Positions 1 to 64,000 of a DNA stretch of 64,000 nucleotides are shown in pieces; within the stretch, counting starts at the first letter, position 1, and every line of letters starts with the position of its first letter. Under the pieces are notes generated by a model. It was not told the origin of the DNA. It did not search any database and saw only the letters and a list, made by a program, of their open reading frames with translations. This DNA comes from Bradyrhizobium stylosanthis. GTDB lineage: Bacteria > Pseudomonadota > Alphaproteobacteria > Rhizobiales > Xanthobacteraceae. The DNA lies in the NCBI RefSeq assembly GCF_001641335.1, contig NZ_LVEM01000006.1:372300-436299 (forward strand), in the 5' to 3' direction. A program made the translations under genes and the position numbers.

Positions 1-258
1 GTCGGCGGCGGCGGTGGGGTGGCCAGCGGCGAGCTTCAGGCCGCTGTCGAGCGCCTGCGCTCGGTGCTCGAGGAAGGCAGCACCGGCCGGGGCACCACGG
101 CCGCGATGGCAAGCCTTGCCGAAGCGATCCAGGCGCTGGTCTCGCACATGCGCACCGAGCAGCAGATGATCCGCGAATGGGCCGACGGCCAGGGCGAGCA
201 GAACCGCGAGATCCGCCGCCTGCTGGAACGGATCGCGCGCCAGCCCGAGAAGGGATGA
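1..258 (+). CDS. MotA/TolQ/ExbB-like proton-channel protein, C-terminal fragment
   Basis: The reading frame is open from the first base of the window and stops with TGA at 256-258, so only the last 85 residues are visible. They are a charged, helical tail (ERLRSVLEEGSTGRGTT, then a Gln/Glu/Arg-rich stretch ending in RQPEKG) without membrane segments. The fragment itself is not diagnostic. The call rests on the next gene, an OmpA/MotB-like protein with one N-terminal membrane helix, because in Bradyrhizobium-type genomes this pair is a MotA/TolQ-like channel plus a peptidoglycan-binding partner that together would use the proton gradient at the inner membrane. The rest of the gene lies upstream of the window, so the channel domain cannot be checked here. 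Confidence 0.5.
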   Translation, partial: VGGGGGVASGELQAAVERLRSVLEEGSTGRGTTAAMASLAEAIQALVSHMRTEQQMIREWADGQGEQNREIRRLLERIARQPEKG

Positions 259-280
259 AGACTGGACGAAGGTGTCTCGT

Positions 281-400
281 GCCCCGGACGCAGCGCAGCA
301 CGAAGTGATGCGTTGCTGAGCCGGGGCCTAGTACCTTCCGAGCGATAATGGGTCCCGGCTCTGCGCAGCAGCGTTAGCACGCTGCAGCGCGTCCGGGACG
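281..400. repeat. Palindromic intergenic repeat, family E copy 1
   Basis: Imperfect inverted repeat of about 120 bp, opening with CCCCGGACGCAGCGCAGCA and closing with CTGCAGCGCGTCCGGGAC. It fills the gap between the first two genes. A second copy is at 19626-19747, and a related half copy at about 6017-6068. Confidence 0.75.
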
Positions 401-420
401 CGGAGAGAACGGAGATGTAA

Positions 421-1449
421 ATGGCTCTAGCGCGCGGCCGCCGCAGCGAAGGCGCCTTCAACTACTGGCCCGGCTTCGTCGACGCGCTGTCGACGCTGGT
501 GCTGTCGATCGTGTTCCTGCTGTCGGTGTTCCTGGTGGTGCAGTTCTTCCTGTCGCAGGAGGTGACCGGCAAGGACAAGGCGCTGGAGCTGCTCAACGCC
601 AAGATCGCGCAGCTCAACGAGCTGTTGTCGCTGGAGAAGCTCGGCAAGCTCTCACTCGACGACCAGGTCTCGCAATTGAAGGCGGGCCTTGCCTCGGCCG
701 AGACCGAGCGCGACCGCATCAAGGGCCTCTATGACGGCCTCGCGGCCGCCGGCAACGACGCGCAAGGCAAGACCACCGAGCTCGGCAAGGCGCTGGATTC
801 GGAGAAGGCGGTGTCGGCGCGGGCACTGGCGCAGATCGAAGTGCTGAACCAGCAGATCAGCGCGCTGCGCCGGCAACTGGCGGCGCTGGAGGAGGCGCTG
901 GACGCATCCGAGAAGCGCGACAAGGAATCGCAGAACCGGATCGCCGATCTGGGCTCGCGCCTGAACGTGGCACTGGCGCAGCGCGTGCAGGAATTGTCGC
1001 GCTACCGCTCCGAATTCTTCGGCCGCCTGCGCGCCATCCTCGGCAACCGCCCCGACATCCGCATCGTCGGCGACCGCTTCGTGTTCCAGTCCGAGGTGTT
1101 CTTCGATACCGGCCAGGCGGTGCTGCTGCCCGAGGGCCGCGCCGAGCTTGACACGCTGGCGACCGCGCTGATCGAGCTCGACAAGAAAATCCCGAGCGAC
1201 ATTCCCTGGGTGCTGCGCGTCGACGGCCACACCGACGTGCGGCCGGTGAGCGGCGCGAACTTCAAGTCGAACTGGGACCTGTCCGCGGCACGCTCGATCT
1301 CGGTGGTGCAATATCTGATCTCGCTCGGCGTGCCCGCCCAGCGCCTGGTCGCCGCCGGCTTCGGCGAATTCCAGCCGCTCGACACCGGCAACACGGAAGA
1401 GGCCTTCAGGCGCAACCGCCGCATCGAGCTGAAGCTGACGGAGCGGTAG
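421..1449 (+). CDS. OmpA/MotB-family peptidoglycan-binding protein
   Basis: This 342-residue protein has one hydrophobic helix near the N-terminus (about residues 18-42, VDALSTLVLSIVFLLSVFLV), a long coiled-coil region (about 50-200, rich in Leu, Glu, Lys and Ala) and a C-terminal OmpA-like domain (about 215-342). The OmpA domain shows DGHTDVRPVSG, the NWDLSAARS helix and RRNRRIELKL, the residues that normally hold the diaminopimelate of peptidoglycan. It would sit in the inner membrane and reach the cell wall, probably as stator partner of the channel protein encoded just upstream. The family is clear; whether it serves motility, Tol-type envelope work or something else is not shown by the sequence. 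The next gene overlaps its stop codon by one base. Confidence 0.85.
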   Translation: MALARGRRSEGAFNYWPGFVDALSTLVLSIVFLLSVFLVVQFFLSQEVTGKDKALELLNAKIAQLNELLSLEKLGKLSLDDQVSQLKAGLASAETERDRIKGLYDGLAAAGNDAQGKTTELGKALDSEKAVSARALAQIEVLNQQISALRRQLAALEEALDASEKRDKESQNRIADLGSRLNVALAQRVQELSRYRSEFFGRLRAILGNRPDIRIVGDRFVFQSEVFFDTGQAVLLPEGRAELDTLATALIELDKKIPSDIPWVLRVDGHTDVRPVSGANFKSNWDLSAARSISVVQYLISLGVPAQRLVAAGFGEFQPLDTGNTEEAFRRNRRIELKLTER

Positions 1450-1895
1450 TGAGCGCGATCCACCTCCGCCCCTACCGCGTCGAGGACGAAGCCGCCTCCA
1501 TCGACCTCTGGCATCGCACCTGGCAGCAGGCCTATCCGCAGATCGACTTTGCCGCGCGGCTGGATTGGTGGCGCGAGCGCTGGCGCAAGGATCTGGTGCC
1601 GAAGGCCCAGATCGTGGTGTCCGAGCAGGACGGCGCGCTGACCGGCTTCGTCACCATCGACGGCGAGGGCTATCTCGACCAGCTCGTGGTCGATCCCGCG
1701 CATTGGGGCTCGGACGCGGCCAGGCTGCTGGTGGACGAGGCCAAGCGGCTGTCGCCATCAGGCGTCACGCTGCTCGTCAACAAGGACAATTCCCGCGCCA
1801 TCCGCTTCTACGAGCGCAACGGCTTCGCCCATGCCGGCGACGATGTGAATCCGACCTCGGGCCGGCCGGTGCTGAAGATGATCTGGCGGGCGTGA
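1449..1895 (+). CDS. GNAT-family N-acetyltransferase
   Basis: A 148-residue protein starting with GTG that overlaps the stop codon of the OmpA-like gene (TAGTG), so it is probably translationally coupled to it. The fold is recognisable from the N-terminal IHLRPYRVEDEAASIDLW, the central beta strands GFVTIDGEGYLDQLVVDP and the acetyl-CoA-binding part around WGSDAARLLVDEAKRL, followed by NKDNSRAIRFYERNGF, a hallmark of the GNAT C-terminal half. It should transfer an acetyl group from acetyl-CoA to an amine; the substrate is unknown. The length is normal for a single GNAT domain. Confidence 0.85.
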   Translation: MSAIHLRPYRVEDEAASIDLWHRTWQQAYPQIDFAARLDWWRERWRKDLVPKAQIVVSEQDGALTGFVTIDGEGYLDQLVVDPAHWGSDAARLLVDEAKRLSPSGVTLLVNKDNSRAIRFYERNGFAHAGDDVNPTSGRPVLKMIWRA

Positions 1896-1968
1896 CGCCT
1901 GTCACTTAGGGATCCCGCAGCGCCCGTTATTCGTTGTGTCAGCGATGGCACGCGGATGGAGAGGATCA

Positions 1969-2190
1969 ATGAAGCTGAGCGAGCTGACCAAGGGGTCTTC
2001 CGTCCTTCTCGGCGTCATCGTCGCCGGATACCTGTCTACGACCTATGTCGACCAGCGTTTTGCTAGGCCGGTCAAGACGGCTGGTGTCCCATCGAACGGC
2101 CCCGAACCATCGGCCTGTGTCGGAGACGATGGCAGCTGGAAGAACTGGCCGTGGCCGAACGTGCCGGCGCTGTCGCCCAAGTGCAAATAG
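1969..2190 (+). CDS. Small hypothetical membrane-anchored protein
   Basis: A 73-residue protein with one hydrophobic segment (about residues 8-23, SSVLLGVIVAGYLSTTY) followed by a polar, Pro-rich tail with two cysteines that ends CK. The start at 1969 is chosen because a good ribosome binding site (GGAGAGGA) precedes it; an in-frame ATG upstream at 1945 lacks one. The tail motif WPNVPALSPKCK resembles small secreted or membrane-anchored proteins often seen in Bradyrhizobium, but I do not recognise a named family. No function is offered. Confidence 0.6.
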   Translation: MKLSELTKGSSVLLGVIVAGYLSTTYVDQRFARPVKTAGVPSNGPEPSACVGDDGSWKNWPWPNVPALSPKCK

Positions 2191-2247
2191 ACCCGCGCAA
2201 ATAGACCCCGCGAGCACGCTAGGGTGTGACGGGAAGCTCTCCCCGCA

Positions 2248-2334
2248 CGTCATTGCGAGGAGCTCTTGCGACGAAGCAATCCAGAGTCTTTCCGCAGCAC
2301 GATTCTGGATTGCTTCGCTGCGCTCGCAATGACG
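2248..2334. repeat. REP-like palindrome, family A copy 1 (87 bp)
   Basis: Starts CGTCATTGCGAGGAGC and ends CGCTCGCAATGACG, with GCGACGAAGCAATCCAG and CTGGATTGCTTCGC as inner arms. Other 87-bp copies lie at 4878-4964 and, in inverted orientation, 23142-23228. Confidence 0.9.
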
Positions 2335-2365
2335 AGATTGTGGGACGAGCTCGCCGCGTTCTCGC

Positions 2366-2485
2366 TGTCATCACCCGCCTTGTGCGCGGTTGCGCACTGG
2401 GGCGGGTGATCCAGTACTCCGAGACAGTGAGGTCTAAGCCGAGGAGCCGCGGCGTACTGGATTCCCCGCCTCCGCGGGGAATGAC
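2366..2485. repeat. Palindromic intergenic repeat, family H
   Basis: Inverted-repeat element containing GGCGGGTGATCCAGTAC near the left and GTACTGGATTCCCCGCC near the right, ending GGGGAATGACA. With the family A copy it fills the 343-bp gap 2191-2533, in which I see no gene. Confidence 0.6.
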
Positions 2486-2533
2486 ACCGTTGTTGTGGTG
2501 GCGACCACCGAACCACACGCCCCTCGAAGAGCG

Positions 2534-4384
2534 CTACGCCCCCTCGAACTGCAGCCTCGCAAGCCGCGCATAAAGCCCGTTCGCGGCGACGAGCTCGGCA
2601 TGCGTGCCCTGCTCGACGATCTTGCCGTGCTCCATCACCAGGATGCGGTCGCAGGACAGCACGGTGGCGAGGCGGTGGGCGATCACGAGCGTGGTGCGGT
2701 GGCGCATCAGCTCTTCCAGCGCGGTCTGCACCAGCGTCTCGCTTTCGGCGTCGAGCGCGGAGGTGGCTTCATCGAGCAGCAGCAGCGGCGCATCGCGCAG
2801 GATCGCGCGGGCGATCGCGATGCGCTGGCGCTGGCCGCCCGACAGGGTCACGCCGCGCTCGCCGAGCGGGGTGTCGAAACCTTCGGGCAGGCGGCGGATG
2901 AATTCGGCGGCATGCGCGAGCTCGGCGGCGCGCTCGACCTCGGCATCGGTCGCATCCGGCCGGCCAAAGCGGATGTTCTCGCGGGCGCTCGCGGCGAACA
3001 CGTTGGACTCCTGCGGCACTAGCGCGATGCGGGAGCGGAAGTCGCGCGGATCGGCGGACTTCACCGGCACGCCGTCGAGCGATATCGCGCCGCTGCGCGG
3101 ATCGTAGAAGCGCAGCAGCAGATGGAAGATCGTGCTCTTGCCGGCGCCGGAGGGACCGACGATGGCGACCTTCTCGCCGGGGCGCACGGTGAACGACACG
3201 GCATCGAGCACGTTGACGTCGGGCCGCGCCGGATAGGAGAAACTGACGCGGTCGAAACCGACCTCGCCGCGCGCCGGCACCGGCAGCGCGCGCGGAGACA
3301 CAGGCGCAGCGATCTCGGGCTTCACATGCAAAATCTCGAACAGGCGCTCGGCAGCGCCGGAGGCCGCCGAGACCTCGCCCCAGACCTCGCTGAGCTGGCC
3401 GAGGCCGGCGGCCGCGAACGCGGCATAGAGCACGAACTGGCCGAGCCGGCCCGGCGTGATGGCGCCGGTCAGGACGTCGTGCGAGCCGATCCAGAGGATC
3501 GCGACCACGCTCGCGAACACGATGAAGATGATGATCGCGGTGAGCACGGCGCGGGCCTGGGTCGAGGTGCGCGCGGCTTCATAGGCCTGCTCGACCTCGC
3601 CGCCGAAACGCTTCTCGGCGAAATTCTCGCTGGTATAGGCCTGCACGGTGCGGATGGCGCCGACCAGCTCGCCCGCATAGGCGGAGGCGTCGGCAAGCGT
3701 GTCCTGCGCGTTGCGCGACAGCCGCCGCACCCAGCGCCCGAAGGCGACCAGCGGCAGCACGATCAAGGGTATCGCCAGCAGCACGAAGCCCGACAGCTTC
3801 GGGCTGGTGATCACCATCATCGCGGCGGCACCGAAGAACATCATCAGGTTGCGCAGCGCGATCGACACCGAGGCGCCGACGGCGGACTTGATCTGGGTGG
3901 TGTCGGCGGTGAGGCGCGAGATCAGCTCGCCGCTGCGCGCGGAATCGAAGAAGGAGGGCGAGAGCGACAACAGATGCGCGAAGACGTCACGCCTGAGATC
4001 AGCGACGATGCGCTCGCCGATCGTCATCACGAGGTAGTAGCGCGCGGCGCTCGCCAGCGCGAGCACGGCGACGACCGCGATCATCACCGAGAAGTAGCTG
4101 TTGATCAGCTCGATGCCCTCGGGCGTCAGGCCGAAATCGATCATCCGGCGCACCGCCACAGGCACCAGCAGCGTGGTCAGCGCCGCGATCGTGAGCGCGA
4201 CGAAGGCGAGCGCGGCCCGGCCGCGATAGCGGCTGACATAGGGCGCGAGCGCCACCAGCGGCCGCAGCTTGGCGCGGCCCTTGGCCGGCTGCTCGATCAG
4301 CTCGGCCTCGATCGAGGGGGCATCCGCAGGCGCGGTGTCGCGGCCGTCGCGGTACTGGTCGTCAAGCCGTTCCACAGCGCTCAT
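2534..4384 (-). CDS. ABC transporter, fused permease/ATPase (exporter type)
   Basis: A half-transporter of 616 residues with an N-terminal six-helix membrane domain (roughly residues 50-340) and a C-terminal ATPase. The ATPase has Walker [10 protein letters not shown], the signature [14 protein letters not shown], Walker [13 protein letters not shown] and the switch histidine region VIAHRLATV. This is the MsbA/LmrA layout, working as a homodimer that exports lipids, drugs or peptides; in Rhizobiales relatives are usually annotated only as ABC transporter. The start at 4384 (MSAVERLDD) fits the polar N-terminal tail of the family; an in-frame start 31 codons upstream is possible. It is transcribed towards the small gene at 1969 and away from rpmE. 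Confidence 0.9.
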
Positions 4385-4491
4385 GATCGGACCCAAGGAG
4401 ACAATTACCCCCACATAGGCCGGTGCAGGAGGAGTGGCAAATCCGGGATGTCCCTTAGGGGACGGCCCGGTTCTCAAGTGCCCGCAATGGC

Positions 4492-4520
4492 TTGTTTTAG
4501 GGGGCTTCGTGGGGTATAGA
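4492..4520 (+). promoter_or_regulatory. Probable sigma-70-type promoter of rpmE
   Basis: TTGTTT at 4492-4497 and TATAGA at 4515-4520 are separated by exactly 17 bases and lie about 60 bp before the rpmE start. The match to the housekeeping consensus is reasonable but unproven. Confidence 0.45.
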
Positions 4521-4581
4521 CCCGGCCAAATCCGTCATTCGATAGTCACTCAAGCCGGGCGCCGGGCGCCGAGGAATTGCC

Positions 4582-4809
4582 ATGAAAGCCGAAATTCATC
4601 CGAATTATCATACGATTACGGTCGTCATGACGGACGGAACCGAGTACCAGACCCGCTCCACCTGGGGCAAGGAAGGCGACAAGCTGCACCTCGACATCGA
4701 CCCGAAGTCGCACCCGGCCTGGACCGGCGGCAACGCCCAGATGCTGGACCGCGGCGGCCGCGTCTCGCGCTTCCAGAAGAAGTTTTCGGGCTTTCTCAAA
4801 AAGGATTGA
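4582..4809 (+). CDS. rpmE: 50S ribosomal protein L31
   Basis: The 75-residue protein begins [19 protein letters not shown] and ends [18 protein letters not shown], matching L31 along its whole length. The cysteine pairs that bind zinc in E. coli L31 are absent (MTDG stands where CSCG is found), so this is the zinc-independent form. It belongs to the large ribosomal subunit, where L31 helps bridge the two subunits. A ribosome binding site (GAGGA) precedes the ATG, a plausible promoter lies at 4492-4520 and a strong terminator follows at once, so it is probably a single-gene transcript. Confidence 0.97.
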
Positions 4810-4836
4810 TCCGGCCCGCAAGGCTGGAGACGAAAA

Positions 4837-4868
4837 ACGCCCCCGGAGAGCCGGGGGCGTTTTTGTTT
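4837..4868 (+). terminator. Intrinsic terminator after rpmE
   Basis: Perfect 10-bp stem ACGCCCCCGG/CCGGGGGCGT with an AGAG loop, followed by TTTTGTTTT. Confidence 0.93.
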
Positions 4869-4877
4869 TGGGGGCAC

Positions 4878-4964
4878 CGTCATTGCGAGGAGCACTTGCG
4901 ACGAAGCAATCCAGACTGCCTCAGCGGAGGCCTTCTGGATTGCTTCGCTTCGCTCGCAATGACG
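4878..4964. repeat. REP-like palindrome, family A copy 2 (87 bp)
   Basis: Same outer arms (CGTCATTGCGAGGAGC and GCTCGCAATGACG) as the copy at 2248. It lies between the rpmE terminator and the end of the convergent DUF1465 gene. Confidence 0.9.
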
Positions 4965-4975
4965 GGGGCTAGAGC

Positions 4976-5485
4976 TTACCGCTCGAACGCGGCCTTCAGC
5001 GCGTTGAGGTGCGGCACCAGCGGGTTGCCGATCGCGACGTGCTCGGTCGGCCCGGTGTGGATCGAGGTGTCGAGGCGGCGGACGCGGGTCTGCAGGCTCA
5101 TCGAGCGATGGATCAATTCCTGGAGCTGCGAGGGCAGCTTCTCGATGGTGTCGGAGGGACCGGGATCGGCGGCGGTCAGCTTGACCTTGGTCTTCTCGCG
5201 GTTGGCCTGCACCAGCGTCATCTCGCCTTCCTTCACCGCGCGATGCAGCAGCAGCCACGATGCGAGCTGCATCAGGCGGGTGGTGAGACGCATGCTCTCG
5301 GTTGCGTAGGTGAGGCTGACGGCACGGTCGAGCGCCTTGGCTTCGGCGCGGCCGGCACCGTCGAGATAGGCAGCGGTCTCTTCGACGAGGTCCATGCCCT
5401 CGCGGAACAGCGCGCCGAACGCCGCAGAATTGGTGAACCGCTCACTGAGTTGAACGAGAGCGCCTTCGGCCTGCAAACGTTCCAT
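4976..5485 (-). CDS. DUF1465 protein, RcdA-like (regulator of CtrA degradation)
   Basis: A 169-residue all-helical protein. The block FGALFREGMDLVEETAAYLDG, then YATESMRLTTRLMQLASWLLLHRAVKEGEM, is the DUF1465 signature. To my recollection Caulobacter RcdA, an adaptor that helps ClpXP degrade the cell-cycle regulator CtrA, belongs to this family and has about the same length. That functional link is inference. The start at 5485 has AAGGGG upstream at a good distance. The neighbours rpmE, DUF1192 and a quinone oxidoreductase are usual for this gene in alphaproteobacteria. Expected to be a soluble cytoplasmic protein, probably dimeric. Confidence 0.85.
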   Translation of the reverse strand: MERLQAEGALVQLSERFTNSAAFGALFREGMDLVEETAAYLDGAGRAEAKALDRAVSLTYATESMRLTTRLMQLASWLLLHRAVKEGEMTLVQANREKTKVKLTAADPGPSDTIEKLPSQLQELIHRSMSLQTRVRRLDTSIHTGPTEHVAIGNPLVPHLNALKAAFER

Positions 5486-5678
5486 GGTTAACGCCCCTTA
5501 CGCAACTGTTTACCCGTCCGGCTTTGGCGCCGGATTATGATGAACAAATCATTGCGCGGGCGAGGCGCCGAGTCCAGCGACAAGCGCGGATATGGTTTCC
5601 GCGGGTCATTCCTCGGAATTCAACCTGTGAGAGACGCTCGTTTCGGCGGGTTTTCCCGGCTCGAAAACGCCCTGGACC

Positions 5679-5707
5679 AAAAAAAGAGCCGCCGGAGACC
5701 GGCGGCT
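5679..5707 (-). terminator. Strong intrinsic terminator on the minus strand
   Basis: Nine-bp perfect stem AGCCGCCGG/CCGGCGGCT with loop AGA. Read on the minus strand it is followed by C and seven T residues; on the plus strand only three T residues follow. No recognised gene ends just before it on the minus strand, so it may end an untranslated RNA or the DUF1192 transcript. Confidence 0.8.
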
Positions 5708-5882
5708 TTGAAAGTTGATAACAGGGAGGCGTCAAACAGAGTGGACAGGAGCCACTCGGTGTCCAAACGAGGACGGTTCCAGTCATAAACCCGAAAGCTT
5801 AATCGACGGTAAACGAGCGATTATTTTGAGAGTTCGTTAGCCATGTCGGCCAGTGACCGAGTGCGGTGCGGAACGAACTGTC

Positions 5883-5975
5883 CGTCATGCCCGGGCTTGG
5901 CCCGGGCATCCACGTTCTTGCTGGCGGCAATTGGGACGAAGCTCGTGGATGGCCGGGACGAGCCCGGCCATGACG
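5883..5975. repeat. Palindromic intergenic repeat, family B copy 1
   Basis: Opens CGTCATGCCCGGGCTTGGCC and closes GAGCCCGGCCATGACG. A second copy lies at 21999-22084. Confidence 0.85.
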
Positions 5976-6011
5976 ACGTGGAAGGCGACGACGCGCGATA
6001 GTCTTGTGTGG

Positions 6012-6072
6012 GGCTTGGGTCCCGGTTCTGCGCAGCAGCGCTTGCGCGCCGCAGCGCGCCCGGGACACGAGA
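6012..6072. repeat. Partial palindromic repeat, family E-like half copy
   Basis: Contains GGGTCCCGGTTCTGCGCAGCA and GCAGCGCGCCCGGGACACG, resembling the right half of the repeats at 281-400 and 19626-19747. Together with the terminator at 5679 and the family B repeat it accounts for most of the 594-bp gene-free stretch 5486-6079. Confidence 0.6.
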
Positions 6073-6079
6073 GAAGGCC

Positions 6080-6271
6080 CTACGACTTGAAAAAACTGTT
6101 CGCCGCATCGCGCGAGGCGCGCTTCTTGCTGGCGGCTTCTTCCAGTCTTGCGATCTCGGTCTTCAGGAGGGCGACGCGCTCGGTCAGCTCCTCCACCGAC
6201 AAGAGTGAGAGATCCTGTCCGATTTCATGGCTGATCTTCTTGCGCGGGCGGTCGTCGTCTTCGGTTGCCAT
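6080..6271 (-). CDS. DUF1192 family small protein
   Basis: A 63-residue protein, MATEDDDRPRKK at the start, then a coiled-coil segment (LSVEELTERVALLKTEIARLEEAASKK) and a basic tail ending NSFFKS. This pattern is DUF1192, a short alphaproteobacterial family of unknown function found beside RcdA-like genes. The ATG at 6271 is chosen over the longer open frame because GGAGGATCC directly precedes it and the family begins here. It is transcribed away from the methionyl-tRNA synthetase gene. Confidence 0.85.
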   Translation of the reverse strand: MATEDDDRPRKKISHEIGQDLSLLSVEELTERVALLKTEIARLEEAASKKRASRDAANSFFKS

Positions 6272-6459
6272 GGATCCTCCCGGGCGGTCCTGCCCCGCAC
6301 CACGCCGATGTGGCGCTGTCCGAGCCAAAATGGTATCGCTGCTACGCAAGGAGAATTTGCAGTGACTTTCGCGAGCGCGCAACACCTGACGCGAATGCCC
6401 CGGCCCGACCGCAAGGAGGATGACCGGACGGGATAAGTGCGCGTCCACGCGCGTGAGGC

Positions 6460-6513
6460 ATGAGCCGACCCCAAGCCCTTCCGATCATGCGGGAGGGCTT
6501 TTGATTTTTCCGG
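6460..6513 (+). promoter_or_regulatory. Leader hairpin (possible attenuator) before the MetRS gene
   Basis: The stem AAGCCCTTCC / GGGAGGGCTT (6473-6503, one wobble pair) is followed by TTGATTTTT, an intrinsic-terminator shape lying 5' of the coding start at 6546. No upstream plus-strand gene exists for it to terminate, so attenuation of the synthetase is a reasonable reading. A 14-codon frame, MSRPQALPIMREGF, starts at 6460 and runs through the hairpin; it may be a leader peptide or chance. Confidence 0.45.
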
Positions 6514-6545
6514 TCGGCATCACCCAAACGCGAAAGACCGCAGTC

Positions 6546-8225
6546 ATGACCAAAATTCTCATCACCAGCGCCCTTCCCTACGTGAACGGCGTCAAGCATC
6601 TCGGCAATCTCGTGGGCTCGCTGTTGCCTGCCGACGTTCATGCCCGCTTCAGGCGGCAGATCGGCGACGACGTGCTCTTCATCTGCGCCACCGACGAGCA
6701 CGGCACGCCGGCCGAGCTCGGGGCTGTGCAAGCCGGACAGGACATCCGGAACTTCTGCGACACGCAGCACGCCGTCCAGGCGGACATCTACCGCCGCTTC
6801 GGCCTCTCCTTCGACCATTTCGGGCGGACCAGCTCGCCGCAGAACCGCGCGCTGACGCAGCACTTCTATCGCAGGCTCGACGATGCCGGACTGATCGAGG
6901 AACGCGCGTTGCAACAGGTCTGGTCGCCCATTGACGGCCGCTTCCTGCCGGACCGCTACGTGCTCGGCACCTGCCCGCATTGCGGCGACACGTCCGCGCG
7001 CGGCGATCAATGCGACCATTGCGGCACGCTGCTCGATCCGCCGGAGTTGATCGACCCGCGATCTGCGCTGTCGGGCGACCGCGCGCTGGAAATCCGGGAC
7101 AGCCGCCATCTGTTCCTGCGCCAGTCGCAGCTCGTCGGCGCGTTGAGCGCCTGGATCGACGACCGCTCCGGCTGGCCGGCCTTTGTCGTCTCGACCGCGA
7201 AAAGCTGGCTCACGGCCGATCTGCGCGACCGCTGCATCACGCGGGATCTCGCCTGGGGCGTTCCCGTTCCGCGCGACGGCTTCGAGGACAAGGTATTCTA
7301 TGTCTGGTTCGACGCGCCGATCGGCTACATCGCCGCAACCCAGGAATGGGCCGCCGCCGCGCCGGGCCGTGACTGGCGAACATGGTGGTGGCAGGCCGAT
7401 GACGTCAGCTACATCCAGTTCCTCGGCAAGGACAACATCCCGTTCCACACCGTGAGCTTCCCGGCGACGCTGATCGGCTCGCACGAGCCTTGGAAGACCG
7501 TCGATATCATCAAGGGATTCCACTGGCTCAATTACGAGGGCGGCAAGTTCTCGACCAGCCGCAACCGCGGTGTCTTCACCGACCGTGCGCTGGAGGAATT
7601 GCCCGCCGATCTCTGGCGCTGGTGGCTGATCGCCAACGCGCCCGAAAGCGCGGACACCGATTTCGTTGTCACGAAGTTCGTCGCCGACGTGAACAAGGAT
7701 CTCGCCGACATCTTCGGCAACCTCGTCAATCGCATCGTCAGCTTCGCCCATCGCGCCTTCGACGGCCGGATTCCGGAGGGCGGCGCGCCTGGCGAAGCCG
7801 AGCACCTGCTCGCACGCGAGCTGGAGCACCGTATCGCGACGCTGCGACGGCATCACGAGGCGCTCGAGTTTCGTGCCGCGGCGGCCGCAACGCGCGCGAT
7901 CTGGGATGTGGCGAACGCCTATTTGCAGCACGCCGCGCCGTGGACGGCCCTCAAGTCGGATCCGGACCGCGCGGCGATCGTGACGCGGACAGGCCTCAAT
8001 CTCGTCGGCATCTGCGCCGTGCTGGCGTGGAGTATCGTGCCCGGACTCTCGGAAAGCGTGCTGCGCGCCTTCGGTCGCAACGACTCCGTTCCGGACTGGC
8101 CCAATGGCTCGCTTGCGGACTTGCTCGATGGCGGTGCCGGAAAGGTGATCGCGCCGATCGGTCCGCTGGTCGAGAAGATCTCACCGGAGCGAGCAGGCCA
8201 TCTGGCGGCGCGGTTCGGGTCTTAA
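6546..8225 (+). CDS. metG: Methionyl-tRNA synthetase, zinc-knuckle type (likely second MetRS)
   Basis: A class I aminoacyl-tRNA synthetase of 559 residues. It has the HIGH-type motif HLGN at residues 18-21, a four-cysteine zinc knuckle (C143, C146, C156, C159), the catalytic core with VFYVWFDAPIGYIAAT and FLGKDNIPFHT, KFSTS at 334-338 in place of KMSKS, and a helical anticodon-binding domain. It would charge tRNA with methionine in the cytoplasm. The knuckle spacing is that of E. coli MetRS. Housekeeping MetRS of Rhizobiales is, as I recall, of a different subtype, so this is probably an extra copy; that cannot be tested within one window. It has no C-terminal tRNA-binding extension. It is interposed between genes usually adjacent (DUF1192 and quinone oxidoreductase). 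Confidence 0.85.
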   Translation: MTKILITSALPYVNGVKHLGNLVGSLLPADVHARFRRQIGDDVLFICATDEHGTPAELGAVQAGQDIRNFCDTQHAVQADIYRRFGLSFDHFGRTSSPQNRALTQHFYRRLDDAGLIEERALQQVWSPIDGRFLPDRYVLGTCPHCGDTSARGDQCDHCGTLLDPPELIDPRSALSGDRALEIRDSRHLFLRQSQLVGALSAWIDDRSGWPAFVVSTAKSWLTADLRDRCITRDLAWGVPVPRDGFEDKVFYVWFDAPIGYIAATQEWAAAAPGRDWRTWWWQADDVSYIQFLGKDNIPFHTVSFPATLIGSHEPWKTVDIIKGFHWLNYEGGKFSTSRNRGVFTDRALEELPADLWRWWLIANAPESADTDFVVTKFVADVNKDLADIFGNLVNRIVSFAHRAFDGRIPEGGAPGEAEHLLARELEHRIATLRRHHEALEFRAAAAATRAIWDVANAYLQHAAPWTALKSDPDRAAIVTRTGLNLVGICAVLAWSIVPGLSESVLRAFGRNDSVPDWPNGSLADLLDGGAGKVIAPIGPLVEKISPERAGHLAARFGS

Positions 8226-8292
8226 TGTCGTTTCACTTCGGCGGAAAAAGGCGATATGCCATCCGCCGATCCCATTCGCTCAAGGACACATC

Positions 8293-9291
8293 ATGGACAA
8301 GCTGCCCGCGCAAATGACCGTGGTCGCCATCTCGAAGCCCGGCGGACCGGAGGTGCTGGTGCCGGAACAACGGGCAGTGCCGCAGCCGGGTCCCGACGAG
8401 ATCCTGGTCAAGGTCGAGGCCGCCGGCGTCAACCGGCCCGACGTGGCGCAGCGCTCCGGCGCCTATCCGCCGCCGCCCGGCGCCAGCGACCTGCCTGGCC
8501 TCGAGATCGCCGGTGAGGTGGTCGCCGTCGGCAGCAACGCCAAGCGGCACAAGGTCGGCGCCAAGGTGATGTCGCTGGTCGCCGGTGGCGGCTATGCGCA
8601 GTACTGCATCGCCCAGGACGGCCAGGCCATGAGCGTACCGCCGTCACTGTCGATCAAGGAAGCCGGTGCGCTGCCGGAAACCCTGATGACGGTCTGGCAC
8701 AACGTGTTCGAGCGCGGCGGCCTCAAGGCCGGCGAGACGCTGCTGATCCATGGCGGCTCCTCCGGCATCGGCACCATGGCGATCCAGCTCGCCAAGGCGT
8801 TCGGCGCCAAGGTGTTCGTCACCGTGGGATCGCAGGACAAGGTCGATGCCTGCCTCAAGCTCGGTGCCGACCGCGCCATCAACTACAAGACCGAAGACTT
8901 CGTCGCCGTGGTCAAGGAAGAGACCAACAAGGCCGGCGTGAACCTGATCCTCGACATGGTCGCCGGCGACTATGTCGATCGCAACTATGACGCCGCCGCG
9001 GTCGACGGCCGCATTGTCCAGATCGCGACCCTCAACGGCCCCAAGATTACCGCCAACATCGCCAAGGTGATGGTCAAGCGCCTGACCCATACCGGCTCGA
9101 CGCTGCGCCCCCGTAGTAATGCGGACAAGGCGGCCATGGTGGCCGCAATCGAGGCCAATGTGATGCCGCTTTTGCGCGACGGCCGCGTCAAACCACTGAT
9201 GGACAGCTCTTTCCCGCTGGAAAAGGCCGCCGACGCCCACCGGCGCATGGAAACGAGCGCACATATTGGCAAAATTGTGTTGGAGGTCTAG
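8293..9291 (+). CDS. NAD(P)H-quinone oxidoreductase, zinc-free MDR family
   Basis: This 332-residue protein is a medium-chain dehydrogenase/reductase of the quinone oxidoreductase (Qor, PIG3-like) branch. The N-terminal GroES-like domain contains EAAGVNRPDVAQRSGAYPPP and GLEIAGEVVAVG; the Rossmann domain has LLIHGGSSGIGTMAIQLAK and ends with FPLEKAADAHRRMETSAHIGKIVLEV. Structural-zinc cysteines of alcohol dehydrogenases are absent, as expected. It would reduce quinones with NADPH in the cytosol. It is 67 bases downstream of the MetRS gene and could be co-transcribed. Confidence 0.92.
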   Translation: MDKLPAQMTVVAISKPGGPEVLVPEQRAVPQPGPDEILVKVEAAGVNRPDVAQRSGAYPPPPGASDLPGLEIAGEVVAVGSNAKRHKVGAKVMSLVAGGGYAQYCIAQDGQAMSVPPSLSIKEAGALPETLMTVWHNVFERGGLKAGETLLIHGGSSGIGTMAIQLAKAFGAKVFVTVGSQDKVDACLKLGADRAINYKTEDFVAVVKEETNKAGVNLILDMVAGDYVDRNYDAAAVDGRIVQIATLNGPKITANIAKVMVKRLTHTGSTLRPRSNADKAAMVAAIEANVMPLLRDGRVKPLMDSSFPLEKAADAHRRMETSAHIGKIVLEV

Positions 9292-9431
9292 GCCAGCGGC
9301 CCACCGGAGATGCCGGAAACCCTTTGATTTTCCTCGCTTTCGTGGCATCTATCGCGACGCGCCGAACCAATTCTGTCCGGTGTGAAATCGTCTTCTTCTG
9401 AAGAGTTTGCGTCGAACGCGGAGAACTGGCC

Positions 9432-12308
9432 TTGCGTCTGATCAGGTGCCTCGCGCCCATCGCGCTGGGCCTCATGATTCTCGTCGCCGCGTACCCCGCG
9501 CGCGCGCTCGATGCCGTCAGCGTCCGCAGTGACGCGCCCGCGATCGACCTCACCGGTGTGCTCGAGCATCAGCGCAGCGATGCCGACCGCATCCAAGTCT
9601 CCACCGCGCCCGGCACCGACGGCATCGTTCGCCGCATCGAGGTGCGCGCCCGCGAGGGCGGCCAGAACTGGGTGGTGTTCGCGCTCGCCAACAACACCGA
9701 CGACCAGCTCGACCGCCTGATCGTCGCGCCGCATTACCGCATCGTGTCCTCGGGATTGCTGTGGCCCGACCTCGGCCTGTCGCGCATCGCCACCATCACG
9801 CCGTCGATCGGCGACCGGCCCGAGCGCCAGGAAAGCGCAACCGCCGACGTGTTCCGCATCACGCTCGACCTCGGCGCCGTCGTCACCTTCGTCGCGGAGC
9901 TGCGCACCGACAAGCTGCCGCAGCTCTATCTGTGGGAGCCGGAAGCCTACAAGGACAAGGTCAACTCGTTCACACTGTACCAGGGCATCGTGATCGGCAT
10001 CTCCGGCCTGCTTGCGCTGGTGCTGACCATCCTGTTCGTGGTGAAGGGCAGCATCATGTTCCCGGCCGCCGCGGCGCTGGCCTGGGCGGTGCTGGTTTAT
10101 ATCGGCGTCGATTTCGGCTTCTGGGGCAAGGTGCTCGACATGTCGAACAACGCCGAGCGCATCTGGCGCGCGGCGGGTGAGGCGATATTGGCGGCGACGC
10201 TGCTGGTGTTCCTGTTCGCGTATCTGAACCTCAGCCGATGGCATGTGCGCTATTCGCACATCACGGTGGGCTGGCTGGCGTTCCTGGGATCTCTCGTCGC
10301 CCTCGCGCTGTTCGATCCCGCCGTCGCCTCCGGCATCGCGCGCATCTCGCTGGTGCTGATCGCCTTCGCCGGCTTCGCGCTGATCGTCTATCTCTCCACC
10401 CACGGCTTCGACCGCGCGGTGCTGCTGATCCCCACCTGGTTCCTTCTGGTGGTCTGGGTGGTCGCGGCGGGCATGACGGTCGCCGGCTCCGTTACCAACG
10501 ACATCGTCGGCCCGGCCCTGCTCGGCGGTCTCGTGCTGATCGTGATGCTGATCGGCTTCACGGTGATGCAGCATGCCTTTGCCGGCGGCGGTGCCACCAC
10601 CGGCGTCGTCTCCGACATCGAGCGGCGCGCGCTGGCGCTGGCAGGTTCCGGCGATCTGATCTGGGACTGGGACGTCTCCGCGGACAAGGTTTTCACCAGC
10701 CCCGAGACCGAGGCCCTGCTCGGATTGAAGCGCGGGACGCTGGAAGGCCCGGCGGCCTCGTGGCTGGAAGTACTGCATCCGCTCGACCAGGACCGCTTCC
10801 GCGCCGCGCTCGACAGCGTGCTGGACCAGCGCCGCGGCCGCCTCGTGCAGGATTTCCGCCTGCGTACGCCCGACGGCCATTTCATGTGGTTCGCGCTGAA
10901 GGCGCGTCCGGTGGTCGGCTCGGACGGCGAGGTCTCGCGCGTGGTCGGCACGCTGACCGACGTCACCGAGCTGCGCAACGCCGAGGAACGCCTGCTGCAC
11001 GATTCCGTGCACGACAACCTGACCGGCCTGCCCAACCGCAAGCTGTTCATGGACCGGCTCGGCGCCGTCGCGCATTTCGCCAAGACCATGCCGACGCTGC
11101 GGCCGACGCTGATGGTGATCGATCTCGACCGCTTCAAGCAGGTCAACGATTCCGTCGGCATTGCGGTCGGCGACTCCATCCTGCTGACGCTCGCCCGCCG
11201 CCTCACCCGCATCCTGAAGCCGCAGGACACGCTGGCGCGGCTTGCCGGCGACCAGTTCGGCCTGATCCTGCTGTCGGAGCAGGACCCGGCCCGCATCACC
11301 GCCTTCGCCGAGACCATCCGCAAGACCATCCGCGCGCCGATCGCGTTCAACGACCGCGAGATCTTCCTCACCGCATCGATCGGCCTTGCCCTGTCCGATC
11401 CGCAGGTTCAGCTCACGGACGAGATCATCAAGGACGCCGAGCTTGCGATGTATCATTCCAAGCGCATCGGCGGCGACCGCATCGACGTCTACAAGCCGGC
11501 GATGCGTGCGCGAAAGACCGACCGCCTGACGCTGGAGAGCGAACTGCGCCGCGCCATCGAGCGGCAGGAGATCACGATCCTGTACCAGCCGATCGTGCGG
11601 CTGGAGGATCGCTCCGTCGCGGGCTTCGAGGCTCTCGCGCGCTGGGATCATCCGAAGCTCGGCCGCATGGCGCCGTCGGAATTCATCAGCATCGCCGAAG
11701 AGACCGGGCTGATCGTCGACCTCGGCATGTTCGTGCTCGACCAGACCGCCAAGCAGCTTTCGGTGTGGCAGCGCGCGATGCGCTCGCGCGAGCCGATCTT
11801 CGCAAGCGTCAACGTCTCCTCGCGGCAGCTGCTGCGCCACGATTTGATCCACGACATCCGCACCGTGCTGTCGCGCTCCTCGGTGGCGCGCGGCACGTTG
11901 AAGCTGGAGCTGACGGAATCGCTGGTGATGGAGAATCCGGAGCACGCCGCGCAGATGCTGACGCGCATCCGCGAGCTCGGCACCGGGCTCTCGCTCGACG
12001 ATTTCGGCACCGGCCACTCGTCGCTGGCCTATCTGCAGCGCTTCCCGTTCGACACCATCAAGATCGACCAGTCCTTCGTCCGCACCACCAACCGCGGCAC
12101 GCGGCCGGTGATCCTGAAGTCGATCATCGCGCTCGCGCACGATCTCGGCATGGACGTGGTGGCCGAGGGCGCCGAGACCGATTCCGACGCGGTCGAGCTC
12201 TACCAGATGGGCTGCGAATACGCGCAGGGCTTTGCCTTCGGCGAGCCGATGGACGCGGACGCCGCGATGCGCCTGCTGACGGAAGTGCGGCTGGAAGCGG
12301 CGAGCTGA
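9432..12308 (+). CDS. Membrane PAS-GGDEF-EAL protein, probable c-di-GMP phosphodiesterase
   Basis: The 958-residue protein has a signal peptide (about 1-25, cleaved after PARA), a periplasmic domain (to about 175), seven or so membrane helices (about 178-385), a PAS domain (about 395-505), a GGDEF domain (about 515-680) and an EAL domain (about 695-945). The GGDEF active site reads AGDQF (605-609), so cyclase activity is unlikely. The EAL domain keeps EAL (733-735), VNVSS, LELTES, DDFGTG, IKIDQSF, EGAET and the AQGFAFGEPM region, so c-di-GMP hydrolysis is expected. The TTG start has GGAG eight bases upstream. The architecture suggests sensing of a periplasmic signal and lowering of c-di-GMP. 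Confidence 0.9.
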   Translation: MRLIRCLAPIALGLMILVAAYPARALDAVSVRSDAPAIDLTGVLEHQRSDADRIQVSTAPGTDGIVRRIEVRAREGGQNWVVFALANNTDDQLDRLIVAPHYRIVSSGLLWPDLGLSRIATITPSIGDRPERQESATADVFRITLDLGAVVTFVAELRTDKLPQLYLWEPEAYKDKVNSFTLYQGIVIGISGLLALVLTILFVVKGSIMFPAAAALAWAVLVYIGVDFGFWGKVLDMSNNAERIWRAAGEAILAATLLVFLFAYLNLSRWHVRYSHITVGWLAFLGSLVALALFDPAVASGIARISLVLIAFAGFALIVYLSTHGFDRAVLLIPTWFLLVVWVVAAGMTVAGSVTNDIVGPALLGGLVLIVMLIGFTVMQHAFAGGGATTGVVSDIERRALALAGSGDLIWDWDVSADKVFTSPETEALLGLKRGTLEGPAASWLEVLHPLDQDRFRAALDSVLDQRRGRLVQDFRLRTPDGHFMWFALKARPVVGSDGEVSRVVGTLTDVTELRNAEERLLHDSVHDNLTGLPNRKLFMDRLGAVAHFAKTMPTLRPTLMVIDLDRFKQVNDSVGIAVGDSILLTLARRLTRILKPQDTLARLAGDQFGLILLSEQDPARITAFAETIRKTIRAPIAFNDREIFLTASIGLALSDPQVQLTDEIIKDAELAMYHSKRIGGDRIDVYKPAMRARKTDRLTLESELRRAIERQEITILYQPIVRLEDRSVAGFEALARWDHPKLGRMAPSEFISIAEETGLIVDLGMFVLDQTAKQLSVWQRAMRSREPIFASVNVSSRQLLRHDLIHDIRTVLSRSSVARGTLKLELTESLVMENPEHAAQMLTRIRELGTGLSLDDFGTGHSSLAYLQRFPFDTIKIDQSFVRTTNRGTRPVILKSIIALAHDLGMDVVAEGAETDSDAVELYQMGCEYAQGFAFGEPMDADAAMRLLTEVRLEAAS

Positions 12309-12359
12309 GCGCTCTCATCTTCCTTCTCCCCTTGCGGGAGAAGGGAAGAGGCAGTCCCC

Positions 12360-12436
12360 GTAGGGTGGGCAAAGGCGCACTTGCGCCGTGCCCACCATTC
12401 AGAGGTGGTGGGCACGCTTCGCTTTGCCCACCCTAC
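12360..12436. repeat. Palindromic intergenic repeat, family D copy 1
   Basis: GTAGGGTGGGCAAAGGCGCA on the left and TTCGCTTTGCCCACCCTAC on the right, with an inner GTGCCCACC/GGTGGGCAC stem. A second copy lies at 27543-27632. Confidence 0.85.
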
Positions 12437-12588
12437 GAGGCTTGATCCAGATCAACAGTCCCTCCTCGACCGCCGCGAAAGATGGCACGCAGCATCGATC
12501 CGGAACGGCGCGGTGATCGAGATCACTGGGCTCGCCGCTGTCGTTCCCGGAACGGGCGAACCACGCGCGTCTCTCAGGGGAGCTACGG

Positions 12589-12855
12589 ATGACCCGGCAC
12601 CTGCTCTTCGCGATCACCCTCATCGGCACCGGACTGTTCCTTGCCGCATCGGCCGGAGCGGCCGAAGTCGCGACAGCCGCACGATGCGAGGATCGCGGCG
12701 CAAATTGCCTCGGCTTCTGTGCCGACTACACCGGCGGGGCCGGTGACGTTCGGGGGCGCCAGAACACATGCGTGCGCGCCTGCGACCGGCAGACGACCAG
12801 ATGCCTGATACGGGCCCATGTCGCCGACGACCGCTGGCCCCATAACCGCCAATGA
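12589..12855 (+). CDS. Small secreted cysteine-rich protein, unknown
   Basis: An 88-residue protein with a clear signal peptide (LLFAITLIGTGLFLAASAGA, cleavage near residue 24) and a mature part with six cysteines spaced C-x6-C-x3-C, C-x3-C, C. The ATG follows CAGGGGAG at a good distance. The cysteines suggest disulfide bonds in the periplasm or outside. I do not recognise the family. It lies alone between a repeat and the convergent pair of small genes that follows. Confidence 0.6.
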   Translation: MTRHLLFAITLIGTGLFLAASAGAAEVATAARCEDRGANCLGFCADYTGGAGDVRGRQNTCVRACDRQTTRCLIRAHVADDRWPHNRQ

Positions 12856-12903
12856 AGGCCGACCGCCACTTCTCGCGCGTGCGGTTTACCGCGTCCGGCT
12901 GCC

Positions 12904-13152
12904 CTACCCCGGCCTTCGCCGCAGACCCATCGCCAGCCCAATCCCCGCCAGCAGCGCGATCGCCGCGAGGCTGCCCCAGACCAGTCCGGCCTGTTCGAGA
13001 TACACATCTTGCGAGACCGGATCGTAGCAGCGGCCGAGCTCGTTGAAGCAGTCGCGCCAGCGCCAGTAGCGGGCCTCGAAGGCGAGCGCGAACAGAACAC
13101 CGATCCCGATCAGCGCCGCGGCAAGAATCCCCCTCAGCCAGCGCAGGATCAT
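12904..13152 (-). CDS. Small two-helix membrane protein, unknown
   Basis: 82 residues with two hydrophobic helices (about 4-25, LRGILAAALIGIGVLFALAF, and 59-77, GSLAAIALLAGIGLAMGL) separated by a loop with two cysteines (WRDCFNELGRCYDP). The end RRRPG suggests a cytoplasmic C-terminus. The start at 13152 is chosen because the protein begins there with a membrane-like sequence while the longer frame upstream is Arg/Ser-rich and overlaps the next gene. It is seven bases downstream of the DUF7662-like gene and probably co-transcribed with it. Confidence 0.65.
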   Translation of the reverse strand: MILRWLRGILAAALIGIGVLFALAFEARYWRWRDCFNELGRCYDPVSQDVYLEQAGLVWGSLAAIALLAGIGLAMGLRRRPG

Positions 13153-13159
13153 GCGAGGC

Positions 13160-13420
13160 CTACCGGCGCTGGGATTTCTGCTTCCTGAACCGAACGCTCG
13201 TACCGTCGGGCATGCGCGTCGCCACGAAGCCCGCGGCGAGGCAGGCCTCGCGCTGCGGCATCTGGATGTCGGGGCTGCGCAGGCTGTCCCACCACGAGGC
13301 ACGATTGGCCGCGCGCGGCAGCGCTGCCCCGATGATCTCCTCGATCTGCTCGAAGGTCAGCACCAGTTCCATCTGCTTCTGCCGCAACAGATAGTCGCGC
13401 AGCGCGTCGTAGTCGTTCAC
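13160..13420 (-). CDS. DUF7662-like small protein
   Basis: 86 residues, beginning with MNDYDALRDYLLRQ, then LVLTFEQIEEIIGAALPRAA, WW at about 43-44, the segment QREACLAAGFVATRM and a C-terminal VRFRK. The order YL, TF-x-EIE-x-I-x-G, LP-x-A, WW, AGF, V-x-F-x-K is what I recall for the DUF7662 domain, of unknown function. Expected to be cytoplasmic. It is the first gene of a two-gene operon with the small membrane protein at 12904. Confidence 0.65.
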   Translation of the reverse strand: MNDYDALRDYLLRQKQMELVLTFEQIEEIIGAALPRAANRASWWDSLRSPDIQMPQREACLAAGFVATRMPDGTSVRFRKQKSQRR

Positions 13421-13574
13421 ACTCGTCCTCTCGCCCGGAGCCCGGGTCTCGTCACGTCAGCCTGCCGAAAATCGTTAGTCACATACACCGATTCTTAACT
13501 CATTGCGGCAGCGCCGTCCTGCCTTAAACACTACTCAAGCTTTCGGGCGCATCCACTAATGTCGGGAGCAAACG

Positions 13575-15071
13575 ATGTTGTCTGGATGGCGCGAAGTCAT
13601 GGCCCGGCGGCCGTGGCGGATTTCGGCGAAATTGCTGATCATCTCGTCGGTGGTGACGGTGATCGGCTTTTCCGCCATTTGCGTCAACGTCATGCTGGAC
13701 ATGCGTCGCGGCGAGGAGGCATTGGCCCGCCAGACGCTGGAGAACCTCGCCACCACCATCGAGTCCGACATCAGCCGCAACATCGAGATCTACGACCTGT
13801 CGCTGAAGGCGGTCGCCAGCAACATGCTGCTGCCGGAGCTCGCCACGGTTTCCAAGCCGGTCCGCCACCTGATCCTGTTCGACCATGCGACGACGGCCAA
13901 GCATTTCGGCGCCATCCAGGTGTTCGACGCCGAGGGCCGACTGACCATCGACGCCTCCACGCTCGATCCCGTGCCGGAGAACCGTGCCGACGAGGATTAC
14001 TTCACGGTCCATCGCGACAATCCCGGCGCCGGGCTTTTCATCAGCCGCCCGATGCTGTTCCGCGGCGCCTATTCGATCGTGCTGAGCCGGCGCATCAGCG
14101 ACACCGACGGCGGCTTCATGGGCGTCGTCACCGGCTCGATCCGCTTCAGCTATTTCCACGAATTGTTCGAGCGGCTCAATCTCGACCCAGAAGACACCAT
14201 CACCGTGCTCCGGCGCGACCGCACCATCATGATGCGGCGGCCGTTCGACCTCGACGTGATCGGCAAGAACCTGAACGATCGCCAGAGCTGGAAGGCCGAC
14301 AATCTCCGCATCGGCAGCTCCTATTCCGGCCAGGGCCCGGTCGATCCGACGCCGCGGCTCTACGCGCGCAGCGGCGACGGCGGACCGCTGTTCGTGGTGG
14401 CGGGCAAGCCGCTCGCCGCGGTGTTCGAGCTGTGGCGGAAGGAGGCCTATCGCATCGGCGCCGTGGTGCTGGCGCTCATCGTGTTCATGCTGGCATCGAC
14501 GCTGGTGCTCGCGCGCGAGATCGGACGGCGCGCCGAGGCCGAGCGCAAGCTCGAGGAGCTCGCGACGACCGACGCGCTCACCGGCCTGAAGAACCGCCGC
14601 AAGTTCGATAGCGTCATCGAGCTCGAATGGCGGCGCGCGATGCGCCAGAAGACGCCGGTCGCACTCCTGATGATCGATGCCGATCACTTCAAGGCCTATA
14701 ACGACACGTTCGGCCACCAGGCCGGCGACCAGGTTCTGGTCGGCATCGCCATCTGCATTTCCGACTCGGTGCGGCGCGCCGGCGACTGCGCCGCGCGCTA
14801 TGGCGGCGAGGAATTCGCGGTGCTGCTGCCTGGCACCACGGTCACCGAGGCCTTCAAGATCGCCGAGACGATCCGCCTCAAGGTGCAGGGCTGGTCCGAC
14901 GATCAGGCGACGTCGACGGTGTCCTGCGGCGTTGCCAGCCTCGTCCCCAGCGCCGGCCTCGACTGGGCCGTGCTGGTCGCCGCGGCCGACAAGGCGCTCT
15001 ACGCGGCCAAGGCCGGTGGCCGCAACCAGTCGATGGTCGCGAACCTGCCGCAGCTGTCGCTGGTGGCGTGA
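13575..15071 (+). CDS. Membrane-bound diguanylate cyclase
   Basis: A 498-residue protein with an N-terminal membrane helix (about 18-40), a periplasmic sensory domain of the double-Cache type (about 45-290), a second membrane helix (about 298-318) and a GGDEF domain. The active site is GGEEF at 410-414 and the inhibitory-site motif RAGD (RxxD) at 401-404 has the canonical five-residue spacing, so an active, product-inhibited cyclase making c-di-GMP is expected. GGGAG-type ribosome binding site before the ATG. It stands three genes from a predicted c-di-GMP phosphodiesterase, though they are separate transcripts. Confidence 0.93.
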   Translation: MLSGWREVMARRPWRISAKLLIISSVVTVIGFSAICVNVMLDMRRGEEALARQTLENLATTIESDISRNIEIYDLSLKAVASNMLLPELATVSKPVRHLILFDHATTAKHFGAIQVFDAEGRLTIDASTLDPVPENRADEDYFTVHRDNPGAGLFISRPMLFRGAYSIVLSRRISDTDGGFMGVVTGSIRFSYFHELFERLNLDPEDTITVLRRDRTIMMRRPFDLDVIGKNLNDRQSWKADNLRIGSSYSGQGPVDPTPRLYARSGDGGPLFVVAGKPLAAVFELWRKEAYRIGAVVLALIVFMLASTLVLAREIGRRAEAERKLEELATTDALTGLKNRRKFDSVIELEWRRAMRQKTPVALLMIDADHFKAYNDTFGHQAGDQVLVGIAICISDSVRRAGDCAARYGGEEFAVLLPGTTVTEAFKIAETIRLKVQGWSDDQATSTVSCGVASLVPSAGLDWAVLVAAADKALYAAKAGGRNQSMVANLPQLSLVA

Positions 15072-15118
15072 GGGGTGGCTGTCGTCGCCGGACGCGTGCA
15101 AGCCGCCACATCTTCAGT

Positions 15119-15266
15119 GTCGTCCCGGCGAAGGCCGGGACCCATAACCACAGGGAAGAGTTTGGCGAAGACTCGCAGTCCGGTATTGCTACCGAACGGA
15201 AGCGATAGATCACGCGGTATGGGTCCCGGCCCCCCGCGCGGAATTGCGCGCCAGGCCGGGACGACA
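15119..15266. repeat. Palindromic intergenic repeat, family C copy 1
   Basis: Left end GTCGTCCCGGCGAAGGCCGG, right end GGCCGGGACGAC, with GGGACCCATA and TATGGGTCCCGG as inner arms. Further copies are at 24889-25039 and 51509-51649. Confidence 0.85.
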
Positions 15267-15273
15267 CCGAGAC

Positions 15274-16149
15274 CTACTGCCCCAGATACTTCTTCATCTC
15301 CGCGATCAGGCCCTCGCGCAGCTCGGGGCGGCGCAGGCCGTAGGCGATGTTGGCGCGGAGGAAGCCGGGCTTGGAGCCGCAATCGTGGCGCTCGCCCTCG
15401 AACTCGACGCCGTAGAATTTCTGCGATTTGGCGAGGCCGATCATGGCGTCGGTGAGCTGGATCTCGCCGCCGGCGCCGCGCTCCTGGGTCTCCAGGATCT
15501 TGAAGATCTCGGGCTGCAGGATGTAGCGGCCGGTGATCGAGAGGTTGGAGGGCGCAGTGCCCTTGGCCGGCTTCTCGACCATGCCGTCAACCTCGAACAT
15601 CTTGCCGGTGCGTTTGCCGACGCCGCAGATGCCGTATTGATGGGTGAGATGGTCGGGCACCGCCTCGACCGCGATGACATTGGATTTCTCGCCGAGCTTG
15701 CTCGCGGTCTCGATCATCTGCTTGAGGCAGCCGGGCGTGTTGAGCACGAGCTCGTCCGGCAGCACCACCGCGAACGGCTCGTTGCCGACGATGTCGCGCG
15801 CGCACCAGACCGCGTGGCCGAGGCCGAGCGGCGCCTGCTGGCGGGTGAAGCTGACGGCGCCGGCGTCCGGCTGGTTCTGTGCCAGGATCTCCTGCTCGGC
15901 CTTCTTGCCGCGCGCAGCCAGCGTGGCGTCGAGCTCGAACATCTTGTCGAAATGATCTTCGATGACGTTTTTGTTGCGGCCGGTGACGAAGATGAAATGC
16001 TCGATGCCGGCTTCCCGCGCCTCGTCATAGACGTACTGGATCAGCGGCTTGTCGACGATGGTCAGCATCTCCTTCGGCATCGCCTTGGTGGCGGGCAGGA
16101 CGCGAGTGCCGAGGCCGGCGACGGGAAATACGGCTTTGCGAATTTTCAT
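15274..16149 (-). CDS. galU: UTP-glucose-1-phosphate uridylyltransferase
   Basis: The 291-residue protein begins MKIRKAVFPVAGLGTRVLPATKAMPKEML, the nucleotide-binding signature of GalU, and continues with DKPLIQYVYDEA, LGLGHAVWCARD, LPDELV and VEKP, all typical. It forms UDP-glucose from UTP and glucose-1-phosphate in the cytoplasm, feeding exopolysaccharide, lipopolysaccharide and periplasmic glucan synthesis. The OpgC protein encoded at 59551 would act on such glucans. Length is normal. It is transcribed alone. Confidence 0.96.
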   Translation of the reverse strand: MKIRKAVFPVAGLGTRVLPATKAMPKEMLTIVDKPLIQYVYDEAREAGIEHFIFVTGRNKNVIEDHFDKMFELDATLAARGKKAEQEILAQNQPDAGAVSFTRQQAPLGLGHAVWCARDIVGNEPFAVVLPDELVLNTPGCLKQMIETASKLGEKSNVIAVEAVPDHLTHQYGICGVGKRTGKMFEVDGMVEKPAKGTAPSNLSITGRYILQPEIFKILETQERGAGGEIQLTDAMIGLAKSQKFYGVEFEGERHDCGSKPGFLRANIAYGLRRPELREGLIAEMKKYLGQ

Positions 16150-16353
16150 GGGAGCGATCGGATACCTGAGGAGATAGGTGAGGTGAGCAATGGCATCTTG
16201 CTAGCTTGTTTGCAGCCGCTAACAAAGGCGGATGTGGGGCCTCGTGCGTGCCGGGGTTAAGAAAAATGCAGCCACTAAAATTTCACCTTTGTTAAGCTAT
16301 TGGCAACCGGTACCGGGCCTCCTGATGGCGGATTTTGGCCGGGCGGATAGGAC

Positions 16354-17739
16354 ATGATGCAATCAGTGGCAGGGCTGGCAAAACGTGCTGGATTTGTGAC
16401 CGGCGGAACGATGCTTGCGGTCGCCTTGTTGCTGCCGGTTCACGCGCATGCCCAGGCGCAGAACGGCCTTTCCAATCTGTTCGGCGGCATCTTCTCAGGG
16501 CAAAACCCTGCCCCATCGCAACCGGCACCCGGCCCCGGCGGCGCACAACCCTGGAGCGGCGAGGACGGTGCCTCCGGCCATCCGCTGATGACGGCCTCCG
16601 CGATCCGCGAGGCCGCCGGCAATTTCAACAATTGCGTCGCCGGCATGTGGCCCGATGCCGCACGGCGCGGCATCACCCAGGACAATTTCCAACGCTTCAC
16701 CGCCGGCCTCTCGCCCGACCTGCGCATCATGGACCTGATGGACTCGCAGCCGGAGTTCACGAAATCGATCTGGGACTATCTCGACATCCTCGTGAACGAC
16801 AACCGTCTCGCCAAGGGGCGTGAGGTGCTCGCGAAATACAAGGCGCAGTTCGATGCCACCGAGAAGGCGACCGGCGTCGACCGCTACATCATCGCCTCGA
16901 TCTGGGGCATCGAGTCCAATTATTCGACGCAGATGGGCGACCGCAGCGTGCTGCAATCGACCGCGACGCTCGCCTGCATCGGCCGCCGCCAGGCTTATTT
17001 CAAGGACGAATTCCTCTCCGCATTGGAGATCCTCAACCGCGGCGATTTGCGACCGGAGCAGATGCGCGGCTCCTGGGCCGGCGCCTTCGGCCCGACCCAG
17101 TTCATGCCGACCGCGTTCAAGCGCTTTGCCGTGGACGGCGACGGCGACGGCCGGCGCGACGTCGTCGACAATCCGACCGACCTGATCGCCTCCACCGCCA
17201 ACAACCTGAAGAAGGACGGCTGGCAGGCTGGCCAGACCTGGGGCTTCGAGGTCGTGGTGCCCAAGGATTTCAACTACATGCTGGCCGACCGCGCCAAGGC
17301 GATGACGATTGCGCAGTGGGAGAAGCTCGGACTGAAGCGTGCGATCGGACAGCCCTTCCCGCATCCGGCCGAGAAAGCCTATCTGCTGGCACCGGCGGGC
17401 GCGCAGGGACCGGGCTTCCTGATGCTGCAGAACTACCGGGTCATCATGAAGTACAACCCGGCCGAGGCCTATGCGCTGGCAATCGGCCATTTCGCCGACC
17501 GCCTGCGCGGCGGGCAGCCCTTCGTGCAGCCCTGGCCGCGCCAGGAGCGCGAATTGTCCCGCACCGAGCGGCTGGAACTGCAGCAGCTTCTGGCCCAGCG
17601 CGGCTTCTACAAGGGCACCCCGGACGGCCAGTTCGGCGGCCAGACCAGGGAAGCCCTGCGTAATTTCCAGGCCTCGATCGGGATCCCCGCCGACGGTTTT
17701 GCCTCCTCCGACGTGCTGGATCGGCTGCGCGGACGGTAA
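16354..17739 (+). CDS. MltB-type lytic murein transglycosylase
   Basis: 461 residues: signal peptide (about 1-33, ending AHAQA), a short Pro/Gly-rich linker, an SLT_2 (MltB-like) catalytic domain (about 75-385) and a C-terminal peptidoglycan-binding domain (about 395-461). The catalytic glutamate is E187 in WGIESNYSTQ, and GAFGPTQFMPTAFKRFAVDGDGDG is diagnostic of the family. It cleaves glycan strands of peptidoglycan with formation of anhydro-muramic ends in the periplasm. There is no lipobox, so it appears soluble, unlike E. coli MltB. Two ATGs (16354, 16357) are equivalent starts. Confidence 0.93.
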   Translation: MMQSVAGLAKRAGFVTGGTMLAVALLLPVHAHAQAQNGLSNLFGGIFSGQNPAPSQPAPGPGGAQPWSGEDGASGHPLMTASAIREAAGNFNNCVAGMWPDAARRGITQDNFQRFTAGLSPDLRIMDLMDSQPEFTKSIWDYLDILVNDNRLAKGREVLAKYKAQFDATEKATGVDRYIIASIWGIESNYSTQMGDRSVLQSTATLACIGRRQAYFKDEFLSALEILNRGDLRPEQMRGSWAGAFGPTQFMPTAFKRFAVDGDGDGRRDVVDNPTDLIASTANNLKKDGWQAGQTWGFEVVVPKDFNYMLADRAKAMTIAQWEKLGLKRAIGQPFPHPAEKAYLLAPAGAQGPGFLMLQNYRVIMKYNPAEAYALAIGHFADRLRGGQPFVQPWPRQERELSRTERLELQQLLAQRGFYKGTPDGQFGGQTREALRNFQASIGIPADGFASSDVLDRLRGR

Positions 17740-17921
17740 AATCGCGCCGAAAGTAACCCTGAACAGGGATTTTGGCCGATTGCCTTGACGGGGACGGCTG
17801 TTCCCCGGTCTATGGACCCAAGAATCTGCAGGAAATCTGCAACGGAATATGCCCGTTTGACGCCTGATTCCGTTATTATATCGAACCACTTCCGATCCCC
17901 GTTGCGCGTGCCCGAGATCGC

Positions 17922-19616
17922 ATGTCGAAGAAGTCCCTGTTCAAGGCGCTGACCGAGACCGGCCCACTGATCGCGCTGGGGACGGCGCTTGCGATATTGG
18001 TCTCGATCGCGGGTCCGGCTTCCGCGCAGTTCTTCAACTTCCCCGGCTTCGGCGGTCCGCCGCAGCGCCAGGCCCCAGCGCCGCGCCAAGGCGGAGGTGG
18101 AGGCGGCGGCTGGTTCGGCGGCGACTTCTTCGCGCCGTTCCAGCAGCAACAGCCGCAGGCGCCGCGCCAGGATTTTTCGCGCGCGCCATCGCCTGCCAAG
18201 CGCGACACCATTCCCGACAAGAACGTGCTGGTGATCGGCGATGCCATGGCCGACTGGCTCGCCTATGGCCTCGAGGACGCCTACACCGAGCAGCCCGACA
18301 TGGGCGTCATCCGCAAGCACAAGACCACGTCCGGCCTGATCAAGTATCAGCCGAAGGGCGAGCCATCGGATTGGACCGCGGCCGCGAGAGGCATTCTCGA
18401 GACCGAGAAGCCCGACGTGATCGTGGTCATGCTCGGCCTCAACGATCGCATCGCGATCCGCGAGCCTGTCGCCGACAAGTCGGACAAGGACAAAGACAAA
18501 GATAAGAAGAACGACAAGGGTGCGCGCGCCAAGCAGCCGGCTAAGCCCGGCGATGCCAAGCCCGACGCCGCCGCCAAGCCGGACGACAAGCCTGCCGATG
18601 CCGACCTGCCGCAGGATGATGCCGACAACGCCGACACGCCCGCGGCGGCGCCGGAAAAGACGGCGCGCAATCCGAATGGCCTCTACGAATTCCGCGACGA
18701 GCGCTGGGTCGAGCTCTACACCAAGAAGGTCGAGGAGCTCGCAGGCGTCCTGAAGGCCAAGGGCGTACCGGTGCTCTGGGTCGGCCTGCCCGCGATCCGC
18801 GGACAGAAGGGAACGGCGGACATGCTGTTCCTGGATTCGCTCTATCGCGAAGGCGCGGCCAAGGCCGGCATCACCTATGTCGATGTCTGGGACGGCTTTG
18901 TCGACGAGGCCGGCCGCTTCCTGCAGAAGGGCCCGGACTTCGAAGGCCAGATCCGCCAGCTCCGCAGCTCCGATGGCGTCTTCTTCACAAAGCCCGGCGC
19001 GCGCAAGCTCGCCCATTATGTCGAGCGCGAGATCACGCGCCTGCTCGCCGGGCGCTCCGGCCCGATCGCGCTGCCGAGCGAGCCTGCGACGCCCGACACC
19101 AGTGCCGAGCCCGGCAAGCCCGCGCCGCGCCCGCTCGCCGGACCGATCGTGCCGCTGGTCGCGGCCTCGATCTCGGCCGATCAATTGCTGGGCGGCCCGG
19201 GCTCGCGTCCCGCCGCCGTCGATGCGCTCGCCGCAAAAACGATGGTGAAGGGTGAGCCGCTGGCGGCGCCCGCCGGCCGCGCCGACGATTATGCCTGGCC
19301 GCGCCGCGAAGTCGGCCGCGAACAGGCCAAGGGCGATACGCCGATGGCGGCGACGACGCCTGATGGCGGCGCCGCTCAGGGCACGCCGGGCGCAGCCGCT
19401 GCGATCGCACCGCCAAAGCTTGCACCGAAGAAGCCGCCGGTGGTGCAGCAGCAGCCGGCGCAGGCCACGCCGTCATTCCGGGATTTCTTCGGCTTCGGCT
19501 CGCCGCAGCCTGCGCCGCGGCAAATGACGCCGGCACCGGGACCGCGCAATCCGAATCCCACCCCTGGGATTCCGCGCCCGCCGGGTAACGTCGGGCGATC
19601 GGCGGAAATCAGGTAG
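17922..19616 (+). CDS. DUF459 SGNH-fold protein with altered catalytic residues
   Basis: 564 residues: signal peptide (about 1-36), Gly/Gln/Pro-rich linker (40-95), an SGNH-hydrolase-like domain (about 98-375) interrupted by a Lys/Asp/Ala-rich low-complexity insert (about 187-245), and a long Pro/Ala-rich tail. The block I motif reads GDAMAD (106-111) where a GDS serine is expected, and the C-terminal block reads DGVFFT (351-356) where D-x-x-H is expected, so the catalytic serine and histidine both appear lost; block III GLND (172-175) is kept. It is an exported, perhaps cell-wall-linked protein that may bind rather than hydrolyse its ligand. The membership in DUF459 is my reading of the sequence. 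Confidence 0.8.
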   Translation: MSKKSLFKALTETGPLIALGTALAILVSIAGPASAQFFNFPGFGGPPQRQAPAPRQGGGGGGGWFGGDFFAPFQQQQPQAPRQDFSRAPSPAKRDTIPDKNVLVIGDAMADWLAYGLEDAYTEQPDMGVIRKHKTTSGLIKYQPKGEPSDWTAAARGILETEKPDVIVVMLGLNDRIAIREPVADKSDKDKDKDKKNDKGARAKQPAKPGDAKPDAAAKPDDKPADADLPQDDADNADTPAAAPEKTARNPNGLYEFRDERWVELYTKKVEELAGVLKAKGVPVLWVGLPAIRGQKGTADMLFLDSLYREGAAKAGITYVDVWDGFVDEAGRFLQKGPDFEGQIRQLRSSDGVFFTKPGARKLAHYVEREITRLLAGRSGPIALPSEPATPDTSAEPGKPAPRPLAGPIVPLVAASISADQLLGGPGSRPAAVDALAAKTMVKGEPLAAPAGRADDYAWPRREVGREQAKGDTPMAATTPDGGAAQGTPGAAAAIAPPKLAPKKPPVVQQQPAQATPSFRDFFGFGSPQPAPRQMTPAPGPRNPNPTPGIPRPPGNVGRSAEIR

Positions 19617-19625
19617 TTGATCGCA

Positions 19626-19747
19626 TGTCCCGGACGCGGCGCAGCACCTCTTGGTGACGCGACGCAGAGCCGGGACTCGGCATCCCCGAAAAAGAATGGG
19701 CCCCGGCTCTGCGCAGCAGCGCTTTAGCGCTGCAGCGCGTCCGGGGC
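19626..19747. repeat. Palindromic intergenic repeat, family E copy 2
   Basis: Left arm TGTCCCGGACGCGGCGCAGCA, right arm GCTGCAGCGCGTCCGGGGCA; same family as 281-400. Confidence 0.8.
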
Positions 19748-19767
19748 ACAAAATGCGTGTTGATCGA

Positions 19768-20142
19768 CTAGCCGTAATAGCGCCAGCGCGGCGGCGGGCG
19801 GCGGGCGGGGCGTGACATCAGCAGCGCGAGCGCGAAGCCGATGCCGCCGGCGACCAGCAGCGAGCCGAGCGGGTTGTCCTTCACCTTCTTGGAAAGCGCC
19901 TGCGTGCCGTCGCGGAAGGTATCGCCGCTGTTGTCATAGGCGTCCTTGGCATAGCCGGCGGCGGTATCCGCGGCATCACGCACGGCATCCTTGGCCTGGC
20001 CGTAGAGATTCTGCACCGTGCCTGCGGCTTCGCGCGCCTTGCCCGATGCCTGCGTCTTGGCATCGCCTGCCATGTCTCCGATCGCGCCTTCCGCGCGTCC
20101 CGCATATTCCTTGGCCGATCCGACAATCCGATCCGTGTCCAT
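19768..20142 (-). CDS. CsbD-like stress protein with C-terminal membrane helix
   Basis: 124 residues. The N-terminal half (MDTDRIVGSAKEYAGRAEGAIGD) follows the CsbD pattern of repeated G-x-A-x-x-x-x-G helices; it is followed by a Lys/Asp/Ala amphipathic region and a C-terminal NPLGSLLVAGGIGFALALLMS helix, ending in Arg/Pro residues. The C-terminal part resembles the ribosome- and membrane-associated ElaB/YqjD group. Such proteins are usually induced in stationary phase or envelope stress. No neighbour suggests a pathway; it is a single-gene unit. Confidence 0.75.
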   Translation of the reverse strand: MDTDRIVGSAKEYAGRAEGAIGDMAGDAKTQASGKAREAAGTVQNLYGQAKDAVRDAADTAAGYAKDAYDNSGDTFRDGTQALSKKVKDNPLGSLLVAGGIGFALALLMSRPARRPPPRWRYYG

Positions 20143-20240
20143 GATGCTCCTCCTCGGGGGTCAGCCCAAGTAACCGATCAGGAGCAGCGCAGTTCCAAGC
20201 CGCGACGAAAGTGTAGCGCGGAGGGAGCACGGAATTCGGA

Positions 20241-20312
20241 GCCCGGGTGAGCACAGCGACACCCGGGAACGGTGCGAGCAAAGCCCCGGATGTCGCTGCG
20301 CTCACCCGGGCT
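20241..20312. repeat. Palindromic intergenic repeat, family F copy 1
   Basis: Left GCCCGGGTGAGCACAGCGAC, right GTCGCTGCGCTCACCCGGGC. A second, variant copy is at 44896-44961. Confidence 0.8.
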
Positions 20313-20321
20313 ACCGGATCG

Positions 20322-21059
20322 CTACAAAATCAGCCCGCCATCGACGACCAGCGTCTGGCCGATGATGTAGGACGACAGCGGCGAGGCCAGGAACAAGGCC
20401 GCGCCCGCCATGTCGGCCGGCGTGCCCAGCCGTCGCAGCGGGATGCGCGCGAGCGCGCCTTCGAGCCGCTTGGGATTGTCGGTCGTCACCTTCGTCATCT
20501 TGGTGTCGACGAGGCCGGGCGCGATGCCGTTAACGCGGATGCCGTCCTCGGCCCAGGCCTCGCCCAGCGTCCGCGTCAATCCGACCGCGCCGGTCTTCGA
20601 AGCGTTGTAGGCGGGATTGCCCATCGTGGAATGATAGGCCGCGGTGGAGGACACCATGATCAGCGATCCCCGCGTGTCCCGCAGCATGGAATGAAATCTC
20701 GTCGCGCAGGCCATCAGGCTCATGAGATTGACCTCCACGACCTTGCGGAAGCCGGCCATCTCGAACTCGCCTCGGCGATAGAGCACCGCGCCTTGCGCAA
20801 GCACCAGGATGTCGAGTCGATCAAAGGACGGATCGAACGCCTCGATCGCACCGGGGTTGCCGACATCGAGCTGCGCGTAAGCGAGCCCTGCGAGATCTGA
20901 ACCTTCTTCCGCGGAATATTCCGCTGCGCGAGCACGCGTGCCGCAAACCGCAACTGCCGCGCCCCTCGCGCGAAAAGCTTGCGCGATGCCGTTGCCGATG
21001 CCGCTGGAACCGCCGACGACCAGCACCTGCTTGCCCGAAAAATCCAGCTCGTTCGCCAT
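20322..21059 (-). CDS. SDR-family oxidoreductase
   Basis: A short-chain dehydrogenase of 245 residues. It shows the dinucleotide-binding motif VVGGSSGIG, catalytic serine in MVSSTAAYHS and YNASK (Tyr and Lys of the active site), and the C-terminal LVVDGGLIL. The usual NNAG is replaced by AQGA (in LVLAQGAVLY), an uncommon variation. The start at 21059 is preceded by GGGAGGTGCG. Its substrate is unknown; sequence resembles 3-oxoacyl-ACP reductase or gluconate dehydrogenase-type SDRs. It is divergent from a second SDR 97 bp away, and they may share a regulator and a catabolic pathway with the dioxygenase at 22206. Confidence 0.88.
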   Translation of the reverse strand: MANELDFSGKQVLVVGGSSGIGNGIAQAFRARGAAVAVCGTRARAAEYSAEEGSDLAGLAYAQLDVGNPGAIEAFDPSFDRLDILVLAQGAVLYRRGEFEMAGFRKVVEVNLMSLMACATRFHSMLRDTRGSLIMVSSTAAYHSTMGNPAYNASKTGAVGLTRTLGEAWAEDGIRVNGIAPGLVDTKMTKVTTDNPKRLEGALARIPLRRLGTPADMAGAALFLASPLSSYIIGQTLVVDGGLIL

Positions 21060-21156
21060 CGCGCACCTCCCTTTTGTTTTGCTTGTTTGACCTGTCTGCG
21101 GATCGATGCCAGCCTTGTCAATCACAACAACAAGCAAGACGCCGCGAGGAAACAGC

Positions 21157-21936
21157 ATGACGGAGTTCAGGGAGCTCAGCCGGTCGGTGAAGGGCCTGAC
21201 CGTTCTCGTGACGGGGGCGGCGAGCGGCATGGGGCGCGCGACCGCGCGCGTCTTCGCACGCGAGGGCGCCAACGTTGCCGTCACCGACTATGACGAGCAG
21301 GGCGCGCATGCGGTCGCGACGGAGATCGCGACGAGTGGTGGCGTGGCGAAGGCCTGGAAGCTCGATGTCGCCGACGGCGGCGAGATCAAGCGCGTGGTCG
21401 GCGATGTCGCCGCGCATTTCGGCGGGCTCGATATCGTCGTCAACAATGCGGGCATCTCCGTGCGCGTCGCAATCGACGACGAGGCTTACGAAGACGCCTG
21501 GGCCAAAGGCATCGCCGTGATGCTGACCGCGCATCCGCGCATCGTCCGCGCCGCGCTGCCGCATCTGCGCAAGTCGAAGAGCCCGCGCATCGTCAACATC
21601 GCCTCGACCGAGGCGCTGGGCGCGACCGCGCTGCACAGCCCCTATTCGGCGGCGAAGGGCGGCGTCGCGAGCCTCACCCGTTCGCTGGCGGTGGAGCTCG
21701 GCCGCGAAGGCATCACCGTCAACTGCATCTGCCCGGGCCCGATCCGCACCGCCATCACCGACCGCATCTCGGAAGAGCACAAGACCATCTACGCCAAGCG
21801 CCGCACCGCCCTCGGCCGCTACGGTGATCCCGAAGAGGTCGCGCACATGACGCTGAGCCTGTGCCTGCCGGCGGCCTCGTTCCTCACCGGCGCGGTGATT
21901 CCGGTCGACGGCGGGTTGATGGCAAGGAACGCGTAG
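21157..21936 (+). CDS. SDR-family oxidoreductase
   Basis: 259 residues with VTGAASGMGRATARVF (cofactor loop), VNNAGIS, the serine in IASTEALGA and YSAAK, ending with IPVDGGLMARNA. All catalytic elements are canonical. It probably oxidises or reduces a hydroxyl/keto group with NAD(P); substrate unknown. The start at 21157 (MTEFRELS) has GCGAGGAAA upstream. It is divergent from the SDR at 20322 and is followed, across a repeat, by a TfdA-like dioxygenase on the same strand. Confidence 0.88.
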   Translation: MTEFRELSRSVKGLTVLVTGAASGMGRATARVFAREGANVAVTDYDEQGAHAVATEIATSGGVAKAWKLDVADGGEIKRVVGDVAAHFGGLDIVVNNAGISVRVAIDDEAYEDAWAKGIAVMLTAHPRIVRAALPHLRKSKSPRIVNIASTEALGATALHSPYSAAKGGVASLTRSLAVELGREGITVNCICPGPIRTAITDRISEEHKTIYAKRRTALGRYGDPEEVAHMTLSLCLPAASFLTGAVIPVDGGLMARNA

Positions 21937-21998
21937 GCCCGGCGAACGCATGGCATCGCGCAAGAGGTGTCCACCGGGGACACCGACAATATCCACGA

Positions 21999-22084
21999 CG
22001 TCATGCCCGGGCTTGTCCCGGCCATTCACGCCTTGCCGCGCGGCATGAAGAACGTGGATGCCCGGGACAAGCCCGGGCATGACG
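21999..22084. repeat. Palindromic intergenic repeat, family B copy 2
   Basis: CGTCATGCCCGGGCTTGTCC on the left and GACAAGCCCGGGCATGACG on the right, with an inner stem. Same family as 5883-5975. Confidence 0.88.
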
Positions 22085-22205
22085 GACCGCTTGTGAATGT
22101 TCAAAGGCAGCCATGCGCACCCAGCGTTGACAACCACGGATGCGAGAGTAGCCTTTTAGGCCAGCAGAGCGGGACCAACCGCTCGCGGCACCGGGAGAGA
22201 ACGCC

Positions 22206-23093
22206 ATGACGATCGCCATCCGTCAGCTTCAGAAACATTTCGTCGGCGAGGTTTCGGGCCTCGACCTGCGCAAGCCTCTCACACCGGAGGAAGCGCGCGA
22301 GGTCGAGGCCGCCATGGACAAATACGCGGTGCTCGTCTTTCATGACCAGGACATCAGCGACGAGCAGCAGATGGCGTTTGCGCTGAACTTCGGGCAGCGC
22401 GAGGACGCGCGCGGCGGCACGGTGACCAAGGAGAAGGATTACCGGCTGCAGTCCGGCCTCAACGACGTCTCCAATCTCGGCAAGGACGGCAAGCCGCTCG
22501 CCAAGGACAGCCGCGCGCATCTGTTCAATCTCGGCAATTGCCTGTGGCATTCCGACAGCTCGTTCCGCCCGATCCCGGCAAAATTCTCGCTGCTGTCGGC
22601 GCGAGTGGTGAATCCGAAGGGCGGCAACACCGAGTTCGCCGACATGCGCGCGGCCTATGACGCGCTGGACGATGAGACCAAGGCGGAGATCGAGGATCTC
22701 GTCTGCGAGCACTCGCTGATGTATTCGCGGGGATCGCTCGGCTTCACCGAATACACGGATGACGAGAAGGAGATGTTCAAGCCGGTGCTGCAGCGGCTGG
22801 TGCGGACCCATCCCGTGCATCGCCGCAAGTCGCTTTACCTGTCATCGCATGCCGGCAAGGTCGTCAGCATGAGCCTGCCCGAAGGACGCCTGTTGCTGCG
22901 CGATCTCAACGAACACGCGACGCAAGCCGAGTTCGTCTACGTCCACAAATGGAAGCTGCATGACCTCGTGATGTGGGACAACCGCCAGACCATGCACCGC
23001 GTGCGCCGCTACGACCAGTCGCAGCCCCGCGATATGCGCAGGGCAACCGTCGCGGGCACCGAGCCGACGGTGCAGCAGCAGGCGGCGGAGTAG
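22206..23093 (+). CDS. TauD/TfdA-family alpha-ketoglutarate-dependent dioxygenase
   Basis: 295 residues of the Fe(II)/2-oxoglutarate dioxygenase family. The iron ligands are visible as LWHSDSSF (HxD, about residues 117-119) and the distal histidine in MWDNRQTMHRV (about 262), with an arginine (RRYD) nearby for the 2-oxoglutarate carboxylate. The start MTIAIRQLQKHFVGEVSGLDL is typical. Members oxidise taurine, alkyl sulfates or aryloxyalkanoates; this one looks closer to TfdA than TauD (KEKDYRLQSGLNDVSNLGKDG region), and TfdA-alpha types are known from Bradyrhizobium, but the substrate cannot be fixed from sequence. An upstream SDR on the same strand is 269 bp away. Confidence 0.9.
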   Translation: MTIAIRQLQKHFVGEVSGLDLRKPLTPEEAREVEAAMDKYAVLVFHDQDISDEQQMAFALNFGQREDARGGTVTKEKDYRLQSGLNDVSNLGKDGKPLAKDSRAHLFNLGNCLWHSDSSFRPIPAKFSLLSARVVNPKGGNTEFADMRAAYDALDDETKAEIEDLVCEHSLMYSRGSLGFTEYTDDEKEMFKPVLQRLVRTHPVHRRKSLYLSSHAGKVVSMSLPEGRLLLRDLNEHATQAEFVYVHKWKLHDLVMWDNRQTMHRVRRYDQSQPRDMRRATVAGTEPTVQQQAAE

Positions 23094-23141
23094 GCTGAGC
23101 AATCAGCCTTAGGTCAGGAGCCATACAGCCTCAACGAATTC

Positions 23142-23228
23142 CGTCATTGCGAGCGCAGCGAAGCAATCCAGAATGCCTCCGCGGAGACAGTCTGGATTGC
23201 TTCGTCGCAAGGGCTCCTCGCAATGACG
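23142..23228. repeat. REP-like palindrome, family A copy 3 (87 bp, inverted)
   Basis: Begins CGTCATTGCGAGCGCAGCG and ends AGGGCTCCTCGCAATGACG, i.e. the reverse orientation of the copies at 2248 and 4878. Confidence 0.9.
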
Positions 23229-23260
23229 ATGGGGCGAGAGCTACGCCAAGCCGCTACCAG

Positions 23261-23905
23261 CTACGCGTGCCCGGCCTCGTTCGAGAGCATGCCGGGGTCG
23301 ATGCCGATCTTGCGCAGGGCGCGGCCGTATTTCTCGTCGACGTCGTCGCCGAAGATCAGGTCCGCGTCGGCATCGCAATGCAGCCAGCCGTTACTCTGGA
23401 TCTCGGTCTCGAGCTGTCCCGGCGCCCAGCCGGCATAGCCGAGCGCGAGGATGGCGTGCTTGGGACCGGATCCGTTGGCGATCGCGCGCAGGATGTCCAC
23501 GGTCGCGGTGAGGCAGACGCCGTCGTCGATACGCAACGTCGCCTTCTCGATGTAGAAGTCGCTGGAATGCAGCACGAAGCCGCGGCCGGTGTCGACGGGA
23601 CCGCCTTGCAGCACCTTCATGCTCTCGGCATTCCCCGGCAGCTTGATGTGCTCGCCCTTCTTGATGATGCCGAGCTGCTGCAGCAGTTCGGGGAAATCGA
23701 TGCTGCCTGCCGGATGGTTGACGATGATGCCCATGGCACCTTCGGCGGAGTGGGCGCAGAGATAGATCACCGAGCGTTCGAAGCGGGGATCGCCCATCAC
23801 GGGCATCGCGATCAGGAGGCGGCCGTCGAGGTAACCGGCCGAATTGGGGAGCGCGACACCCGCGCCGCGGGTGCCTTCGCCCATCCTCTTGCCAGTAGGA
23901 GCCAT
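23261..23905 (-). CDS. YqgE/AlgH family protein (UPF0301)
   Basis: 214 residues with the family features [23 protein letters not shown] near the N-terminus, [30 protein letters not shown] in the middle and [16 protein letters not shown] further on. AlgH was described as affecting alginate regulation in Pseudomonas, but the molecular function is unknown. The first 14 residues are a polar extension before the conserved core. It is divergent from the DsbD-domain gene at 24048, an arrangement common in alphaproteobacteria. Confidence 0.93.
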
Positions 23906-24047
23906 CGCTGAAGCACTCCGGTTTCAATTCCTATCCTGATGTCGGGCCGGGCCGCTGTCAAATCAAGGCTTGCCGAGATTTGATTCGAGTGCATCCATCA
24001 CAAGCAATTCAATGGTTTGCCCCGGGGTGACCCTGTAAAGACGTGCC

Positions 24048-24887
24048 ATGCTCACACAAGTTCCCCTGCGTGCGGCGATTGGCGTCGTGACAACCCTGTT
24101 TGCGTCGTCGCTGGCGCTAGCCGCTCGTGCCGACGACGCCTCACCCTGGCAGCGTGACGGACATTCCGCGGTGCGGCTGCTCGCGGGGTCGCGCAGCGGC
24201 GCCGTGCTGCTCGGCGGTATCGCCTTCCAGCTCCAGCCCGGCTGGAAGACCTATTGGCGCATGCCCGGCGATTCCGGCGTCCCGCCGCGGTTCGACTTCT
24301 CCAAGTCGGACAATGTCGAAGCGGTGACGGTGATGTGGCCGGCGCCGCTGAAATTCGACGACGGCGCGGGCGGCCATTCGATCGGCTATCACGACCAGGT
24401 CGTGCTGCCGCTGCGCATCGTCGCCAAGGCCGCCGACAAGCCGGTGACCCTGCGCGCCGAGATCAACTATGCGGTGTGCGAGAAGCTCTGCATTCCCGTC
24501 GAGGCCAATGCCGAGCTCGGCTTCAACAGCGTCGCCTCGACCGAGGACGCGAACCTGCGTGCCGCGCTCGACACCGTGCCGAAACCCGCCACGATCGGCG
24601 ATCCCAACCAGCTGACCATCCGCGACGTCAAGCGTGACGGGCCCAAGAACGTGATCGTCGACGTGGTCGCGCCCGACAGCCGCAACGTCCATCTCTACGT
24701 GGAAGGGCCGACGCCCGATTGGGCGTTGCCCATTCCCGCACCGGTCAAGGAGAGCCCGGCCGGCGTGAAGCGCTTCTCGTTCGAGCTCGACGGACTACCC
24801 CCGGGCGCCAAGCCCGACGGCGCGGCGCTGAAGTTCACGCTGGTCGGGCCGGACAAGTCATACGAGTTCAATACGAACCTGGACTAA
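24048..24887 (+). CDS. DsbD N-terminal-domain-like periplasmic protein
   Basis: 279 residues: signal peptide (about 1-29), then a DsbD-alpha-like domain with WKTYWRMPGDSGVPPRF, the strands that follow and the dicysteine C-x3-C in VCEKLCIPVEA. In full DsbD this domain passes reducing equivalents from the membrane to periplasmic partners. Here neither the eight-helix membrane domain nor a thioredoxin domain is attached, so it would need a separate membrane partner (CcdA-like). The spacing of the two cysteines differs from CXXC. The YqgE gene lies divergent upstream. Confidence 0.85.
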   Translation: MLTQVPLRAAIGVVTTLFASSLALAARADDASPWQRDGHSAVRLLAGSRSGAVLLGGIAFQLQPGWKTYWRMPGDSGVPPRFDFSKSDNVEAVTVMWPAPLKFDDGAGGHSIGYHDQVVLPLRIVAKAADKPVTLRAEINYAVCEKLCIPVEANAELGFNSVASTEDANLRAALDTVPKPATIGDPNQLTIRDVKRDGPKNVIVDVVAPDSRNVHLYVEGPTPDWALPIPAPVKESPAGVKRFSFELDGLPPGAKPDGAALKFTLVGPDKSYEFNTNLD

Positions 24888-24888
24888 T

Positions 24889-25039
24889 CGTCGTCCCGGC
24901 CCCGGCTGTCGTCCTGGACAAGCGAAGCGCAGATCCAAGACCCATTACCCCAGGACGCAGTTTGGCGAAGGCTGGTAACCGGGAATCTTCGTCAAATTTT
25001 TCCCTGGGGTAATGGGTCCTGGCTTTCGCCAGGACGACG
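24889..25039. repeat. Palindromic intergenic repeat, family C copy 2
   Basis: Starts CGTCGTCCCGGC, has CAAGACCCATTACCCCAGG and TGGGGTAATGGGTCCTGG as inner arms, and ends CAGGACGACG. Same family as 15119 and 51509. Confidence 0.8.
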
Positions 25040-25107
25040 AGGCACCCAACCGAATCTTAACGAATGGTTGCTAATCCCCAAGCCTACCGCAGCAAGCCTG
25101 CCGCAGC

Positions 25108-26499
25108 ATGCGGAACGCCTGGGGACTCTTCGTGGCCGTGATGGATGCACAACCCGCAACGACCGGACCGGCCGGGCTGATCGCGCGGCTGCGGGCCAGG
25201 CTCACGGGCGGATCGAGCGAGGCGTCGCTGACGCGGCGGCTGGCGGGCACCATCTTCATCATCCGCGTGATCAGCGCAGGCCTCGCCTATTTCTCGCAGG
25301 TGCTGCTCGCGCGCTGGATGGGCACCTCCGACTACGGCATCTATGTCTATGTCTGGACCTGGGTGCTGCTGCTCGGCAGCATGATGGATTTCGGCATCTC
25401 GGCGTCCGCGCAGAAGATCATTCCGGAATACCGCACCAGCGGCGCGCATGCGCTGCTGCGCGGCTTTCTCTCCGGCAGCCGCTGGCTGACCTTTGCCGCC
25501 TCCGCGCTGGTGTCGCTTGGCCTTGCCGGCCTCGTCAGGCTGCTCTCGCCCTGGATCAATCCGGCCGAGGTGCTGCCGCTCTATATCGGCTGCATGACGC
25601 TGCCGGCTTTCGTCGTCGCCAACACCCAGGACGGCATCGCGCGCTCGCATGACTGGATGCAGCTCGGCCTGATGCCGCAATTCATCATCCGCCAGGGGCT
25701 GATCATCGGCATCACGGCCGGCGCGTTCCTGCTCGGCTACCATCTCGGCGCGGTCGCGGCGATGGTGGCGAGCGCGGGCGCTGTGTGGATCGCGATGACC
25801 GGGCAGATGGTGGTGCTGAACCGCAAGCTCGCCGGGCACATCGAGCCCGGACCGAAGGCCTATGACGTCAGGGGCTGGCTCGCCATCTCGTTGCCGATCC
25901 TGCTGGTCGAGAGCTTCTACCTGCTGCTGTCCTACACCGACGTGCTGGTGCTGCAGCAATTCCGCCCCTCCGACGAGGTCGGTGTCTACTTCGCCGTGGT
26001 GAAGACGCTGGCGCTGGTGTCGTTCATTCATTACGCGATGTCGGCGACGACCGCGCATCGCTTCGCCGAATACAATGCGCTCGGTGACAAGGCACGCCTG
26101 TCGGCTTACGTCGCGCACGCCATCAACTGGACGTTCTGGCCGTCGCTGGCGGCGACCATCGTGCTGCTCGCGCTCGGCAAGCCGCTGCTCTGGCTGTTCG
26201 GGCCGCAATTTGTGATCGGCTACGACATCATGTTCGTCGCCGCCATCGGCCTCGTGGTGCGCGCCGCGATCGGGCCGGTCGAGCGCCTGCTCAACATGCT
26301 GGGCGAGCAGCGGATCTGCGCCCTCGCCTACGCCCTGGCCTTCGTGATGAACCTGGTGCTCTGCCTGATCCTGGTGCCGCGTTACGGCGGCCATGGCGCC
26401 GCGGCCGCGACGTCGATTTCGCTGACCTTCGAAACGGTCCTGCTGTTCTGGATCGTGCGGCAGCGCCTGGGGCTGCACGTGCTGGCGTTCCGCAGATAG
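25108..26499 (+). CDS. Polysaccharide/oligosaccharide flippase (MOP superfamily)
   Basis: 463 residues with twelve or more predicted membrane helices, beginning LARRLAGTIFIIRVISAGLAYFSQVLLARWMG after a short polar N-terminus. The segment LARWMGTSDYGIYVYVWTW, followed by paired helices and the ending LFWIVRQRLGLHVLAF, is typical of Wzx/RfbX-like proteins that flip lipid-linked oligosaccharides. No glycosyltransferase genes stand beside it. The start is uncertain: ATG at 25141 (MDAQPATT) is an alternative 11 codons later. Confidence 0.82.
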   Translation: MRNAWGLFVAVMDAQPATTGPAGLIARLRARLTGGSSEASLTRRLAGTIFIIRVISAGLAYFSQVLLARWMGTSDYGIYVYVWTWVLLLGSMMDFGISASAQKIIPEYRTSGAHALLRGFLSGSRWLTFAASALVSLGLAGLVRLLSPWINPAEVLPLYIGCMTLPAFVVANTQDGIARSHDWMQLGLMPQFIIRQGLIIGITAGAFLLGYHLGAVAAMVASAGAVWIAMTGQMVVLNRKLAGHIEPGPKAYDVRGWLAISLPILLVESFYLLLSYTDVLVLQQFRPSDEVGVYFAVVKTLALVSFIHYAMSATTAHRFAEYNALGDKARLSAYVAHAINWTFWPSLAATIVLLALGKPLLWLFGPQFVIGYDIMFVAAIGLVVRAAIGPVERLLNMLGEQRICALAYALAFVMNLVLCLILVPRYGGHGAAAATSISLTFETVLLFWIVRQRLGLHVLAFRR

Positions 26500-26687
26500 G
26501 CGCTGTGAGCCCTGCCCTTACGAGGGAACGGCTGTTTCGCCGGAAGTTGCAAAAAGAGGCGAAACTCCTGCTCATTCTGGGTCGGCAGCATGATTTTTCT
26601 TATTCCATCCAAGTAGTTGCACCTCAGGGAAAGTTTATTCTACGTCATATTGCTCAACCGACGCGATAAACCTAAGATTCCCTGGAC

Positions 26688-27512
26688 ATGATCGATCCAC
26701 TCTATGTGGCCTCCGGATTTGGCGTCGGCCTGCTTGTCGGGATGACCGGCGTGGGCGGCGGCTCGTTGATGACGCCGCTGCTGATCCTGCTGTTCGGCGT
26801 CCACCCCTCCACCGCTGTCGGCACCGACCTGCTCTATGCCGCCGCCACCAAGACCGGCGGCAGCGTGGTGCATGGCTGGTCGCGCAGCGTGCACTGGCCG
26901 GCGGTGCTGCGGCTCGCCTGCGGCAGCATTCCGGCGAGCGCGCTGACGCTGCTCGTGCTGTGGAAGCTCGACCTGAAAAGCGATGCCGAGCGCAGCCTCG
27001 TCAATCTCGTGCTGTGCTTCGCGCTACTGCTCACAGCGACCTCGCTGATCTTCCGCAAGGCGATCATGGAGCGCTATCGCAGGAGACTGGAGCAGGTCGA
27101 CGAGCGCACCACGGCGATCGCGACCGTCGTCACCGGCATCGTGCTCGGCGTGCTCGTCTCGATTTCCTCGGTCGGCGCCGGCGCGGTCGGCGTGACCGTG
27201 CTGCTGATGCTCTATCCGCGCCTGCCGATGGCGACGATCGTCGGCTCCGACATCGCCCATGCCGTGCCGCTGACGCTGGTCGCCGGCATCGGGCACTGGG
27301 CACTGGGCGACGTGGACTGGGGTCTGATGGGCGTGCTGCTCATGGGCTCGCTGCCCGGCATCATCGTCGGCAGCTACAGCGCAACGCGCGTCCCGGAAAC
27401 GGTGCTGCGCCTGACGCTTGCCACCGTGCTGTTCGTGGTCGCCGGCAAGATCGTGTTCGCGGAGCTGAACCTGTCGTCGGCCATCGTGACGGCGCTGGCC
27501 TGGACGCATTGA
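26688..27512 (+). CDS. Sulfite exporter TauE/SafE (TSUP) family permease
   Basis: 274 residues with about eight hydrophobic helices. The first one ends with GVGLLVGMTGVGGGSLMTPLLILLFGVHPSTAVGTD, the TSUP hallmark, and the second half repeats a related motif (GIVLGVLVSISSVGAGAVGVTVL). TSUP permeases move sulfite, sulfonates or related organic anions. About 3.5 kb downstream begins a large sulfate-assimilation cluster, so a role with sulfur compounds is possible but not shown. The 188 bp before the start are AT-rich compared with the surroundings. Confidence 0.9.
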   Translation: MIDPLYVASGFGVGLLVGMTGVGGGSLMTPLLILLFGVHPSTAVGTDLLYAAATKTGGSVVHGWSRSVHWPAVLRLACGSIPASALTLLVLWKLDLKSDAERSLVNLVLCFALLLTATSLIFRKAIMERYRRRLEQVDERTTAIATVVTGIVLGVLVSISSVGAGAVGVTVLLMLYPRLPMATIVGSDIAHAVPLTLVAGIGHWALGDVDWGLMGVLLMGSLPGIIVGSYSATRVPETVLRLTLATVLFVVAGKIVFAELNLSSAIVTALAWTH

Positions 27513-27542
27513 GCGGGAGGCTGCTGCCTCAGCCTCGCTCTC

Positions 27543-27632
27543 GTAGGGTGGGCAAAGCGAAAGCGTGCCCACCACCTTTTTCGATCAGGTACTGAGCGTG
27601 GGCACGGCGCTTTCGCGCCTTTGCCCACCCCA
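27543..27632. repeat. Palindromic intergenic repeat, family D copy 2
   Basis: GTAGGGTGGGCAAAGCGAAA on the left and GCGCCTTTGCCCACCCC on the right, inner arms GCGTGCCCACC and GTGGGCACGGC. Same family as 12360-12436. Confidence 0.85.
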
Positions 27633-27665
27633 CGGATCTGTCGTCCTGGAGACAGGGCTGCGCCC

Positions 27666-28454
27666 TTACTCCGCCGTCCAGCCGCCGTCGATCGACAAAT
27701 TGGTGCCGGTGATCTGCGCGGCATCGTCGCCGCACAGGAACAGCGCCAGCGCCGCGACCTGCTCGGACGTCACGAACTCCTTGGTCGGCTGCGCGTCGAG
27801 CAGAACGTCGTTGATGACCTGCTCGCGCGTGAGGTTGCGCGCCTTCATCGTGTCGGGGATCTGCTTCTCCACCAGCGGGGTCCAGACATAGCCGGGGCTG
27901 ATGCAGTTGCAGGTGATCTTGTGGGTCGCAACTTCCAGCGCCACCGTCTTGGTGAGGCCGGCGATGCCGTGCTTAGCGGAGACGTAGGCCGACTTGAAGG
28001 GCGAGGCGACCAGCGAATGCGCCGAAGCGGTGTTAATGATGCGGCCCCAGCCCTTCTTCTTCATGCCGGGCACGGCGGCGCGGATGGCGTGGAAGGCCGA
28101 GGACAGGTTGATCGCGATGATCTGGTCCCACTTCTCGACCGGGAACTCCTCGATCGGCGAGACGAACTGGATGCCGGCATTGTTGACGAGGATGTCGACC
28201 GAGCCGAACGACTTCTCGCCGAGCGCGATCATGCCGGCGATCTCGGCCGGCTTGGTCATGTCGGCGGGCGAGTACACCGCCTTGACGCCGAAATCGGACT
28301 CGATCTTGGCGCGCTCCTTCTCGATGTCTTCAGGGGAGCCGAAGCCGTTGATGACGACATTGGCTCCGGCAGCGGCAAAGGCACGCGCGTAGGCGAGCCC
28401 GATGCCGCTGGTCGATCCGGTCACGACGGCGTTCTTGCCTGACAGAGTACCCAT
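27666..28454 (-). CDS. bdhA: 3-hydroxybutyrate dehydrogenase
   Basis: A 262-residue SDR with TGSTSGIGLAYARAFAAAGANVV, LVNNAGIQFVSPIEEFP, SAHSLVASPFKSAYVSAKHG (active-site Ser, Tyr, Lys) and the C-terminal ITGTNLSIDGGWTAE. This is the D-3-hydroxybutyrate dehydrogenase family, converting 3-hydroxybutyrate to acetoacetate with NAD, part of polyhydroxybutyrate turnover. Its start is one base after the patatin stop codon and its ribosome binding site (AGGAGC) lies inside the patatin gene end, so the two are translationally coupled; this pairing is common in rhizobia. Confidence 0.95.
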   Translation of the reverse strand: MGTLSGKNAVVTGSTSGIGLAYARAFAAAGANVVINGFGSPEDIEKERAKIESDFGVKAVYSPADMTKPAEIAGMIALGEKSFGSVDILVNNAGIQFVSPIEEFPVEKWDQIIAINLSSAFHAIRAAVPGMKKKGWGRIINTASAHSLVASPFKSAYVSAKHGIAGLTKTVALEVATHKITCNCISPGYVWTPLVEKQIPDTMKARNLTREQVINDVLLDAQPTKEFVTSEQVAALALFLCGDDAAQITGTNLSIDGGWTAE

Positions 28455-28455
28455 G

Positions 28456-29631
28456 TTATTCGCTCCTTTTTGGCGGGGGCGCGGTGACGTCCCCCGTGAG
28501 ATCGTAGGTCACCATGGTCTCGCCGGACTGCGGCTGCTCGAGCCAGTCCTTGTGACGCATCGACAGATGCACGTCGCGCACGCCGGCTTCCCAATGCTCG
28601 ACCATGGCGACATGCGAGAAGTCGTAGTCCTTGGACGAGGATTCGTAGTTCTTGCTGCGGTAGATCAGGTGCACCACGGTGACCGTGCTCTCACGAGATG
28701 CCTTGGCAAGGAATTCGACGGAAGGGTCGTTCTTGAGATAATCGGGCAATTTGGAAATCAGGTCGCGCACGGCCCGGCGCGCATTGTGAATCTGCTTGTT
28801 CTTGTCCGTATTCATGCGCGTACGGCTGGAGAAGCGGATGTCCTTCTCGCGCTCGGTCGCTTCGAGCAGCGAGTTCGGCAGATCGCCGCGCGCGGAAAAC
28901 AGGTCGACCTGGAAGATCAGCATGTCGCGCGCGAGCTCGGCGTCGAGCACGTAGTCGAGCGGCGTGTTGGAGGCGATGCCGCCGTCCCAATAGTGCTCGC
29001 CGTCGATGATCACTGACGGAAAGCCCGGCGGCAGCGCGCCGGAGGCCATGATGTGCTCCGGGCCGATCTTCTTGCCGAGCTTCTTGAACTCGTAATTGTC
29101 GAAATATTTGAAGTTGCCCGATGTGACGCCGACCGCGCCGACCGAGAAGCGCGTCTTGAGGTCGTTGATGCGGTCGAAATCGACCAGGCGCTCCAGTGTC
29201 TTCTTCAGCGGCGCGGTGTCGTAATAGCTTTCCGCCTCGGGATGGCCCGGCGGCCACATCGGCGCGGGCGGGACGCGCGGAACGAAAAAGCCGGGCACGC
29301 CGAAGGTCGCGATCAGCGCGGCGCTGGTCGAGTTGAACAGCTCGCGGCTGTGATCGCTCTTGCCGACCGGCTTCCACGGCACCGGCGCCGAGACCATCTC
29401 CCAGAATTCCTTCAGCCGCTTGACGCGGGTGTGGCCCTCATTGCCGGCGATGATGGCGGCGTTGATGGCGCCAATGGAGATGCCGGCGACCCATTCCGGC
29501 TCGAAGCCGTAGCCGCACAGCGCCTGATAGGCGCCGGCCTGATAGGAGCCGAGCGCGCCGCCGCCCTGCAGGACCAGGACGCTTTGGGCATTCGCGGGGA
29601 CGCTGGCGGATTCCGGGCTATGATCTGTCAT
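28456..29631 (-). CDS. Patatin-like phospholipase with DUF3734 tail
   Basis: 391 residues. The oxyanion-hole motif GGGALGSYQAGAY (23-35), the nucleophile GISIG (50-54, Ser52) and the second catalytic residue in DGG (216-218) are all present. After the patatin domain a C-terminal region (about 270-375) with YRSKNYESSSKDYDFS matches the DUF3734 extension. It should be a lipid acyl hydrolase, perhaps also acting on polyhydroxybutyrate-associated lipids given its coupling with bdhA. First gene of the two-gene operon. No signal peptide. Confidence 0.93.
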   Translation of the reverse strand: MTDHSPESASVPANAQSVLVLQGGGALGSYQAGAYQALCGYGFEPEWVAGISIGAINAAIIAGNEGHTRVKRLKEFWEMVSAPVPWKPVGKSDHSRELFNSTSAALIATFGVPGFFVPRVPPAPMWPPGHPEAESYYDTAPLKKTLERLVDFDRINDLKTRFSVGAVGVTSGNFKYFDNYEFKKLGKKIGPEHIMASGALPPGFPSVIIDGEHYWDGGIASNTPLDYVLDAELARDMLIFQVDLFSARGDLPNSLLEATEREKDIRFSSRTRMNTDKNKQIHNARRAVRDLISKLPDYLKNDPSVEFLAKASRESTVTVVHLIYRSKNYESSSKDYDFSHVAMVEHWEAGVRDVHLSMRHKDWLEQPQSGETMVTYDLTGDVTAPPPKRSE

Positions 29632-29709
29632 AAGGGAACAATAGCAAATGGCGCGCCACCGTGGCGACAGTCCGCCGCGGCGTCAATGCATCCCGGGATC
29701 AAGTCTGGC

Positions 29710-30210
29710 TTATCGCTCGGTCGAGGCCAGGATCATGGTCCAGAACACCTTGTACTTGGTGCCCGGAGCATAGCTCGCCGCGATGCCCAATTTTGTGACA
29801 CCGCTCTTGAGCATGTTGGCGCGGTGCGGGGGCGAGTCGCGCCAGCCGGAAAACGCTTCCGCCAGCGTATGATAGCCGGCCGAGACGTTCTCGACCGCGA
29901 CGGTCGCGGGATAGCCGCCGGTGGCGAGCCGCTTGGCCAGCGGCGCGCGGACGTCATGGTCCATCTTGTTGGCGGCCGCCATGGCGCCCGACTGGGATTC
30001 GGCAAGCCGCATCAGGTCGGGGTCGATCACGACGGCGCCGAGCATGTTGTTCTGGCGGTATTGCGAGATCATGATCGCGGCCGCCTGAGCATCGAGCTTG
30101 GCGCCCGGGACCGCCATGTCGGTATACATCGACGGCTGCTGGACCGGCGCGTCGTTGCCAGCACAGCCGGCGAGCAGCAAAATGATGAGAATTGCGGCCG
30201 CAGCGCGCAT
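29710..30210 (-). CDS. CAP/SCP-domain lipoprotein
   Basis: 166 residues. The N-terminus AAAILIILLLAGCAGND has a lipobox (LAGC), so it is predicted to be a lipoprotein with Cys about residue 16. The rest is a CAP domain: AEAFSGWRDSPPHRANML and KYKVFWTMILAS are typical, with histidines in the MDHD and PPHR segments. Bacterial CAP proteins are mostly of unknown function. It stands alone between the patatin operon and the sulfate transporter operon. Confidence 0.9.
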   Translation of the reverse strand: MRAAAAILIILLLAGCAGNDAPVQQPSMYTDMAVPGAKLDAQAAAIMISQYRQNNMLGAVVIDPDLMRLAESQSGAMAAANKMDHDVRAPLAKRLATGGYPATVAVENVSAGYHTLAEAFSGWRDSPPHRANMLKSGVTKLGIAASYAPGTKYKVFWTMILASTER

Positions 30211-30309
30211 GGTCAGGAGCCCCCAATGAGGGGCCGTTGTTGCATACCAACCGTGGCTGAAAGGTGAATTTTGAGGAAAATCGTCGCTATCGTCCCGGGG
30301 CGACAGGCC

Positions 30310-31333
<1,024 letters not shown>

Positions 31334-31344
<11 letters not shown>

Positions 31345-32251
31345 TGACGTCTTGTCCTTCGTCGAGGTGACGTTCGAGAACGGTCTTTGCAATCAGCGTG
31401 ATCAGCGCCAGCATCGCCAGCAGCGAGGCGATCGCGAAGGCGGCGACGAATTGGTATTCGTTGTAGAGGATCTCGACCAGCAGCGGCATGGTGTTGGTCT
31501 CGCCGCGGATGTGGCCGGAGACGACCGAAACCGCGCCGAACTCGCCCATCGCACGCGCATTGCAGAGCAGCACGCCGTAGAGCACGCCCCATTTGATGTT
31601 AGGCAGCGTGACGCGGAAGAAGGTCTGCAGGCCCGAGGCGCCGAGCGAGATCGCGGCCTCCTCCTCCTGCGTGCCCTGCTCCTGCATCAACGGGATCAGC
31701 GCGCGCGCCACGAAGGGGAAGGTGACGAAGGTGGTGGCGAGCGCGATGCCGGGCACCGCGAACAGGATCTGGATGTCGTGATCCCTCAGCCAGCTGCCGA
31801 AATAGCCCTGCGCGCCGAACAGCAGCACGAAGACGAGGCCCGAGATCACCGGGCTCACCGAGAACGGCAGGTCGATCAACGTGATCAGGAAGGTCTTGCC
31901 CGGGAATTCGAATTTCGCGATCGCCCAGGCGGCGACGAGGCCGAACACGAGATTGAGGCCGACCGAGATCGCGGCGACGATCAACGTCAGCTTGATCGCC
32001 GCCATCGCCTCCGGCTCGGCGAGCGCGGCGAAATAGGCCAGGACGCCCTTCGAGAAGGCCTGCGCGAACACCACCACCAGCGGCAGCACGACGAAGACCG
32101 AGAGGAACAGCACCGCCAGCGTGATGATGGCAATCCGCACCGCGGGCGGCTCGGTCCGGAGGCTGTCGCGTGCCGCCGCCGCACGGGCCTTTTCACGGGC
32201 CTTGGCGTCGGAGGCCGAGAGCGACACCGTATCTGCGATCTGCATCGTCAT
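31334..32251 (-). CDS. cysW: Sulfate ABC importer permease CysW
   Basis: 305 residues with six membrane helices and the cytoplasmic EAA-type loop ([21 protein letters not shown]) that docks on the ATPase. [26 protein letters not shown] is a CysW hallmark. The ATG at 32251 is chosen because GGAGG precedes it with five bases of spacing; one longer and one shorter start are possible. It overlaps cysA by 11 bases. Confidence 0.95.
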
Positions 32252-32262
32252 CGCATCCTCCC

Positions 32263-33099
32263 TCACCGCACCGGGATCCGGCTCTGCGCCCAGCGCTGGA
32301 GCCGGTTGACGGCGAAGATGATGACAAAGGACACGACGAGCATGACCACCGCGATGGCGGTCGCATCGGCATAGCGGAATTCAGAGAGGCGGATCACGAT
32401 CAGCAGCGGCGCAATCTCCGAGACGTTCGGCAGATTGCCGGCGATGAAGATCACCGAGCCGTATTCGCCGACCGCGCGGGCGAAGGCGAGCGCGAGGCCC
32501 GTGAGCAGCGCCGGCGCGAGCGACGGCAGGATCACGCGGATGATGGTCTGCCAGCGGCTGGCCCCGAGGCTACCCGCGGCCTCCTCGATCTCGGGATCGA
32601 GATCCTGGAGCACCGGCTGCACGGTGCGGACGACGAAGGGGATACCGATGAAGATCATGGCGACGAAGATGCCGACCGGCGTGAACGCCACCTTGATGCC
32701 GAGCGCGGCAAGCGGCGCTCCCAGCCAGCCCTTCTCGGCGAACAGCGCGGTCAGCGCGACGCCGGCCACCGCCGTCGGCAGCGCGAACGGCACGTCGACG
32801 ATGGCATCGAAGATGCGACGGCCGGGAAAGCGGTAGCGCACCAGCGCCCAGACGATGACGCTGCCCATCACCAGATTGACGCAGGCCGCCGCGAAAGCGA
32901 GCCCGAAGGACACACGAAGCGCGTTCAGGGTGCGGCGGCTGGAGAGGATGTTCCAGAACTGCTCGGGGCTGAGCTCGAACGATTTCAGGAACAGGCCGGC
33001 GAGCGGAATCAGGATGATGATGGACAGCCAGGAAAGCGTCAGTCCCATGGTGAGACCGAAGCCCGGCAATGTCCGGCGTCGTGCTGCGAGTGCGCTCAC
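32263..33099 (-). CDS. cysT: Sulfate ABC importer permease CysT
   Basis: 278 residues, six membrane helices, EAA-type loop ([21 protein letters not shown]), ending with [31 protein letters not shown] is characteristic of CysT (CysU). It forms the channel with CysW. The start is GTG with a G-rich ribosome binding site. It lies 33 bases after the binding-protein gene and 11 bases before cysW. Confidence 0.95.
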
Positions 33100-33132
33100 C
33101 AGGCCCCCTGTTGCCCCTCCGACGGCGCCCGA

Positions 33133-34122
33133 TCAGTTCTTGTAGATCTGATCAAAGACGCCGCCGTCGGCAAAATGTTCCCGCTGCGCCTTGGTCCAGC
33201 CGCCGAAAACGTCGTCGATCGTGAACAGCTCGACCTTGGCAAAGGAATTCTCGTACTTTTTGGCGATCTCCGCATCGCGCGGACGGTAGAAGTTGCGCGC
33301 GGCAATCTCCTGGCCCTCCTTGGTGTACCAGTACTGGAGGTAGGCGTCGGCCGCATTGCGGGTGCCTTTTTTATCGGCAACCTTGTCGACGATCGCGACC
33401 GGCGGCTCGGCGAGGATCGACAGCGGCGGTGCCACGATCTGGAATTTCTCGGGGCCGAATTCCTTGAGCGCGAGATAGGCCTCGTTCTCCCAGGCGAGCA
33501 GCACGTCGCCGACGCCGCGCTCGACGAAGGTGACGGTGGCGCCACGCGCGCCGGTGTCGAGCACCGGGACCTGCTGGAACAGCTTGCCGACGAACTCCTT
33601 GGCCTTGTCGGCCGAGCCGTACTTCTTCTGCGCGAAGCCCCAGGCCGCCAGATAATTCCAGCGTGCACCGCCCGAGGTCTTCGGGTTCGGCGTGATCACG
33701 GCGACGCCCGGCTTGAGCAAATCGTCCCAGTCCTTGATGCCCTTGGGATTGCCCTTGCGTACCAGGAAGACGATGGTCGAGGTGTAGGGGGACGAATTCT
33801 GCGGCAGACGCCTCTGCCAGTCGGCCGCGGTGAGACCCTTGTTCGCGACGGCGTCGATGTCATAGGCGAGCGCCAGCGTCACCACATCGGCCTGCAACCC
33901 GTCGATCACCGCACGCGCCTGCGAGCCGCTGCCGCCATGCGACTGCTTGATCTCGACGCTCTTGCCCGTTTCCTTCTGGTAGGCGGTCGCGAATGCCTTG
34001 TTGAACTCGACATAGAGCTCGCGCGTCGGATCGTACGACACGTTCAAAAGATTGATGTCAGCGGCGAGAGCCGAGCTTGCCCAGAGGAGTCCTGCAGCGA
34101 GCGGAACGATACGGCGCATCAT
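33133..34122 (-). CDS. Sulfate/thiosulfate-binding periplasmic protein
   Basis: 329 residues with a signal peptide ([20 protein letters not shown]). The mature part starts [20 protein letters not shown] and contains [23 protein letters not shown], the sulfate-binding loop of the Sbp/CysP family. It delivers sulfate (or thiosulfate) to CysTWA. ATG 34122 is chosen because GGAG lies six bases before it; ATGs at 34134, 34128 are in frame too. First gene of the transporter part; 124 bases separate it from cysH upstream, on the same strand, so the two operons could be one transcript. Confidence 0.95.
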
Positions 34123-34246
34123 GTCCATCTCCATTCACTCCGACGACGTCAATGTCGGCGAAGACATGCAGGCGAAACTCGTGGCGAAACACTCTCAAGT
34201 CAACGGAACCGGATTTTCTTGTTTGAAGCGGGGCAGCGCGGCTGTG

Positions 34247-34978
34247 CTACGAAGTCTTCATCGTGTGAATGCCGCATTCTGTCTTGGCCCGGCCGCGCCA
34301 GCGACCCGCGCGCTCATCCTCGCCTTCGGCCGTTCTGCTCGTACAAGGCATACACCCAACCGAGCGAAAACCGGACGCCGCAAGTGGATGACGCGGCAAT
34401 TTGGCGCGGACGAAGATCGCCTCGAGTTCCTCACGCGAGACGTTGGCGAAGGGATTGAACTTCAACCGCGCACCGTCATCCTCGACGACGGGAATATCGG
34501 CGCGCGCATTTCCCTGGAAGCGCTTGCGACCGTTGAGCCAGGCATCGAACGGTTTCAGCGCACGTGCCAGCGGCTCCACTTTACGAATGCGGCAGCAGGC
34601 GTCGGGATCGGAGAACCAGAGATCGCGGTCGGGATCTTCGGCCGACAGCGTCTCCTCGGCCGGCTTGATCGAGCGGACATCCTTGAGGCCCAGCGTCGCG
34701 ATCAACGTGTCGCGATAGGCCAGCGTCTCCTCGAACAGCCAGCCGGTGTCGAGGAAGATCACGGGGATCGCAGGATCGACATCCGCCATCACCTTGAGCA
34801 GCGTTGCCGATTCCATGCCGAAGGACGACACCAACGCCAGCTTCTCGCGCCCGACGGTCTTCAGCGCCGCCGCGATGACCTCCGCAGGCGAAGCATCGCG
34901 CAAGGCGCGATCAAGCTTCGCCGCGGAAGGCAGCGCAGAGGCTGGCACCGATGAAACCTGGGGCGCGATCGCGTTCAC
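34247..34978 (-). CDS. cysH: Assimilatory (P)APS reductase, iron-sulfur (APS) type
   Basis: 243 residues. It has SSFGMESATLLK, the LDTGWLFEET loop, C128-C129 (CCRIRKVEPL) and C209/C212 (GCMPCT), plus the catalytic ECGIH with C235. The paired cysteines are those of the [4Fe-4S] cluster found in reductases that prefer APS over PAPS. It makes sulfite from activated sulfate with thioredoxin. Its start overlaps the DUF934 stop by four bases (ATGA), implying translational coupling. Confidence 0.95.
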   Translation of the reverse strand: MNAIAPQVSSVPASALPSAAKLDRALRDASPAEVIAAALKTVGREKLALVSSFGMESATLLKVMADVDPAIPVIFLDTGWLFEETLAYRDTLIATLGLKDVRSIKPAEETLSAEDPDRDLWFSDPDACCRIRKVEPLARALKPFDAWLNGRKRFQGNARADIPVVEDDGARLKFNPFANVSREELEAIFVRAKLPRHPLAASGFRSVGCMPCTSRTAEGEDERAGRWRGRAKTECGIHTMKTS

Positions 34979-35490
34979 GTGCCGACACCTTCGGAGTGAC
35001 GCAGCTGCATGCGCCGGTGCAGCGCCGTGATGCGGCCGTCGCCGGTCGGCTGGTAGAACACCGAATAGCGCTTTGCGGTCTGCATGAAGGCTTCCGCGTC
35101 GGCCTGCTTCTTGACCTCGAAGGAATCGAAGCCGGCACGCAGCATGAACACGAACTGGTCGCGCAGCACCTGACCCGTGGCGCGCAACTCGCCGCGATAG
35201 TTGTAACGCTCGCGCAGCAGCCGCGCCTGGCTGTAGGCACGCCCGTCGCGGAAGCTCGGGAACACCAGCGCGACCACGGCGATCTTGCCGAGATACGGCA
35301 CCAGCTCGGCGATGTCGCGGTTGTTCGGCCAGATCACACCGATCTTGCCACCACGCTTGAGCAGCGCCTCGGCCTCGCCGAGGAAACGCTCGGCCGGCAC
35401 CAGGATGTCGCCGCCCTCGGGCAGCGGCGTGTCGACGGCCAGCTTGACGAAGCTGTCGTCGGCGATTTTTCCGCCGTTAACGAGTGGCAT
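34975..35490 (-). CDS. DUF934 family protein of the sulfite-reduction operon
   Basis: 171 residues without signal peptide or membrane helix. The segments VVALVFPSFRDGRAYSQARLLRERY and FMLRAGFDSFEV are the DUF934 signature; the protein ends with LHRRMQLRH. It is invariably found between cysI and cysH in alpha- and beta-proteobacteria and is presumed to help sulfite reduction, possibly as a partner of CysI or electron donor adaptor, but its function is not established. It overlaps cysI by 14 bases upstream and cysH by four downstream. Confidence 0.93.
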   Translation of the reverse strand: MPLVNGGKIADDSFVKLAVDTPLPEGGDILVPAERFLGEAEALLKRGGKIGVIWPNNRDIAELVPYLGKIAVVALVFPSFRDGRAYSQARLLRERYNYRGELRATGQVLRDQFVFMLRAGFDSFEVKKQADAEAFMQTAKRYSVFYQPTGDGRITALHRRMQLRHSEGVGT

Positions 35491-37132
35491 AGACGCGCTC
35501 CTTGAAGGGTTCGACGCCGAGACGCTTCACCGTCTCGACGAACAGCTCCTCCGGCCGCTCGCGCAGCGCCAGATAAGCCTCGACAATGTCCTCGACGACG
35601 TCGGCGACCTCGTCGAACTTGACGCCGGGGCCGATCAGATTGCCGAGCGCGGCATTCTCGTCGGCACGGCCGCCGATGGTGATCTGGTAGACCTCCTCGC
35701 CGTTCTTCTCGACGCCGAGAATGCCGATATGCCCGACATGGTGATGGCCGCAGGCATTGATGCAGCCGGAGATGTTGATGTGGAGACGGCCGATCAGATT
35801 GGCCAGCTCGTGATTGGCGAAGCGCCGCGTCAGCTCCTGCGCGATCGGGATCGAGCGCGCATTCGCCAGCGAGCAATAGTCGAGGCCCGGACAGGCGATG
35901 ATGTCGGTGATCAGGTTGACGTTCGGTGTCGCCAGGCCAAGCTTGTCGAGCGCCTTCCACAGCGCCGGCAGGTCGCGCTTGGCGACATGCGGCAGCGCGA
36001 GGTTCTGCTCGTGGCCGACGCGGATCTCGCCGAAGGAATATTTGTCGGCGAGATCGGCGAGCGCATCCATCTGATCGGCCGTGGCGTCGCCGGGAGGCGC
36101 GCCGATCGGCTTGAGCGAGATCGTGACGATGGAATAGCCCTGCACCTTGTGCGGGGCCACCGAGTTCTTGCGCCAGGCTTCGAACTCGGGATCGGCCGCG
36201 GCCTGCCGCAGCTCGTCCGGCATGTGCGGCAGCTTCTCGTAGGTCGGGTAGATGAAGCGCGAGCGGATGTCCTCGATCACCTCGTCGTCGATCTGGAGCG
36301 AGGAGTTGCGAAGGTGCTGCCACTCCTCCTCGACCTCGCGGGAGAATTTCTCGATGCCGAGCTCGTGCACCAGGATCTTGATGCGCGCCTTGTAGATGTT
36401 GTCGCGGCGTCCGTACTGATTGTAGACGCGCAGGATCGCCTCGATATAGCTGAGGAGATCGCGGCCATGGACGAAATGCTTGATGGTCTTGCCGATGAAC
36501 GGCGTGCGGCCGAGGCCGCCACCGACCAGCACTTCGAAGCCGGTCTCGCCCTTCTCGTTCTTGATCAGGCGCAGGCCGATATCATGAACCTTGATCGCGG
36601 CGCGGTCATGGTCCGACGCGGTGATGGCGATCTTGAACTTGCGCGGCAGGAACGAGAATTCCGGATGCAGCGTCGTGTGCTGGCGGATCAGCTCCGACCA
36701 GATGCGGGGATCCTCGATCTCGCCGGGCGCGACGCCGGCCCACTGATCCGAGGTGACGTTGCGCATGTTGTTGCCGGAAGTCTGCATCGCATGGATGCCG
36801 ACTTCGGCGAGATCGGCCAGCGCGTCCGGCAGGTCCGACAGCTTGATCCAGTTGAACTGGATGTTCTGCCGCGTGGTGAAATGGCCGTAGCCGCGGTCGT
36901 ATTTGCGCGCGACATGGGCGAGCGCCCGCAACTGGTTCGTCGCCAGCGTCCCATAGGGGATCGCGACGCGGAACATGTAGGCGTGCAGCTGCAGATAGAC
37001 GCCGTTCTGCAGGCGCAGCATCTTGAATTCGTCCTCGGTGAGTTCGCCCGAGAGGCGGCGCTGCACCTGGTCGCGGAATTCCGAGACGCGCTCGTTGACA
37101 AGCGTGCGGTCGATTTCGTCGTAAGCGTACAT
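35477..37132 (-). CDS. cysI: Sulfite reductase hemoprotein (nitrite/sulfite reductase family)
   Basis: 551 residues of the siroheme/[4Fe-4S] family. Cluster and siroheme ligands are CPGLDYC (C-x5-C) and CINAC (C-x3-C) in the C-terminal half, in the order expected, and the two ferredoxin-like halves are visible (YGHFTTRQNIQFNWIKL and FGEIRVGHEQNLALPHV). It reduces sulfite to sulfide with six electrons. No CysJ flavoprotein is encoded here, so reduction is probably ferredoxin- or other donor-driven. Located between DUF2849 and DUF934 genes in one operon. Confidence 0.95.
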   Translation of the reverse strand: MYAYDEIDRTLVNERVSEFRDQVQRRLSGELTEDEFKMLRLQNGVYLQLHAYMFRVAIPYGTLATNQLRALAHVARKYDRGYGHFTTRQNIQFNWIKLSDLPDALADLAEVGIHAMQTSGNNMRNVTSDQWAGVAPGEIEDPRIWSELIRQHTTLHPEFSFLPRKFKIAITASDHDRAAIKVHDIGLRLIKNEKGETGFEVLVGGGLGRTPFIGKTIKHFVHGRDLLSYIEAILRVYNQYGRRDNIYKARIKILVHELGIEKFSREVEEEWQHLRNSSLQIDDEVIEDIRSRFIYPTYEKLPHMPDELRQAAADPEFEAWRKNSVAPHKVQGYSIVTISLKPIGAPPGDATADQMDALADLADKYSFGEIRVGHEQNLALPHVAKRDLPALWKALDKLGLATPNVNLITDIIACPGLDYCSLANARSIPIAQELTRRFANHELANLIGRLHINISGCINACGHHHVGHIGILGVEKNGEEVYQITIGGRADENAALGNLIGPGVKFDEVADVVEDIVEAYLALRERPEELFVETVKRLGVEPFKERVYATR

Positions 37133-37143
37133 TGAAGAGTGCC

Positions 37144-37458
37144 TTAACCCTGAGCCGGCAGCTCGATGGTGACGCCGGCCTTGCGGATCTGTTCGCGCAG
37201 ATTGCCCGGCTTGATCGCACCGTCGTCGCCGAGCTCCACCGGCGCGATATAGGGACCGATCGCGCCGACGTCATCGGCAACGGCCTCGGCAAGCAACGCC
37301 TTCGCCTCGTCGGAGTTGCGCACGATTGCGGCATCGGCCAGTTCCGCCGACCAGCCCTTGTCGGCCGTGCGGTAGACGACAATGCCGTCCCAGGTGCGGT
37401 TGGCGGTCACGATGGAGGGACCGGCGATCTTGATTTTCTGTTGCAGTGGGGAGGTCAT
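37144..37458 (-). CDS. DUF2849 family protein
   Basis: 104 residues, starts MTSPLQQKIKIAGPSIVTANRTWDGIVVYRT, a pattern I recognise as DUF2849, found in sulfite-reduction operons of alphaproteobacteria next to cysG and cysI. Function unknown; it could serve as a small accessory or electron-transfer partner for the sulfite reductase. No cysteine or membrane segment. It overlaps cysG by four bases and lies 11 bases before cysI. Confidence 0.9.
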   Translation of the reverse strand: MTSPLQQKIKIAGPSIVTANRTWDGIVVYRTADKGWSAELADAAIVRNSDEAKALLAEAVADDVGAIGPYIAPVELGDDGAIKPGNLREQIRKAGVTIELPAQG

Positions 37459-38879
37459 TCGGCAGCATCCAGGAGGTCAGAGATGATTTGTTTGGGTGTT
37501 TGGCGGCGAAGCGAGCCGGCATGCCGGACCACGTCGCCGATGATGAGGATGGCGGGACCGCCTTGGGTCCGCCGCACGAGCTCGGGCAGGTCACGCAGCG
37601 TGCCGATCGCGCCTTGCGCGTCGGGCCGCGTGACGCGGGCGAAGACGCCGACCGGGGTCTCCGGCGAGCGGCCGGCTGCGAACAGGCCGGCGCGAACCGC
37701 GGGCGCCGCGGTCATGCCCATATAGACCACGACGGTCATCCTGGTGTCGGTCAGCGTCGACCAGTCCACGGCTTCCGCGTCGCGCGCCTTGTGCGCGGTG
37801 AGGAAGGTGATGCGGGTCGCTTCGTGACGATAGGTGAGCGGCACCTCGAAATCGGCTGCGCCGCCGAGCCCTGCGGTGATGCCGGGGATGATCGAATAGG
37901 AAATGCCCGCTGCGCGCAGCGCTTCGACTTCCTCGCCGCCGCGGCCGAACACGAAGGGATCACCGCCCTTCAGCCGCACCACGCGCTGGCCGGATTGCGC
38001 GGCCTCGATCATGCGCTTGTTGATGGCGTCCTGGCCGATGCCCGGCTTGCCGACGCGGCGGCCGACCGGCACGCGCGTGGTATCGCGACGGATGCGGTCG
38101 AGAATTTCGGGCGAGACCAGCTCGTCGTGGAAGACGATATCGGCGTCCTGAAGGGCGCGCAGCGCCTTGATGGTGAGAAGGTCAGGATCGCCGGGACCTG
38201 CGCCCACCAGCGCGACCGAGCCTTCCGGCTTGTCCGCGCGTGCGAAATCGGAGGGATCGGCGATCGCCTTGAGCGACGCGTCCGCCTCGGCCTTACGGCC
38301 GGCGAGCACGGCGGCGCCGATCGGGCCGTCGATGACGCGCTCCCAGAAGCGGCGGCGCAGCGGAAACTCGGCAATGCGCTCGTTGATGGATTTGCGGAAG
38401 CCGCCGATGAACTCGGCGAGCTCGCCGATGCGCGCCGGCAGCAGCGCCTCGATCTTCTCGCGCACGCGGCGCGCCACCACCGGCGAGGTGCCGCCGGTGC
38501 CGACCGCGACCACGACGTCGCCGCGATCGACGATCGCCGGGAAGATGAAGCTGGAATGCTCGAGATCGTCCATGACGTTGACGGGCAGGCCGAGCGACTT
38601 GGCGCGGACCGACATGGCAACGCCGACATCGCCCGCGCCGGCGCAGACGATGGCGATGACACCCGAGAGGTCGGCGGTCAGCGGATCACCGGCCGCGATT
38701 TCGATGTGCGCGGCGGCGTCGGTGCCGAGGCCGAGATCATCATTGCCGTCGATCGCATGCACGCGAAGGCGCGCGCCGGCAGCAATGAGCACGCGCAGTT
38801 TTGCGCGCAAAAGCTCACCCGCGCCGATGAGGACCACCGGACCGGCCTTGAGATCGAGGAACACCGGCAAGAACCGCAT
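37455..38879 (-). CDS. cysG: Siroheme synthase (bifunctional)
   Basis: 474 residues with both modules. The N-terminal half (about 1-200) is the NAD-dependent dehydrogenase/ferrochelatase (LPVFLDLKAGPVVLIGAGELLRAKLRVL), the C-terminal half (about 215-465) is uroporphyrinogen-III methyltransferase (VALVGAGPGDPDLLTIKALRAL, VGKRGKPGI-like loop VGRRVGKPGIGQDAIN, RLKGGDPFVFGRGGEE). It makes the siroheme for CysI. First gene of the minus-strand operon; the divergent cysD starts 143 bp away. Confidence 0.95.
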   Translation of the reverse strand: MRFLPVFLDLKAGPVVLIGAGELLRAKLRVLIAAGARLRVHAIDGNDDLGLGTDAAAHIEIAAGDPLTADLSGVIAIVCAGAGDVGVAMSVRAKSLGLPVNVMDDLEHSSFIFPAIVDRGDVVVAVGTGGTSPVVARRVREKIEALLPARIGELAEFIGGFRKSINERIAEFPLRRRFWERVIDGPIGAAVLAGRKAEADASLKAIADPSDFARADKPEGSVALVGAGPGDPDLLTIKALRALQDADIVFHDELVSPEILDRIRRDTTRVPVGRRVGKPGIGQDAINKRMIEAAQSGQRVVRLKGGDPFVFGRGGEEVEALRAAGISYSIIPGITAGLGGAADFEVPLTYRHEATRITFLTAHKARDAEAVDWSTLTDTRMTVVVYMGMTAAPAVRAGLFAAGRSPETPVGVFARVTRPDAQGAIGTLRDLPELVRRTQGGPAILIIGDVVRHAGSLRRQTPKQIISDLLDAAE

Positions 38880-38907
38880 GCGATACTCGCTTCCCCCACA
38901 TCCGGGG

Positions 38908-38995
38908 TTGACTGGAATTATTTTCTATATATGTGTCGTTTCGAGCGCGCAAAGAGAAAATTTTTTCTTCTCTTCTGCACCGCAACTATAGAAAA
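38908..38995. promoter_or_regulatory. Divergent cysG/cysD control region with inverted repeat
   Basis: TTTTCTATA (38921-38929) and TATAGAAAA (38987-38995) form a perfect 9-bp inverted repeat around an AT-rich centre with its own dyad (AAGAGAAAA...TTTTCTTCTCTT). On the plus strand TTGACT (38908) and TATGTG (38930) have 16-bp spacing. The minus strand has TATATA about 50 bases before the cysG start. Operator of a CysB-like activator is an inference. Confidence 0.5.
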
Positions 38996-39022
38996 TTCGC
39001 CTCCAAACGCAAAGTGGCAGAG

Positions 39023-39910
39023 ATGCATCTTCTCAGGACCGATTCCGGTGCAGATGGACGGGACTTCCGCCCCGCCGTTTCCGAGCAAATTCCAGTCGGG
39101 CTGACCGCCCCCAGCATGGACCATCTCGACCAGCTCGAGGCGCAGAGCATCTACATTTTTCGCGAGGCGTTCGCCCGTCTGAAGAAGATCGCCCTGCTGT
39201 GGTCGCTCGGCAAGGACTCCAACGTCATGATCTGGCTGGCGCGGAAGGCATTCTTCGGAAAGATGCCGTTCCCGGCCCTCCACGTCGACACCGGCAAGAA
39301 GTTTCCGGAGATGTATCGCTTCCGCGATCATTACGGGAAGGAGTGGGAACTCGATCTGCGCGTTGAGCCCTGCCCGCCCATCGATGCCGTCGACCCAACG
39401 CTGCCGCCAGCCGCCCGTTCCGCCGCGCGCAAGACGGAAGGGCTCAAGATGGCGCTCGCCAAATACGGCTTCGACGGCCTGATCGCCGGCATCCGCCGCG
39501 ACGAGGAAGCGACCCGCGCCAAGGAACGCGTGTTCTCGCCGCGCGGCCTGGAAGGCAATTGGGACGTGCGCGACCAGCCGCCTGAGTTCTGGGACCATTT
39601 CAACGCCTCGCCGCCGCAAGGCGCGCACTTGCGCATTCATCCGATTCTGCATTGGACCGAGGCCGACATCTGGGCCTATACCAAGCGCGAGAACATCCCG
39701 ATCATCCCGCTCTATTTGTCGAAAGACGGCAAGCGCTACCGCTCGCTGGGCGATCAGGACATCACCAACCCCGTGAACTCGACCGCGTCGACCATCGACG
39801 AGATCCTGATCGAGCTCGAACAGACCAAGGTGCCGGAGCGTGCCGGACGCGCGCTCGACCACGAGACCGAGGACGCCTTCGAGCGCCTTCGCGTCGCCGG
39901 CTATCTCTGA
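39023..39910 (+). CDS. cysD: Sulfate adenylyltransferase, small subunit
   Basis: 295 residues. The PP-loop-type nucleotide motif reads LLWSLGKDSNVMIWLARKAF, followed by FPALHVDTGKKFPEMYRFRD, RDEEATRAKERVFSPRG and LGDQDITNPVNSTASTIDEI, all standard for CysD. With CysN it makes APS from ATP and sulfate. The start is not certain: ATG 39023 adds 31 residues to the conserved MDHLDQLEAQS, which begins at 39116 without a ribosome binding site. First gene of the operon with cysNC. Confidence 0.93.
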   Translation: MHLLRTDSGADGRDFRPAVSEQIPVGLTAPSMDHLDQLEAQSIYIFREAFARLKKIALLWSLGKDSNVMIWLARKAFFGKMPFPALHVDTGKKFPEMYRFRDHYGKEWELDLRVEPCPPIDAVDPTLPPAARSAARKTEGLKMALAKYGFDGLIAGIRRDEEATRAKERVFSPRGLEGNWDVRDQPPEFWDHFNASPPQGAHLRIHPILHWTEADIWAYTKRENIPIIPLYLSKDGKRYRSLGDQDITNPVNSTASTIDEILIELEQTKVPERAGRALDHETEDAFERLRVAGYL

Positions 39911-39931
39911 TCTCCAGGACGCGAGCGCGAT

Positions 39932-41848
39932 ATGAACATGATCGTCACCCCCTCTTCGTCCGCGACGCCGAACGGCACCACGCGACCGCAGGTCCGCATC
40001 GTCATCGTCGGCCATGTCGACCACGGCAAGTCCACGCTGGTCGGCCGCCTCCTGCACGAGACCGGCAGCCTGCCCGACGGCAAGCTCGAGATGCTGAAAG
40101 CCGTCAGCGCGCGGCGCGGCATGCCGTTCGAATGGTCGTTCCTGCTCGACGCGCTGCAGACCGAGCGCGACCAGGGCATCACCATCGACACCACGCAGAT
40201 CCGCTTCCGCACCAATTCGCGCGACATCGTGCTGATCGACGCGCCCGGCCATGCCGAATTCCTGCGCAACATGATCACCGGCGCCTCGCAGGCCGACGGC
40301 GCGGTGCTGATCATCGATGCGCTCGAAGGCGTGCGCGACCAGACGCGGCGGCACGGCTATCTCCTGCATCTGCTCGGCGTGAAGCAGGTCGCGGTCGTCG
40401 TCAACAAGATGGACCGCGTCGACTTCTCGGCCGACCGCTTCAAGGAGATCAGCGACGAGATCTCCGCGCATCTCAACGGCCTCGGCGTGACGCCGACCGC
40501 CGTGATCCCGATCTCCGCGCGCGACGGCGACGGCGTTGCCGAGCGCACCGACCGCATCCGCTGGTACAAGGGCCCGACCGTGGTCGAGGCGCTCGACCAG
40601 CTTGAGCCGGCGCGTCCGCTCGAAGCGCTGGCGCTGCGTTTGCCCGTGCAGGCGATCTACAAGTTCGACGACCGCCGCATCGTCGCGGGCCGCATCGAAT
40701 CCGGCAGCCTCACCGCGGGCGACGAGATCGTGATCATGCCGGCCGGCAAGATCGCAAAGATCAAGACCGTCGAGAGCTGGCCGGCGACGCCGGTCGAGGG
40801 ACGGCAGGGCGCGGGCCGCTCGGTCGGCATCACGCTCGACCGCGAATTGTTCATCGAACGCGGCGACATCATCGCGCATGCCGGCACCGCCCCGCGCGAG
40901 ACGCGCCGCCTGCGCGCGCGTATCTTCTGGCTGCACGACAAGCCGCTCGCCAAGGGCGATCAGCTCCTGGTCCGCTGCGGACCGAAGGAAAGCCGCGCTA
41001 CCGTCGTCGCCATAGAGAAGGCGGTCGATCCCGGCGAGCTGTCGAGCTCCGAGAACAAGGCGATCGGCCGCAACCATGTCGGCGAGATCGACATCTCGCT
41101 TTCGAATCCGATTGCCACCGATCCCTACACCGAGAACCCGCGCACCGGCCGCCTCGTGATCGAGGTCTCCGGGCGCATCGCCGGCGGCGGCCTCGTGCTG
41201 TCGGTCGATGCCGGCCAGCGTGCGGTGCCGGTCGACATCGTGCCGGTGGAATCGGCACTGCGGCCTGACGAGCGCTCGGCGCGCTATCAGCACAACGGCG
41301 CCGTGGTCTGGCTCACCGGCCTGCCGGCCTCCGGCAAGTCGACGCTGGCGAAGGCGCTGGAGCGGCGGCTGTTCACCAATGGCGGGTCGCCGATCCTGCT
41401 CGACGGCGACACGCTGCGCGCAGGCCTCAACAGCGATCTCGGCTTCTCCGCCACTGACCGCAGCGAGAACATCCGCCGCCTCGCCGAAGTCGCGACGCAC
41501 CTCGCCCGCAACGGCCACATCGCGATCGTCGCCGCCGTCTCGCCGGCGCGCGAGGACCGCGCCACCGCGCGCCGCATCGCCGACACCGCGTTCCGCGAGG
41601 TTCATGTCGCGACACCGGCCGAGGTGTGCGAGGAGCGCGATCCCAAGGGCCACTACAAGAAGGCCAGAGCCGGCGCGCTGGCCTCGTTCACCGGCATCGG
41701 CAACGACTACGAGCGGCCTGAGGCCGCCGAGCTCGTGATCGACACGTCGAAGCGGACGGTCGCCGAGGCAGCAGACGAGATCGAGCAGATGCTGAAGACC
41801 TCGGGCGTGCTGTTCGACGAAGTCGTGGACCTCGCCGCGAATATCTAA
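39932..41848 (+). CDS. cysNC: Fused sulfate adenylyltransferase large subunit/APS kinase
   Basis: 638 residues. The N-terminal half is the GTPase CysN (P-loop GHVDHGKST at 27-35, [28 protein letters not shown]) with EF-Tu-like beta-barrel domains up to about 440. The C-terminal part is APS kinase CysC (P-loop GLPASGKST at 463-471, [23 protein letters not shown]). The fusion (as in NodQ) makes APS and then PAPS. It follows cysD by 21 bases. Confidence 0.95.
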
Positions 41849-41890
41849 GGCACGCCGCCCCCTTGCGGGGCGGGTCCGAGCGAACGCCTC

Positions 41891-42018
41891 GTCCTTCGAG
41901 ACGACCGCTGCGCGGTCTCCTCAGGATGAGGCTAAGCCGCAGCTCAGCTTGCTGGAATTGCTGCCACATACTCCGCCCTCATCCTGAGGGCCCGCCGAAG
42001 GCGGGCGTCTCGAAGGAT
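41891..42018. repeat. Palindromic intergenic repeat, family G
   Basis: Left arm GTCCTTCGAGACGACC and CCTCAGGATGAG, right arm CTCATCCTGAGGGCC and GTCTCGAAGGAT. It fills most of the 5' part of the gene-free stretch 41849-42317; the rest (to 42317) holds the glcB leader with a weak TTGACA at 42172-42177 and no clear -10. Confidence 0.75.
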
Positions 42019-42317
42019 GGCCGCGGGCCGAGCGTCCCTCCACATTCTGCCGCACACGCGATGCCCTCCCCCGCAAGGGGAGGGGGCGCGGTTGCGCGCG
42101 TGGCGCGGATTTGGGCTCGATCAAGTTGGGCGGGACCGCGCTTGTAAAAAGCGTCACGCCCTCACCTCTTCTTGACATTTTGACAGACCTTTGGGGGTCT
42201 TCTCACCGCCCCGATTTTGGGGCTAATAGGTCCCGAAAGCCGCCCCCTGTGGGCGCATTTTGCTGCTGTCGGGTCAAAAGCAGCCAAAAACAGCCATTTC
42301 CAACAAGAAAGCCCATC

Positions 42318-44483
42318 ATGAAACGCGTCGACGCCCACGGATTGAAGATCGCACCCGTCCTGTTTGACTTCATCGCCAAGGAAGCGGCCCCGAAAACGGG
42401 GATCGCGCCGGATGCGTTCTGGGCCGGGGTTGCAGGCATCATCAAGGACCTGGGGCCGAAGAACCGCGCGCTGCTGGCGGTGCGCGACACGCTGCAGGCC
42501 AAGATCGACGACTGGCACCGGGCCAACAAGGGCAAGGCGTTCGACCTCGCCGCCTACACCGCCTTCCTGAAGGAGATCGGCTATCTCGTCCCGGAGCCGG
42601 CGACGCAGAAGGTCGAGACCGCCAATGTGGACGAGGAGATCGGCAAGATCTGCGGCCCGCAGCTCGTCGTTCCCCTCACCAATGCGCGCTACGCGCTGAA
42701 CGCAGCGAACGCGCGCTGGGGTTCGCTCTACGACGCTTTCTACGGCACCGATGCGATCCCGCACGACCCGTCCGAAGGCGGCAAGGGTTACAACAAGGCC
42801 CGTGGCGATAAGGTCATCGCGAAAGCAAAAGCGTTCCTCGATGCCGCAGCGCCGCTGGCGACCGGCAGCCACACCGACGTCACCGCCTATAGCGTGGTCG
42901 CGGGCCAGCTCGCGGTGAAGCTGAAGAGCGGCAACGCCACCGCACTGAAGAACGCCGCGCAGTTCGCCGGCTTCGAGGGTGAGGCTGCTTCGCCGAGCGC
43001 AGTGCTGCTCGTCAACAACGGCCTGCATGTCGAGGTGAAGATCGACCGCAGCAGCGCGATCGGCAAGGACGATCCGGCCGGCGTCGCCGACATGATCATG
43101 GAAGCCGCTGTCTCCACTATTCTGGACATGGAAGACTCGGTCGCCGCGGTCGATGCCGAGGACAAGGTTCTGGTCTACCGCAACACGCTCGGCCTGATGA
43201 ACGGCACGCTGTCCGCCGATTTCGAGAAGGGCGGCAAGACGCTGACGCGCTCGCTCAATGCTGACCGCAGCTACAAGACGCCGGACGGCAAGGGCGAAGT
43301 GAAGCTGCACGGCCGCAGCCTGCTCTTGATGCGCAATTGCGGTCACCACATGTTCACCGACGCGGTGCTGGACGAGAAGGGCGAGGAAATTCCGGAAGGC
43401 CTGCTCGATGCCGCCGTGTCCGGCCTGCTCGCCATCCACGATCTCAAGGGCAATTCCAAGGTCAAGAACAGCCGCACCGGCTCGGCCTATATCGTCAAGC
43501 CGAAGATGCACGGCCCGGACGAGGTGTCGCTGACATGCGAGATCTTCGACCGCGTCGAGAAGATGCTGGGCCTGCCCGAGAACACGCTCAAGGTCGGCAT
43601 CATGGACGAGGAGCGGCGCACCACCGTCAACCTCAAGGCCTGCATCCAGCGCGCCTCCAAGCGCATCATGTTCATCAACACCGGCTTCCTCGACCGCACC
43701 GGCGACGAGATCCACACCTCGATGGAAGCGGGTCCCATGATCCGCAAGAACGAGATGAAGGCGCAGGCCTGGATCAAGGCCTATGAGGACTGGAACGTCG
43801 ACATGGGCCTGATCGACGGCCTGCCCGGCCATGCCCAGATCGGCAAGGGCATGTGGGCCGCGCCCGACAAGATGGCCGACATGCTTCAGCAGAAGATCGG
43901 CCACCCGCAGGCCGGCGCCACCACGGCGTGGGTGCCCTCGCCGACTGCGGCGACGCTGCACGCGCTGCACTACCACCAGGTCAACGTCATCGCGCGCCAG
44001 CAGGAGCTGACCAAGGGCGGCCCGCGCGCCAAGCTCTCGGACATCCTCACCATTCCGGTGTCGAAGTCGAACTGGGCGCCCGACGACGTCAAGCAGGAGA
44101 TCGACAACAACTGCCAGGGCATCCTCGGCTACGTCGTGCGCTGGATCGACCAGGGCGTCGGCTGCTCCAAGGTGCCCGACATCCACGACGTCGGCCTGAT
44201 GGAAGACCGCGCCACCTTGCGCATCTCCAGCCAGCATCTCGCCAACTGGCTGCACCAGGGCGTGATCACCGAAGCGCAGGTGATGGAATCGCTCAAGCGC
44301 ATGGCCGTCGTCGTCGACAAGCAGAACGCGGGCGACGCGATCTACAAGCCGATGGCCCCCGCCTTCGACGGCGTCGCCTTCAAGGCCGCCTGCGACCTGA
44401 TCTTCAAGGGGCGCGAGCAGCCGAACGGCTACACCGAGTACATCCTCACCGCGCGCCGCCGCGAGGCCAAGGCGGCCGGTTGA
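42318..44483 (+). CDS. glcB: Malate synthase G
   Basis: 721 residues, the length of malate synthase G. Typical segments: [19 protein letters not shown], the central [40 protein letters not shown]-like site ([12 protein letters not shown]), [13 protein letters not shown]-like ([14 protein letters not shown]), and [22 protein letters not shown]. It condenses glyoxylate and acetyl-CoA to malate (glyoxylate cycle, glycolate use). No isocitrate lyase is nearby. Monocistronic, with a strong terminator. Confidence 0.97.
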
Positions 44484-44502
44484 GCCCGCTCATTCGAGTG
44501 TC

Positions 44503-44532
44503 AAAAGCCCCGGCGCGAGCCGGGGCTTTTTT
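44503..44532 (+). terminator. Intrinsic terminator after glcB
   Basis: AAAAGCCCCGGC / GCCGGGGCTTTT stem with GCGA loop, followed by TT G. Confidence 0.93.
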
Positions 44533-44644
44533 GTTGGGCCTAGCCAGGATGGAGCGAGACACGTCGTGGGCGAAACGTCGCGGCGTAGCGAGGAACGGCC
44601 GCCCACACGTCGCGTTGTCGGGCCATCAGCAACGGGAGATGCAC

Positions 44645-44845
44645 ATGGACTGGAACCGCATCGAAGGAAACTGGAAGCAGTTCAAGGGATCGGCCAAGGA
44701 GAAGTGGGCCAAGCTCACCGACGACGACCTCACGCTGATCGAGGGCCGCCGCGAGCAGCTCGAGGGCCGGCTCCAGGAACGCTATGGCAAGGCCAAGGAC
44801 CAGGTTCGTCAGGACGTCGACGACTGGCTGAAGTCGCTGCACTAG
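44645..44845 (+). CDS. CsbD family protein
   Basis: 66 residues, MDWNRIEGNWKQFKGSAKEKW, then GRREQLEGRLQERYGKAKDQVR: a textbook CsbD protein, an abundant general-stress protein of unknown function. ATG 44645 is used because GGGAG lies at a good distance; an ATG two codons earlier sits directly on that site. It is followed by a terminator and is a single-gene transcript. Confidence 0.93.
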   Translation: MDWNRIEGNWKQFKGSAKEKWAKLTDDDLTLIEGRREQLEGRLQERYGKAKDQVRQDVDDWLKSLH

Positions 44846-44858
44846 CGCAGTACGAACG

Positions 44859-44888
44859 AAGCCCCGGCGAAAGCCGGGGCTTTTTGTT
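44859..44888 (+). terminator. Intrinsic terminator after the CsbD gene
   Basis: AAGCCCCGGC / GCCGGGGCTT stem with GAAA tetraloop and TTTTTG tail. Confidence 0.93.
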
Positions 44889-44895
44889 ACGCTCG

Positions 44896-44961
44896 TAGCC
44901 CGGATGAGCGAAGCGACATCCGGGACCTTTGCTGCGGCACCCTGGATGCGCTCATCCGGGC
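44896..44961. repeat. Palindromic intergenic repeat, family F copy 2 (variant)
   Basis: Left TAGCCCGGATGAGCGAAGCGA, right GCGCTCATCCGGGCA. Related to 20241-20312. Confidence 0.7.
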
Positions 44962-44973
44962 AACGTACCGTCG

Positions 44974-45129
44974 CTAGAACACCGCGAGATATTTCAGCAG
45001 CGACACGATGCCGATGATGATGACGATCACGCGCGCGATCTGCTTGGCGCGGCCGTCCATCGGCAGCATGTTGATCAGATAAAGAACGAGAATGATGACG
45101 AGAAAGGTGACGAGTACGCCAACCAGCAT
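44974..45129 (-). CDS. Thivi_2564-type small membrane protein (51 residues)
   Basis: Translated from the minus strand: starts MLVGVLVTFLVIILVLYL, has the polar turn NMLPMDGRAKQIARV and ends with a second helix, IVSLLKYLAVF. Two membrane helices with a short loop are all it contains. I recall this as the Thivi_2564 family of small membrane proteins, of unknown function. GGGGG precedes the ATG. It stands alone before the first chemoreceptor gene. Confidence 0.8.
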   Translation of the reverse strand: MLVGVLVTFLVIILVLYLINMLPMDGRAKQIARVIVIIIGIVSLLKYLAVF

Positions 45130-45251
45130 CGCGAAGCCCCCTTCTGGCAAGTTGCGAACGTTATCTTAACGCTCGTCTCGCGCGCTGGTTCCATCGCCGC
45201 AACCCCCTGCAACTTCTAGTAAATACGTACTTCTACCGTAGAGCGGGATGC

Positions 45252-45270
45252 CTAAAACTTTACCCTTTTC
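45252..45270 (+). promoter_or_regulatory. Conserved upstream box of chemoreceptor 1
   Basis: CTAAAACTTTACCCTTTTC matches CTAAGTTTTTACCCTTTTC (49228-49246) upstream of chemoreceptor 2 in 16 of 19 positions, at a similar distance (about 130 bp) from the start codon. A promoter or operator role is inferred from conservation. Confidence 0.4.
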
Positions 45271-45402
45271 CTTTCACATGCGGAAACCGTTTGGGCCTTG
45301 AAGCGCAAACGGCATGTGATTGCTGATTCTTGCAGGCCCCATCCTTTTTCGCTCGTTGCCGGGGCGCTTCGCGAACTTCGATTTGGGAATTGGGGGACTT
45401 CG

Positions 45403-47496
45403 ATGCTGAACCGTCTGACCGTATCCACACTGCTGAAGGCGGTGATCGCGATCACGTCGGCCTGCGTGGTGATTGCGCTCTCGCTCACCGCGTATGAGTC
45501 CTGGGATCGGTTGAGGACCGCGAGCCGCATCTCGCAGATCACGGATGCGTCCGCCGACCTGTTCAAGGCGATGCACAATCTGCGCACCGACCGCTCGACC
45601 ACCAACCGGCTCCTCAATTCGACCGAGCCGATGGACGCCGAGATCGAAAAATATCTGCGCGCGATCCGGGACGCCGAGATGCCGGCGATGGCCCACGCGC
45701 TCGAGCTGCTGCCGGCGATGGACTTTCCGCAGTCCACCTCGCTGGTGCCGGAGTTCGCGCGGCTCTACAAAACGGCCAGCGAGCAGCAGAAGCAGTTCTG
45801 GGAGGACGTGGCCAAGCCGAAGGACCAGCGCCGCGCGAGCCTGCCGAAGGACTACATGGAGACGACGCAGGGCCTACTCGACACGCTCGACAAGCTCTCG
45901 AATGCCCTCGCCGCCACCGTCAACCACCAGGACGCGACGATCGACCAGCTGCTGTCGATCAAGCAGAACGCCTGGCTGCTGCGCAACACGGGCGGTGAAG
46001 CCTCGCTGATCATCTCGACCGGGCTCAACGCAGGCCGCATCACGCCGGAGACGCGCATCGCCTACACCCAATTCGTCGGCGGAACGGCCGCAATGTGGAA
46101 GGCGCTGGAATTGTCGACCTCGGGCATGCAGCTGCCGCCGGCCCTGTCGTCGGCGATGGCCGCGGCCAAGAGCGCCTATTTCGACCCGCAATATCTGGCG
46201 CTTCGCGATCGCCTCGCCAACACGCTCGCCAATGGCGAGAAGGCCGAAATGACTGCGAACCAGTGGACCCCCGTGACGGTGGGCCGCCTCTCGAGCGCGG
46301 TCGCCGTCGCCGAGACGGCACTCGACGCCGCCAAGAGCCATACGTTGGAGCAGCGCAGTGCCGCGCTGCGCGCGCTGATCGTGCAGCTCGTGCTGCTCGC
46401 GCTCGCCGTCGGACTTGCCGTCGGCGCGATCATGCTGGTCAGCCGCCGCGTGATCCGTCCGCTCAACACCATCCGCGACGCCATGCTCAAGGTCGCCGGC
46501 GGCGACCTTGCGGTCGACAGCGGCTATCTCGAGCGCCAGGACGAGATCGGCGCGCTCGCCGGCGCGCTGGAGACCTTCAAGCAACAGGCGACCGACAAGC
46601 TCAAGATCGAGGCGCACGAGCGCGAGCGCAATGCCGGCGCTTCCGCGCGCCAGCGCGCGATCGAAGGCTATGTCGGCGAGTTCGAGGGCATGGTCCGCAA
46701 GACACTCGGCGAGTTGAGCGAAGCCTCCGGCGCGATGCGCAAGACCTCGGGCGATCTGTCCGCGGTCTCGCGCCAGACCAACGACCGCGTGCAGGTCGCG
46801 GGCAAGGCCTCCAATGACGCCTCCATGAGCGTCGACAGCGTGGCCGCGGCCGCCGAAGAGCTCTCGGCTTCGATCAACGACATCAGCCAGCAGGCGGCCC
46901 ATGCCGCCGGCATCGCCAGCCGCGCCGTCAACCAGGCCCGCGAGACCGACGGCACGGTTCAGGGGCTGGCCCAGTCCGCAGGACGCATCGGCGAGGTCGT
47001 CGGCCTGATCAACACCATCGCGGCCCAGACCAATTTGCTCGCACTCAACGCCACGATCGAGGCGGCGCGCGCCGGTGAGGCCGGCCGCGGCTTCGCCGTG
47101 GTCGCATCCGAGGTCAAGTCGCTGGCCAGCCAGACCGCGAAGGCGACGGAGGAAATCTCCGGGCAGATCGCCGACATCCAGAAGGTGGCGAGCGACGCCA
47201 TCAACGCGATCCAGACCATCGGTGGCATCATCGGCGAGGTGAACGAGGTCGCCACCGCGATTGCCGCCGCCGTGCAGGAGCAGGGCGCGGCGACGCAGGA
47301 GATCACCCGCAGCACGCAATATGCGGCGCAGGGCACCAAGAACGTCTCGGACAACATCACCGGCGTCAAAGCCGATGCGGACGCCGCCGCTGCGGCCGCC
47401 GACAACGTGAAGAGCGCCTCCGAGACGCTGGAGAGCCAGAGCCGCCAGCTCGGCCACGAGGTCAGCGACTTCCTCGGCAAGATCCGCGCGGCGTAG
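45403..47496 (+). CDS. Methyl-accepting chemotaxis protein 1
   Basis: 697 residues. Membrane helix 1 (about 9-32), a periplasmic mostly helical ligand-binding region (about 33-320), helix 2 (about 325-347), a HAMP domain (to about 400) and the cytoplasmic signalling domain (about 440-697). The hairpin tip carries [28 protein letters not shown], the CheA/CheW binding region. It would feed chemotaxis. No CheR/CheB pentapeptide is at the C-terminus. The ligand is unknown. It is a near duplicate of the gene at 49375, most strongly in the C-terminal half. The start at 45403 (MLNRLTVS) is chosen for the TM1 and for agreement with the paralogue. Confidence 0.95.
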
Positions 47497-47663
47497 GTTG
47501 CGGGCTCCAGACGGAGCTATCGCTACGCCCTGAACATCGTCCCCGCCTGGTGCACAATTGCGCAGAGGCGGGGCCGAAAGAACCTACATCAACGCAATAG
47601 CCCAGTTCTTGGTGTTGTTGAATTCTGGCGCCACGACGGTGTCAGGATGCTGCGGAGCGCAGG

Positions 47664-47888
47664 CTACGGACTTGTGGGCTTAAATTGCGAGTCGGGGTCT
47701 TCAACGACCTTGGCGAAGAACATCTTCTGCAACGCGATCCCACCATATTGCATTCCAAACTCAACGACATGGGCAGTCACAAAGTCGCGGTTTGGGCGCG
47801 GTGGTATCTTCATGGTTGCCACCTCGATTGCGCGCTCAAGCGTCGCCGCAACACCTTCAAATACGAGAGGTCCATCATAGCTGGGCAT
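47664..47888 (-). CDS. Graspetide-operon third gene, 74-residue unknown protein
   Basis: 74 residues beginning MPSYDGPLVFEGVAATLERA, with an amphipathic helix (ATLERAIEVATMK), then RPNRDFVTAHVVEFGMQYGG and FFAKVVED, predicted to be beta strands; it ends FKPTSP. It overlaps the ATP-grasp gene by 14 bases and is the last gene of the three-gene operon. The helix-strand-strand order vaguely recalls dodecin-like folds, but I do not recognise the family. It has no TTxxxxEE motif, no signal peptide and no membrane segment. A role as ligase partner or free-standing recognition element is possible speculation. Confidence 0.7.
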   Translation of the reverse strand: MPSYDGPLVFEGVAATLERAIEVATMKIPPRPNRDFVTAHVVEFGMQYGGIALQKMFFAKVVEDPDSQFKPTSP

Positions 47889-48759
47889 CGATCTCGTCTC
47901 CTCGTTTTGTTAAATGATCCAGGATGGCATCGCACAATCGTCCATCGCTGACCCGATCGAACGCGGCAAACATCGGCTGGGTATTGATTTCAAGAAAGTA
48001 AAGTTGCCCGGTCTCATCGCGCATGAAGTCGGATGCCGAAAAATCGAGGCCGAGCATCGTGGCGAGACGTTGCAACGGTTCGACGACCTCGGCATGAACT
48101 GCGCATGGCTGAATCGTCACGTCTTGCGCGCTGCGATAGTCAAGAGCCTGAGACGAGAGCTCGTAGCCGAACAACGCGTCGCCAACCTGGTAGATGCGAA
48201 CTTCGGGGCGGAGCAGCCGCCGCTGGATGAAGCGCGGAAATTCTGCAGCCACCTGGTCTCGCGATTGGACGTGATCGCGGAGCGTCGTCGTCAGACTGCC
48301 TCCAGCGACCGGCTTCTGGATGAGGTCCTCGTCGCTCTCGTTGAAGCTGTCCAGGTCGTTGGTAATAATAGTCGGTGGAATTGGCAGTCCGCAGCGCCTG
48401 GCTAATAGCAAATTCTCGATCTTGTTGTTTTCGCTCGAGTATGATCGGCGATTGAGTAGGCGCATTGCAGGGCTGCTGAGAACATATCCGCGCACGGTGA
48501 AATACCAATTGAGCGATGCCGCGCTGTCGTGCGCCGAGCGTGTTGCCTCGTGCAAGAATACGTCGTGACGGATAAAGCAGGACGTTGGTGACAGCAGAAT
48601 TCCGTCGAGCGTCAGCGTCTGACGCTCGATATCAAGGTGAATGCGCGGTCGCAGCTGGGGACCGACTAACAACTCTTTGAAACTTTCCCGCCGCTGCAAG
48701 CAGCGGCGAAGTAGCGCTCCGATATTGGGATCGAGCTGTCCACCTGCAACGAGAAGCAT
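47875..48759 (-). CDS. ATP-grasp ligase, probable graspetide cyclase
   Basis: 294 residues from ATG 48759 (MLLVAGGQLDPN); a longer TTG start at 48792 would overlap the precursor by 23 bases. ATP-grasp features: pre-domain end ENLLLARRCGLPIPPTIITND, the ATP-lysine strand DLIQKPVAGGSLTT, FPRFIQRRLLRPEVRIYQVGD with VFGYEL-like strand, and the Mg-binding end LDFSASDFMRD and FLEINTQPMF (Glu and Asn). This is the RimK/MvdD-like branch that forms bonds between side chains. The neighbouring TTxxxxEE precursor argues for macrocyclic ester formation (graspetide). Lines counted by eye are about 50% GC, against about 63% in the chemoreceptor. Confidence 0.85.
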   Translation of the reverse strand: MLLVAGGQLDPNIGALLRRCLQRRESFKELLVGPQLRPRIHLDIERQTLTLDGILLSPTSCFIRHDVFLHEATRSAHDSAASLNWYFTVRGYVLSSPAMRLLNRRSYSSENNKIENLLLARRCGLPIPPTIITNDLDSFNESDEDLIQKPVAGGSLTTTLRDHVQSRDQVAAEFPRFIQRRLLRPEVRIYQVGDALFGYELSSQALDYRSAQDVTIQPCAVHAEVVEPLQRLATMLGLDFSASDFMRDETGQLYFLEINTQPMFAAFDRVSDGRLCDAILDHLTKRGDEIDAQL

Positions 48760-48769
48760 AGGTGGCGGC

Positions 48770-49048
48770 CTAGCGCTTGTCCTCTTCGCCAACGGCCTTG
48801 GTGGTGATCGGCGGGTCTTCCTCGCCGATTGCTAGCGTCGTGACGACGTTGTTTTCTTCGTTGAGTGGCAGGGTTGTAATCGGCGGATCCTCCTCACCGA
48901 TCGCTTTAGTCGTGGGGCCACCCGACATGTGGATCGGCCCTTCCTCGCCCACTGCCATCGTCGTAACGGGCGGATTCTCCTCGCCAAGGGCTAGCGTAGT
49001 AATGGGTGGAGATTCCTCGCCAATCACGAGCGTCGTCACGTCCGCCAT
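48770..49048 (-). CDS. Graspetide precursor, seven TTxxxxEE cores, no leader
   Basis: 92 residues. After MADV, seven core units start at residues 5, 17, 29, 46, 58, 70 and 82: TTLVIGEE, TTLALGEE, TTMAVGEE, TTKAIGEE, TTLPLNEE, TTLAIGEE, TTKAVGEE. The period is 12 residues except after unit three (17, with insert PIHMSGGP). Linkers are mostly S/N/D-PP-I/V. TTxxxxEE is the core motif of plesiocin-type graspetides, in which an ATP-grasp enzyme esterifies Thr side chains with Glu side chains. Strikingly, there is no N-terminal leader; an in-frame TAA lies just five codons upstream, and AGGGGAGGG precedes the ATG. The repeats are exact to the nucleotide period (36 bp). Confidence 0.88.
   Translation of the reverse strand: MADVTTLVIGEESPPITTLALGEENPPVTTMAVGEEGPIHMSGGPTTKAIGEEDPPITTLPLNEENNVVTTLAIGEEDPPITTKAVGEEDKR
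48773..49036 (-). repeat. In-gene tandem repeat encoding seven core peptides
   Basis: 36-bp units, with one 51-bp unit (third). Each encodes TT-x-x-x-x-EE plus a linker. Copy number may vary between strains. Confidence 0.85.
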
Positions 49049-49065
49049 GAAGCCCTCCCCTTATG

Positions 49066-49080
49066 ATCGTCCCGGACGAT
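49066..49080. promoter_or_regulatory. Perfect inverted repeat before the graspetide precursor
   Basis: ATCGTC-CCG-GACGAT, 6-bp arms, 17 bases upstream of the precursor ATG; either an operator or an mRNA hairpin near the ribosome binding site. The remaining gap up to 49374 holds the chemoreceptor 2 leader and no gene that I can support. Confidence 0.4.
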
Positions 49081-49227
49081 AACACAACTTAAAAGGGAAT
49101 CAAACGGGAAGCTCGCCGCGGGGGCAGGCCCGGTGCGGTCCAGGTGGGCCTCGCAACTCGCATCAAAGATCGGTGGCGGTCGGACAACGGCAGGCCGACG
49201 CCCGTAATTTTACGGCAGGAACACTGT

Positions 49228-49246
49228 CTAAGTTTTTACCCTTTTC
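49228..49246 (+). promoter_or_regulatory. Conserved upstream box of chemoreceptor 2
   Basis: CTAAGTTTTTACCCTTTTC, the counterpart of 45252-45270, 129 bases before the start codon. Confidence 0.4.
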
Positions 49247-49374
49247 GGGCCAAATGCGTTCCAGACGCGTGCGCCAGGGCACGCGCGTCTGCGCGCATCC
49301 CTTTGGTCGTTCGAAGTTCGTTGGGGGCTGCCGATTGGGGGCCACGAACTTCGAAACGCGTACCGGGGTGTCCA

Positions 49375-51468
49375 ATGCTCAACCGCCTGACCGTATCCAC
49401 GCTGCTCAAAGCGGTGATCCTCTCGACCGCGCTCGTCGTGGTCATCGGCTTCTCGATCAGCGCCTGGAGCTCATGGGGCCGGCTGCAGCAGGCCAACCGG
49501 ATCGTCGCGGTCTCCGCGGCCTCGGCTGAAGTGTTCAAGGCGATGGCCAACATCCGGGCCGACCGTTCGACCAGCAACCGCCAGCTCACCTCCGACGTCC
49601 CGATGGACAAGGACATCGAGAAATACATCCGCGACATTCGCGAGGCCCTGATGCCCGCGCTGGCGCGCACGCTCGAGATCCTGCCCACCACCGATCTCGC
49701 CCAGCGCGATACTTTCCTCGCCGAACTCGGCACGCTGAACAAGACGCTGCTCGCGGCGCAGGCCGAGTTCTGGATCGAGGCTCTCAAGCCCCGCGCCGAT
49801 CGTCGCGCCGGCCTTGCCAAGGAGTATGTCGCCACCGAGGATGCGCTGATGGCGCAACTCGAGAAGCTCTCCGGCGCCCTCGCCGCCAGCGTCAATCACC
49901 AGGATGCGACCATCGACCAGCTCCTGACCATCAAGCAGATGGCATGGCTGCTGCGCAATACCGCCGGCGAATCCTCGCAGATCGTCGGCAACGCCCTCGG
50001 CAGCGGCAAGATCGCGCCCGAGGTGCAGCTCGCCTACACCAAATTCGTCGGCGGCACCGACGCCGCCTGGACCGCGATCGAGCTTGCCGCCGCGGGTATG
50101 CAACTGCCGCCGGCGCTGGCCTCGGCGATCACCGAGACCAAGACGACCTATTTCGACCCGCAATACGCCGCGACGCGCGACGGCGTCATCGCGACGATCG
50201 CCAAGGGCGAGAAGCCGTCGATGACCGCCAACCAGTGGAGCCCCTATTCGGTGCCCCGCATGATGACCGCCGTGAGGCTCGCCGACGCGGCCCTGCAGGC
50301 CGCCAAGGACCATTCCGCCGCCCAGCGCGCGACGGCCGTGCAGTGGCTGATCATCAACACCGCCCTGCTCGTCGCCGCGATCGTCCTGACCGGCGCTTCC
50401 ATGCTGGCCGTCAGCCGCCGCGTGATCACGCCGCTGCACCGGATTCGCGACGCCATGCTGAAGGTCGCCGGCGGCGATCTCGCGGTCGACAGCGGCTATC
50501 TCGACCGGCACGACGAGATCGGCTCGCTGGCGGGCGCGCTCGAGACGTTCAAGCAGCAGGCGATCGACAAGCTCAAGATCGAGGAACAGGAGCGCGAGCG
50601 CAACGCCGGCGCCGCCGCGCGTCAGCGCGCGATGGAGGCCTATGTCGGCGAGTTCGAGGGCGTGGTGCGCAAGTCGCTGGGCGAGCTGAGCGAAGCCTCC
50701 GGCGAGATGCGCAAGACCTCGGGCGACCTCTCCGCGGTGTCGCGCCAGACCAACGAACGCGTCGAAATCGCCGGCAAGGCGTCCAACGACGCCTCCATGA
50801 GCGTCGACAGCGTGGCCGCCGCCGCCGAGGAACTCTCGGCCTCGATCAACGACATCAGCCAGCAGGCGGCCCATGCCGCGGGCATCGCCAGCCGCGCCGT
50901 CAATCAGGCCCGCGAGACCGACGGCACCGTGCAGGGGCTGGCGCAGTCCGCAGGACGCATCGGCGAGGTCGTCGGCCTGATCAACACGATTGCGGCGCAG
51001 ACCAATTTGCTCGCGCTCAACGCCACGATCGAGGCGGCGCGCGCCGGCGAGGCCGGACGCGGCTTCGCCGTGGTCGCCTCCGAGGTGAAGTCCCTGGCCA
51101 GCCAGACCGCGAAGGCGACCGAAGAGATTTCCGAGCAGATCGCCGACATCCAGAAGGTCGCGGGCGATGCCATCAACGCGATCCAGGCGATCGGTGGCAT
51201 CATCGGCGAGGTCAACGAGGTCGCCACCGCCATCGCCGCCGCCGTACAGGAGCAGGGTGCGGCGACGCAGGAGATTACCCGCAGCACGCAATATGCGGCG
51301 CAGGGCACCAAGAACGTCTCGGACAACATCACCGGCGTGAAGGCCGACGCCGACACCGCGGCCGGCGCGGCAGACAACGTCAAGCAGGCCTCCGAGACAC
51401 TGGAGACGCAGAGCCGCCAGCTCGGCCAGCAGGTCAGCGATTTCCTGGGCAAGATCCGCGCGGCGTAG
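49375..51468 (+). CDS. Methyl-accepting chemotaxis protein 2 (paralogue)
   Basis: 697 residues, same architecture and exactly the same length as the gene at 45403: TM1, periplasmic helical domain, TM2 (about 325-347), HAMP, signalling domain. From about residue 480 the two proteins are almost identical (e.g. [15 protein letters not shown] and [19 protein letters not shown]), while the sensory halves differ more, so they probably recognise different ligands and share the same signalling output. The start at 49375 (MLNRLTVS) matches its paralogue. The graspetide-type operon lies between the two. Confidence 0.95.
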
Positions 51469-51508
51469 GGCTGCGGATTGGATAGAAAGCTGTAGCCGCT
51501 CCCTCGGT

Positions 51509-51649
51509 GTCGTCCCGGCCTAGTGCGCAATTGCGCACGGGGGCCGGGACCCATACCCCCAGGGAGAAGTTGCGGCGCGAGCTGCCAACCACGAGTCATC
51601 GCCAAACCACGTCCTGTGGCTATGGGTCCCGGCCTGCGCCGGGACGACG
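51509..51649. repeat. Palindromic intergenic repeat, family C copy 3
   Basis: GTCGTCCCGGCCTAG on the left, GCGCCGGGACGAC on the right, inner GGGACCCATACCCCCAGG and TATGGGTCCCGG. Same family as 15119 and 24889. Confidence 0.8.
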
Positions 51650-51694
51650 GCGGTAATTTAGGCGCTGGCGGCGCCCGCAACTCGATACCGCCCC

Positions 51695-52342
51695 CTACTC
51701 CTTCGCCACCACCGGGACCTGGCGGAATTTGGCGCGGACCGACTCCGGCAGCGGCGAGAAATTCACGGCGACGCCGCGGCGGTCATTGGCGCTGCGGTTC
51801 GCGACCACGAGGCCATCGCTGCCGGCAACGATGTCGCCCTTGCGCAAGGTGGGGTCGTCCTCGACCTTGACCTGGGCGAGACCAACCGGGTCCTTGCCGT
51901 TGCAGGTGCAGCCGGCGACGATCTCGTTGCGATAGCGGAACGCGTTGGGCAAGTCGGAATAGGATTTGCCCCTGTCCGTCGTGGCGTCGTCGATGTTGCT
52001 GCCATAGACCAGCGAGGTTTCAGACGCCGGGCAGAAGCTCTTGCAGGACTGCGCCTTGCTCTCGGCATCGTTGCCCTGCGCCGGGAAGTAGCGACCGTCG
52101 CAGCCGCGCACGCAATAGGCGGTGCCGCCGCCATAGGCGGCGCGCCGGGGCTGGTCGTAGCGTGGCATGTCGTCATTGGGGAACGGGACGCGGATCTCCG
52201 GCGGCGGCCGCATCCGGAAGCCGCCGAACAATTGCGAGAAGAAATCCTGCGCATGCGCCGGCGGCGTCAGGGCGAGGCCCAGCGATGCGACGGCGAGGAA
52301 AGCCGCCGCGCCAGCCGGTTTGCTCATCGAACGTCTCTGCAT
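51695..52342 (-). CDS. DUF2865 secreted cysteine-containing protein
   Basis: 215 residues: signal peptide (about 1-31, ending PPAHA), a Pro/Arg-rich linker, and a DUF2865 domain with AYCVRGCDGRYFP, CKSFCPAS and NEIVAGCTCNGKDPVGLAQ, holding six cysteines. The family is common in Bradyrhizobiaceae and has no known function; the cysteines suggest disulfides in the periplasm. It lies just downstream of the L,D-transpeptidase gene (19 bases), so the two may form an operon. Confidence 0.88.
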   Translation of the reverse strand: MQRRSMSKPAGAAAFLAVASLGLALTPPAHAQDFFSQLFGGFRMRPPPEIRVPFPNDDMPRYDQPRRAAYGGGTAYCVRGCDGRYFPAQGNDAESKAQSCKSFCPASETSLVYGSNIDDATTDRGKSYSDLPNAFRYRNEIVAGCTCNGKDPVGLAQVKVEDDPTLRKGDIVAGSDGLVVANRSANDRRGVAVNFSPLPESVRAKFRQVPVVAKE

Positions 52343-52361
52343 ATGGCCTCACTCAAACGCT

Positions 52362-53138
52362 TCAGTTCACGGCCGACGTCGCGACGTTCAACGCCTGCCG
52401 TCCCGAGGGCAGCGTCGTCACGGCCGGGCGCTTGCGTGCGGGGTCGCCGCCCCTCGCCATCAGCGGCGCGTTCTTCGGCAGCACGACGACCTTGGCGCCG
52501 ACATTGACGCGGCTGAACAGGTCGGTGACGTCCTCATTGGTCATGCGGATGCAGCCGGAAGACACGAACTTGCCGATGGTGGTGGGATCGTTGGTGCCGT
52601 GGATGCGGTATTCGCTCGATCCGAGATACATCGCACGGGCGCCGAGCGGATTGCCGGGGCCGCCGGCGACGAAGCGCGGCAGATAGGGCTGGCGCGCGAT
52701 CATCTCTGCCGGCGGGTGCCAGTCCGGCCACTCCGCCTTGCGGCTGACGCTCTGCACGCCCGACCAGGTAAAGCCCTCACGGCCGACGCCGACGCCGTAG
52801 CGGATCGCCCGGCCATTGCCGAGCACGTAATAGAGGTAAGTATTACCGGTATCGATCACGATGGTCCCGGCCGGCTCGCCGCGGTCGAAGCTGACGATCT
52901 GCTTGCGCAGGCGGTCGGGCAGCTGGGCATCCTCATCGGCCGCCTGCGCCTCGTCGTTCACATAGCCGCGGGAATAGGTGGCCTGATCCTGCGGATAGGC
53001 CTGCGGCTGCATGGGGAGATAGCCGAGCGTTTGCGCGCTCGCCGCCCCGAACGGTACGACAAGCAGTGCGGTCGCGAAGGCAAAGGCGGTGGTGGCGCGC
53101 GGCAAGAAGCGGCGGCGGACGGCAAGGAACGTTGTCAT
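52362..53138 (-). CDS. L,D-transpeptidase (YkuD domain)
   Basis: 258 residues with an N-terminal signal sequence (about 12-35) and a YkuD domain (about 88-210). The active site is HGTN (180-183) and SSGCIRM (193-199) with catalytic Cys196. It forms 3-3 cross-links in peptidoglycan or attaches proteins to it. The tail after 210 (VNVGAKVVVLPKNAP, then a polar end) is ordinary. Upstream partner of the DUF2865 gene. Confidence 0.95.
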   Translation of the reverse strand: MTTFLAVRRRFLPRATTAFAFATALLVVPFGAASAQTLGYLPMQPQAYPQDQATYSRGYVNDEAQAADEDAQLPDRLRKQIVSFDRGEPAGTIVIDTGNTYLYYVLGNGRAIRYGVGVGREGFTWSGVQSVSRKAEWPDWHPPAEMIARQPYLPRFVAGGPGNPLGARAMYLGSSEYRIHGTNDPTTIGKFVSSGCIRMTNEDVTDLFSRVNVGAKVVVLPKNAPLMARGGDPARKRPAVTTLPSGRQALNVATSAVN

Positions 53139-53375
53139 GTGCTGCCCCGTTGGATGGGCGCATCAGGGTGATGCGGCTTGCCAACAAACGCAGGCAGGGC
53201 GACTCAAGTTCCGCGCGATGTCGCTGCAACGACGTCACAGTCAAGCGAGCGCAACTTCACGAAGCCGCGATGGAACCGCAGCGTTCCCTCAGCGTTTCAC
53301 CATCCATCAATGGGCGCGCGGAAGGCTTTCCGTGCGGGGAGATATATTGTGCGCGTCCTTCCCAGTGAACGTTTG

Positions 53376-54461
53376 ATGTCCGGCAGCGGCGAAGGTAATC
53401 CGCTCCCCGGCAGCACTGCCGAATTGCCCCCGGTCATCCGCCGCACCGAATTCGTCGCCTTCGCGCTTGCCGGCCTGCTCCTGATCGCCGTGGTCACGGT
53501 GCTCTATGTCGCCCGGGCGTTCTTCCTTCCCGTGGTGATGGCCTTTGTCGTCGGTACCATGCTGTCTCCGGCGGCGACCTTCCTGGAAAACCGCCGGGTG
53601 CCGCGCGGGCTGGGCGCCGTCCTCATCGTGATCGCCGTGACCACGGTGGTCGCCTTCGTCGTCGCCCTGATCGCATCGCCCGTGATGGAATGGAGCTCGC
53701 GGCTGCCGGAGCTGGGCGCCCAGTTGAAGGACAAGCTCCATATATTCGACCGGCCGTTGGCGCTGTGGCAGGAGCTTCAATCAATGGTCGGCGGTTCGGA
53801 AGGGCTGCCGAGCTTCCAGCTGCCGAAATTCGAATGGGTGCAGCCGGCGCTGGAATTCCTGTCGCCGACCTTCACCGAATTCCTGCTGTTCTTCGTCACC
53901 CTGATCCTGTTCATCGCGAGCTGGCGCGATCTGCGGCGGGCACTGATCATGACATTCAGCGACCGTGATGCCCGACTGCGCACGCTGCGCATCCTCAACG
54001 AGATCGAGGTTCATCTTGGCAACTACCTGCTGACGGTGACCATCATCAATGTCGGGGTCGGCATCACCACCGGCCTCGTCTGCGCAGTGACCGGCATGCC
54101 TAACCCGGCGGGCCTCGGTGCGCTCGCGGCAACCCTCAACTTCATTCCGATCATCGGGCCGGTCGCGATGTTCGCCGTATTGGTCGTTGTAGGTATCGTC
54201 GCCTTCCCGACCCTCGGCTCCGGCCTGCTGGCCGCCGCCGCGTTCGGCGGCATCACGTTCCTGGAAGGACATTTCGTCACGCCGATGATCATCGGCCGCC
54301 GCCTGGCGTTGAATGCGCTGGCGGTGCTGCTGGCACTGGCGTTCTGGACCTGGCTGTGGGGGCCGATGGGCGCCTTCCTGTCGTCGCCGCTGCTCATCGT
54401 CGGGCTGATCCTGAAGGAACATCTGTTGCCGGAGGATGCGCCGCAGCTGCCGCAGGCCTGA
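53376..54461 (+). CDS. AI-2E/PerM-family transporter
   Basis: 361 residues with seven or eight hydrophobic segments, FALAGLLLIAVVTVLYVARAFFLPVVMAF at the start and the C-terminal GPMGAFLSSPLLIVGLILKEHLLPED, diagnostic of the TqsA/PerM family. Members export autoinducer-2 or act as Na+/H+ antiporters; a role in small-molecule export is likely, the substrate is unknown. The start at 53376 has a weak ribosome binding site; other in-frame starts lie upstream. The next gene follows 79 bases later. Confidence 0.88.
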   Translation: MSGSGEGNPLPGSTAELPPVIRRTEFVAFALAGLLLIAVVTVLYVARAFFLPVVMAFVVGTMLSPAATFLENRRVPRGLGAVLIVIAVTTVVAFVVALIASPVMEWSSRLPELGAQLKDKLHIFDRPLALWQELQSMVGGSEGLPSFQLPKFEWVQPALEFLSPTFTEFLLFFVTLILFIASWRDLRRALIMTFSDRDARLRTLRILNEIEVHLGNYLLTVTIINVGVGITTGLVCAVTGMPNPAGLGALAATLNFIPIIGPVAMFAVLVVVGIVAFPTLGSGLLAAAAFGGITFLEGHFVTPMIIGRRLALNALAVLLALAFWTWLWGPMGAFLSSPLLIVGLILKEHLLPEDAPQLPQA

Positions 54462-54540
54462 GGCGGTTTCCACAAACGGAACTTACCCCGGCACGAAACG
54501 TTTTCCGGCTATCTCAGCCGCCAACAATTCGGAGTCCCAG

Positions 54541-54912
54541 ATGTCATCGAGTCAAGCCGAAGCCGGGATGAGAGACTGGACCGACAAAGCCACCAGAGAA
54601 CGCCTCGAGAAGGATGTAGCAGCCGTGAAAAGCGATATCGCCGCCCTCACCGATCAGATCACCGACGCGCTCAACACCTTTGCCAATTCCACCAGCAAGC
54701 AGGCCCGGCGCGGCTATCGCCAGGCCCGCGAGAACATGGATTCGGCGATCGACGACATGTCGGAGCGCGGCAGCGCCATGATGGGCGCGGCGCAGGACGC
54801 CTATGGATCAATCGAGGAGACGCTGGAGGACGCGATCACGCAGCGGCCGCTGGCGACCGTCGGGCTCGCGCTCGGCATCGGCTTCCTGATCGGCGCCGCC
54901 TGGCGGCGGTAA
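54541..54912 (+). CDS. DUF883 (ElaB/YqjD-like) membrane-anchored protein
   Basis: 123 residues. A coiled-coil and amphipathic helix region (DVAAVKSDIAALTDQITDAL, then SARRGYRQARENM-like) is followed by one C-terminal helix, QRPLATVGLALGIGFLIGAAWRR. This is the DUF883/ElaB/YqjD group, inner-membrane proteins that bind ribosomes in stationary phase in E. coli. The ATG at 54541 was chosen at the conserved start. It is followed 78 bp later by a holin-like gene on the same strand. Confidence 0.87.
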   Translation: MSSSQAEAGMRDWTDKATRERLEKDVAAVKSDIAALTDQITDALNTFANSTSKQARRGYRQARENMDSAIDDMSERGSAMMGAAQDAYGSIEETLEDAITQRPLATVGLALGIGFLIGAAWRR

Positions 54913-54990
54913 GGTCGCGGAACGGATCGAGAGGACGGCAGCGCGGCCGCGCTGCCGGTATCGGCTTGTGGGGATCTGAGGAGCAAGGCC

Positions 54991-55446
54991 ATGTTTCAGC
55001 GCATCATTGACGGGATCAGTGCATCCGCCGGCTCGACCGCGCGACTGACGTCCCTTGCCGCAGGCGCGGCCTTCGCGCTGTTCATCACGACCTGCTTCCT
55101 CTGCGCCGCGGCCTTCATCTCGGTCCTCGACAAATATGGTCCGGTGCAGGCCTGTCTCGCCGGTGCCGGCATCTTCTTCCTGCTGACCCTGACCGCGGCT
55201 GCGAGCTATTGGGCCTACAAGCGGCAATTGCGCAAGGAAGCCCACATCGCCGCCGAGCGCGCCGCCAAGTCCGCAGCGCACAGCATGCTCGCCGACCCCA
55301 TGCTGCTCGCCACCGGGCTCCAGATCGTCCGCGCAATCGGTGTCAAGCGGCTGCTGCCGATCCTGGCGATCGGGGGCGTCGCACTCGGCATCATGGCGAG
55401 CCGCGCCGGCGTCGCCGACGAAGCATCGGCCGAGCCTGCCGAATAG
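54991..55446 (+). CDS. Holin-X-like membrane protein
   Basis: 151 residues with two N-terminal hydrophobic helices (about 20-50, 55-75: LTSLAAGAAFALFITTCFLCAAAF and LAGAGIFFLLTLTAAASYW) and a C-terminal amphipathic region with a third (RLLPILAIGGVALGIMASRA). I take it as a phage-holin-superfamily (Holin-X-like) protein often found with DUF883 genes; there are no phage genes here, so it is a housekeeping envelope protein. Probably one operon with the DUF883 gene. Confidence 0.7.
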   Translation: MFQRIIDGISASAGSTARLTSLAAGAAFALFITTCFLCAAAFISVLDKYGPVQACLAGAGIFFLLTLTAAASYWAYKRQLRKEAHIAAERAAKSAAHSMLADPMLLATGLQIVRAIGVKRLLPILAIGGVALGIMASRAGVADEASAEPAE

Positions 55447-55448
55447 TC

Positions 55449-55634
55449 TCAGCTCGTCCGGCTGCGGAGGATGCAGATCGTGGCCACCGCGAGCGGAATG
55501 GTCAGCGCGATCCACGACAGCGGCAGCCATATCCCGGTCTGACCGATCAAGGCGGCCAGCAGGCCGAACACGCTCAGCGCTGCGAGCAGGACCGGCCAGC
55601 GCCAGATCAGACCGAGCGAACGATTTCCGGTCAT
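55449..55634 (-). CDS. Small two-helix membrane protein, unknown
   Basis: 61 residues, MTGNRSLGLIWRWPVLLAALSVFGLLAALIGQTGIWLPLSWIALTIPLAVATICIL, hence two membrane helices with a short loop. GGGAG lies before the ATG at 55634. It overlaps the PepSY gene stop by four bases (ATGA-type), so it ends the operon of the TonB receptor and PepSY reductase. Function unknown; perhaps a companion of the PepSY protein. Confidence 0.7.
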   Translation of the reverse strand: MTGNRSLGLIWRWPVLLAALSVFGLLAALIGQTGIWLPLSWIALTIPLAVATICILRSRTS

Positions 55635-56851
55635 TCCGCGGCTCCCGGCATTTGTAGCGCGACGGCGGACTGAGGCTGCGTTTTCGCGGCCCGGGACCGC
55701 ACCAGCCAGAGATAAAGCCCGCTGCCAAGCACGACGATGGTCACGAGGTCGAGCAGGACCCAGATAATCTTCAGCGGCATGCCGCCGTAGTCGCCGAAAT
55801 GCAGCGGACGCGAGAGCTCCAGCGCGCGCAGATACCACGGCATCGTCACCGCGGACACCAGCGCGCCGCTTCGCGCATCGACCAGCACCGGGCTGAACAG
55901 CCGCGAGGTCAGCGGCTCCTTGCCCTTGGTCCAGACCACGTAGTGGAAGGGCGAGCCGAACGGCGAGCCCGGAAACGCAATGCTGGTGGTGATCATGTCG
56001 GGGAATGCCGCCTTCACCGTGTCGTAGGCCGCCTGGGTCGAGGCAATCTCGGAGACCTGCGGCACCGGCTTGCCGCGCATCGGCGCCAGCATCGCGCGCA
56101 CGTCGGTCTGCTGCCACAGCGCGAACAACGGCGTCGAGAGCTCGTTGATCACGCCGGTCGCGCCGACCACCAGCGCCCAGCCGAGCGTGACGACGCCGAG
56201 CAGGTTGTGCAGGTCGAGCCATTTCAGCCGCCGCGACCGCGCCACGCGCACGGTGCCGAAATCCAGCTTGCGCATGAAGGGTCCGTAGACCGCGATGCCG
56301 GACAAGATTGCCGCGCAAAACAGCAGCGCCATGGCCCCGAGAAACAGCTCGCCCGGGAGCCCCATGAAGAGGTCGCGATGCAGCGTCAGCATCAGTTGCA
56401 GGAAGGTGAGCCCGTCCTCGCCGAACGGCTTGGTTTGTTTCAGCACGTCGCCGGTATGGGCATCGAACCGGATCGAGTGCAGCGCCTTGCGGTTGGCGCT
56501 GAACGCCTCCCAGGAGCTCGCCATGTAGACCATGATCTTGGGCTCGTCGTCGTCGACGAACACCGAGACGATGGTCTCGCCGGGATACAGCTTCCGGGCG
56601 GCCTCGACCACCCGGTCGAGATCGACATTGGGCGTACCCTCCGGCACCTGCGCGTAGGGCAAGGCATCATCGAGCAGGCCGTTGATTTCCTCCCGCAGCA
56701 CCAGCGGCAGGCCGGTGATGCAGATCAGCAGCAGGAACAGCGTGCAGATCAGGCTCGACCATTTGTGCACGAACAGCCAGCGCCGCAGCGCGGGCTTTCG
56801 TCCATAGACGCGTTCGCCGAAGATCGCCTGCCCGCTCATGTCCGTCACCAT
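55631..56851 (-). CDS. PepSY-associated membrane protein (siderophore reductase-like)
   Basis: 406 residues with four or more membrane helices (LFVHKWSSLICTLFLLLICITGLPLVL near the start, then others around 165-190, 215-235, 355-375) and PepSY-type periplasmic segments. HKWSS/HRDLF/LHNLLG/LHFGDYGG carry histidines of the kind that bind haem in FpvG/FecR-associated reductases. Next to a TonB receptor it probably reduces the imported ferric siderophore in the periplasm. ATG 56851 overlaps the receptor stop (AATGGTGA); 56839 is an alternative. Confidence 0.85.
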   Translation of the reverse strand: MVTDMSGQAIFGERVYGRKPALRRWLFVHKWSSLICTLFLLLICITGLPLVLREEINGLLDDALPYAQVPEGTPNVDLDRVVEAARKLYPGETIVSVFVDDDEPKIMVYMASSWEAFSANRKALHSIRFDAHTGDVLKQTKPFGEDGLTFLQLMLTLHRDLFMGLPGELFLGAMALLFCAAILSGIAVYGPFMRKLDFGTVRVARSRRLKWLDLHNLLGVVTLGWALVVGATGVINELSTPLFALWQQTDVRAMLAPMRGKPVPQVSEIASTQAAYDTVKAAFPDMITTSIAFPGSPFGSPFHYVVWTKGKEPLTSRLFSPVLVDARSGALVSAVTMPWYLRALELSRPLHFGDYGGMPLKIIWVLLDLVTIVVLGSGLYLWLVRSRAAKTQPQSAVALQMPGAAE

Positions 56852-59178
56852 TTGTAGCGCAGCGTCGCAATCACGTTGCGGCGCAGGCCGTAATAGCAGC
56901 CGATGTCCTGGCAATAGGTCACGTAGGTCTTGTCGAACAGGTTGGTCGCATTGACCTGCGCCGAATAACCCTTGAACATCGGCCCCAGCGCCGAGAAGTC
57001 GTAGTGGATCGCCGCGTCGAACAGCGTCACGTCGGGGACATAGAACGTGTTGGCCGTATTTCCCGGAAGCTCGCCGATATAGCGGACACCACCGGACAGG
57101 CCGAAGCCGTCGAGCGCACCGCCGCGGAAGGTGTAATCCGCCCAGACCGCGGCGGAATTCATGGGGAAGCCGACCGGATGCTTGCCGAGTTGCGCGGCGG
57201 TGTTGGTCCTGGTCACGACGTTGTCGAGGTAGGTGTACGAGGCCAGCACCGTCAGTTCGCGGTTGACCTCGGTCTTGGCCTCGAGCTCGATGCCGCGCGA
57301 CCGGATCTCGCCGGTCTGAACGCGCTGCCCGGGCCCGTGAGTCGGATCGGTATCCGGCGTCAGCACGTTCTGCTGAACCAGGTTGAACGCCGCAATCGTG
57401 TAGAGCGATTTGTCGTTGGGTTGATACTTGATGCCCACCTCTTCCTGCTTGCCCGTGGTCGGCGCAAACGGACTGCCGGCGAACGTCGTGCCGGCGGTGG
57501 GCTGGAACGATTCGGTGTACTGGATGTAGGGCGCGATGCCGCTGTCGAACTTGTAGAGCAGCGCGCCGCGCTTGGTGACCGCGGTATCGGACTTCGGGCT
57601 GGTCGTCGTGATGTTCGACGCGAGCGCCGTGCTGTCGGTACGGGACTGGGCGAGGTCGTGGCGGATGCCGAGCAGCGCCACCCAATGATCGTACTTGATC
57701 TGGTCCTGGATATATTCGCCGACCTGATCGATCTGCTGGCGGTTTCGGGTCGTGAACGGCACCGGCCCAAACGGCGTGCCGTAAACCGGATTGAAGGCGT
57801 TGATGGGCGGTGCGACCGCAAGCGCACCGTTGAGGGTCTTGTCGACGCCGTTGCGGTAGTCGATGCCGGCGAGCACGGTGTGCTCGAACGGACCCGCGTA
57901 GAACTTCGCCTCGGCCTGATTGTCGACGGCGATGGAGCGGATGCTTTCCTGCGTGGTGAAGGCGCCGCGGGTCATGTTGGAGGGATCGGTACCGGAGTTG
58001 GGGGACACCACCGCAAAATCCGTACTGAGGTCGGTGTAACGCAGGTTCTGCCGGACCTTCACGTTGTTGTTGAAGCTGTGCTCGAACAGATAGCCGACCG
58101 AGCCATAGGCGCGGTCGGTCTTGTCGAAGCCGGGCTCACCCGAATAGAAGCTGGTAGGGATGAAGCTTCCCTTGAAGGGCGTGATGGTGCCGATTCCAAG
58201 CGGCGACAGCTGATTGTAGAAACCGGCCTTGGGATCGCGCTGATAGGTGCCGAGCACCGTCAGCGTCGTGTTGTTGTCCGGTCGCCACGTCAGCGACGGC
58301 GCAATCGAGATGCGCTGGTAGTCGCCGTGATCGACCTGGCTGCCGACGTCGAAGCCCGACGCCGTGAAGCGGTAGAGAAACTCCTTGTTCTTGTCGATCG
58401 GTCCGGACAGATCGACACCAGCCTGCACGCGGCCATAGCTGCCGGTCGAAACGAACATCTCGTGATAGGGATCGAGCGTCGGCCGCTTCGAGACCATGTC
58501 GACGAGGCCGCCCGGCGACGACTGGCCGTACAGGATCGAGGCCGGGCCGTGCAGGATCTCGACCCGCTCGAGATTGAACGGCTCGACCAGCGAATAGGCG
58601 AAGATGCCGAAGTTCAGCAGCCGCAGCGAATCCAGATACTGGTCGGCGAGGAAGCCGCGGACATAGACGGCATCGGTGCGGGCGTCGGCGCCGGCAAATT
58701 CGCCGCGCGTGCCCGGCGTATATCGCACCGCCTGTGCGATGCTCTGCGCGCCCTGGGCCTGGATCTGGTCCTGCGTCACGACCGAGATCGCAACCGGCGT
58801 CTCGATCAGCGGCGCGTCGGTCTTGGTGCCGGTCGCGCTCCTCGTCGCGACCATGCCGTCGACATGGCCGAATGCCGATTCCTTCTTATCCCCGCCGGAT
58901 CCAACCCCGGCTGCAGCCGCTGCGGCAGCGCCCGCCTGTGTATTCGCCCGCGAGACCGCACGGGCGCGCGCCGCGCTGCGGCTGCGCGAGGATGATGCGG
59001 TGGCCCGCTTGCGGGCTTCGCTCGCCTGGACAACAACCGTCCCAAGCTCCGTGCCTGCGCCCGCCGCCGACGCACCCGAGGTTGATGATTGGGCCGCCGC
59101 CCCGCCCGTAACAACGATCAAAACAACCGAGCTGACGGCTCCCATGAACCGCCAGCGCCCCACTTCCAAGACGCCCAC
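56845..59178 (-). CDS. TonB-dependent siderophore receptor
   Basis: About 777 residues. Signal peptide, then an Arg/Ser/Ala-rich linker (about 40-95), a plug domain with VYVRGFLADQYLDSLRLLNF and VEILHGPASILYGQSSPGGLVDMVSKRP, and a 22-strand barrel ending LRYKW with a C-terminal aromatic residue. It brings a ferric siderophore (possibly hydroxamate or catecholate) across the outer membrane. The GTG start at 59178 follows GGGGAAG with five bases; ATG 59145 (MGAVSS) is an alternative. It overlaps the PepSY gene and lies downstream of palindromic boxes at 59255. Confidence 0.93.
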   Translation of the reverse strand: MGVLEVGRWRFMGAVSSVVLIVVTGGAAAQSSTSGASAAGAGTELGTVVVQASEARKRATASSSRSRSAARARAVSRANTQAGAAAAAAAGVGSGGDKKESAFGHVDGMVATRSATGTKTDAPLIETPVAISVVTQDQIQAQGAQSIAQAVRYTPGTRGEFAGADARTDAVYVRGFLADQYLDSLRLLNFGIFAYSLVEPFNLERVEILHGPASILYGQSSPGGLVDMVSKRPTLDPYHEMFVSTGSYGRVQAGVDLSGPIDKNKEFLYRFTASGFDVGSQVDHGDYQRISIAPSLTWRPDNNTTLTVLGTYQRDPKAGFYNQLSPLGIGTITPFKGSFIPTSFYSGEPGFDKTDRAYGSVGYLFEHSFNNNVKVRQNLRYTDLSTDFAVVSPNSGTDPSNMTRGAFTTQESIRSIAVDNQAEAKFYAGPFEHTVLAGIDYRNGVDKTLNGALAVAPPINAFNPVYGTPFGPVPFTTRNRQQIDQVGEYIQDQIKYDHWVALLGIRHDLAQSRTDSTALASNITTTSPKSDTAVTKRGALLYKFDSGIAPYIQYTESFQPTAGTTFAGSPFAPTTGKQEEVGIKYQPNDKSLYTIAAFNLVQQNVLTPDTDPTHGPGQRVQTGEIRSRGIELEAKTEVNRELTVLASYTYLDNVVTRTNTAAQLGKHPVGFPMNSAAVWADYTFRGGALDGFGLSGGVRYIGELPGNTANTFYVPDVTLFDAAIHYDFSALGPMFKGYSAQVNATNLFDKTYVTYCQDIGCYYGLRRNVIATLRYKW

Positions 59179-59254
59179 TGCAACTTCCCCAACTTCCAAC
59201 GACTGCGCAACGCAGCCGGACCAAGGAGGTAGCGCAGCGGTTCAATGTTGCGGG

Positions 59255-59290
59255 CTGGAAGCCTTCCAGACTGGATGTTTTCCATTTCCA
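59255..59290. promoter_or_regulatory. Palindromic boxes before the siderophore receptor
   Basis: CTGGAAG-C-CTTCCAG (59255-59269) is a perfect inverted repeat. CTGGATGTTTTCCATTTCCAG (59271-59290) is a second, looser dyad made of the same half-site TTCCAG. They lie about 80-110 bp before the receptor start in the 372-bp gap up to opgC, otherwise without a gene. They do not match the Irr or RirA boxes I remember. Confidence 0.4.
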
Positions 59291-59550
59291 GACTACAGAG
59301 GTGCTGCAGGTCGGAGCAGATACATGCAGCACCGGGAGCGATCTGTGCCGGTCACGACCGCAGGCGGATTGTCGCCTTTGCAAAAGTTGCGTTCCGGGCA
59401 GATCAAACGCGGGCCCGCGAATGCGCGGGGATTCCTGGCGAAATTTTGCGTCGGCCGGGACAATTCGCCCGCCGCTCACGCAAACGCTACTCGGATAGGC
59501 AGGCGGTTGCCGGTAAAAGCATCACCCTGATTCCCAAAGCTATTTTACTC

Positions 59551-60699
59551 ATGAAACCGTCGGTCAAGGCGAACCTCGCCGCATTCCATCACGACGCCAG
59601 GCTGTATTTGACGCTCGGCATCGCCAACTGGTCGGTGTTCGTCGACCACATCCCGAACAACGTCGTCAACCTGCTGACGCTGCGCAATTTCGGCTTCAGC
59701 GGCGCCGCCGACCTGTTCGTGTTCGTGGTGGGCTACGGCGTCGCTATCATCCACGGCCGGATGGCGCTGGAGCGCGGCTACCTGGTCGCGGCCACGCGCA
59801 TCTTCCGCCGTGTCTGGCGGCTCTATGCCGCCTATGTCGTGCTGTTCGTGATCTATATCGACACCATCGCCTATGTCGCCTCGCAATCGATGGCGCCGGA
59901 GATCATCCACGAATACAACATCTCCGGGATCCTCGAGCACCCGCTGCGCATCCTGATCCGCGGCCTCGTACTCCAGGAAGAGCCGCTGAACCTCGACCTG
60001 CTGCAACTGATGATCCCGCTGATGGCGTTCTTTCCGCTGGTGCTGTGGGGGCTGCTGCGACGGCCGAACGTGACGCTCGCCGCATCGGTCGCGCTGTACG
60101 TCGCGGCGCGCTGGTTCGACTGGAATTTCCGGGTCTATCCGGACCAGGACTGGACCTTCAATCCGCTGTGCTGGCAGATGCTGATGGTGCTCGGCGGCTG
60201 GTTCGCCGTCACGGGCGCACCGGGGCGCGCGCTGCACCGCATGCCCTGGCTGCGGATTCTCGCGGGCGCCTATCTCGTGTTCGCGATGGCCGTCACCCTG
60301 ATGCGCCATTCGCCGGCGCTGTCCGCCTACCTGCCCGACTTTCTGCTCAACGGCATCGCGCCGACCGACAAGGAAAACCTCGCGCCCTATCGCGTGCTCC
60401 ACTTCCTCGCGCTCGCGTTCATTGCCACCCATCTCATTCCGGCCGATCATCCCGGCCTGAAGTGGAAACCGCTCCAGGCGGTGATCACATGCGGCGAGGA
60501 ATGGCTCGCGGTGTTCTGCGTCGGCGTGTTCCTGTCCTTCGCCGGCCATCTCATCCTGATCACCGGGCCCAACCTCGTGATGATGCAGATCGCGGTGAGC
60601 ATCGTCGGCTTCGCCGCGATGACCGCCGTCGCCTATTACATCACCTGGTCCAAACGGCAGGACCTGCCTGCCGCCTTGCGGCAGCAGGCTTCGAGCTAA
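59551..60699 (+). CDS. opgC: OpgC-family glucan-modifying acyltransferase
   Basis: 382 residues with about ten hydrophobic helices: LGIANWSVFVDHIPNNVVNLLTLRNFGFSGAADLFVFVVGYG (OpgC signature) near the start, then the successive membrane pairs and a C-terminal helix ending TWSKRQDLP. OpgC proteins add succinyl groups to osmoregulated periplasmic glucans. GalU (15274) supplies the UDP-glucose for those glucans. The start at 59551 was chosen by homology; the ribosome binding site is weak. Confidence 0.92.
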   Translation: MKPSVKANLAAFHHDARLYLTLGIANWSVFVDHIPNNVVNLLTLRNFGFSGAADLFVFVVGYGVAIIHGRMALERGYLVAATRIFRRVWRLYAAYVVLFVIYIDTIAYVASQSMAPEIIHEYNISGILEHPLRILIRGLVLQEEPLNLDLLQLMIPLMAFFPLVLWGLLRRPNVTLAASVALYVAARWFDWNFRVYPDQDWTFNPLCWQMLMVLGGWFAVTGAPGRALHRMPWLRILAGAYLVFAMAVTLMRHSPALSAYLPDFLLNGIAPTDKENLAPYRVLHFLALAFIATHLIPADHPGLKWKPLQAVITCGEEWLAVFCVGVFLSFAGHLILITGPNLVMMQIAVSIVGFAAMTAVAYYITWSKRQDLPAALRQQASS

Positions 60700-60785
60700 A
60701 TCGCTGCGACAACAAAATCGTGCGATTCTGCTAGGCCGAAAGCGACCGCTGCGCTATGCCGGGACTCCTGTGCGAGGAGACCGGC

Positions 60786-61400
60786 GTGGCGATGGCGAAA
60801 GGCGGGGGTGACGAGGCTGACAGCGCGCCGCGGCGCGGCCGGCCAAGGTCGATCGAGACCACCAACGCCATCCTCGAAAGCGCCTATGCGCTGATGGCCG
60901 CAACGGGCCTTGCCACCGCCACCATCGACGCGATCGCGCGCCACTCCAGCGTCTCCAAGATGACGATCTACAAATGGTGGCCGTCGCGGGAGGCGTTGCT
61001 GATCGACGCGTTCCTTCATCATGCCGCGCAGATGCTGCCGCTGCCGCCCGCGAGTTCCGGCACGCCGGCGGCGCGCGCGCGTCGCCACGCCGCGGCCTAT
61101 GCCGAGGCGCTCCAGGGCGAGTTCGGCAAGGTCCAGCTCGCCGTCATCTCCGAATGCATCTCGAAGACCGGCTCGGCGGAACTGTTCTACGCCCGCTATC
61201 TGCAATTCCGGCGCGACGCGCTGGTGGACATGATCGCCGCGGGCCAGAAGGACGGCAGCATTCTCGCCGAGGGGCTCCCTGAGGATCTCTACGACGCGAT
61301 CTATGGCAGCCTGTTCTATCGCTACGTCTTCGGCATCGCACCGATCACGCCAGGCTACGCGCGCGCCCTGGTCGATCTCGTCCTTCGGCCGAAGGGCTAG
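60786..61400 (+). CDS. TetR/AcrR-family transcriptional regulator
   Basis: 204 residues from GTG 60786 (GAGGAG lies six bases upstream). N-terminal HTH: RGRPRSIETTNAILESAYALM, ATIDAIARHSSVSKMTIYKWWPSREALL, a typical TetR DNA-binding domain, followed by a C-terminal helical ligand/dimer domain (TetR_C-like). The ligand and target are unknown. It is transcribed in the same direction as opgC, 86 bases apart, and could regulate it or the kinase gene. Confidence 0.93.
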   Translation: MAMAKGGGDEADSAPRRGRPRSIETTNAILESAYALMAATGLATATIDAIARHSSVSKMTIYKWWPSREALLIDAFLHHAAQMLPLPPASSGTPAARARRHAAAYAEALQGEFGKVQLAVISECISKTGSAELFYARYLQFRRDALVDMIAAGQKDGSILAEGLPEDLYDAIYGSLFYRYVFGIAPITPGYARALVDLVLRPKG

Positions 61401-61462
61401 AGCACGATCAGGACAAGCGCGAAGCGGTTTTCCGAAAAGATCATGCGCGAGACGACAAGCGC

Positions 61463-63151
61463 CTACCGCACCGGCCTGACCGGCGCCGAGATCTTGTCGG
61501 TGCGGTCGCGTTCGGTCATATCGACCACCGTCTGCATCGGCGCCGTCAGTTCATAGACGTAGGAGACGTCGGTGAAATAGCGCTTGGCGGTGCCGCCGAG
61601 CGCCTCGGGCGCGACGCGGTCGAGCAGGATCAGGCCGAAGTCGGAATCGGGCCGGCGCGTTGCCTCGCTGGTGTTGAATTCCTCCCAGCGGAAATGGAAG
61701 ACCTCGTCGGGCTCCTCGCCGGTCACCGTCCAGGCGGCGGTGATGTGCGGATGCTTGCCGACCAGCGACAGGCCCTCGTCGGAATGCGAGGCGAGCTCGA
61801 AGAACAGCAGCGACAGGCTCTGCGCCGCACGCGCGCTCACCGCAATATCGGGGCCGGTGACGGCGATGCGGTCCGCATGCGGGATAGCGCGCGCCTCGAA
61901 CAGGCCCTTGAGCTTGACGCCCTGCCACTGACTCTCGCTCAGCAGCGACACCACGTTGGACATGGCGTGGATGCGGCCGATCAGGAGCTCGCGCGCCACG
62001 TCGATGTCGGAGCCGTGGCGCAGCGTGCGCGTCACGATCGACTGGATCACCGCCAGAATATTCTTCACGCGGTGGTTCAGCTCGTCGATGACCGCGGTCA
62101 GGCGGCGCTCAAAGCCGATCCTGACCTGGATCTCGCGGCTGAGCCTCAGATTGTTGTAGGCGACATAGCCGAACAGGCCGCACACCATCGCGGTGATGGC
62201 AAAGCCGATCGCGGCCACGATGATCGCGGTCTGCTCGGCACGGCGCAGCGAGTTGGTCTTGGCGTAGTAGCCGAGCTGCCAGTCACGGCCGCCGAAGCTC
62301 ACGGTGCGGGTCGCCGACGGCGGCGGTCCATCCGCTCCCATGCGCGTGGAGACAATGCCCTGGTCGTTGGCAACGAGCTCGCCGCCCTCCTTGCGGGGGT
62401 CCTTGAGTGCGACCGAGAACAACGACATGTCGTCATTGGTCAGCATCAGCGAGGCAAGCTCATAAGAAAATGTGACGAAGCCGGCCGGCTCTGTTGCTCC
62501 CTCGGGAATCACGGGGGCTGCCACGATGACGCCGATCGGGCCGTTGCCGCGCAGCAGCGGCACCGGGTCGGAGGCGACCGACCGCTTCTCGATCCGGGCC
62601 CGGGCGAGCATGGCGCTGCGCACGGGGTCCTGATCATAGCTGCGGCCGGGCAGCGCCTTGGTCTCGTCGCTGCGCGGCTCGAGATCCAGCAGCACATCGA
62701 TCGGCTGGGTGAGGCTCGCCGGATCGATCGGCTTGTCGCTGTAGTCGCGGATCTGCGGTCGCGGGAAACCGGCGGCCGAGATCGCGGATTGCGCCGCAGC
62801 GAGTTCGTTCGGCTGCAGCCGGGCGACCCAGCCCGCCACCACGAAATCGGTCTTGAACGCGTAGATCGCCGAGCGCAGCGGCTCCAGCATGTTGGGCTTG
62901 AGCACCGACGGCGCACGGAACAGGCCTGAGGCGACACGGGCGAGCAGCTCGCGCTCGGTGAGCCGGTCCTGGACCAGGCTTGCATGGACATCGATCGCAC
63001 GCGCCAGCGCGATCCGGTCCAGCGCCAGCTCCTGGTCGTGGACGCGATAGGCGGCGAGCCCGGAGAGCAGCACTCCGAGCAGAGCGATGAAGCCGATGAT
63101 GAAACCCAGCCTGACCACGCGACTACTCAGACGGAAGCGGGAGGTCGGCAA
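61463..63151 (-). CDS. CHASE-domain HWE/HisKA_2-type kinase-like protein
   Basis: 562 residues: an N-terminal helix (about 15-35), a periplasmic CHASE domain (about 60-280), a second helix (about 310-335) and a cytoplasmic kinase region (about 350-562). The phospho-accepting region ELNHRVKNILAVIQSIVTRTL is intact and FRWEE matches the W-x-E motif of HWE kinases. The N-box, normally HELATNAAKYGAL, reads FELASHSDEGLSL, lacking the asparagine that binds Mg-ATP, and the glycine box SDFGLILLDRV is altered. Catalytic activity is doubtful. No response regulator is adjacent. Confidence 0.82.
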   Translation of the reverse strand: MPTSRFRLSSRVVRLGFIIGFIALLGVLLSGLAAYRVHDQELALDRIALARAIDVHASLVQDRLTERELLARVASGLFRAPSVLKPNMLEPLRSAIYAFKTDFVVAGWVARLQPNELAAAQSAISAAGFPRPQIRDYSDKPIDPASLTQPIDVLLDLEPRSDETKALPGRSYDQDPVRSAMLARARIEKRSVASDPVPLLRGNGPIGVIVAAPVIPEGATEPAGFVTFSYELASLMLTNDDMSLFSVALKDPRKEGGELVANDQGIVSTRMGADGPPPSATRTVSFGGRDWQLGYYAKTNSLRRAEQTAIIVAAIGFAITAMVCGLFGYVAYNNLRLSREIQVRIGFERRLTAVIDELNHRVKNILAVIQSIVTRTLRHGSDIDVARELLIGRIHAMSNVVSLLSESQWQGVKLKGLFEARAIPHADRIAVTGPDIAVSARAAQSLSLLFFELASHSDEGLSLVGKHPHITAAWTVTGEEPDEVFHFRWEEFNTSEATRRPDSDFGLILLDRVAPEALGGTAKRYFTDVSYVYELTAPMQTVVDMTERDRTDKISAPVRPVR

Positions 63152-63417
63152 TTAACACGGAGCATATGAACGCCGCTCGAACGGCCATGTGCCGAAACAG
63201 GGTGAACCCCAATGGCGGAGATAATGGAGGAGGAGGCATCAGTACGCAACTTGGGTCGCCTGAAAAGCTTAATCCGCCCGGCCGAGGGTCCGGCCAACGC
63301 GGGCTTTGCTCCGGGCACCGAAGGTAGATAATCGCCATGTCGGAATTTTGTTCCGCCGCGGCAGCTCTGCCTCAGGCGTTAACGGCGAAAAACCCCTGCG
63401 CCAAGTCGTCGCGTCGG

Positions 63418-64000
63418 TCAGCCCGCCCGTTTCAGCCCGCCTTTGGCCTCGATGAAGCCGACGATGCGGTCGAGCCCCTCGCTCTTCTTCAGGTTGGTCA
63501 TGACGAAGGGCCGCTCCCCGCGCATGCGCCTGGCGTCGGTGTCCATCTTTTCCAGGGAAGCGCCGACATGGGGGGCGAGGTCGATCTTGTTAATGACCAG
63601 CAGGTCGGAGCGGGTGATGCCGGGACCGCCCTTCGACGGGATCTTGTCGCCGGCGGCCACGTCGATGACGTAGATGGTGAGGTCGGCAAGCTCCGGGGAA
63701 AAAGTGGCAGCGAGATTGTCGCCGCCGGACTCGATCAGCACGAGATCGAGGCCCGGGAATTTGGCGCGCATGTCCGCGACCGCGGCGAGGTTCATCGAGG
63801 CGTCCTCGCGGATCGCGGTGTGCGGACAGCCGCCGGTCTCGACACCCGCGATGCGATCCGGCGTCAGAGACCCCGAGCGCACCAGGAATTCCGCATCCCA
63901 TTTGGTGTAGATGTCGTTGGTGATCGCGGCGATGTCATAGCGCTCGCGCATGGTCTTGCAGAGCAGGTCCATCAGCGCAGTCTTGCCTGACCCAACCGGG
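63418..64000 (-). CDS. ureG: Urease accessory GTPase UreG, N-terminus outside the window
   Basis: 194 visible codons from the window end, beginning with the Walker A loop [11 protein letters not shown]; a short N-terminal part (usually His-rich) lies beyond 64000. The remaining parts are typical: [36 protein letters not shown] (with the conserved CPH metal site), [21 protein letters not shown], and [17 protein letters not shown]. UreG drives Ni insertion into urease. Its 3' end is followed by an empty 266-bp stretch (63152-63417) up to the kinase gene. Other urease genes are likely to lie outside the window. Confidence 0.95.

Follow-up and report, generated by a model that had tools for sequence, protein, structure and literature searches.

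Plesiocin-type graspetides have TTxxxxEE cores and one ATP-grasp enzyme that joins the Thr hydroxyl to the Glu carboxylate, and an N-terminal leader that guides the ligase is typical of graspetides, albeit not defining. Graspetide synthetases have been described as phosphorylating the acceptor carboxylate and then directing a hydroxyl or amine donor onto it (PMC13097080). The product plesiocin consists of ring-within-ring hairpins, with a potency as protease inhibitor that rises with unit number (PMC13097080), and in the precursor AMdnA a single chain carries three cores (PMC5934393). Here we describe a locus in a 64-kb window (the whole stretch of Bradyrhizobium stylosanthis DNA that was analysed, from a genome of 8.8 Mb) that, judging from its sequence, quite likely encodes a graspetide (omega-ester RiPP) system with no need of a leader, its ligase belonging to a distinct proteobacterial clade.

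Layout and setting of the operon

Three minus-strand genes between positions 49048 and 47664 form a compact operon in the order precursor, ligase and 74-aa protein. The first (48770..49048), defined by its ORF, unit count and alignments, encodes a leaderless precursor peptide of 92 aa with seven TTxxx(G/N)EE units; the second (47875..48759) encodes an ATP-grasp ligase of 294 aa, of the graspetide-synthetase kind by family scores, alignment, structure searches and a tree; and the third (47664..47888) encodes an accessory protein of 74 aa with a predicted dodecin-like fold, characterized through homologues in Ruegeria and on Rhizobium plasmids, a structural model and a fold search. The genes overlap or nearly touch, as initially annotated: the ligase ATG at 48759 sits 10 nt past the precursor stop, and the 74-aa ORF overlaps the ligase end by 14 nt. 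Since eight close relatives align with the window ligase at the motif M-I-L-V/I-A-G-G, this ATG is a better start than the TTG at 48792 taken by the ORF finder, which we rejected; the ligase starts of loci L014 and L042 were set by hand at the same motif.

The TTxxxxEE units of the precursor begin at residues 5, 17, 29, 46, 58, 70 and 82, a start-to-start spacing of 12 residues that widens to 17 between units 3 and 4, i.e., a 3+4 split. All 14 Thr and all 14 Glu residues of the peptide lie inside units, and the Thr and Glu codons vary from unit to unit. Among 100,000 residue shuffles of the precursor the maximum was three units, compared with the seven of the real peptide, which rules out chance as the origin of the repeats, and in a six-frame check of the window these seven were the only ones present. 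The seven cores claimed for the first gene in the first-pass annotation are therefore borne out.

The operon lies between two tandem plus-strand genes for methyl-accepting chemotaxis proteins (45298..47496 and 49144..51468), both named by eye, the ORF-finder start of the second being probably too far upstream. Genome comparison indicated that the stretch between them (approximately 47498..49190) is missing in three of four related genomes, where the chemoreceptor gene gap is 16, 18 and 235 nt versus about 1.69 kb in the window; the fourth differs upstream. The GC content of the operon is 0.57 versus 0.67 for the flanking chemoreceptor genes (0.60-0.71 versus 0.88-0.89 at third positions), and no orthologue was found in 264 other genomes of the genus. 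The simplest reading is that the operon was probably acquired. No mobile-element mark was found, the insertion edges showed no convincing repeats, a defence-system search gave no match, and matches to phage families were weak (E 0.0004 for the ligase and E 0.12 for the third protein). A search of positions 45000-52000 gave no Rfam match, and promoter and terminator patterns in 47400-49400 showed no excess over shuffles. Elsewhere in the window, positions 37455-44483 hold siroheme synthase-, CysD-, CysN/CysC-type sulfate activation- and malate synthase G-like genes, by their translations.

Ligase relatives were sought at several taxonomic levels (the genus, family, class and phylum counts include the window's own genome). 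Matches were obtained in 12 of 265 genomes of the same genus at E 0.001, the other 11 being 26-33% identical over partial coverage; in 37 of 391 genomes of a family draw, with identity above 45% only in the own genome and at L013 and L014; in three of 385 genomes of the class at E 1e-15; and in five of 349 genomes of the phylum at E 1e-20. Three of 43 genomes in the genus of G454 had a match at E 1e-20, which was distant in one case, and a single scan of genome contigs returned six loci. A plasmid search gave 19 records, none of which covered 80% of the ligase, and viral contigs contained no relatives of either the ligase or the third protein. Rare as it is, the operon may not be expressed, though its reading frames are intact.

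Family membership of the ligase

The ATP-grasp ligands K, E and N, said to be in place when the locus was first annotated, correspond to K149, E257 and N259, which are invariant in all nine aligned ligases. Equally invariant is D207-Y208-R209, a DYR at the place of the published DFR motif that has been named critical in graspetide synthetases (PMC13097080). Against NCBIfam, the ligase scored best with the graspetide maturase models (69 bits for TIGR04187, 45 for MvdC and 41 for MvdD), followed by the non-peptide glutamate ligases MptN (30) and RimK (25), all scores falling below the curated cut-offs, and far below in the case of the maturase models (69 of 350 bits for TIGR04187, 41 of 475 for TIGR04184 and 45 of 425 for TIGR04185). 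A profile of nine ligase sequences matched eight sequences of solved structure at E 0.01, of which the top six, all RiPP-type ATP-grasp ligases and named from structure titles, were PsnB, AMdnB, CdnC, PruB, MdnB and MdnC; the remaining two were ArgX (E 0.006) and a repressor (E 0.01), the latter taken as chance. In addition, the best 15 Foldseek matches of an AlphaFold model of the ligase (pLDDT 84.5) were all PsnB, at about 22% identity.

A ligase tree of 23 rows placed the window within a 9-row clade (98/98) and an 11-row clade (99/96) near annotated graspetide synthetases; the other graspetide synthetases together with a few further ATP-grasp rows formed a group with weak support (82/67). 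Both outgroups of this single build, RimK and DdlB, are long branches that meet, and the split from them (93/87) was not starred. Because L049 and 34 loci with weaker ligases (L002-L012, L016-L038) were left out of the tree, the clade may have further members. By its sequence, the window ligase is a relative of graspetide synthetases, and a RimK-type identity was rejected on family scores and tree. The comparison with graspetide cyclase families suggested in the first-pass annotation thus came out on the side of the maturase models, with a clade apart from RimK and DdlB; and instead of the RimK-type grouping and unconserved precursor that the annotation had held to speak against its reading, we found that split together with a TTxxxGEE precursor at every clade ligase.

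RimK adds Glu to ribosomal protein S6, and the window ligase might similarly add residues (e.g., Glu) to the EE side chains, the spacing between TT and EE then being structural only. The fold is common to both kinds of enzyme, and the near-equal VIA Z-scores of the ligase model with PsnB (22.2) and RimK (21.9) mean that the fold alone does not decide between them; the glutamate ligase models MptN and RimK also gave scores, albeit weaker ones. Residue addition is nevertheless very improbable, given that sequence scores and tree alike point to a peptide macrocyclase and that all 14 Thr of the window precursor stand in TT pairs before EE, a pairing that is found clade-wide and would be needless for glutamylation.

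Leaders and the constant unit

A precursor with TTxxxGEE lies immediately upstream of all 11 clade ligases, the window included. L039 and L041 have a single unit, the others two to eight strict ones, and position 6 is Gly in 54 of the 55 TTxxxxEE units from 12 precursors (the 11 of the clade and that of L015). As a control, open frames with two units were sought at 44 loci and found at eight, namely seven clade members and L015, and at none of the 34 loci with weaker-matching ligases. The gene arrangement that marks graspetides, an ATP-grasp ligase next to a small precursor with conserved donors (Ser/Thr/Lys) and acceptors (Asp/Glu), is thus found in the window and at 10 of 10 other clade loci.

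What precedes the units varies. Four precursors have double-Gly leaders, as judged by eye (L042, L043, L039 and L041); those of L013 and L014 have Lys/Arg-rich ends; that of L048 has a Nif11-like leader, under the Pfam cut-off; that of L072 has about 130 residues ahead of its units that match no Pfam family; and in the window, Ruegeria (L044) and Lysobacterales (L040) precursors nothing precedes the units. A C39-peptidase motif, by which an exporter was named, occurs in the flanks of the double-Gly loci L042 and L043; it is absent from the 64-kb window and from the eight other clade loci, the double-Gly L039 and L041 included, the flank covered being only about 1.5 kb at L013, L014, L048 and L072.

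Several features of these and neighbouring loci may be recorded here. The Lys/Arg-rich stretches at both precursor ends of L013 (1074-1472) and L014 (1003-1470) resemble nucleic-acid-binding or tethering tails, and the 337-aa precursor of L072 (2395-3408, minus strand) has many TTxxxGEE-like repeats, seven of them strict, beside a divergent clade ligase. Two small class II bacteriocin-like peptides, one with a double Gly, are encoded at L043 (6625-7233) between the ligase and an HlyD/C39 exporter pair that was named by eye. The precursor at L015 (594-1010, minus strand) has an N-terminus judged by eye to be Tat-like, then two TTQALGEE units and one variant; it is divergent from a ligase that belongs to a different graspetide branch. 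ATP-grasp genes also neighbour a second repeat type, (I/L)TTKT....E.DD, at L054 (2512-3690; a Sinorhizobium americanum plasmid) and L074 (633-2103; another proteobacterium), and the two ligases group together in the tree.

For the window precursor, in which the first Thr is residue 5, start codons and the upstream frame were searched for an N-terminal leader, and it is absent. A AGGGGAGGG stretch lies 5' of the precursor ATG, and the in-frame TAA four codons above this ATG means that the choice of start codon cannot hide a leader. The open codons between the in-frame stop and the ATG number four in the window, two in Ruegeria and 13 in the Lysobacterales, none being ATG, GTG or TTG, and the first Thr of the latter two precursors is residue 7. 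The first-pass annotation had presented an ordinary plesiocin-type system; its TTxxxxEE repeats stand and PsnB is the best solved match, but the leader of such a system is missing. That annotation did not mention the missing leader, and was equally silent on the 3+4 repeat split, the low GC content and the site between two chemoreceptor genes.

Alignment of the three leaderless precursors matches each unit to its counterpart, the other two being 65% and 68% identical to that of the window. The full gene trio recurs in Ruegeria sp. EL01, and window and Ruegeria proteins are 64% (precursor), 47% (ligase) and 48-49% (third protein) identical, versus 30-35% identity at third codon positions over the three genes (30% in the precursor), indicating that all three have been kept as proteins. 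In each of the three leaderless precursors the spacer is at an equal place (3+4 or 4+4 units) and the last unit is ITTKAxGEE. An internal or follower recognition site might accordingly lie in the central spacer or in the ITTKA unit at the C-terminus, and a graspetide leader relocated to the C-terminus is reported to be still functional (PMC13003496); such a site is possible but doubtful, as this layout is absent from other precursors of the clade, those with one or two units.

We favour recognition of the unit. In other graspetide branches the leader tracks the ligase phylogeny and the cores are variable, according to a published account (PMC8939145), so that the pattern read from the clade sequences is the reverse: a constant unit and a variable N-terminus. 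This reversal suggests that the ligase reads the unit and that the N-terminus serves export, and the clade ligases probably read the TTxxxGEE unit itself, with leaders serving export. Whether the fuller picture holds is evenly balanced: a clade of naturally leader-independent synthetases that would read the unit alone, leave the N-terminus free as an export or tethering module, have a dodecin-like partner in some members, and make, in the leaderless form, a stapled intracellular repeat protein.

The third protein, the putative product and known systems

The third gene had been called a 74-residue unknown, and its ORF (47888..47664) is indeed present and had no Pfam match when sought up to E 10. 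Neither was there a match among solved chains to a profile of four third-protein sequences up to E 10, and the only NCBIfam match, a methyltransferase (E 0.046), was taken as chance. A homologue about 49% identical is encoded downstream of the Ruegeria ligase, and relatives occur on Rhizobium leguminosarum plasmids, where the neighbours are a tyrosinase and a multicopper oxidase at L051 and a LodA/GoxA-type oxidase at L052, with no TTxxxxEE units around them; a remnant is present on a Rhizobium indicum plasmid. The homologues at L051 (3983-4198) and L052 (3986-4195) lie in stretches in which no graspetide ligase is annotated. Among 297 genomes of the order, a third-protein profile found only the window's own genome. 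The third gene was found beside only one of the 10 other clade ligases (Ruegeria), which marks it as an accessory part that is not generally needed.

Modelling gave a strand, helix, strand, strand order in the model made from two sequences (pLDDT 74; 49-66 for the other four models). The best 10 Foldseek matches of this model were dodecins (E 0.019, probability 1.00, about 18% identity), and dodecins made up most of the best 18 VIA matches (Z 5.7, rmsd 3.6, 60 residues aligned), where a Z below 8 may reflect a common arrangement only. The model thus points, with low to moderate confidence, to a dodecin-like protein, adding a candidate partner-protein family that lacks a Pfam match.

This protein, or a peptide encoded elsewhere, might supply the missing leader in trans, which would make the system a leader-dependent one after all. 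Its gene is 3' of the ligase both in the window and in Ruegeria, a microviridin ligase can be activated by a leader peptide in trans (PMC5934393), and rosaritide requires a partner protein (PMC13097080). We consider a leader in trans unlikely, however, because the Lysobacterales operon is also leaderless and has no third gene within the 10.9 kb examined, and because the third protein is predicted to be a compact fold, not a lone helix.

On our preferred reading, in which no leader takes part, the ligase would recognize the TTxxxGEE unit, or else some other portion of the repeats, and phosphorylate Glu side chains of the units with ATP. Thr hydroxyls would then attack Glu of the same unit, giving up to two esters per unit and 14 in total (about -252 Da). 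The product would be the entire peptide, probably without its initial Met, with seven stapled hairpins in a 3+4 row, either kept in the cell or exported, and the 74-aa protein may assist as an oligomer by binding the ligase or the product. By analogy with plesiocin, the product may be a protease inhibitor, and its seven units, in which TT is followed by Leu, Met or Lys, would be consistent with a multi-headed one. If this proves true, the ligase could serve as a portable tool for crosslinking proteins through a TTxxxGEE tag, no leader being required, and the leaderless system makes the share of the core in graspetide recognition directly testable.

Plesiocin (group 2; PsnB) resembles the window system in its TTxxxxEE repeats, its one ATP-grasp ligase and its repeated hairpins, which are predicted for the window, and PsnB, which is outside the tree, is the best solved match of the window ligase, at about 22% identity; the window system differs in having no N-terminal leader, a near-invariant Gly before EE and an extra third gene. 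The microviridin-type systems (MdnB/MdnC, AMdnB/AMdnC) share the ligase family and the predicted acyl-phosphate chemistry, but have a conserved PFFARFL leader (PMC8939145) and cage-like rings, whereas the window precursor is leaderless. The third protein is like dodecins in its predicted strand-helix-strand-strand order and length of about 70 aa, but has no Pfam match and only about 18% identity. Extra small or unknown proteins, as in the window operon, are described for the partner-dependent rosaritide and corallotide (PMC13097080), although MirC is SurA-like, not dodecin-like as is predicted for the third protein.

Within the part of the open-licence literature that was searched, there was no natural leaderless graspetide and no clade whose N-termini are swapped around a fixed unit. 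The chemistry and the family are already known, as are leaderless precursors in lasso peptides (PMC13003496). The latter are likewise natural leaderless RiPP precursors with leader-independent enzymes and loss of the first Met (PMC13003496), but belong to another RiPP class with other enzymes. Finally, published groups 34 and 35 also have long repeat precursors (PMC13097080), and these groups could include the window clade.
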